Part shown: positions 1 to 27,877 of the stretch, piece after piece
Numbering within the stretch: position 1 is the first letter of the stretch
Layout: the number at the start of each line of letters is the position of its first letter
Source: a virus
Virus record (IMG/VR): IMGVR_UViG_3300010354_000483
Span: 1 to 27,877 of that record
Reading direction: 5' to 3' (one strand)
Length of the DNA stretch: 27,877 bases
Position numbers and translations under genes: made by a program
The notes under the pieces: generated by a model
The model's database searches: none
What the model saw: the letters and a program-made list of their open reading frames with translations, nothing else
Told to the model about the DNA's origin: nothing

Positions 1-2550
1 ATTATCAAATGTTGAAGTTATAACAATATCTGGCTTACCAGTTGCACTAGATGTTAGTCTAAAATCTGTTCCACTAAAGTCAATAGTTCCAGTAAAGTTC
101 GCGGCCTGCGCTGTTAAAGTTCCGTCATTTTCAACTTTAAATAAAGCATTATTAACATCTTCATCACCAGCCCAAAGAAAAGCATTAGTTCCAGTATTTG
201 CAAATGTTGTATAAGTAAAAGATCCATCTGTTACTTCAAAATCTCCTTTTATAACAACAGCACCACTAATACTTTCAGTTACTGATGGGTCATGTGCATA
301 TGCTGTTGAACTATTAATTTGAGTACTACCAGTATAAACTGGAGAAGGAGAGGCATCTTCACCATAAATTAAAATAGTAAAATAGGATGCTGATGTAGGA
401 TAATGTGTAACTCTTTTATCAGATCCAGTAAGTCCACCAACAGTATAACTGCTTGATACTGCATCTAGCGAATAAGATCCACTAACAACTTCTGAAACTT
501 TAAAACTTAAAGAAGTATTTAATGATGAACCATCACCAGTTATACCACTAAATGTTATTTCAGACCCTCTAAGAAGTTGTTTAACAGTATCAAAATCATC
601 ACTTGTATATGATGGATCAATGCTGGTATATAAACATCTTAAATAAAATGTAGAATATCTTCCTCTATCACTAGTAAAATTAGGATCAAAATATGTATAG
701 AATTCATCATCAATTATCATTTTACTTATTGCTATAGTATTTGTTTGATAAGTTCCACCGGAATCACCAGCACTTATAGCATTAAAAGTTGTTCCAGTGC
801 CAGTATAAAGAATTCCATTTCCAACGGTCCATCCACCTAATTCTGAGCCGGGATTTAAAACACCAGTTGCTTGAAACGTTAATGTTCCAAAATCATCAAG
901 TTCTAAATAATCATCTCCAATAGTTGTTGCTAAAAGAAAAATATTATTTGTATCTGAATTTACTTGTTTATTAAACCAATAATTATACGCATCAAGTTTA
1001 AATCCATATTCTGTACCACTGGCACTTGGCTGTGCTGCTGGATTATCATTAAGATTATATCCTATTGCAGAAAGATCAGAGGGGTCGGTCGGACCAAATA
1101 AAATATGTCCAGTAAAACTTCCTTTATTAGCAATAATTTCTCCAGAAACAGTAACATTTCCTGCACTTCCACTAACATAATTAGATGAAGATGATGCAAA
1201 TCTAAATCTTCCAAGTTCATCTATATAGAATCCATCTCCAGATGAATATGTTGTAGGAGTTCCACTAATTGTAGTAAAAATCATAGCAGAACTTGTTGCT
1301 CTATCACCTTTGATAGTAATATTATTAGATGTAGTTCCAGCAACAATATTTGCATATGTTCCAGATCCAGTTATTCCAGTATTAATTACAGTGAATCCAG
1401 CCAAAGTTGGCGATCCAGTAGTAGGAATATTAAACATTTGCAATCCGGCATTATATCCAGTTAATCCTGTATCATCAAGAACTACACCGTTAGTTGGAGT
1501 TCCTGCAATAAACTTTCCACCTGAACTAACAGTCACAGATCCAGTAAACCTACCTGCTGCTGCTGTAATATCTCCACTAAAAGATCCAGAGGTAGCATTA
1601 ATATTACCAGTTATTGATAAAGCAGATCCTGTCCATTTAGCGGAACCAGCGGCACCACCAAATCCAAATTTTCCGTCAGTATACCAATAATTATATTCAT
1701 TTATATATATACCATCTTCTCCAGAAACACCATTAGGACATGCAGATATTTTCAAAAGATTTGGTGAGGCGCCAACAGTCAAGGCATTTACCGTTACATT
1801 AGCATTTACATAAACATCAGTTCCAACAATAACTGATCCACTATTAAATGTAATACCTTGTGGACCACCAAGACTAAACTTTCCTGTTGAATACCAATAG
1901 TTAGCACTACTAATAAAAATACCATCTTCGCCAGCCACACCATTAGGACATGCAGATATTTTAAGAATATTTGGAGATGCTCCAACTAAAAGAGAGTCTG
2001 TGGTTGTTGTTCCTAAAATAGTAACGCCGGTTCCAATAACTACTGCTGAACCATTATATGTTATACCATTTGCTCCACCAACGTCAAGGGTGGTGGCCTC
2101 TAGTTCACCTCGCACCGCCACGTTTGAAAATACAGCATTTCCTTCTTGAGTGATTAGCCAACCATTAGATCCAATATCTTTGTCATCCCAATTTTCATAA
2201 CTAACAACAACCATAGCAGCAGATGAAGAATAAGATGCAGTAACTAATTCATTATCTTTAAGATAATAAACTGTATATTTGCCAGTATAGGTATCTTCTA
2301 AGTCTGGATTTTCTGACTCAATAGAAACGATAGGATATATTGAAACAGAAGATCCGCTAGTTAGTGAAAGATACTGTCCCTCTTTTATATTACCGACTGC
2401 AATGCTTGCAGTTATTATTGGAACAAAACCATCAAAATTAGATGATGAAATTTGTCTTTCATTAATTCTAAGATTATCAGCAGTATCTCTATAGGTTGAT
2501 ATTTTTCCTAAATCTGTATTTTCTATATTAGAGTTATAAATGTTATCCAT
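1..2550 (-). CDS. Tail fibre / minor structural protein, C-terminus beyond window edge
   Basis: I translated this frame by hand: it is open from ATG at 2550 to the left edge, giving 850 codons with no stop, so the gene is partial at its 3' end. The product is rich in Gly, Ser, Thr, Asn and short beta-strand patterns such as GSFSGDI, GRFTGSV, GSFTGHI and NFTGTI, as in beta-helical phage tail fibres. Residues about 161-300 contain two tandem repeats of 70 residues, each holding the motif KISACPNGV followed by GEDGI and an NYWY segment. A later segment, GGWTVGNGILYTGTG (about residues 575-590), is also of a kind seen in phage fibre proteins. The start lies 2 bases after the stop of the upstream tail-tip gene, with a weak AAGG ribosome site. 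Probable role: distal tail fibre or host-contact protein. The fold is inferred; receptor and C-terminal domain cannot be seen. Confidence 0.75.
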   Translation of the reverse strand, partial: MDNIYNSNIENTDLGKISTYRDTADNLRINERQISSSNFDGFVPIITASIAVGNIKEGQYLSLTSGSSVSIYPIVSIESENPDLEDTYTGKYTVYYLKDNELVTASYSSSAAMVVVSYENWDDKDIGSNGWLITQEGNAVFSNVAVRGELEATTLDVGGANGITYNGSAVVIGTGVTILGTTTTDSLLVGASPNILKISACPNGVAGEDGIFISSANYWYSTGKFSLGGPQGITFNSGSVIVGTDVYVNANVTVNALTVGASPNLLKISACPNGVSGEDGIYINEYNYWYTDGKFGFGGAAGSAKWTGSALSITGNINATSGSFSGDITAAAGRFTGSVTVSSGGKFIAGTPTNGVVLDDTGLTGYNAGLQMFNIPTTGSPTLAGFTVINTGITGSGTYANIVAGTTSNNITIKGDRATSSAMIFTTISGTPTTYSSGDGFYIDELGRFRFASSSSNYVSGSAGNVTVSGEIIANKGSFTGHILFGPTDPSDLSAIGYNLNDNPAAQPSASGTEYGFKLDAYNYWFNKQVNSDTNNIFLLATTIGDDYLELDDFGTLTFQATGVLNPGSELGGWTVGNGILYTGTGTTFNAISAGDSGGTYQTNTIAISKMIIDDEFYTYFDPNFTSDRGRYSTFYLRCLYTSIDPSYTSDDFDTVKQLLRGSEITFSGITGDGSSLNTSLSFKVSEVVSGSYSLDAVSSSYTVGGLTGSDKRVTHYPTSASYFTILIYGEDASPSPVYTGSTQINSSTAYAHDPSVTESISGAVVIKGDFEVTDGSFTYTTFANTGTNAFLWAGDEDVNNALFKVENDGTLTAQAANFTGTIDFSGTDFRLTSSATGKPDIVITSTFDN
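1651..2070 (-). repeat. Two tandem 210-bp (70-residue) coding repeats in the fibre gene
   Basis: The stretch 1861-2070 aligns with 1651-1860 at an exact offset of 210 bases. The best conserved part is 1921-1995 against 1711-1785, where the DNA is nearly identical and encodes GASPN(I/L)LKISACPNGV followed by GEDGI. Around it, the segments encoding an NYWY pair and a GKF(S/G)(L/F)GG motif also line up. This is an in-frame duplication of a beta-rich structural unit in a fibre-like protein. Confidence 0.8.
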
Positions 2551-2552
2551 TT

Positions 2553-3464
2553 TTAAGTACCCTTAGCCTTTGCTTCAGCAAGAATAGCAAGACCTTTATC
2601 ATCTTTTTGTAGCCATTCTCCAGACCAGTTTTCCCCAACTTTTTTATATCTTGCTATTCCACAATAAAGTTTTAAAGCAATATTTTTATCTAGAAGAGAT
2701 GTTGTTAAAACAGTTGCTGGTTTCTTTAAAAACTGTGTTATATCAGAGTAGGGTGGAGCGGTTGCCCTATCTATAAGTGGAGTCCCCGGTCCAGATGGTT
2801 TAATTATATATATTGGACTTTCTTTTTTATTTGACATATTGATTGTAGAAACTGTAGAAACTCCAAATACTAAAACATCTCTTACATAATCATTATACAT
2901 AAATGATTGAAGAGAATTGCTACCGCCGTTTAATCTAATTGTATAATCTCTAACTGTTTTAGTTGATTTAACCTCTTTTATAGAGTTTACAGATGCTGTA
3001 ACAGATCCTTTTGCTCCAACTGAAAAGACGCTGGCAGAAACTTTCAAGTCTATATACTTTTCACCCTTTGTGCTTTTAATTGATGGAATAACTTTAAGAG
3101 TATTTCCATTTATTGGAGCAAGAGCACCACTGCTGGCAGTTATAAAAACATCGTCGCCAACTTTAATTTTTGAAGGAGTAGACTGTAGTTTTAAAGTAAG
3201 TCTTTCATAATTAGCATTGAATGTTCCAACTAAATAGTTGGTTATGTTATATTCAGAGTTTTCATCAAAAACATCAATATTTCTTGTTACATATTCATAT
3301 GTCAATCCAGTTTTTGTTATTAAAGAAGGCCATGCTGGAACATCAAACTCAAGGAAGGTAGAAGTCTGTGTAGAACCTAGATAAGTTTTAATTCTAAATT
3401 GAACATTATCTTTTGGCATTAATGTGCTTTTACCATCACCTGATATTGATATTTTTTCTGGCAC
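2553..3464 (-). CDS. Putative minor tail / tail-tip protein
   Basis: A 303-residue protein that I do not recognise by family. It starts with GTG, whose first base pairs into the stop of the upstream gene (TAGTG, 1-base overlap). A GGTGG sequence upstream can serve as ribosome site. The product is beta-rich, without signal peptide or membrane segment. Residues about 100-170 look like an all-beta domain (KVGDDVFITASSGALAPING, then a VSASVFSVGAKGSVTASV stretch). The C-terminus (residues about 265-303) has aromatic and charged residues ending in an Ala/Lys-rich helix. Its place between the hub gene cluster and the fibre gene suggests a structural component of the tail tip or a fibre connector. 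Function is inferred from position only. Confidence 0.6.
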   Translation of the reverse strand: MPEKISISGDGKSTLMPKDNVQFRIKTYLGSTQTSTFLEFDVPAWPSLITKTGLTYEYVTRNIDVFDENSEYNITNYLVGTFNANYERLTLKLQSTPSKIKVGDDVFITASSGALAPINGNTLKVIPSIKSTKGEKYIDLKVSASVFSVGAKGSVTASVNSIKEVKSTKTVRDYTIRLNGGSNSLQSFMYNDYVRDVLVFGVSTVSTINMSNKKESPIYIIKPSGPGTPLIDRATAPPYSDITQFLKKPATVLTTSLLDKNIALKLYCGIARYKKVGENWSGEWLQKDDKGLAILAEAKAKGT

Positions 3465-4429
3465 TACACACCACCATCAAAATTCACTATCAAAGAGTAT
3501 TGTATGTTTAGTGGTATTGAGGCTGGCTTCACTATTGGTGTAGCCAGAACTGCTCTAGATATCATTCCAAAGTTTGTATCTATAGCATATGAACCTACAT
3601 CAATTTTTATTGCATCTAATAAAACTGTTTGAGTGCTTGAATTCCAAAGTCTAACTTTTGATATAGTATTCCAATCTGGAGTGCCAGTTGTTTGTGCTGA
3701 TGCTTTTGTTACCTGAACTATTTGATATCCTGACTGAGAAGAACTCACAACTGGAAGTGTGTAATAGTTTGAATCATCTGTATAGAATCTAAAATAAACG
3801 CTGGCGGCAACACTAGATGACTGATTTATCATTGCTAGTTTAAACACGTCTTCAGACGAATATCTTGATATTGATGCTAATGTACTATTGTCTGTTACAA
3901 GTTCAAGATAGTCAGAGGCGCTTCCAGTTGTTGGTAGGCTAAGCATTTGATTGCCTATCCGAGCACTTGAAGTTAATGTTAACTGTGCTGCTGAAGCAGT
4001 TCCATATTTTGAAAATAAATCAATTGTATCAAAGTTTATTAAAGTTTCACCATCAACATTTATTTCATTATTTAAATTTGTTGCTGGATAAATTGCCACC
4101 TCGTTAATTTCATACTGAAAACCATCTACGATTGTTCCAGCAAAGACTAATGAATCATTTGCTCCAGACAATGAAAAGGAATTACCTACCACCGGAGTCC
4201 TGCCAATTTCAAATCCTAAACTATTATTTGTAATAAGAGTGGATGCTGAATTAAAAACGTTTGCAGTTTTATCTATACCATAGGCTATTGAATTAACAAA
4301 ATTAGGAATAATGCCAAGTAAAGACTTTATAGCAATAGAACGTCCAGCAGTAGTGAAGGCATTTTTCTGTTCTAAGATTAACTCGTTTCCGAGATAAAAT
4401 CTATATACTCCAACTATGTCATTTTTCAC
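3464..4429 (-). CDS. Putative minor tail protein with carbohydrate-binding-like beta domain
   Basis: About 321 residues from a GTG at 4429; the reading frame extends 7 codons further to a TTG at 4450. I prefer the GTG because an AGGAG lies upstream of it and because the TTG would overlap the previous gene by 17 bases without a good ribosome site; spacing (11 bases) is rather long, so the start is uncertain. The N-terminus (GVYRFYLGNELILEQKNAFT) followed by NEVAIYP around residue 125 resembles N-terminal parts of phage fibre or baseplate-periphery proteins. Residues about 155-285 form a beta-rich segment (SVYFRFYTDDSNYYTLPV, then KVRLWNSS, then LLDAIKIDVG) reminiscent of a jelly-roll carbohydrate-binding domain. 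Likely a tail-tip adhesion or connector protein; family assignment is inference. Confidence 0.6.
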   Translation of the reverse strand: MKNDIVGVYRFYLGNELILEQKNAFTTAGRSIAIKSLLGIIPNFVNSIAYGIDKTANVFNSASTLITNNSLGFEIGRTPVVGNSFSLSGANDSLVFAGTIVDGFQYEINEVAIYPATNLNNEINVDGETLINFDTIDLFSKYGTASAAQLTLTSSARIGNQMLSLPTTGSASDYLELVTDNSTLASISRYSSEDVFKLAMINQSSSVAASVYFRFYTDDSNYYTLPVVSSSQSGYQIVQVTKASAQTTGTPDWNTISKVRLWNSSTQTVLLDAIKIDVGSYAIDTNFGMISRAVLATPIVKPASIPLNIQYSLIVNFDGGV

Positions 4430-4433
4430 TGGA

Positions 4434-4928
4434 CTAATTACTCCTATCAATTTTTACATTAACAACTTCAACATCATCTTTATTAAATTCAATAAGATTT
4501 AAACTAATTGTTATTTCAGGCTCTCCATTATTATACCTCACGTTAAACAACTTTAAATATTCTAGGTAATCATAATTCTCACTGTTTTCATTCCCAAGAT
4601 TTAAACTATCTTGAATAGCCTGAACCATCTGATTAAATATTTCTCTTATTCCATCCACCGATTTGGGATTTTCAATGTCTGATTCTTCTATATAATTAAC
4701 ACTTTTATAGTTAACTCCACTAGTAATAAGAGTTTTAGTTTCATTAATAATTTCTAAAGTTAATCTTTCAACCTCTTCAATAATACGATCAGTAAGATTG
4801 GGCATTGATAGAGGTTCATCAGAAGTTTCTGGAACATTCTGATTTGAAGATATATTCATTCTTACAGAAGGAAGTCTTTCGTTACTATTTTTCTTGGCCG
4901 GAATTAACGGAGCAACAATAACAGCCAT
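4434..4928 (-). CDS. Small tail-tip-region protein of unknown function
   Basis: A 164-residue protein beginning with ATG at 4928, with a GAGGTAGGTG ribosome site a few bases upstream. The start overlaps the hub gene stop by one base (TAATG), the usual sign of translational coupling. The N-terminal 45 residues are polar and probably flexible; residues about 45-70 (DRIIEEVERLTLEIINETKT) and 90-110 are acidic amphipathic helices; the C-terminal 40 residues alternate hydrophobic and polar residues and should be beta strands (EITISLNLIEFNKDDVEVVN). No cysteine, signal peptide or membrane segment is seen. I do not recognise a family. Position between hub and adhesion-like genes suggests a tail-tip structural or assembly role. 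Confidence 0.55.
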   Translation of the reverse strand: MAVIVAPLIPAKKNSNERLPSVRMNISSNQNVPETSDEPLSMPNLTDRIIEEVERLTLEIINETKTLITSGVNYKSVNYIEESDIENPKSVDGIREIFNQMVQAIQDSLNLGNENSENYDYLEYLKLFNVRYNNGEPEITISLNLIEFNKDDVEVVNVKIDRSN

Positions 4929-7900
4929 TAAATAACACCTACCTCAACAATGGATATTGTAGTACTAGGACCACTGCTATTAATTGAATGATTTATTTCA
5001 GAGACAACAAATGTCTTTTTACCAAATACATCATTAGACTGAAGATATCCTCTATCTTTAGAATATATTTTAACCTTGTCACCAAGTTCTAACAATGGAT
5101 TTGGAAATATCTCTAAAGTAAATTTTAGACGTTCTCTTGAACAGTTATCCATTATCCACTTGACAAGTTCATTGGCTTGAATTCTATCTTGAATATAAAT
5201 ACTATCTATTGTAAAAGTTTTTTCTCCATAAACAGATTTATTATATTGAAGATCAGTAACCTTCTTACCGTCGTCATCAATTTTTGCATAGTAGTCTTTT
5301 AAAGTTACATTACCAGATGAAAGTTCTTCAATTTGAGTTCCAGTTAAATATAGAGGAAGGTTATCATCGGCAGATATTGCTATAGCAGTTGTTGATGTAT
5401 TAGCCACCACAATTTCTGCACCAAATGAACTAAATTCATAATCTAAAATCATATATTGTGGATTAATTCTTGAAATATCTATAATTCTTGCTGATAAAGC
5501 AGGAGACTGATATCTAGGAGTATACTTTTTTACTTCTCTAGCAAGTTTAGCAAAATCGTTATAGTACATTTTTATTTTTTGATCATTGAAAAGAATATAT
5601 CTTTCTGCTGATACAGAGCCTTGTGATATTTTACCTTGTTGATAAGACTCATTTATTGTTTCTATAAATTCATTTTTATTATTAAAATAACTATTATCTG
5701 ATCCAGTATATATTGCTTTAGATACAGCAATTACATTTTCAAACATTGCTTGAGAATCATCTCTAACAAATAAAAATACATTTTTGGCACCATCCCAAAA
5801 ATTAGTTTTATTAACATCTTTATCAACTATTGGATTATTGTTTGTAATACTAGTTCTACCATAATAAACATCAAATTCAACATTATTTGCATTTGTTTTG
5901 ATTCTTATTTCTAAATTAAATATAGAATCAAGCGGAATGCTATCAGTTGATATAAATTGAATATTAGAATTTGTTACTGGGGCAATTTTAACAGCCGCAG
6001 TTCCAAGAACCTTTGGAGCAAGAATTCCATCCTTTTCTTCAAGTTTATAAAATCTTAAACTTTGAATTTTATTTACCTTTTCAATGTCTCTATAACTTGA
6101 TCCTGCTGATTCAACTTCAACAAAGTATCCAGATTTAATGATTCTTTCATTAGTATCTGGATCTGTATTATACTTAAGAGCAAATCCTATTCCAGCGATA
6201 CAAGAATTTGTTGATGTTTGATTTATATTCTTTTTATCTGTTTCAATTCCAGAATATAGTTTCATTGTTGTTGCAACAATACCCGGTTGAAAATTTAAAT
6301 CAAAAATCTGACCATAAATATATCTTTGTCCGTATGTATAAACATATGGGTCAAAACTGGTGCTTCCAGAACCGGGAACCCACTTATTAACTTTTCTATT
6401 TATCTTTTGCATACTTTCATACACTAGTGCATCTGTTGATGCTGATAGAGGTTTTCTATCATCGGCTGGTGATTTTGGCCCAGCAATTTTAAGTTGTCCA
6501 ACATATGATCTATAACTTTGTTTTGGTAGATTTAATCTTTTCTTAATTCTATCAAATCTTTTATAGTCTTTAAAATCAAAGAAGGTTGATACTTTAAAGT
6601 TTGCTGGCTTTCTAAGATTTTTCTTTTCACCTATCAATAGGCTAAACTTGTTCTCTGGATCAACATCGCTTGCAGTTACAGACTTATTGAATGAAACGTG
6701 CCTTCTTATATCGGTATTCATAGCCGCACGACCGTCAGAAATTATCTTATAGGTGTAATCATCATCGTCATTTTCTACAGCATTCAATCGTAACTTAACA
6801 ACTAGGGCGATTGGAGTCACAGAAGATCTTTTTGTTAAAGAGTTAACCTTTTCATTAACTTCTTCTGGACTAAACATAATTAAGTTTTCGCCGTTAATTG
6901 AATAAAGTATTCCATAGTATTCTATTATTTCATTATCTATCATAATAAAACCGGCCTGATTTCCAAATGTATAGATTTCATTTCTATCTAAATAGATCAT
7001 CATGCTTTCTAATTTTGTTGCACTTCCACTTTTAGCCGCAGCGACTGCATTATCATAAAACTTTTTTATTGCTGAATTATAATCAGGAGCATTTACTGTA
7101 AATCCACTAAATAAATCTTTTGGTTTAGATGCATTCATATCTTTTACTAGATTAGCCGCACCTAAAACAGAGTCTGTTCCAGTTCCCGGTGACCAAAGCG
7201 TCCTTAAAGCATAGTCATATCCAGAGGTAGATATTGTTGTTTGTGGAGAATCGGAGAGGAGTTTTTTAGGAATCGCTTCGGCAAGAAGATTCTGTGCTGA
7301 AACTCTTGCAACACCATAGTCATGAAATGTTATTGTTCCATTACTAACTGGATCTATTTTTTGATCATTACTTTTTATAATATTAGATTTATATGATGAT
7401 ACATAACTATACTCATTGTCTGCTGGAGAGTATTCTTCATCAAACACCATCCAAAAATCTGTTCCGCCTGTAACATTATCAACCGATTGAGTCATTGAAA
7501 CTTTACTTGAAATTCTTTCTTTTGTCAATACATTGAGGTTTCCAACAGCATCCATATAAATAGCAGACTGAGTTGCTTTTGCTAAAGTATCTAAAACCTC
7601 TGTTACTGTTTTCTCATTATTACAAAAGAAGTTTTTTATTTTAATATCAGTATCATTAGACTCTCCAGATTTTTTAAACTCAAATCCAGTTACTCCAACA
7701 TTATCTAATATCATTAATATAATTGCAGAGAAGTTAGTTCCACCCTGTGAAACAAAAACAAGATCCATAACGTTTTTTTCTTGTAAAAGCCTCATTTTAT
7801 CTGACAATGATACTTTGGTATTAAACTCTTCTTGAACTTCCCATTTATCTGCATACATAACTTTTAAAGGAACAGTATATGTTGTTGAAGTATCCTCGTC

Positions 7901-9013
7901 AGTTATTTTTTGAAATAAACGAAATTCAACATCTTGTGTTAACAATTTATATTTTGAAGCATAACTTGATAACATAAACTGTTTTGTATCATTTGATAAG
8001 GTTATTTCACCATTTGATGTGACAATACCTCCTACTGGAAGCCCATACTCGCTATCAGAAATAGATGAGTTTATATTAAAAGATTCTGTATATGATGTAA
8101 GATCATACTCTATTCTTGGTGAAATTTCAATTAATTCAAGACTACCCTTATATGATCTTTGTTTTCCATTAACAGTTTTTGTTATCTTTGTCATCTTGTC
8201 AACTCTTAACCGAACACCTTTAATTAGTTTAAGTTGAGTTGTGGGAGTTTCTATCTGATCAAGATCGTCTGCTCTTCTTACTATGGTTGACCATGTAGAA
8301 GTATTATCATAATAGAGTTCAAGTGTACCGTCAGTGAATCCGGCAGAAGATGTTGATGAGTAGATTTGAGTCCAAGTTGATCCATTTGTAGAAAGAATAT
8401 CAACATAGTATTTTTCTGGAACACATAAATGATTTTGAACCTTTATTACAATTTTATTACATGGAAAAGTTTCTTCATAAACAACAAATGGGTTTGCATA
8501 CTGAATTGCACCGTCCACTGTTGATTGACCAGCATATTTTAATCTATTATCTTGAGTAAGATTAAGATTGTCAATAATTTTTCCAGAATTAAAGTAGTCA
8601 TATTTTCTATTTTTGCTAAATGGATAATATCTTGGTTTATCTGAATTTAGTTTATCAATCTGCAAATCTGCAATATCATCTGCAATAAGTAAAGAATTGG
8701 ATTGTTGAAGTAGAATAATTCCCTGATCTGGCCTATCTGGTTCAAAGACTGATGCTAGGCTTGAAAAAGTTTCTGCCTCATTAGAAAGTTTAGTTGAGTT
8801 ATCGTCATAAATGTAGAATGTCTTACCATCAAATATGTTTGTATCATTTGCTGAATAGGTCATATTAGCAGCATTTCCAGCGCCGCCATAAATGCCATAA
8901 TCAGATATTTTTTGATAACGATTCATATTCCATTCAGTTACAACAAGATGCTGGCTTACAACAGTGTCATAACTTTTTAATATATCTCTTAGTACTGGAT
9001 AGTCTAATATCAT
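4928..9013 (-). CDS. Large tail hub / minor tail protein with lectin-like domain
   Basis: A 1361-residue protein, ATG at 9013 directly after the distal tail gene stop (TAAATG) with an AGAGG ribosome site. Visible regions: an N-terminal part with a discoidin-like beta domain (about residues 170-242, from YANPFVVYEETFPCNKIVIK); a hub-like region around 468-498 (VLDTLAKATQSAIYMDAVGN), typical of tail hub proteins related to T4 gp27 and siphophage Tal; a concanavalin/LamG-like beta-sandwich at about 890-1096 (IYGQIFDLNFQPG, FNLEIRIKTNANNVEFDVYYG, NVFLFVRDDSQAMF); and a C-terminal hub-type segment at about 1302-1321 (PNPLLELGDKVKIYSKDRGY). It probably forms the tail-tip hub, with the inserted sandwich domains making glycan contacts. 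The length is large for a simple hub and suggests domain insertion. Domain assignments rest on motif impressions, not on searches. Confidence 0.75.
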   Translation of the reverse strand: MILDYPVLRDILKSYDTVVSQHLVVTEWNMNRYQKISDYGIYGGAGNAANMTYSANDTNIFDGKTFYIYDDNSTKLSNEAETFSSLASVFEPDRPDQGIILLQQSNSLLIADDIADLQIDKLNSDKPRYYPFSKNRKYDYFNSGKIIDNLNLTQDNRLKYAGQSTVDGAIQYANPFVVYEETFPCNKIVIKVQNHLCVPEKYYVDILSTNGSTWTQIYSSTSSAGFTDGTLELYYDNTSTWSTIVRRADDLDQIETPTTQLKLIKGVRLRVDKMTKITKTVNGKQRSYKGSLELIEISPRIEYDLTSYTESFNINSSISDSEYGLPVGGIVTSNGEITLSNDTKQFMLSSYASKYKLLTQDVEFRLFQKITDEDTSTTYTVPLKVMYADKWEVQEEFNTKVSLSDKMRLLQEKNVMDLVFVSQGGTNFSAIILMILDNVGVTGFEFKKSGESNDTDIKIKNFFCNNEKTVTEVLDTLAKATQSAIYMDAVGNLNVLTKERISSKVSMTQSVDNVTGGTDFWMVFDEEYSPADNEYSYVSSYKSNIIKSNDQKIDPVSNGTITFHDYGVARVSAQNLLAEAIPKKLLSDSPQTTISTSGYDYALRTLWSPGTGTDSVLGAANLVKDMNASKPKDLFSGFTVNAPDYNSAIKKFYDNAVAAAKSGSATKLESMMIYLDRNEIYTFGNQAGFIMIDNEIIEYYGILYSINGENLIMFSPEEVNEKVNSLTKRSSVTPIALVVKLRLNAVENDDDDYTYKIISDGRAAMNTDIRRHVSFNKSVTASDVDPENKFSLLIGEKKNLRKPANFKVSTFFDFKDYKRFDRIKKRLNLPKQSYRSYVGQLKIAGPKSPADDRKPLSASTDALVYESMQKINRKVNKWVPGSGSTSFDPYVYTYGQRYIYGQIFDLNFQPGIVATTMKLYSGIETDKKNINQTSTNSCIAGIGFALKYNTDPDTNERIIKSGYFVEVESAGSSYRDIEKVNKIQSLRFYKLEEKDGILAPKVLGTAAVKIAPVTNSNIQFISTDSIPLDSIFNLEIRIKTNANNVEFDVYYGRTSITNNNPIVDKDVNKTNFWDGAKNVFLFVRDDSQAMFENVIAVSKAIYTGSDNSYFNNKNEFIETINESYQQGKISQGSVSAERYILFNDQKIKMYYNDFAKLAREVKKYTPRYQSPALSARIIDISRINPQYMILDYEFSSFGAEIVVANTSTTAIAISADDNLPLYLTGTQIEELSSGNVTLKDYYAKIDDDGKKVTDLQYNKSVYGEKTFTIDSIYIQDRIQANELVKWIMDNCSRERLKFTLEIFPNPLLELGDKVKIYSKDRGYLQSNDVFGKKTFVVSEINHSINSSGPSTTISIVEVGVI

Positions 9014-9553
9014 TTATGCCTCTACTAACGATAAACTAAGATTCCATGTGTCAAAAAGCGAACCTCTTTGAATAATATTATATGAAAAATTCTCAAAGAA
9101 AACATTATATGTTTCTATTTTATATTTAAGTGGTATAGAACCAGTTCCTTCAGGGTCCGGTGTATCATATACAAGCATTAAATAGAAACTATCATTATGA
9201 TTTTTATACCATTCTAGAAGTTCTTTACCCGCCGCCCAAGCAGCAGAAGTGTTATTTTTTACCTCTGAAATGTAACTTTTATTTGATGGTAGTCTATCCC
9301 AAGAAACAGAAAACTTCATCTTATCTGCAACATGATAAGAGCGCATTCTGCCATTAATCATTCTCTTTTTATATTCAATTCTGTCACAATCTAATTGTAT
9401 TTCATTTCTTCCATCGTCAGTTACAAATATATAGTCTGTTCCGGCAACTGCGCCAATATTCCATGTTCCAATAGATGCTGTGGTTGGTGTAGGCTGAGAA
9501 TCTGTAAAAACCATAAGTGAAGGTCTAAACCATCTTCTTTCAATTGTAGTCAT
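9014..9553 (-). CDS. Distal tail protein (Dit-like)
   Basis: A 179-residue protein. ATG at 9553 overlaps the tape measure stop by one base (TAATG), with AGGAG six bases upstream. Its place immediately after the tape measure and before the large hub gene is the classic position of the distal tail protein, which forms the ring joining the tail tube to the tip. The sequence shows beta-rich segments, a conserved-looking basic motif (KKRMINGRMRSYHVADK, about residues 62-78) followed by LKFSVSW-type strands (here MKFSVSWDRLP), and a C-terminal FFENFSYNIIQRG...WNLSLSLVEA pattern as in many siphophage tail-tip ring proteins of actinobacterial phages. No enzyme motif is seen. Function is inferred from position plus this pattern. 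Confidence 0.7.
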   Translation of the reverse strand: MTTIERRWFRPSLMVFTDSQPTPTTASIGTWNIGAVAGTDYIFVTDDGRNEIQLDCDRIEYKKRMINGRMRSYHVADKMKFSVSWDRLPSNKSYISEVKNNTSAAWAAGKELLEWYKNHNDSFYLMLVYDTPDPEGTGSIPLKYKIETYNVFFENFSYNIIQRGSLFDTWNLSLSLVEA

Positions 9554-12500
9554 TAGATGCTCCTAGCATGTTGCCTTCTTGAATTTTCAAAATTAATCTT
9601 AGATACAATTATTTCTGCTAACTTGTCTGGATCGCTTACTGATCCGGCGTTAACTGTTATATTATACATTGAAGAATTTGAATCATTATAATTTGATGAT
9701 CCATATGATCCGACATATCCACCATCTGCATATTTCTTAATTGATGATGCCATTCCTCCAGCCATAAATCTTCCTGCATTTAGAGAATCCATAAATGGCA
9801 CTCCGTATTTATCTACTGAAGATGCTTTGATAACATATTCACCATTAGATAACATTGCTGGAATTGAGTCAGAAAGTTTTGTGCCGGGACCAGAAATCAT
9901 TCCACCATTTGCCTTTAATATTTTTGATAGATCTGGACTAAATTCTCCTTCATTGGGCCTATCTTCTTTTTTACCACCAAGTGCAATTCCTGCATGATAA
10001 ATTGGAAGTCCAAATCCGCTTATTAATGCTAATGCTGCACGAATTTTTTCTATCTTATTACCATATTTCCATACTCCATGTGACCAATAATCTGCTGTGC
10101 CTTTTCCAGTCCATACTGCTAAGTTACCAATAATTCTCAACTTATCTGCAAGTGAATAATCAGGCATTTCTATAAATTTTGTACCAGTTAATTCACTAGA
10201 AAGATACTTGCTATTTCTGTTAAAAAGAGCATCTATCATTTTTGTACTATAACTATATCTAAACAATGTAGTATCATAAGCATTATCAGTTGATCTTGCT
10301 GAATACGGCTTTCCTCCATACTTGAAGGGATTATATGGTCCCATTGGCATATCCCAAGTTATACTTTTTGCTTTTGGTGGTAGACCTAAAATTTGTCTAA
10401 GTTCATTTTCAAAAGCAAATCTGCTTGATTCTGCTGTAACTTCAGTGGCTGCCGAAGTTCTTTTTCTTTTAGCACTACTAAGTAAACTTTGATATCCTAT
10501 TCCATAGTCATATGCGTGCCCCATTTCATGAGAAAATAGAGACATCGTTGATAATGCATTAAAGTCTGGATTTCCTCTTTTATCATAAAAATTAAGTTGT
10601 GTTCCAGAAAATGTTGGGTTATCAAAAACATCTTGTCCAGCGTTCCAACCACCAAATTTTTCAGACCCTTTAACCATTTGACGAAACTTTCGGCCCCAAT
10701 CATCTGGATCAACACCTACATATTGAGGTAAAAGATCCGTCTCAATATACGCATCAATTAAATCACTAAATTCTTTTGAAGAATTTCTTTTTGTTTCAAT
10801 AAGACGTATTGCATCTGAAGGACTATTAAGTGATAATGCATCTTTTACAATTGAGTAATATTGTGCTCTATCAATGAAGTAGACTGGTTTTTCATATGAA
10901 TTAGCGTATTTTGCTGTTATATCTCCCCATGCTCCTGTAGCAAACGTATCAGTAGTTCCTACTATAAGTTTTTCTATTTCTGGAAAATCATCAACTATAT
11001 TTGGATCTATATAAAACCTTATAGCATTTCCATCAGGATAGGAATATGTTCTTGTTGATTCATCATATAAATTAGGATCATTTGCTGATATTACACTGTC
11101 TCCTCTACGAATTAATTCACTATTAATTTGTTTTAATGAATCTTTATCAAGCAAAATTTCTTTGTCATGATAAATTTTTCGTTTTTTAGATTTACCATAT
11201 CTTCCACTTTGTGACATTGCTCTTGTAGCAATAAGTCTTGCCCTATTGGAAGCAAGTGAGGATGAAAATGCTTTTTTACCAAGGCTTAATGAATCTTTAA
11301 GTCCCATTCCAGCAGCCTTTGCAAACTTAGCCACTTTTCCAGCACTAACCAATGCTTTAATTCCAGCAATGCCGGGAATTGGAATAAAATTAGATGCTCC
11401 CAATAATGCTTCTATTGATTTTTCACCGGGAGTCATATTAGCATAAGTATCTCCACCAATAAAATTTGCAACTGGATCTTGAGATGATAAATCTCCTGTA
11501 ACAACAGATTGGAAAAGTCCTGCTGCGCCAGTTCTTAGACCAGTCCAAATTGCATTAGCCAACTCAGGACTACCAGCAGATGTGTTAAATTGACTAGTAT
11601 TAAATGAATTTGGATTTGTTGGATCGTATCTCATTCCATATTGACTGTTTGACCCACCACCATCTTGACCAGCAAGACCACCAGTTCTAAATGTTTTTCT
11701 TGCCTGCCAAGGCAATTGTGTTTTTTTAGGAGTTATAACATCTTTTCTATATGAAGCACCTCTATGGTATAAACTAATAAGATCATATGCGAATGGTGAC
11801 CAAGTAGCACTCTCACCAAGAAAAGCCTCTGATTGGAATAGTTTACTACTATTATATGATTGACCAAATGCTACTGAACCTTTTCCGGCTGTTCCTAATC
11901 CACCAGCATAAAACTTTTGTGGCATCATATAGCCACCATTACCAAAACCTAATTTACCTTCATTAACATTATCTAAGAAATTTTTTCCATATTTAGAAAC
12001 TGATGATGCTTTAATTACATATTCGCCATTAGAAAGACGGGCTGGAATAGAATCAGATGTTTGAGTACCCGGTCCAGAAATATAGCCACCTTCTGCCGCT
12101 TGTCTTGGTGCTGGTCTTGGGTCTCCATTTGCAATATTTTGTTTTTGTTTTTTATCCCAAACATAATCTTGATAATAGTCATTACCAAAACCATCTCTAT
12201 ATACCATTATAACTTTTTTACCATAAAAGGTTGTAGGATTAAAATTGTCTTTTGATATTATTTTTGTTGTAGATACACGCCTTCTATCTTCTGGCGCTGC
12301 TTGATGAGGTTTTTTAGTAGAAAATGTTTCTGCTAGTCTAGTAATACCAAGAAGTCCCTGATAATAAGCAGCCTCTGTTCCTCCTTGACTTAACATTCCA
12401 GAAAGTTCGATTGCTGATAAAGGAAACAATTGTTTTAATAGTGGATAAACATTCTTAAATGCTTCTGTTTTTGATTTTCCAGCCATATATTCTGCTATGA

Positions 12501-15500
12501 ATTGCTTCTTAATTATTTCCCGTTGAGCCGCAATTATTGGGGCAATTTCTTTTTCTTTTAAGAATTTACTTAATTCTGTAGCACTAAGCATTCTTCCAGC
12601 ATCAAATGAGTCTTGTAATGTCTTTAACTCTCCAAGTTCTGCTGATTTAGCATCAATAGTTTCTTGTTTTTGATCAATAATTCTTTGAGTTATGGTATCA
12701 AAATCATCCATTTTTTGTTGATGAAGTCTTGACTCTAATTCTTTTTCTTCATTCAAAGCATCAATTTTTGCATTCTTTCTATCTTCAATCTTTGAAAGTT
12801 CCTGATCATAAGCAAAGTTTGCGGCATCAGCAACCATCTGCTGTCTATCCATGATAAATCCAAAAATGTCACCGGATGCTAGTTTACCAAGAGCACCAAG
12901 CCCAGTTTGTTTTTGTCTGGAATAAAAGTCATCGGCAGCCTTTTTCTTTTGAAGATTCTTAACATATTTTGCTGTAGATTTATCAATTAATTTAATAGTA
13001 TCTTCAATTTCAGTTTGTTCAGTTTGATATTCATCTTCAGCCGCTTGCTTATCAATTGCTCTTTGATCTATATAATCTTGTTTATCTTGTTTCAAAGTAT
13101 CTAATGAATTTTTAACACGATCTATTTTTTCAGTTATATCTTTTCCTAAAGAATCTTCTAAAGATTTTTTCAAATCTTCTATTGCATTCATTGCTTCTCT
13201 ATAATTAACTGATACATTTATTCTATAGTCAAGTTCATCTTTTACAATTGCAGAAACAATTTCTACAACGCTCAATCCAGCAGTTAGTGCCTCAGCAACC
13301 TTCCAAGCCTGATCTTCTGTTGCTATAAGACCTGCTAAGATTGGACCACTAAGTGGATCTAATTCTTTTACAAAATCTTGCATTGCTTTAGGTTCAAATG
13401 GGACAGCAGATGAAGTCTGAGCCATTTCTTTTAATTGAAGGAAGGCATCTATTGCTTCTCTAGGTGCTTCTTTAAACATAAGATTAAGTTGTTTCGATAT
13501 TTCAACAAGTTGTGTTGCTGTAATATCTGTAGCCTCAAGAAGTTGTTGTTCCGATTCTGAAATTGCTCTTTGAAGATCAGCATTTGCTTTAATTTGTCTT
13601 TGCATTTCATCATAATCAAATGATCTTGTTAGCCAGTCTGGTCCGGCTTTTGCAAGATCAACAGCACCGCCAGTAAGTCCTCCAACTATACCTTTCATAG
13701 TATTCATTACTACACTAGAAATTCCAGATAAAGTTGCTCCTGCCCAGTTATCTAATAGATTTGCTCCATATCTTTCAACTCCAGAAACAAGATCATACTG
13801 AACTTTTAGTCTACTTTCTAATTGCCTTATTAATTCTTTATTATTTTGTTCTCCAAACTGCTTAATAAGCATCGCAGGTCTTTCTTTAGGATCTGTTGCT
13901 TTTAGAAGCCCTTGTTCAACAGCCTGTGCATACGCCTCACCACCAACTACTCCAGCAGCAACTGATATTGCTTTAATTGCTGCTCTAGCCTTTTCAGAGG
14001 ATAGTCCTGCTGCTAACATGTTTTGGAACGTTATACTAAGTTCTCTTGCACCAGCAGTCGCTGTTGAATATTTTAGTTTAGTTATAAGATTTTCATAATC
14101 AACTTTAACAGCATCTATAAGTCCTTGATCAATTTTACTTACATTTGTTTTCATTGCTTTTTCAATATTCATTTGTTTCATTTGATCAGTTATAGATGTT
14201 ATTTTAACTTCAAAGTATTCTGCTGTTTTTAGCGGATCATTAAATGCTGCTACTGTTCTTTTTCTTGCTTCTTCAGCAGCGTTTCGCATAAGAATAAATC
14301 CTGCAACAATTCCACCTATGGCTGCTACAATTGCTAGTCCCCAACCAGTGCTGGCAAAAGACATTAATGCACCAAGGCCCATACTTGCAGCGCCTCCAAG
14401 TTTTGCCATCTTACCAGCACCTTGAAGCATAGGGAGTGAAGAACCTCTTGCCATTCTAGCATCATTAATCTTACTTGCCAAAAATGGCTGTCTTCCTTTT
14501 TCAATAAATCCTTTTCCAGCAGACCCCATTCTTCCTTGCAGTGTCTTTATGCCGGGACCAAAAATGCTTAAAGTCATAAGACCAGTTGTGGCAAGCATTA
14601 GGGCGTTGCTAAATTGTCCAAGAGCGCCGGTAGCACCAACTAGACCAGTCATCATGCTAACACCCATAAGTGCATTCATTCCAGCATTACCAAAAATTCC
14701 AGAATTTGATTGCTTTCTTTGAGCAATAGCAGCAGCCTTTTCTCTTGCAATAGCCTCTTTTCTAGCAGCAGCATTAATTCTCATTTGTTCTTTTTGTTCA
14801 TCTTCAACTAGTTTTAGATTAAGTGCTCTTTCTCTTTCATCTGCTGCTAAAATACCATCAATTCTTAATAGAGTTTTATCTATTGAAGTCTGATATCTTT
14901 CTGCTAGTTGAACTGAGGCAAAAAGTTTTCTTTCTTCTTCAGTTCTTAAAGCAACGAGTTCATCATATCTTTTTAGTCGGGCAGCAGTTCTACCTGTTGC
15001 CTGTTCGGTGGTTGTTGTGTTTCTCCAAATACCATCAGTACCTTTGTCCCAGTTATTAATATTAACAAGAATTCTTCCATTTTTATCTCTTAATGCCTGA
15101 GACATTCCATATTCAATATTTGCTATTTGTGCTGTTGAAAATGAAATTTGTCTATTATGTTTTTCTTGTGCTTGCTTAAACTTTAATATTGAAGCATCTG
15201 CTTTTGCTATTCTTTCTTGTTTTGAAACTTCTTCTATAGTTCTAAATTGAGCAGACTGTGGCCTATATGTTTGATTTGGTGAAACCCCTTGTCCAGATAA
15301 TGATGATGGAAGAACTCCAGATCCATAATTAAATGGCAGCCATTTAGCGTATGGTTTATCTGCTTGTCCATACTCAGATCTTTTATATGATGGGCCACCA
15401 ACAGTTACTGCTCCAGTTACTGGATCTTTTATAAGTAATTGCTCTCTTCCCATTTTTCCGCCTGCACCCATTGCTGCAACTGTTCCATATTGAGATGCAA

Positions 15501-18168
15501 GCGTAACAAGTTTTTGTCCAGCAACATCTGAAGATCTTGCTAAATCTGCAAGTTCTGTTTCAACAGTTTGATAAATCATTTCAGAGGTTATAAGTTCGCC
15601 TTGAAAACCATTAAGAGCAGTAACTACTCTATCAATAAATGGTTTAAGGTCATCAAAGGCCAATCCGGTTTGAGCCATTGTTAACCTCCATGCTTCTTGA
15701 GTTTGAAGAGCAGTCGTTAACTCTATTTTAGAAACACCTTGGTTTCTTTCAAATTCTAAGTTCATTTCCCTTGGAAGCATGACAGCAAGATTGCTATAAA
15801 CTTTAACAACTCTCTCACCAGCAGCATACATTGATTCTAATGATTTTCTTAAAAAGTTTGCTATACCATCTAATTTAAGTAAATCTTGAATTAATACACT
15901 AATTGAAGATGTTAAATGCGATCTATCAAACCCTTCCATTGATATTGATCCAGATCCACCCTTAGTTCCTTTAACAAAACCTTGTAAAGTTCCAGCATTC
16001 ATAGCAGCAAGAATTGGAGCATACCTATTTGTTGCATTTCTATTTACAACAAATTCTCCCGGCTCAAGAAGTGCTGGTATTTTATCTCCACGACCAGTAC
16101 CGGGAACACCACCCTCTGGAGATTTGCTTCCATCTGCTCTGTGAAGAACTCTTTGAGCAGTTGAAGCAGCAGATAGTGGTGGAGCCATTGGTGCTCTAAA
16201 CCCAGCACCGGGTGGAACGAAAAGTCTTGGATTTTGAATAGCAAGAGTCTTAAGATTATTAATATAAAGTTGAAGTTCTTTATTTATTCCAGTATAAATT
16301 GTTTGTTGAGTTGTTAATGTTGTATTCATTAATTGAGTTTGAGCATTTGCTGCTGCTATTTCAGCATCAAGAATTTCTAACTTGCCTATCTTCATTCCTC
16401 TAAGTTTAAGTAAGAAATTACCAAAAATTCTAACAAGTTGAATAGCATTACCAAGTAAATTAGAGAAAAGACCAATTAACATTAGAACTGGTCCAGCAAC
16501 AATTACAGCACCGCCACCGTATTTAAATAAGTTTCCAAGCAAATTTTTAAGTGGATCTGGCATACTAGACCAAATTTCTTTAACTTTATTTATTACACCA
16601 TTTAGAATTTGAGCAATAGGCATAAAGATATTTAATAAAGATTCTCCAAGAGGAATTAACTGAATTTGAATTTCTTGCATTGCTCTTTGGAATCTTACTG
16701 TAGCAGATTCTTGAATTGCTTTTAATTCTTTATTTGCAATAGCAGCAAGTTCAACGGTAGATGCTCCGGCCAGTTCCATAACTTTTTGTGTCTGAGAACC
16801 AAAACTTCCAAGATTATTAAATAATGCTGATATTCTAGCAAATTGATATTTTCCGAAAAGTTCTTCAATAACTCTTGATCTTGAAAATGAGTCTAGTTTG
16901 TCTAACTCTGATTTTAAGCCTATTAACATAGGCATTAGTTGTCCCTTATTTGCTTCAACAATTGAAACGAGATCAACGCCAAAACCTTTAGCAACCTCTG
17001 CGGCTTTCTTTGTTGGGTTAATCATAGAAGCCATACCGGACTTGATAGCGTTTGCTGCTTCTGCTGCACCAACGCCACCCTCACGCATTGCTACCATCAT
17101 TACTGCAAGATCTTCAATGTCTCCACCAAGACCTCTAATAACTGGACCAGTTCTTGGAATTGCTTCTACAAGATCCTGAAGAGATGTAGACGTTTGGTTT
17201 TCTACAGCGTTAAGAAAGTTAATTTTATCTGCTAGTTCATTTGTACTTACACCAAATGCTGACTGAATAGCAAGAGTTGCTTTCATAGCCTCTTGTCTAT
17301 CAACCTCGCCAAGAATAGCAAGTCTTGTAGTTTGAGCAACGCTATTTAAAAGTTTTTGGCCTTCCTGACCAGTTTGAGCAATATCTGCTGCAAGAGCAGC
17401 AGTGTCTTTCATGGCAATACCATAATTTTTTGCTATTTCAGCACTTAACTCTTTAACCTTTGCTATCATGGTATCCGTAGAAGAGTTTATTGTATCTTTT
17501 AGATCGTTACCATAAACCTTCTTGAATCTTGTTATTTCTTTATCAAGATCCATGAAGACTTTAGCAAAAATGCCACCAAATATAAGAACAGGCATAGCAA
17601 GACCAACAGTTAACTGTCTACCAGTCCACTGCATATTCTTACCAAAATTAACAATTTGAGTTGCACCTGTTTTTATCAAGTGATTAGTTATTGTTAATCT
17701 TTCATTCAACATAGCAACTCTTGTATTCATGTTAGACATGTCAAGAAGTTGTTGAGTTGTTACAAGACCTCTTGCTGCACCGCCTCCAGTTCTACCAACA
17801 GTGGTTACCATCGCCTGTCGATATCTAAGTTGCTGTTTAGCAAGTTCAGTTACTTTAGATTGAAGTTTATAACCTCTTAAGGCTTCAGCAAAATTTTGTC
17901 TTGCACTAAGAGTATTCTTTTGAATAGCCTTTCCGAAATTTTCAGTGGCTGTTACTAATCTTACCTGCTGAGTAACTAATCCCGGTATAGTTCCAAGACC
18001 GGCAGCAAAATTTGCTGCTAATACTGCTTGAGACTTTCTAGCAGCAGCATCAAGATAGTTAAATGAGTTAGCAAGAGTATTGACTTGTGCTGAAAGTTGA
18101 GATACCTGCTTCATAGCCGCTCCTAATTGAGCGTTATAAATAAGAGTACTCTGAATAACTTCAGCCAA
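9553..18168 (-). CDS. Tape measure protein with embedded metallopeptidase domain
   Basis: A 2871-residue tail length-determining protein, by far the longest gene. Start is TTG at 18168, supported by GGAGG nine bases upstream and an 8-base overlap with the chaperone frame; the next in-frame ATG is 18 codons inside. The phage tape-measure core lies at about residues 180-480 (hydrophobic segment near 185-200, then KDTAALAADIAQTGQ and MREGGVGAAEAANAIKSG). Further hydrophobic segments sit near 546-585, 1160-1206 and 1256-1300; charged coiled coils near 1100-1152, 1640-1750 and 1787-1857. Three related modules (G-x-GPGT...SDSIPA...GEYV) occur near 690, 2030 and 2755. Between the last two lies a pretoxin-like hydrophobic segment (from M2245) and a zinc metallopeptidase signature HEMGH at 2547-2551. 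By the usual 0.15 nm per residue the tail could approach 430 nm, less if the enzyme part does not span the tube. Confidence 0.95.
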   Translation of the reverse strand: MAEVIQSTLIYNAQLGAAMKQVSQLSAQVNTLANSFNYLDAAARKSQAVLAANFAAGLGTIPGLVTQQVRLVTATENFGKAIQKNTLSARQNFAEALRGYKLQSKVTELAKQQLRYRQAMVTTVGRTGGGAARGLVTTQQLLDMSNMNTRVAMLNERLTITNHLIKTGATQIVNFGKNMQWTGRQLTVGLAMPVLIFGGIFAKVFMDLDKEITRFKKVYGNDLKDTINSSTDTMIAKVKELSAEIAKNYGIAMKDTAALAADIAQTGQEGQKLLNSVAQTTRLAILGEVDRQEAMKATLAIQSAFGVSTNELADKINFLNAVENQTSTSLQDLVEAIPRTGPVIRGLGGDIEDLAVMMVAMREGGVGAAEAANAIKSGMASMINPTKKAAEVAKGFGVDLVSIVEANKGQLMPMLIGLKSELDKLDSFSRSRVIEELFGKYQFARISALFNNLGSFGSQTQKVMELAGASTVELAAIANKELKAIQESATVRFQRAMQEIQIQLIPLGESLLNIFMPIAQILNGVINKVKEIWSSMPDPLKNLLGNLFKYGGGAVIVAGPVLMLIGLFSNLLGNAIQLVRIFGNFLLKLRGMKIGKLEILDAEIAAANAQTQLMNTTLTTQQTIYTGINKELQLYINNLKTLAIQNPRLFVPPGAGFRAPMAPPLSAASTAQRVLHRADGSKSPEGGVPGTGRGDKIPALLEPGEFVVNRNATNRYAPILAAMNAGTLQGFVKGTKGGSGSISMEGFDRSHLTSSISVLIQDLLKLDGIANFLRKSLESMYAAGERVVKVYSNLAVMLPREMNLEFERNQGVSKIELTTALQTQEAWRLTMAQTGLAFDDLKPFIDRVVTALNGFQGELITSEMIYQTVETELADLARSSDVAGQKLVTLASQYGTVAAMGAGGKMGREQLLIKDPVTGAVTVGGPSYKRSEYGQADKPYAKWLPFNYGSGVLPSSLSGQGVSPNQTYRPQSAQFRTIEEVSKQERIAKADASILKFKQAQEKHNRQISFSTAQIANIEYGMSQALRDKNGRILVNINNWDKGTDGIWRNTTTTEQATGRTAARLKRYDELVALRTEEERKLFASVQLAERYQTSIDKTLLRIDGILAADERERALNLKLVEDEQKEQMRINAAARKEAIAREKAAAIAQRKQSNSGIFGNAGMNALMGVSMMTGLVGATGALGQFSNALMLATTGLMTLSIFGPGIKTLQGRMGSAGKGFIEKGRQPFLASKINDARMARGSSLPMLQGAGKMAKLGGAASMGLGALMSFASTGWGLAIVAAIGGIVAGFILMRNAAEEARKRTVAAFNDPLKTAEYFEVKITSITDQMKQMNIEKAMKTNVSKIDQGLIDAVKVDYENLITKLKYSTATAGARELSITFQNMLAAGLSSEKARAAIKAISVAAGVVGGEAYAQAVEQGLLKATDPKERPAMLIKQFGEQNNKELIRQLESRLKVQYDLVSGVERYGANLLDNWAGATLSGISSVVMNTMKGIVGGLTGGAVDLAKAGPDWLTRSFDYDEMQRQIKANADLQRAISESEQQLLEATDITATQLVEISKQLNLMFKEAPREAIDAFLQLKEMAQTSSAVPFEPKAMQDFVKELDPLSGPILAGLIATEDQAWKVAEALTAGLSVVEIVSAIVKDELDYRINVSVNYREAMNAIEDLKKSLEDSLGKDITEKIDRVKNSLDTLKQDKQDYIDQRAIDKQAAEDEYQTEQTEIEDTIKLIDKSTAKYVKNLQKKKAADDFYSRQKQTGLGALGKLASGDIFGFIMDRQQMVADAANFAYDQELSKIEDRKNAKIDALNEEKELESRLHQQKMDDFDTITQRIIDQKQETIDAKSAELGELKTLQDSFDAGRMLSATELSKFLKEKEIAPIIAAQREIIKKQFIAEYMAGKSKTEAFKNVYPLLKQLFPLSAIELSGMLSQGGTEAAYYQGLLGITRLAETFSTKKPHQAAPEDRRRVSTTKIISKDNFNPTTFYGKKVIMVYRDGFGNDYYQDYVWDKKQKQNIANGDPRPAPRQAAEGGYISGPGTQTSDSIPARLSNGEYVIKASSVSKYGKNFLDNVNEGKLGFGNGGYMMPQKFYAGGLGTAGKGSVAFGQSYNSSKLFQSEAFLGESATWSPFAYDLISLYHRGASYRKDVITPKKTQLPWQARKTFRTGGLAGQDGGGSNSQYGMRYDPTNPNSFNTSQFNTSAGSPELANAIWTGLRTGAAGLFQSVVTGDLSSQDPVANFIGGDTYANMTPGEKSIEALLGASNFIPIPGIAGIKALVSAGKVAKFAKAAGMGLKDSLSLGKKAFSSSLASNRARLIATRAMSQSGRYGKSKKRKIYHDKEILLDKDSLKQINSELIRRGDSVISANDPNLYDESTRTYSYPDGNAIRFYIDPNIVDDFPEIEKLIVGTTDTFATGAWGDITAKYANSYEKPVYFIDRAQYYSIVKDALSLNSPSDAIRLIETKRNSSKEFSDLIDAYIETDLLPQYVGVDPDDWGRKFRQMVKGSEKFGGWNAGQDVFDNPTFSGTQLNFYDKRGNPDFNALSTMSLFSHEMGHAYDYGIGYQSLLSSAKRKRTSAATEVTAESSRFAFENELRQILGLPPKAKSITWDMPMGPYNPFKYGGKPYSARSTDNAYDTTLFRYSYSTKMIDALFNRNSKYLSSELTGTKFIEMPDYSLADKLRIIGNLAVWTGKGTADYWSHGVWKYGNKIEKIRAALALISGFGLPIYHAGIALGGKKEDRPNEGEFSPDLSKILKANGGMISGPGTKLSDSIPAMLSNGEYVIKASSVDKYGVPFMDSLNAGRFMAGGMASSIKKYADGGYVGSYGSSNYNDSNSSMYNITVNAGSVSDPDKLAEIIVSKINFENSRRQHARSI
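9748..9920 (-). repeat. Tape measure module, copy 3 (C-terminal)
   Basis: Encodes about residues 2750-2807 with GGMISGPGTKLSDSIPAMLS, NGEYVIKASSV, then KYGVPFMDSLNAGRF and GGM. It closely matches the copy at 11925-12098 and more distantly the one at 15958-16120. Such Gly-rich modules recur in tape measure proteins of actinobacterial phages; their role is unknown to me. Borders are approximate. Confidence 0.75.
10290..11160 (-). other. Zinc metallopeptidase (HExxH) domain within the tape measure protein
   Basis: This part encodes about residues 2337-2627. The motif HEMGH (codons at 10516-10530, residues 2547-2551) follows a hydrophobic helix start (MSLFS) and continues AYDYG, as in many zincins. 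Glu2580 in the helix VTAESSRFAFENEL, about 29 residues after the second His, is a candidate third zinc ligand of the gluzincin type; Glu2576 is an alternative. The region in front (ending with a LNFYDKRGNPDFNALS stretch) is globular rather than coiled, unlike the rest of the protein. A protease in the tape measure could process the protein itself, cut host envelope proteins during DNA entry, or act in the host cytoplasm. Domain borders are rough and activity is inferred. Confidence 0.65.
11280..11460 (-). other. Pretoxin-like hydrophobic segment within the tape measure protein
   Basis: Encodes about residues 2237-2297. It contains MTPGEKSIEALLGASNFIPI (M2245 at 11436-11434) followed by PGIAGIKALVSAGK and a basic, Ala-rich tail. 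The order of a PGEK turn, a short helix, an (F/I)IP-(I/V)PG hydrophobic stretch and a K-rich helix resembles the pretoxin (PT-TG type) linkers found before C-terminal toxin domains of polymorphic toxins. It stands directly upstream of the metallopeptidase region. The resemblance is a judgement by eye; it could also simply be a membrane-active tape measure segment. Confidence 0.4.
11925..12098 (-). repeat. Tape measure module, copy 2
   Basis: Encodes about residues 2024-2081: GGYISGPGTQTSDSIPARLS, NGEYVIKASSV, KYGKNFLDNVNEGKLGF and GGYM. Same order of elements as copy 3, which lies about 725 residues further on, so the two copies bracket the pretoxin-like and metallopeptidase regions. Borders are approximate. 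Confidence 0.75.
15958..16120 (-). repeat. Tape measure module, copy 1 (diverged)
   Basis: Encodes about residues 683-737: EGGVPGTGRGDKIPALLEPG, EFVVNRNATNRYAPILAAMN and AGTLQGFVKG. It keeps the G-PGT-...-IPA-L-GE-V order and the N-AG ending of the two other copies but is clearly diverged from them. Confidence 0.6.
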
Positions 18169-18834
18169 TTTCAGTTCCCTCCGCTATTACATATTCTACT
18201 CCCCAGTCTGGAGATATTCCACTTTCAATTGCTCCTGCTAAATTCTTATCTCCCGTTATTCTGGCGACGGCTCTGGCTTGAACTTGCTCTAGTGTTGAAA
18301 CTTCTTTATTTTGACTCTCAACACTATCTTCTTCTTTATCTAGATCTATTCCTTGTATTGCTGCTAGGAATCTTTGCTGTCTTTTTTCATTATCTCTAAT
18401 ACCTTTTAATATTGATAAAAGTTCCGGCATTGATAATGATGATTCTAGTTCATCATAGTTTTTCCAAATTCCTAGCATAAATACTTCAGAAAGTATTGGT
18501 ACTAGATCTAGTTTATCCCAAGAAGTGCCTGATCCGTCGCTTGGAGATTTGGGTTATTTAGTTTAATATCTGCTGCGATTTCTAGTATCTTATACATTGT
18601 TTGCATGTCAACTTTTTCTTCAACATCATCTTTTATTTCTGGAGCAAGTTGAGTCATTGCTATTGATGTACACGCAATGAGAATGTCAAGCAGGTCATCT
18701 TCTGATTCTATATCAGATGACTTTTGCCATTCCTTCATTACAAGTCTTAAGTTCTTCAGGTTAAGAGGTTTGACTGTAATGACTGTTCCATCAAGAAGTT
18801 CTAACTCAATTGTTTCATAAACTTTTGTAGCCAT
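18161..18834 (-). CDS. Tail assembly chaperone, -1 frameshift fusion (GT-type)
   Basis: The predicted frameshift product reads frame one from ATG 18834 to the slip site (96 codons), then the -1 frame from 18547 to TGA at 18161-18163 (128 residues), about 224 residues in total. The downstream frame has an ATG at 18478, but the frame is open back to a TAA at 18554-18556, that is exactly to the slip heptamer, and the ATG at 18478 has no ribosome site. The T part is acidic and helical (ELLSILKGIRDNEKRQQRFL, then a DLDKEEDSVESQNKEV linker). In lambda and many siphophages such G/GT proteins coat the tape measure and recruit tail tube subunits; both the location just before the tape measure gene and the frameshift design fit this. 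The end overlaps the tape measure start by 8 bases. Confidence 0.85.
18508..18834 (-). CDS. Tail assembly chaperone, short form (G-type)
   Basis: A 108-residue protein ending at TAG 18508-18510 when no frameshift occurs. The frame reaches back to an ATG at 18849, but I choose ATG 18834 because AAAGGA stands six bases upstream of it, whereas 18849 has no ribosome site. The sequence starts MATKVYETIELELLDG, contains basic and acidic helices (LRLVMKEWQKSSDIESEDDL) and ends with LNNPNLQATDQALLGIN. It has the size and place of lambda gpG-like chaperones: after the tube gene, before the tape measure. It would be the major product, with the frameshift form made in minority. It follows a strong terminator, so its transcription depends on read-through or on a local promoter. 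Confidence 0.85.
   Translation of the reverse strand: MATKVYETIELELLDGTVITVKPLNLKNLRLVMKEWQKSSDIESEDDLLDILIACTSIAMTQLAPEIKDDVEEKVDMQTMYKILEIAADIKLNNPNLQATDQALLGIN
18547..18553 (-). promoter_or_regulatory. Programmed -1 ribosomal frameshift site (CCCAAAT)
   Basis: On the minus strand the heptamer reads C CCA AAT in the chaperone frame, the canonical X XXY YYZ layout; a -1 slip gives CCC AAA and then TCT in the downstream frame. The downstream frame is closed by TAA immediately 5' of the heptamer and open for 128 codons after it. A weak 5-bp stem (18540-18544 with 18518-18522) follows closely; no strong stimulatory structure was found by eye. Confidence 0.85.
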
Positions 18835-18840
18835 ATTTAT

Positions 18841-18846
18841 TCCTTT
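18841..18846 (-). promoter_or_regulatory. Ribosome binding site deciding the chaperone start
   Basis: AAAGGA, six bases before the ATG at 18834. The upstream in-frame ATG at 18849 has no such element, so the shorter protein is preferred. Confidence 0.7.
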
Positions 18847-18875
18847 CATTGTCTATTAATAATTATACATTATAT

Positions 18876-18917
18876 AAAAAAATAATAAAGAGCACTAAAA
18901 ATAGTGCTCTTTATTAT
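18876..18917 (-). terminator. Intrinsic terminator after the major tail tube gene
   Basis: A perfect 16-bp inverted repeat, 18882-18897 against 18902-18917, with a 4-base loop, contains the GC-richer core AGAGCAC/GTGCTCT. In the minus direction it is followed by seven T residues (18876-18882). It begins 14 bases after the tube gene stop. The stem is followed on the other side by only TATAGT, so it is mainly oriented for leftward transcription. Confidence 0.88.
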
Positions 18918-18930
18918 AGTAGGTATTTTA

Positions 18931-19707
18931 TCAGGCAGAAAGAACTCTGTCGATAATCTTACCAAATGAAGCATTTGAGTCTGGAGCCTTAGCACCAGAA
19001 TCCTCGCTTGCCATAGCGCGGAAACTTACTGGGAATACAGTAGTATCGTCACGCTTTACAGCAACTCCAACAGCCTCAACTGATACTGCTCTGTAAAGAA
19101 TGTAAATTCTTTCAGAAGGAGCAGTTGATGATAGACTGATTGGTGCTGCACCGACGAAACAAATGGATCTTTCAACTGGGGATTGTCCAAGAGCACCGCC
19201 ATTAAGATGCAGAACTGCGGGTACTGTACCAGCAGCAGAGCCAGAATACACTACGTTATCTGTGGCTGTTGGTGCAGTCAATGTACCATCGGAATTTGCA
19301 AGAGAATAGTTGTCTCCTGTTGTTGGTCCTTGGAAATCTCCATCTTGACCATTGGCTTCAGTCTTGCTTCCAATTGCAACATAAAGATTTTCTAGTGTTG
19401 CTTCTGTTAGTGATGTAGCAACTGTTACTCTTTGTGCTGTCTTGAAAAGTCTAGCAACATCAAGAAGTTGGTCAACCATTACCTCTTGATATGTTGGCTC
19501 AATGTTCAGTGTGACACCATCCATTGTATATCCAAGATGGAACCATGAAGCAGCAGCACCATTTGTTTTTACGTTTAATGGATCTTGTGCTGTTTTTAGA
19601 GCACCATTTTCAACTTCTAGTTTAGTATTAACTTTTCCATCTGGACCAGCGTATACTGTTGCAGCGCCTACAATAATATTTTTTGCATTAAAATCTCTAG
19701 CAGCCAT
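18931..19707 (-). CDS. Major tail tube protein
   Basis: A 258-residue protein. The open frame extends to a TTG at 19722, but that codon lies within the ribosome site GGAGGTG; the true start is ATG 19707, six bases after it. The sequence begins MAARDFNAKNIIVGAATVYA and has GVTLNIEPTYQEVMVDQLLD near residue 65, a pattern of siphophage tube proteins, with a Gly/Ser/Thr-rich middle that may be a surface loop or added domain. It stacks in rings to form the tail tube. Context supports this: tail-terminator-like gene upstream, chaperone G/GT and tape measure downstream. Base composition is markedly less AT-rich than in the neighbours and CGT/CGC arginine codons appear, as in the capsid gene, consistent with high expression. 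No sheath gene is adjacent. Confidence 0.85.
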   Translation of the reverse strand: MAARDFNAKNIIVGAATVYAGPDGKVNTKLEVENGALKTAQDPLNVKTNGAAASWFHLGYTMDGVTLNIEPTYQEVMVDQLLDVARLFKTAQRVTVATSLTEATLENLYVAIGSKTEANGQDGDFQGPTTGDNYSLANSDGTLTAPTATDNVVYSGSAAGTVPAVLHLNGGALGQSPVERSICFVGAAPISLSSTAPSERIYILYRAVSVEAVGVAVKRDDTTVFPVSFRAMASEDSGAKAPDSNASFGKIIDRVLSA

Positions 19708-19713
19708 ATAATT

Positions 19714-19720
19714 CACCTCC
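19714..19720 (-). promoter_or_regulatory. Strong ribosome binding site of the tail tube gene
   Basis: GGAGGTG with a 6-base spacer to ATG 19707. It is one of the best Shine-Dalgarno matches in the window, and it rules out the upstream TTG (19722), which overlaps it. Confidence 0.85.
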
Positions 19721-19774
19721 AAAATTTATGAAAAATATATGCGTTTCCTCAATTAAATACTAACATGTTTATTA

Positions 19775-20269
19775 TTATTTTGTGTAATCATATGTTAATA
19801 ATAAACTTGTTAAATACTTAGGTTTATAACTATCTATACGTCTTTCGTCAACTATAAAGTTTTGCTGATCAACATGAATACATTTAAAGTTTATTGTGGT
19901 ATCTTTTATATGCTTATTAATCTCCTGAGCACTGGTATCATATTTCTTTAAAGTGTCATATATAAAATTCTTAAGATAGAAAATTTGTGGAACATCGCCA
20001 ACTATGGTATACATTGCTGTTTCTGACTGAAGAGGCCAAAATGTATTCATATTAGGCATTTTAAAAGAGTAGTCATAAAGAATATAAGGCATTTTACTAG
20101 AGTCAGGTGCTAGATTCTCATTGACCGGAAAAAATGGTTTATAGACATATTGGCTTATATTCCATACCGCAGAAGATATAGTTGGGTATCCAGAAACAGA
20201 TCCACTTGCTAGATCCCAAATAAAATTATTAATTAAAACTATAGGTAGTTTTGTATAGTCACTCGCCAC
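19775..20269 (-). CDS. Tail terminator-like protein
   Basis: A 164-residue protein from GTG at 20269, overlapping the upstream gene by 11 bases, with GGGGGTG about ten bases upstream. The order neck protein, this gene, tail tube matches the siphophage position of the tail terminator (lambda gpU type), which caps the tube and joins it to the head. Sequence features fit a small alpha/beta protein: an N-terminal helix (IVLINNFIWDLA), the segment PYILYDYSFKMPNMNTFWPL, a helix LKNFIYDTLKKYD and a C-terminal strand KYLTSLLLTYDYT. Proteins of this class often have such a conserved 'P-I-Y' strand and a last strand in Y-Y. Assignment comes from position and size. Confidence 0.6.
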   Translation of the reverse strand: MASDYTKLPIVLINNFIWDLASGSVSGYPTISSAVWNISQYVYKPFFPVNENLAPDSSKMPYILYDYSFKMPNMNTFWPLQSETAMYTIVGDVPQIFYLKNFIYDTLKKYDTSAQEINKHIKDTTINFKCIHVDQQNFIVDERRIDSYKPKYLTSLLLTYDYTK

Positions 20270-21002
20270 TTAATGCCAGCACCCCCGTTGCCACTTGATG
20301 AGCATCTCTTTGAGCATCCGCAATTGACTTGCTAACTACAGATGATGGAATAGTTAATCCTTGATAGTTTATTTTACTCACCTTCATTTTTCTTTTTAGA
20401 ACAAGAGCACGATGAACCTTTGTCCAGAATCCTAATTGTATCAGAACTCCTTTTGCTTTATATCTAGTAAAATTATTAAATTCATTTTTAAATGAATTTT
20501 TTACAGCCTTTCCACCGGGATTTGGAATAAGTGATCCGAATGAAAAGACATATGCTCCAACTTTTTCCGAAAAGAAATATAAAACTGTTGCGTTAACAGG
20601 AACAACTCTAACCATTTGTCCAGATTCCATAACACTAGCCTTATATTTAAATATATAACCACTTTCTGTACGAGTTCTTGAAGGTTTAAAACTATAACTT
20701 ATAGTTGCTCCAGCACCTGTTGATGTTACTTGTTTTTCAAAAAGTCTTCCACTTCTAGTTCCAACTTGATTATGCTCATAAACATGGTGAAAAGATAAAG
20801 GCATAACTCTAGCCTTAGCGTCAAGAAGTTCATTAAAATAGTTAGAAACTACATTAGCCGCCGCTCTTTCTATAATTGCTTTGTTCTCTTTGCTTATGTA
20901 AATAGAACTAATTAATGCTCTATCATATTCAGCAAGCGCCAGAATTTTTTCTGGCATCCCACCAGTATTAAATCCAGCCTTTGTTTTAGAAATAGAAATC
21001 AT
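20259..21002 (-). CDS. Neck / tail-completion protein (HK97 gp10-like position)
   Basis: A 247-residue protein from ATG at 21002, two bases after the preceding stop. It is basic towards the C-terminus (RYKAKGVLIQLGFWTKVHRA, then LVLKRKMKVSK). An N-terminal helix region (ERAAANVVSNYFNELLDAKA) leads to LSFHHVYEHNQVGTRSGRLF, and a central beta part follows (GATISYSFKPSRTRTESGYI). It stands between a head-closure-like and a tail-terminator-like gene, where many phages encode a minor neck or tail-completion protein. I see no enzyme motif and no membrane segment. Role is inferred from synteny. Confidence 0.55.
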   Translation of the reverse strand: MISISKTKAGFNTGGMPEKILALAEYDRALISSIYISKENKAIIERAAANVVSNYFNELLDAKARVMPLSFHHVYEHNQVGTRSGRLFEKQVTSTGAGATISYSFKPSRTRTESGYIFKYKASVMESGQMVRVVPVNATVLYFFSEKVGAYVFSFGSLIPNPGGKAVKNSFKNEFNNFTRYKAKGVLIQLGFWTKVHRALVLKRKMKVSKINYQGLTIPSSVVSKSIADAQRDAHQVATGVLALSGE

Positions 21003-21004
21003 GT

Positions 21005-21445
21005 TTACACACTCAACTTTTGTATTTCTTGACGCATTAAAATAGTTTCATATCCAATAACAGTTCCATCAAAACCAACCATTGGGGTTGACCCTCTTGG
21101 TTCGTAGATTGTTGATCCTTGAAATCCACCGGCAGAAGATGGATCTTGATTTTCTAAAAATATAACACCATCATCATTTCTTATTCTGACAACTCTTCTA
21201 TCTGAAGACAAAACCTGAGAACATCTAAACTTTATCATTGAATTTAATGTATTTAAATAATCATTAATAGCAATTGATGTTGAATTGTCTCCAATACCAG
21301 CCCTAATAATACTTCTAGCAATACAGTCAACAGTTTTCTCAAATGACCAGTTTGTTACCATTGCTCCAGTAGAATCTTGAGTAACAGTTCTTGTATAAAT
21401 ATCTGCCTTCATTGTATATGCTGTTGATGCTATACATTTACCCAT
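21005..21445 (-). CDS. Head closure-like neck protein
   Basis: A 146-residue protein. The frame runs back to 21499, but that would overlap the connector gene by more than 50 bases; I choose ATG 21445, one base after the connector stop, with GGCGGT seven bases upstream. The N-terminal strand pattern (MKADIYTRTVTQDSTGAMVT, then a DCIARS segment) resembles head-closure or stopper proteins of the SPP1 gp16 / HK97 gp7 kind, which have an 'I-Y-D-..G...W' barrel start. The middle carries VLSSDRRVVRIRNDDGVIFL and a Gly/Pro loop, the end YETILMRQEIQKLSV. Position after the connector agrees. Three cysteines (near residues 4, 42 and 79) are present, unusual here. Confidence 0.6.
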   Translation of the reverse strand: MGKCIASTAYTMKADIYTRTVTQDSTGAMVTNWSFEKTVDCIARSIIRAGIGDNSTSIAINDYLNTLNSMIKFRCSQVLSSDRRVVRIRNDDGVIFLENQDPSSAGGFQGSTIYEPRGSTPMVGFDGTVIGYETILMRQEIQKLSV

Positions 21446-21446
21446 T

Positions 21447-22385
21447 TTATACCGCCATAAAACTAGGTGTTTGTGTCCAGTCAGCAAGGAGAGCATCAAC
21501 CATTAGGTTTCCAGTACCGCCAGCAAAATCTTTTCCATACTGTATTTCATATGAATCATTTTTGGTTGATTGAATTCCCTTATTTCTTATATTCCAATCA
21601 TTACATAAATAATCTTCAACAAGAAGTGCGGATGCTAATTCAATTTTATTAGGAACATAACTATATCCAAAAATTCCAACAACCTTGTATGCACAATCTT
21701 TTTTAAATATTCCATCATATGCAATAACTGAAATATCAGGACTTTCAAGAAGTTCTCTATCATCTGAGATTGTTCTAGCAGATGAAGAATTGCTGTTAGA
21801 GATGGCCTTAATTCTCCATTTAGAAACGCTTGGTTCAATATTATAATCAAAATTATTAAATGATGCAGTTGATACTGAATCATACATTAAGATATCATCT
21901 TCATAAATTTTATGAATTTCTAATATTGGTTCTGATAAAGTTAAGATATCTGTATTATTTCCATAAACAACAATAGTGTCATACTTTTTTGTAAAAGTTG
22001 TTCTAGTCATAGAATTTATAAAGTTTCTAGCCTTCTTTTCTTCTTTTTCTAATGTTGAATCGGTAACTGAAGAATCAATGCTGGCTAATGATCTTATTCT
22101 TGTAGCAGTAGCATATGGAGTTGCTATAGAATAATAATTTATAGTACTATCAGATCCTGAAGCGGTGCTACTTATCCATTCAAATTTTAAGTTTCTATCA
22201 TACTCTATAGAACTTTTATCTAAAGTAGCAGTAAATATTGATGAGGCTCCAGAAGCCGCTGTTCCAGCCTGAACAAAGTCATTAGTATCAAGATCATACA
22301 CTTCAAAAACAACAGAAGTAATTCCAGAAGCAGCAGTGTATTTAATCTCTAAATCAGTATTATCGGATCGTAAATATTCAATCAC
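21447..22385 (-). CDS. Head-tail connector (adaptor) with N-terminal Ig-like domain
   Basis: A 312-residue protein from GTG at 22385, supported by GAGGTGA with a 7-base spacer. Residues about 1-85 look like a beta-sandwich of the kind found on BppU-type or Ig-like phage accessory domains (DLEIKYTAASGITSVVFEVY, ATLDKSSIEYDRNLKFEW). Residues about 90-312 read as the head-tail adaptor: a helical start (TLEKEEKKARNFINSMTRTT), then YGNNTDILTLSEPILEIHKI and a C-terminal helix ALLVEDYLCNDWNIRNKGIQ followed by a GKDF-rich end. Adaptors bind under the portal ring and start the neck. It is the first gene after the capsid-gene terminator, so its promoter or read-through decides neck gene expression. Confidence 0.7.
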   Translation of the reverse strand: MIEYLRSDNTDLEIKYTAASGITSVVFEVYDLDTNDFVQAGTAASGASSIFTATLDKSSIEYDRNLKFEWISSTASGSDSTINYYSIATPYATATRIRSLASIDSSVTDSTLEKEEKKARNFINSMTRTTFTKKYDTIVVYGNNTDILTLSEPILEIHKIYEDDILMYDSVSTASFNNFDYNIEPSVSKWRIKAISNSNSSSARTISDDRELLESPDISVIAYDGIFKKDCAYKVVGIFGYSYVPNKIELASALLVEDYLCNDWNIRNKGIQSTKNDSYEIQYGKDFAGGTGNLMVDALLADWTQTPSFMAV

Positions 22386-22392
22386 AAATAAG

Positions 22393-22399
22393 TCACCTC
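22393..22399 (-). promoter_or_regulatory. Ribosome binding site deciding the GTG start of the connector
   Basis: GAGGTGA lies seven bases before GTG 22385, which has no competing ATG near it. This supports a non-ATG start for the connector gene. Confidence 0.75.
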
Positions 22400-22430
22400 A
22401 ATATATATTTTACTACACATTCGATAATAG

Positions 22431-22456
22431 GAAAAGGGGCTGCAATGCAGCCCCTC
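22431..22456 (-). terminator. Intrinsic terminator after the major capsid gene
   Basis: The stem AGGGGCTGC/GCAGCCCCT (22435-22443 with 22447-22455) has a 3-base loop and is followed in the minus direction by TTTTC (22431-22435). It lies 19 bases after the capsid stop and 46 bases before the connector start. The stem is very GC-rich for this genome. The U-tract is short, so termination may be partial. Confidence 0.8.
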
Positions 22457-22474
22457 AACCTATATTTAGTTATA

Positions 22475-23590
22475 TCAGCCTGTTGCAGCGTTTGCCTTTG
22501 CCATAGCAGATAGTTCTTCGATATTTAAGCCCATGCGAACATAGACTGTGTATTCGATTGTATCCTTCTTTGGCTTGAACTCGCGGTGAACAGTTACGTC
22601 TCTTTGGAATCCCCAAATTCTATTTTGTGGGAATGTCAAGTCAACGAAATGGTCGGGGTACAGCGGAACTTCCATAACTGGAATACCAAAGATAGAAGTT
22701 GTCATACCTGATGGGCCACCAACACGGGCTGGTGTACCACGGAGAACGCCAGAAGCAATATCTTCAGGGACTCCACCAGATCCAATTGTGCGTAGATCTG
22801 TTAGAAGTGTCTGAATATTCTTTGTTGAAGCATAGAACTTAAGTTCGCCTCTACGAGCCTTGTACTTACGTCCAAGTGCATTGTAAAGTGCTTCAAAGAA
22901 TGCAATTGCAGAACCTGACTTTAGTGCTCCTGATGTTGTTGCTGCTGTGAAGTACTGTGACGCTGTTGTTACTGTTGCAGCAGTGCCAAAGTGAGTTCCA
23001 CCAGCGGCACCATCAGCAAGTGTTACGAATCCATCAAGAGTGTATGGATAGAAAACACCTGCATATGAAGCAGTTGATGCGTCTGTCGCTTGACCATTGA
23101 TTGCAATATCCTCAAGGTCATTACCAAATTGTGATGCCATTAGGCGTACAATATGGTCTTCAAGAGCCGCTCCTTCAATGTTATCCTCAAGACCTTCAGT
23201 TGAAAGTTCGTAGTCAAGACGGAACTTTGTTGTTACAATCTCAACCTTAGTGAATTGAGCACCACGGTTAACATATGTTGCTGATGTGTTGGTGTCTGCG
23301 TTAAAAACACTGTCGCTTGCTTGAGAAGCCTTACGAATAAGACGAGTTCCAACTTGAATCTTGTCAAATTCTGCTGTATTTGCACGCATAACCTGTCTAC
23401 GACCATCATTTCCAAGAACCATCTGATCAAAAATGTAGTCTAGGAATTGACGAGACTGTTCTGGTAAAAGAACACCACCAGCCTGAGTTGTTGGATTTGT
23501 TGTCAAGTTCTCCATATTGGTATTAGCAATATCAGAGATGATTGTACCAGTACCAACATTTGTTACTGCTTTATTAATTACATCGCTCAT
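22475..23590 (-). CDS. Major capsid protein (HK97 fold)
   Basis: A 371-residue protein from ATG 23590, preceded by AGAGGTG with a 7-base spacer. N-terminal residues about 1-45 are polar, then LLPEQSRQFLDYIFDQMVLG begins the core; RRGELKFYASTKNIQTLLTD, IFGIPVMEVPLYPD and a C-terminal EFKPKKDTIEYTVYVRMGLN end are typical of HK97-fold capsid proteins. Position directly after the protease and before the connector confirms it. The gene is richer in G+C and uses CGT arginine codons where other genes use AGA. It assembles the icosahedral shell; the scaffold function is probably provided by the C-terminus of the upstream protease gene. The end is marked by an intrinsic terminator. Length is near the family norm for capsid proteins without a long N-terminal delta domain. 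Confidence 0.93.
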   Translation of the reverse strand: MSDVINKAVTNVGTGTIISDIANTNMENLTTNPTTQAGGVLLPEQSRQFLDYIFDQMVLGNDGRRQVMRANTAEFDKIQVGTRLIRKASQASDSVFNADTNTSATYVNRGAQFTKVEIVTTKFRLDYELSTEGLEDNIEGAALEDHIVRLMASQFGNDLEDIAINGQATDASTASYAGVFYPYTLDGFVTLADGAAGGTHFGTAATVTTASQYFTAATTSGALKSGSAIAFFEALYNALGRKYKARRGELKFYASTKNIQTLLTDLRTIGSGGVPEDIASGVLRGTPARVGGPSGMTTSIFGIPVMEVPLYPDHFVDLTFPQNRIWGFQRDVTVHREFKPKKDTIEYTVYVRMGLNIEELSAMAKANAATG

Positions 23591-23597
23591 TTAATTA

Positions 23598-23604
23598 CAC
23601 CTCT
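23598..23604 (-). promoter_or_regulatory. Ribosome binding site of the major capsid gene
   Basis: AGAGGTG with a 7-base spacer to ATG 23590; a strong Shine-Dalgarno, as expected for the most abundant product. Confidence 0.75.
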
Positions 23605-23618
23605 CTTTCATAATTTAA

Positions 23619-25640
23619 TTAAAATATTTCTGCGGAATTGAGGAAACGCCCGCCCCACATTGACTTTCTCAATACGGGTTGTTCTGACAAACTATATTCA
23701 AGTTCACCAGACTTCTTTATTGCTGTATCTTCTTCTACAGAGTTAACTCTTACGGATAACTCTTCTGTATTCTTTGTAAGATCAGCCAAACTCTTTGTAA
23801 GTTCCTCGTACTTACTCTGCATTTCTGCCACCTTGTCGTTTAAAGACTTGGCAAGATCGGATACTGACTCTGAAATTAGAGTCATTCCGTTATTGCTTGA
23901 CTCAATTGAGTTAGCAATGGCTTTTTCAACCAGATCCTTAACCTCGCCTAAAGCCTTTGCAAGATCAAATTGTTCGGAAGTGTCAACGGCTTGATTCTCT
24001 ACGCCGTCAGCCTTTTCAAGATCAACGTCTTCTTCGTCAATCTCTTCTACTGTCTCTTCCACTTCGAATTCAACCTCTTCGGCATCGGCGGTGTCAAGTT
24101 CAGGGCTTTCTACATTATCAGCCACTTCAACACCTCCTTCATTATTTGAATCAAACTTTTTCATTGATTCTGTTTTATTCTTACTTGCTAAAGGATGACC
24201 CTTTGGCAATAAGTCTGTATCAAACGGTTTTCTTTTAAATCTTCCGGTTCTTACAGCAGAAAGGAAACCATTCACTCTAGCAAGCGCCCATTGCTCTGCT
24301 GATGCGACATTTGGGCGTACAGAACTTGGATTTGTTCTATACGCTCCTATACCACGATTGTATACTTGTCTAAGCATAGCAAAAGTTACTTTCTTAGAAC
24401 TAACATTACCATATTTTTCATTATGTTGTGTTACTAATTCTCTTAATCTTGCAGTAGATCCAGACTCAGCCTTTTCAATTTTTTTTTCCAAAGGCTTTAG
24501 TTTTTTAAGGTTACTAAGTTTTTTAGCAACTCTTCTATCTGTAGGAACAAACTTACCAGATGCAGTCTCACGATAAACTCTAACTATTGCTACAGGATTA
24601 TCATTAGTAGCCTCAATCATTTCATTTGTTCCACGAACCTTAACAGATCCAGATCTTTTTATAGATTCAATTTTACCTTTAGCATACTGTGTTGGTTGTG
24701 GATCTTTGTTGACAGCATACGCAACAAAATCTCCAGATGAAACCTCTCCAGCAGAAACTTTATACATTCTTTTCTTCTTTGCTCGTCTCATTGTTTGAGA
24801 AACTTTACCGGGAAGACCTTGCTCTGGATTTCTATTAATTGTAGTTTCGTTAGTTATAGTTTCTTTCATTACATCTTCTTCTTCATCTTCAATATCTTCA
24901 ACATGCATCTTTTTTTGCATAACTGAACTAACAGCCTTAGAAATTTCAGAATCTTTATCAGAATCTTCTGACTCAACCCAACCAATAATATCCATAGATT
25001 TATGACACATTACACAATCAGCAACTTCTAGTGATTCAGTAATAGCAATTTCATCTTCTTTACACCAGAAAATATTCTCAACCGAGAAACCTGTAGCAAT
25101 CCCAGTTGTTACTATTTCATTATCAACTTTTTGAATTGACAATATATTAGCAAACTGATTTGCTGGACTATCAACAAGTGATAGTTCCATAAGTTCATAT
25201 TTCTTTACAATACGAATAGGCTGTTCTGTTTCATCGTCCATTCCCGGTTCAAAGTCAACAATTTTTCCACCGATAGAAAAACCTGTTAATGTTCCATCAA
25301 GAACCATCTGCCAGATATTTTCTGCACCCTTAGAAATGTAAGCATCAACAAAGACTCCGCTATAAGATTTAGCCGTCTTTGGATCATAAAAAGAATTTTC
25401 TCTAAAAGAAACTACCTTGCCAGCCGGGATTGGCTGGTGCATGAGACGCACATTTCCTCTAAAGTTTTCAAACGCTTGTCTTGAAGCCTCTGAAAGAAGT
25501 TTGTCTCCTTGACGATCAATGTTGTCTAACGTTGCAAATCCACTAACCATGCGTCGTTCTTCATCGACCTTAGCGATAGGCATAGTGAATCGCAAATTGG
25601 TATCATCACTTTCAAAATGTGCTTTATATATTTCTTTCAT
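23619..25640 (-). CDS. Multidomain prohead protease (XkdF-like) with scaffold-like C-terminus
   Basis: A 673-residue protein from ATG 25640; the frame opens further to TTG 25658, which has its AGGA only one base upstream and is unlikely. No Shine-Dalgarno precedes ATG 25640. Order of parts: residues about 15-170 are an XkdF/HK97-type serine protease, with H68 in LMHQ and S154 in ELSLVDSPAN as candidate catalytic residues and GFATLDNIDRQGDKL as a family-like start; 190-225 hold a Cys-Cys-x2-Cys-His cluster (C193, C209, C212, H213) before MDIIGWVE, perhaps zinc-binding; 300-365 are a small barrel with KGKIESI; 395-495 hold VTFAMLRQVYNRGIGAY and DTDLLPKGHPLASK, a domain I know from phage proteins without a named function; 505-560 are acidic; 565-650 are coiled coil, ending SMWGGRFLNSAEIF. 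The last parts probably act as scaffold before self-cleavage. Confidence 0.85.
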   Translation of the reverse strand: MKEIYKAHFESDDTNLRFTMPIAKVDEERRMVSGFATLDNIDRQGDKLLSEASRQAFENFRGNVRLMHQPIPAGKVVSFRENSFYDPKTAKSYSGVFVDAYISKGAENIWQMVLDGTLTGFSIGGKIVDFEPGMDDETEQPIRIVKKYELMELSLVDSPANQFANILSIQKVDNEIVTTGIATGFSVENIFWCKEDEIAITESLEVADCVMCHKSMDIIGWVESEDSDKDSEISKAVSSVMQKKMHVEDIEDEEEDVMKETITNETTINRNPEQGLPGKVSQTMRRAKKKRMYKVSAGEVSSGDFVAYAVNKDPQPTQYAKGKIESIKRSGSVKVRGTNEMIEATNDNPVAIVRVYRETASGKFVPTDRRVAKKLSNLKKLKPLEKKIEKAESGSTARLRELVTQHNEKYGNVSSKKVTFAMLRQVYNRGIGAYRTNPSSVRPNVASAEQWALARVNGFLSAVRTGRFKRKPFDTDLLPKGHPLASKNKTESMKKFDSNNEGGVEVADNVESPELDTADAEEVEFEVEETVEEIDEEDVDLEKADGVENQAVDTSEQFDLAKALGEVKDLVEKAIANSIESSNNGMTLISESVSDLAKSLNDKVAEMQSKYEELTKSLADLTKNTEELSVRVNSVEEDTAIKKSGELEYSLSEQPVLRKSMWGGRFLNSAEIF

Positions 25641-25646
25641 ATTAAT

Positions 25647-25652
25647 ATTATA
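25647..25652 (-). promoter_or_regulatory. Candidate -10 element (TATAAT) of a leaderless start
   Basis: A perfect TATAAT lies six bases before ATG 25640, so transcription would begin at about the A of the ATG. No Shine-Dalgarno is available for this gene, unlike most others in the window. In AT-rich DNA this match can arise by chance and no -35 is seen. Confidence 0.3.
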
Positions 25653-25669
25653 TAACAATCCTATTTTAT

Positions 25670-27271
25670 TTAATCTTGCTGTCTTCCATCGCCCTGCGTT
25701 GATCTTGGAAGTTCCGCAGAGTCTGACTGATTTGATGAACGATTTTGATCTCTTAACCTATTTCTGGTAGCCTGAGCAGTTTGTTCTGCTGCTTGCTGTC
25801 CAGTGAGAACTATTGGAACATCACCATCTTGTAAACTTGTTAATCCAAGTCTTGATCTTACTTCGTTTGGAACGATTGTCTTCATTCTAAGATATCTTTC
25901 ATCAATCTTAGATTGAGTTTCTTCATCAGTAAGAGTTAACTCGTTAAACTCAAATCTGAAAATATCTGTTTTCTCTTCTAAAATTTTATTTATCTTTTTC
26001 TCAAGTGAGTCCTGTGCTGGACGACATACTTGTTCTTTGAATGTTCTATCTGCTTCTCTGGCAGCAGCAAGACCAATTCCCTCTGCCGCGCCAACTTTAG
26101 AGGCAGGTGTTCTATGAACCATAAGAATTTCTTGAATATTAGACTTGTAGTAATTAGAAAATGATGAGTCTTGAATACTTGATTCAACCGCTTCCATCTT
26201 CATATCTACTTTTGATTCGGGTGTGTCTGCTGGAATAGGAACAATTACTGTTCTATGGTTTTGTCCCTTTATGTTACCTTGAAAAAACTCAAATAGTCTT
26301 TCTTCAGCAGTTCTGGACATTTTTGCGCCTTTTATCCAAAAGATATAGCGTGGAACTGCTTTGTTTTCAAAGTACTCAAGGTTGAATCTTGAAGCAAACT
26401 CATTACCAGCCATTGCATTTTTGGCTGCAATAATTGCTGGGATTCCATAGTAAGTGTTTGTTGGAGTATAGTTCTTTATATGAATAATCTCATTTGGTTT
26501 TTGATCTGTAGTTATTGGATTCTTTGTTTCAGTATCCTGAAAGTTTCTAAAAAATACTGCCTTGCCAGCAACTATTTGAACAAACCCATCTCTTATTCTT
26601 CTTACTCTCATTGTGGCAGATGGAATATGTCCAATATAACCAATCTCACCATTTGATTTTCTACCAATTTCAATATATCCATTACCAGTTGACTCAACAT
26701 CAATATATACCTTCATTAAAGTTGCTGTTAATGTGTCATCATCGTTTCTAGATTCAAGCCAATCAATGGCCCTAGTCTTTGCTTTTGATATGTTCTTTCT
26801 TACTCTTGAAAGTTCTTCTTGATCTGTAATGTCTTCCATTCTTTGCATAACAGAATTTGATGGTTTTAGATCATAACCCAAACCAACAATATTAGAAGCC
26901 TTAGCATTAATAGCCGCAAAGTTTGGACCAGAAACTTCATATATTTTTGACAATGATATAAGATTATATGTTGGCTCAACTACATCAAAAACACCATAGC
27001 CATATTTATCTGGAATAATTTGTTTTGATGAAGCATTGTCTCCAGAATACATGTTTCCATCTGATTCTATTATTTGCCCGCCAGCAGTTATTAGAGCCTT
27101 ATTAAGTTTTCTTGAAACTGCTCTTTTAAAGTTTTGAGAGATACCGTTTAGTTTTAAAATCTCTTCAGCAGAAATTTTAAAATCATCAGTATCAGTGGCT
27201 ATAGCAGTTGACGGCTGAGCACTTGATAATCTAACTTCTTGAATCAATGGCTCTTGTATTTCGTTTTGCAT
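25670..27271 (-). CDS. Portal protein (HK97 family)
   Basis: A 533-residue protein from ATG 27271, inside the last 41 bases of the upstream small gene. The first 60 residues are variable. The central part has ALITAGGQIIESDGN..., SKIYEVSGPNFAAINAKASN, then DVESTGNGYIEIGRKSNGEI, GYIGHIPSATMRVRRI and a NEIIHIKNYTPTNTYYGIPA segment, the last being the usual 'I-H...Y-G-P' portal signature. The segment VHRTPASKVGAAEGIGLAAA followed by READRTFKEQVCRPAQDSLEKK and the final FRFEFNELTLTDEETQSKID are also portal-like. The C-terminus (residues about 490-533) is polar and Gln/Arg/Ser-rich. It forms the dodecameric DNA gate at one capsid vertex. Context: protease and capsid gene follow directly. The terminase gene must lie outside the window. 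Confidence 0.92.
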   Translation of the reverse strand: MQNEIQEPLIQEVRLSSAQPSTAIATDTDDFKISAEEILKLNGISQNFKRAVSRKLNKALITAGGQIIESDGNMYSGDNASSKQIIPDKYGYGVFDVVEPTYNLISLSKIYEVSGPNFAAINAKASNIVGLGYDLKPSNSVMQRMEDITDQEELSRVRKNISKAKTRAIDWLESRNDDDTLTATLMKVYIDVESTGNGYIEIGRKSNGEIGYIGHIPSATMRVRRIRDGFVQIVAGKAVFFRNFQDTETKNPITTDQKPNEIIHIKNYTPTNTYYGIPAIIAAKNAMAGNEFASRFNLEYFENKAVPRYIFWIKGAKMSRTAEERLFEFFQGNIKGQNHRTVIVPIPADTPESKVDMKMEAVESSIQDSSFSNYYKSNIQEILMVHRTPASKVGAAEGIGLAAAREADRTFKEQVCRPAQDSLEKKINKILEEKTDIFRFEFNELTLTDEETQSKIDERYLRMKTIVPNEVRSRLGLTSLQDGDVPIVLTGQQAAEQTAQATRNRLRDQNRSSNQSDSAELPRSTQGDGRQQD

Positions 27272-27572
27272 CTCGCCACGCCCCCGTATCTCCTAGTGGA
27301 AGTAGTCCGTTTTCCATTCTTTCTTTATCTATTTCATATTCTTCATCAGAAATTCTACCAACACCTGCAATAAATACAGCCTTTCCATCAGGTTGACCAT
27401 AGTGAGCAGCGGCTTTAGATATTTCTAGCATTTTTGTTATATCTCCGCGCATAGAGGGAATATTTAAAACATTATTCTCATTATCTTTAAAAACATTTCC
27501 ATCTGGAAGCAACCATACATAAATTCCATATGGAGACCTGTCTTCAACTTTAGTAATTTTTAGATTTTTCAT
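27231..27572 (-). CDS. Small portal-adjacent protein of unknown function
   Basis: A 113-residue protein from ATG 27572. It starts MKNLKITKVEDRSPYGIYVW and contains MRGDITKMLEISKAAAHYGQ, PDGKAVFIAGVGRISDEEYE, ending in a basic tail. The first half suggests strands plus a 'G-V-W-x-P-D-G' turn, the second half two helices. I cannot name a family, although small proteins of this kind next to the portal are familiar in phages. It has no signal peptide or membrane segment. The stop lies inside the portal gene (41-base overlap), pointing to translational coupling and a conserved pair. No Shine-Dalgarno precedes the start; TACTAT sits six bases upstream, a possible leaderless start. Confidence 0.6.
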   Translation of the reverse strand: MKNLKITKVEDRSPYGIYVWLLPDGNVFKDNENNVLNIPSMRGDITKMLEISKAAAHYGQPDGKAVFIAGVGRISDEEYEIDKERMENGLLPLGDTGAWRDAKRNTRAIDSRS

Positions 27573-27578
27573 ATCATT

Positions 27579-27584
27579 ATAGTA
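27579..27584 (-). promoter_or_regulatory. Candidate -10 element (TACTAT) of a leaderless start
   Basis: TACTAT (pattern TAnnnT) lies six bases before ATG 27572, the same spacing as in front of the protease gene; an overlapping TATAAT (27576-27581) is three bases before the ATG. Chance matches are likely in such AT-rich DNA. Confidence 0.22.
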
Positions 27585-27601
27585 CCATATTTGTGTTATT
27601 T

Positions 27602-27877
27602 TTACTGATCTATGACCAAGTTGTAGACAAATTTCTTTGAAATTCCTGTTTTTGTGAACGATCCACTAGTATTTATAAAGTTTTTGTTTCCATACTCAAG
27701 GCCGGATAGAACATAAACATAGTCTCCAGAAGATGATGATACTGTCTCTAACGTAGCGGATGATGTAACTTTGTATAGTTGATTATCTGCTAAAGATAGA
27801 ATAATATCATTTTCAATTACTGGAACGGTATCAAAGTACAATGAGTCACCAGTCATTACAGTTGATACAAATTGTGA
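27602..27877 (-). CDS. C-terminal part of an unidentified phage protein, cut by the right edge
   Basis: The frame is open from the right edge (27877) to TAA at 27602-27604, giving at least 91 residues; the ATG at 27856 has no ribosome site, so the real start is probably beyond the window. The visible part begins SQFVSTVMTGDSLYFDTVPV and has the pattern IENDIILSLADNQLYKVTSS, then a Ser-rich turn and YVYVLSGLEYG, ending FVYNLVIDQ. It looks beta-rich, like a small barrel or sandwich at the end of a structural protein. It might be the tail of a protein between terminase and portal, but nothing in the sequence names it. Confidence 0.5.
   Translation of the reverse strand, partial: SQFVSTVMTGDSLYFDTVPVIENDIILSLADNQLYKVTSSATLETVSSSSGDYVYVLSGLEYGNKNFINTSGSFTKTGISKKFVYNLVIDQ

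What the first reader, a model, noticed from the sequence alone, without database searches (positions are those of the whole stretch)
23619..25640. Five-part protease-scaffold fusion with a Cys cluster
One frame combines an XkdF-like serine protease, a C-x15-C-x2-C-H cluster, a small barrel domain, a Gly/Tyr-containing helical domain (VTFAMLRQVYNRGIGAY to DTDLLPKGHP) and an acidic plus coiled-coil C-terminus with a basic-aromatic end. The middle domains have no role I can name. A protein that is both protease and scaffold must be cut and removed in order.
Basis: partly seen in the sequence, partly recalled or inferred. Interest (0 to 1): 0.5.

Follow-up and report, generated by a model that had tools for sequence, protein, structure and literature searches.

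The report
Phage protease-scaffold carrying swappable domain cassette
A virus of bacteria makes its head-building protease and its temporary scaffold as one chain, with a small, probably metal-binding domain and a swappable pair of extra domains in between, and the chain appears to carry its own conserved cut marks that would let the protease chop it into pieces once the head shell is built.

Summary
The frame is real: 673 aa, minus strand, 25640-23619, between portal and capsid genes. Order: capsid-maturation protease (T4 gp21-like fold, Z 12.5), zinc-ribbon-like domain, Tudor-like barrel, DUF5824, acidic linker, coiled coil, W-x-G-x-F tail. Three corrections. (1) The cluster reads C-x2-[D/E/H]-x12-C-x2-C: the His after the last Cys is not conserved (9 of 104), the Asp is, and the three Cys are kept or lost together (106 all, 25 none, 0 partial, of 131). 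(2) The unnamed middle is a Tudor-like barrel plus DUF5824, a tandem also found on other carriers; DUF5824 sits on head proteins in 72 of 81 carriers examined. Relatives have no cassette, barrel only, or barrel(s) plus DUF5824. (3) Behind the protease, hydrophobic-x-K-[A/S] is in 4.9-fold excess (429 against 88); hydrophobic-x-K also lies at the capsid protein's N-terminus (22 of 22). The format resembles known prohead-protease sites (HK97 K103/S104), so I infer cut sites. Zinc, cutting and the fate of the pieces are untested. It is a new variant of a known kind (protease-scaffold fusion).

The parts
23619..25640 (-). whole protease-scaffold frame, 673 aa plus stop
25581..25640 (-). N-terminal tail (residues 1-20) with predicted cut K6|A7
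   Evidence: motif at this position in 47 of 56 rows; that it is cut is inference
25146..25580 (-). capsid maturation protease domain (residues 21-165); H68 and S122 are nearly invariant candidates for catalysis
   Evidence: T4 gp21 Z 12.5, rmsd 2.5, 124 aligned
25083..25145 (-). low-confidence linker (residues 166-186) holding invariant K171 (followed by V in the window, so not the full motif)
24909..25082 (-). zinc-ribbon-like domain and following helix (residues 187-244); presumed ligands C193, D196, C209, C212
24759..24908 (-). acidic then basic linker (245-294)
   Evidence: mostly pLDDT under 50
24486..24758 (-). Tudor-like barrel (295-385)
24165..24482 (-). DUF5824 helical domain (387-492); predicted cut K390|A at its front edge
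   Evidence: (35.6 bits, cut-off 25)
23964..24164 (-). acidic linker (493-559) with predicted cut K543|A
23724..23963 (-). presumed scaffold coiled coil (560-639) with predicted cuts after K562, K598, K616
23622..23723 (-). C-terminal tail (640-673): invariant A640, K643, S644, W662, F666; predicted cuts after K643 and K659
22475..23590 (-). major capsid protein; about 40 residues before the conserved core; predicted short N-terminal trim after K7
   Evidence: (phrog_1623, virion structural protein)
25670..27271 (-). portal protein
   Evidence: Phage_portal 111.4 bits

Best explanation
The gene makes a self-processing assembly core. The C-terminal coiled coil and the W-x-G-x-F tail act as the capsid's internal scaffold and bring the fused protease into the prohead. 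A small metal-stabilised ribbon sits directly behind the protease as a folded spacer or docking unit. Between ribbon and scaffold this lineage has inserted a tandem of a Tudor-like barrel and DUF5824, a cassette also found on other phage head proteins. After shell assembly the protease becomes active and cuts after Lys in hydrophobic-x-K|[A/S] sites placed near its own N-terminus, at some module edges, through the scaffold and tail, and at the capsid protein's N-terminus. The scaffold is thereby chopped into small peptides that can leave, and folded modules are freed as beads. Shown: gene order, domain make-up, all-or-none ligand set, presence and absence of the cassette among relatives, excess and conservation of the motif. 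Inferred: metal binding, scaffold action, cutting at the motif, timing, fate of the pieces, role of the cassette.
For: Portal, this gene and the capsid gene are adjacent, with 29 and 28 bases between them if the ATG at 25640 is the start, leaving no room for another scaffold gene there. Protease: Peptidase_S78 over cut-off, phrog_9427 E 1.6e-112, T4 gp21 Z 12.5 over 124 residues. Streptomyces phages (Stanwilliamsviridae) have a shorter homologue annotated as capsid or head maturation protease directly before the capsid gene, with one small gene between portal and protease; in Rhodococcus phage Grayson portal, protease and capsid genes follow each other directly. Ribbon: 106 of 131 ribbon-covering sequences have all three Cys and 25 have none; among the 106 the fourth position is D 102, H 2, E 2; among the 25 the first Cys is always D and the fourth position N (13) or S (12). 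On a protease-domain tree of 60 rows the Cys state changes at least twice. Cassette: of 126 family loci, 51 have neither domain, 25 barrel only, 50 barrel(s) plus DUF5824 (some loci are cut short); at least 4 changes of barrel and 2 of DUF5824 on the tree, 55 complete rows. Motif: 429 against 88.4 expected in the part after the protease of 60 rows, 60 of 60 above expectation, 55 of 60 at p<=0.05; control motifs 0.77-1.22 of expectation. By region over 56 rows: protease 13 against 23.7, coiled coil 172 against 25.9, C-tail 99 against 9.5, linker before DUF5824 30 against 5.8. HK97 cut site K103/S104 (passage of PMC10275583); SPN3US gp245 cuts after A-x-E with Ser favoured at P1' and cuts propeptides several times (passages of PMC10052503).
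Against: No cleavage, metal or assembly data. The motif was noticed on the same family it was tested on, and the rows are homologous, so the 60 rows are not independent. Five rows do not reach p<=0.05, among them two cultured phages (StarPlatinum, row L155: 2 against 0.84; Grayson: 2 against 0.93). The motif is also in excess inside beads that should stay whole: ribbon plus helix 53 against 12.6 (mostly at the end of the helix, residues 235 and 243) and DUF5824 22 against 10.7; and the linker between ribbon and barrel is poor in it (5 against 10.9). After DUF5824 the window has M-K-K-F, not the motif, so clean release of DUF5824 is not predicted here. The capsid protein's excess (3 against 0.7, p 0.028) is one of 12 tests. 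The full-length model has mean pLDDT 62.8 and pTM 0.29, and Foldseek alone gave it no match at E<=0.001; the gp21 match comes from the second aligner. Twenty-five relatives do without the Cys set, so metal is not essential to the plan.
Confidence: 0.68

Rival explanations
1. The hydrophobic-x-K-[A/S] repeats are not cut sites but repeated contact motifs of the scaffold (for capsid protein, portal or self-assembly), and the protease cuts elsewhere.
For: Most sites lie in or near the coiled coil and the C-tail, where scaffold-capsid contacts are expected; a coiled coil would favour regular spacing; some sites lie within folded parts.
Against: The same pattern with E or D at the third place is not in excess (0.78, 0.91) and K followed by polar residues only 1.22; a site also lies in front of the protease (49 of 57 rows), at the capsid N-terminus (22 of 22 with hydrophobic-x-K) and just before DUF5824, where scaffold contacts are less expected.
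Confidence: 0.25
2. The barrel-DUF5824 cassette is retained in the mature head as an internal protein (DNA organiser or cargo delivered into the host), not removed with the scaffold.
For: DUF5824 is fused to portals, capsid polyproteins, proteases and a MuF protein, which share only the head; the barrel resembles Tudor/BAH/PWWP-type folds, one listed with ssDNA (Z about 6, not decisive).
Against: No virion proteomics was at hand; the barrel's fold match is within the range of common arrangements, and DUF5824 has no match at E <= 0.001 in solved structures.
Confidence: 0.3
3. The Cys cluster is a redox or disulfide element rather than a metal site.
For: Three cysteines, short of a Cys4 site; metal binding is untested.
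Against: A fourth ligand-type residue (D/E/H) is present with the three Cys in 106 of 106 and is N or S in the 25 that lack them; C-x2-C knuckle spacing; 89 of 104 three-Cys proteins have no other Cys.
Confidence: 0.1
4. The coiled coil is not the scaffold: another protein outside this window scaffolds the head.
For: The window is a 27.9 kb virus record, probably a fragment, so genes elsewhere cannot be seen.
Against: No gene lies between portal, this gene and the capsid gene; the capsid protein has only about 40 residues before its core in the window and at most about 75 in the 22 compared (L164, L199); the W-x-G-x-F end is present in 112 of the 114 members that reach it, cassette or not.
Confidence: 0.12

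Closest known systems
Capsid maturation proteases of Stanwilliamsviridae (Streptomyces phages StarPlatinum, Bmoc, Beuffert, Circinus) and of Rhodococcus phage Grayson
   Same: Protease plus C-x2-D-x12-C-x2-C ribbon plus helical C-terminus, directly before the capsid gene
   Different: 423-448 aa, no barrel and no DUF5824; in the four Streptomyces phages a small gene lies between portal and protease; Grayson's end is F-H-G-V-F, not W-x-G-x-F
Phage P2 gpO (recalled, from no call)
   Same: Serine protease and scaffold in one chain that cuts itself
   Different: No ribbon, barrel or DUF5824 that I recall; sequence relation not tested here
HK97 protease gp4 and the scaffold domain of its capsid protein
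   Same: Prohead protease system with a Lys|Ser cut (K103/S104; passage of PMC10275583)
   Different: HK97 carries the scaffold on the capsid protein, here it is on the protease; the cut-off of the HK97 protease model TIGR01543 is not reached
T4 gp21 and SPN3US gp245 prohead proteases
   Same: Fold (gp21, Z 12.5); P3-x-P1 type recognition, Ser favoured at P1', multiple cuts in propeptides (SPN3US)
   Different: Cut after Glu (SPN3US; T4: recalled); no fused scaffold of this kind (recalled)
Pfam DUF5824 and Hva1_TUDOR
   Same: The two cassette domains or their near kin
   Different: No described function for DUF5824; no paper in the held library names it
C+/C- zinc-ribbon pairs among ribosomal proteins (recalled)
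   Same: All metal ligands kept or lost together while the fold stays
   Different: Unrelated proteins

Membership tests
Caudovirus prohead serine protease (Peptidase_S78) | Pfam gathering score | tested here: met
   27.2 against 21 bits
Caudovirus prohead serine protease (Peptidase_S78) | capsid-protease fold | tested here: met
   T4 gp21 Z 12.5, rmsd 2.5 over 124 residues; HCMV protease Z 7.6; Foldseek alone no match at E<=0.001
Caudovirus prohead serine protease (Peptidase_S78) | catalytic Ser/His and activity | tested here: inconclusive
   H68 and S122 nearly invariant; activity and third residue not tested
XkdF-type (Peptidase_S78_2) | Pfam gathering score | tested here: not met
   19.5 against 24 bits; of ten relatives scanned, L139, L171 and L199 pass it
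HK97 family prohead protease (TIGR01543) | NCBIfam cut-off | tested here: not met
   25.3 against 59 bits
Protease-scaffold fusion (P2 gpO-like arrangement) | protease and a coiled-coil, scaffold-like part in one frame before the capsid gene | tested here: met
   that the coiled coil scaffolds is inferred
Protease-scaffold fusion (P2 gpO-like arrangement) | self-cleavage and release of scaffold | not testable with these tools
   needs protein data
DUF5824 (PF19141) | Pfam gathering score | tested here: met
   35.6 against 25 bits
Hva1_TUDOR (PF11160) | Pfam gathering score for the window's barrel | tested here: not met
   no Pfam match for the window barrel; of ten relatives scanned L013, L146 and L187 pass, L139 and L171 fall just short; profile comparison of the window-type barrels with L013-type barrels gives 99.3% probability
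Zinc ribbon | four metal ligands in two knuckles, metal bound | tested here: inconclusive
   C-x2-[DEH] and C-x2-C kept or lost as a set; metal binding untested

The most novel reading that the evidence does not exclude
Phage head genes serve as loading platforms: a small set of promiscuous domains (barrel, DUF5824, DUF3721, ChaB, phrog_2859 module) is stitched onto whichever head protein faces the prohead interior (protease, portal end, capsid N-terminus, MuF), carried into the shell, cut free by the prohead protease at built-in marks (here hydrophobic-x-K|[A/S]), and kept in the head as internal proteins that act on DNA or are delivered into the next host.
Probability: 0.2. Interest if true: 0.72.

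Novelty: new variant of a known kind. Interest (0 to 1): 0.45.

Why it matters
It turns an unexplained stretch of a large environmental phage family into testable parts: a presumed metal site with a natural Cys-less control group, a cassette that can be compared present and absent among relatives, and predicted cut sites. It also gives DUF5824, a phage domain of unknown role, a consistent setting: proteins of the head.

Tried and rejected
Rejected: the trailing His as ligand (9 of 104). Rejected: 'no known domain' for the middle. Fold of DUF5824: a confident model (pLDDT 87.6, pTM 0.81) gave no PDB match at E <= 0.001 (best E 3.1) and best VIA Z 6.4 to a sigma-28 chain, which for a helical bundle is not meaningful; the 13 viral predicted structures at E <= 0.001 are, where named, proteins called XkdF, ChaB or prohead protease, most being unnamed. 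Foldseek on the full-length model gave no match at E <= 0.001. Sequence search of solved structures gave nothing below E 0.1 with the DUF5824 profile, nothing up to E 1 with the capsid protein, and with the full alignment 75 matches of which the 60 listed are coiled-coil or helical proteins matched through the C-terminal part.

Mended counts: a first script count of the ribbon misread rows and was replaced, which still misplaced L010 and missed L168; both are three-Cys and are counted so here. L197 ends before the ribbon and is left out. Rows dropped before the tree: six left out beforehand (L010, L021, L041, L042, L049, L197), four without the anchor motif (L169, L177, L179, L192), then 122 reduced to 60 at 93% identity. 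The BLAST classing of DUF5824 carriers put L112 and L116 with portals; Pfam calls L112 a protease, and I count both (L116 by its same length and class) as proteases. Of 20 carriers scanned by Pfam, DUF5824 is over its cut-off in 11, listed below it in 5, and not listed in 4 (L068, L071, L134 and the Salinibacter protein); membership of the 81 rests on my own profile.

Selection: the 80 best of at least 582 DUF5824 hits and 80 best of at least 597 protease hits were kept, so counts lean towards near relatives and, towards proteins that have the ribbon region. The five already-held family loci among the 80 are not in the 81; seven of the 81 belong to the window's own family.

Papers: searches on the ribbon in capsid or prohead proteases gave 8 and 2 papers, judged by title in the listings and not opened; none named DUF5824. 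That is the extent of the search.

Full report
Observation. The minus-strand frame 25640-23619 encodes 673 residues. Portal (25670-27271) lies directly upstream and the capsid protein (22475-23590) directly downstream, 29 and 28 bases away.

Anatomy. A predicted model on 56 aligned relatives (mean pLDDT 62.8, pTM 0.29) shows beads on a string: protease about 21-160, linker, ribbon plus helix 187-248, linker, barrel about 291-384, DUF5824 helices 394-465, long low-confidence acidic linker, helices 560-580 and 585-639, low-confidence tail. The protease bead matches T4 gp21 at Z 12.5 (rmsd 2.5, 124 aligned) and HCMV protease at Z 7.6, although Foldseek alone found nothing at E<=0.001 for the whole chain. 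Pfam Peptidase_S78 is over its cut-off, XkdF is not, nor is TIGR01543. PHROGs names residues 3-267 head maturation protease (phrog_9427).

Ribbon. Counting the window, 49 relatives, 77 new loci and five cultured actinophage proteins (132 sequences), 131 cover the ribbon. Of these, 106 have all three Cys, 25 have none, none has one or two. With the three Cys the residue three places after the first is D in 102, H in 2, E in 2; without them the first Cys is always D and that residue is N in 13 and S in 12. The surroundings stay recognisable (FW or FY, then M and IG). On a tree from the protease part alone (60 rows) the Cys state needs two changes; L199, with all ligands, sits inside the otherwise Cys-less clade.

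Cassette. DUF5824 is over its Pfam cut-off. The window's barrel has no Pfam hit of its own but aligns by profile at 99.3% probability with barrels of relatives; of ten relatives scanned, three (L013, L146, L187) pass the Hva1_TUDOR cut-off. Structurally it lies near Tudor, BAH and chromo-type domains at Z about 5-6.6, within the range of common arrangements. Among 126 family loci, 51 have neither domain, 25 a barrel only, 19 one barrel plus DUF5824 and 31 two barrels plus DUF5824 (some loci end inside the gene); DUF5824 was found with a barrel in 50 of 50. At least 4 changes of barrel and 2 of DUF5824 are needed on the protease tree (55 complete rows of 60). L005, L008, L010 and L011 carry a further Cys-containing insert.

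DUF5824 elsewhere. Of 81 carrier frames (79 retrieved plus the window and a Salinibacter phage protein), I assign 72 to head proteins: 30 portals, 21 capsid polyproteins, 20 proteases (seven of them the window's own family), 1 MuF (scripted BLAST to segments with Pfam or PHROG hits, corrected by Pfam for L112, L116 and L134; the Salinibacter protein itself has no library hit and rests on likeness to L133). Nine remain unassigned. Pfam itself puts DUF5824 over its cut-off in 11 of 20 carriers scanned; the rest rest on my profile. In 16 of 81 a barrel is found, and in all 16 a barrel directly precedes DUF5824 (gap 3-26 residues); nine of these, in about six kinds of carrier, are outside this family, among them an XkdF protease (L088) and a MuF protein (L072). 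So the pair seems to move as one unit. That these positions face the prohead interior is inference from known head anatomy.

Cut-site inference. [LIVMFY]-x-K-[AS] occurs 429 times after the protease in 60 rows against 88.4 expected by shuffling; 60 of 60 rows exceed expectation and 55 of 60 reach p<=0.05. The five that do not are L136, L155 (StarPlatinum), L180, L198 and Grayson. Changing K to E or D, the hydrophobic residue to a polar one, or A/S to polar residues gives 0.78, 0.91, 0.77 and 1.22 of expectation. Of 12 other window proteins only the capsid protein shows an excess (3 against 0.7, p 0.028, not corrected for 12 tests), one of its sites at residue 7. By region over 56 rows: N-tail 47 against 3.8, protease 13 against 23.7, first linker 17 against 5.6, ribbon plus helix 53 against 12.6, ribbon-barrel linker 5 against 10.9, barrel 26 against 19.4, linker before DUF5824 30 against 5.8, DUF5824 22 against 10.7, acidic linker 68 against 9.3, coiled coil 172 against 25.9, C-tail 99 against 9.5. 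So the sites frame some modules but not every border, and some lie within predicted folded parts. All 22 capsid proteins examined (window plus 21 loci) have hydrophobic-x-K in the first 14 residues, followed by A 15, V 5, N 2. HK97's cut is K103/S104 (passage, PMC10275583), and SPN3US gp245 cuts after A-x-E with Ser favoured after the cut and several cuts per propeptide (passages, PMC10052503). I therefore read the motif as P3-x-P1|P1' of this protease. Rows are homologous and the motif was seen before it was tested, so the number measures an excess and is not an independent proof.

Mechanism. The scaffold part assembles with capsid protein, the protease is carried inside, activation leads to cuts at the marks, scaffold fragments leave, the capsid N-terminus is trimmed. 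The ribbon stays a folded unit whose metal can be dispensed with in one lineage. The cassette's role is unknown; removal with the scaffold and retention as an internal protein are both open. All of this paragraph is inference.

Novelty. Protease-scaffold fusions are known (P2 gpO, recalled). New here, as far as the searches (listings only) can tell: the all-or-none ribbon, the travelling barrel-DUF5824 pair, and the predicted Lys marks.

Noticed in passing
L199 5001-6305: A relative with the full Cys ribbon nested inside the Cys-less clade: mosaic exchange of the ribbon or two separate losses.
   Followed up: partly
L043, L044, L045: Protease part strongly diverged while ribbon, cassette and scaffold stay close to the window family: likely recombination behind the protease.
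   Followed up: partly
L066 residues 447-612, L108 residues 223-369: PHROG families labelled 'RNA ligase' (phrog_14859, L066) and 'DNA methyltransferase' (phrog_1530, both) match a region that Pfam calls the XkdF protease; the labels look wrong or come from fusions.
   Followed up: no
L053 794-2038: By eye (no library search), a transposon-type TnpB/OrfB-like protein near the protease gene of a Salinibacter phage.
   Followed up: no
L072, L079, L082, L108, L112, L120: Other small promiscuous modules (DUF3721, ChaB, phrog_2859) sit beside DUF5824 on head proteins.
   Followed up: partly
L133 888-3923, L100 4363-7179: DUF5824, S78 protease and capsid protein in one polyprotein (DUF5824 in L133 just below Pfam's cut-off).
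   Followed up: no
L135 2171-5563: Portal, DUF5824 and MuF in one 1131-residue protein.
   Followed up: no
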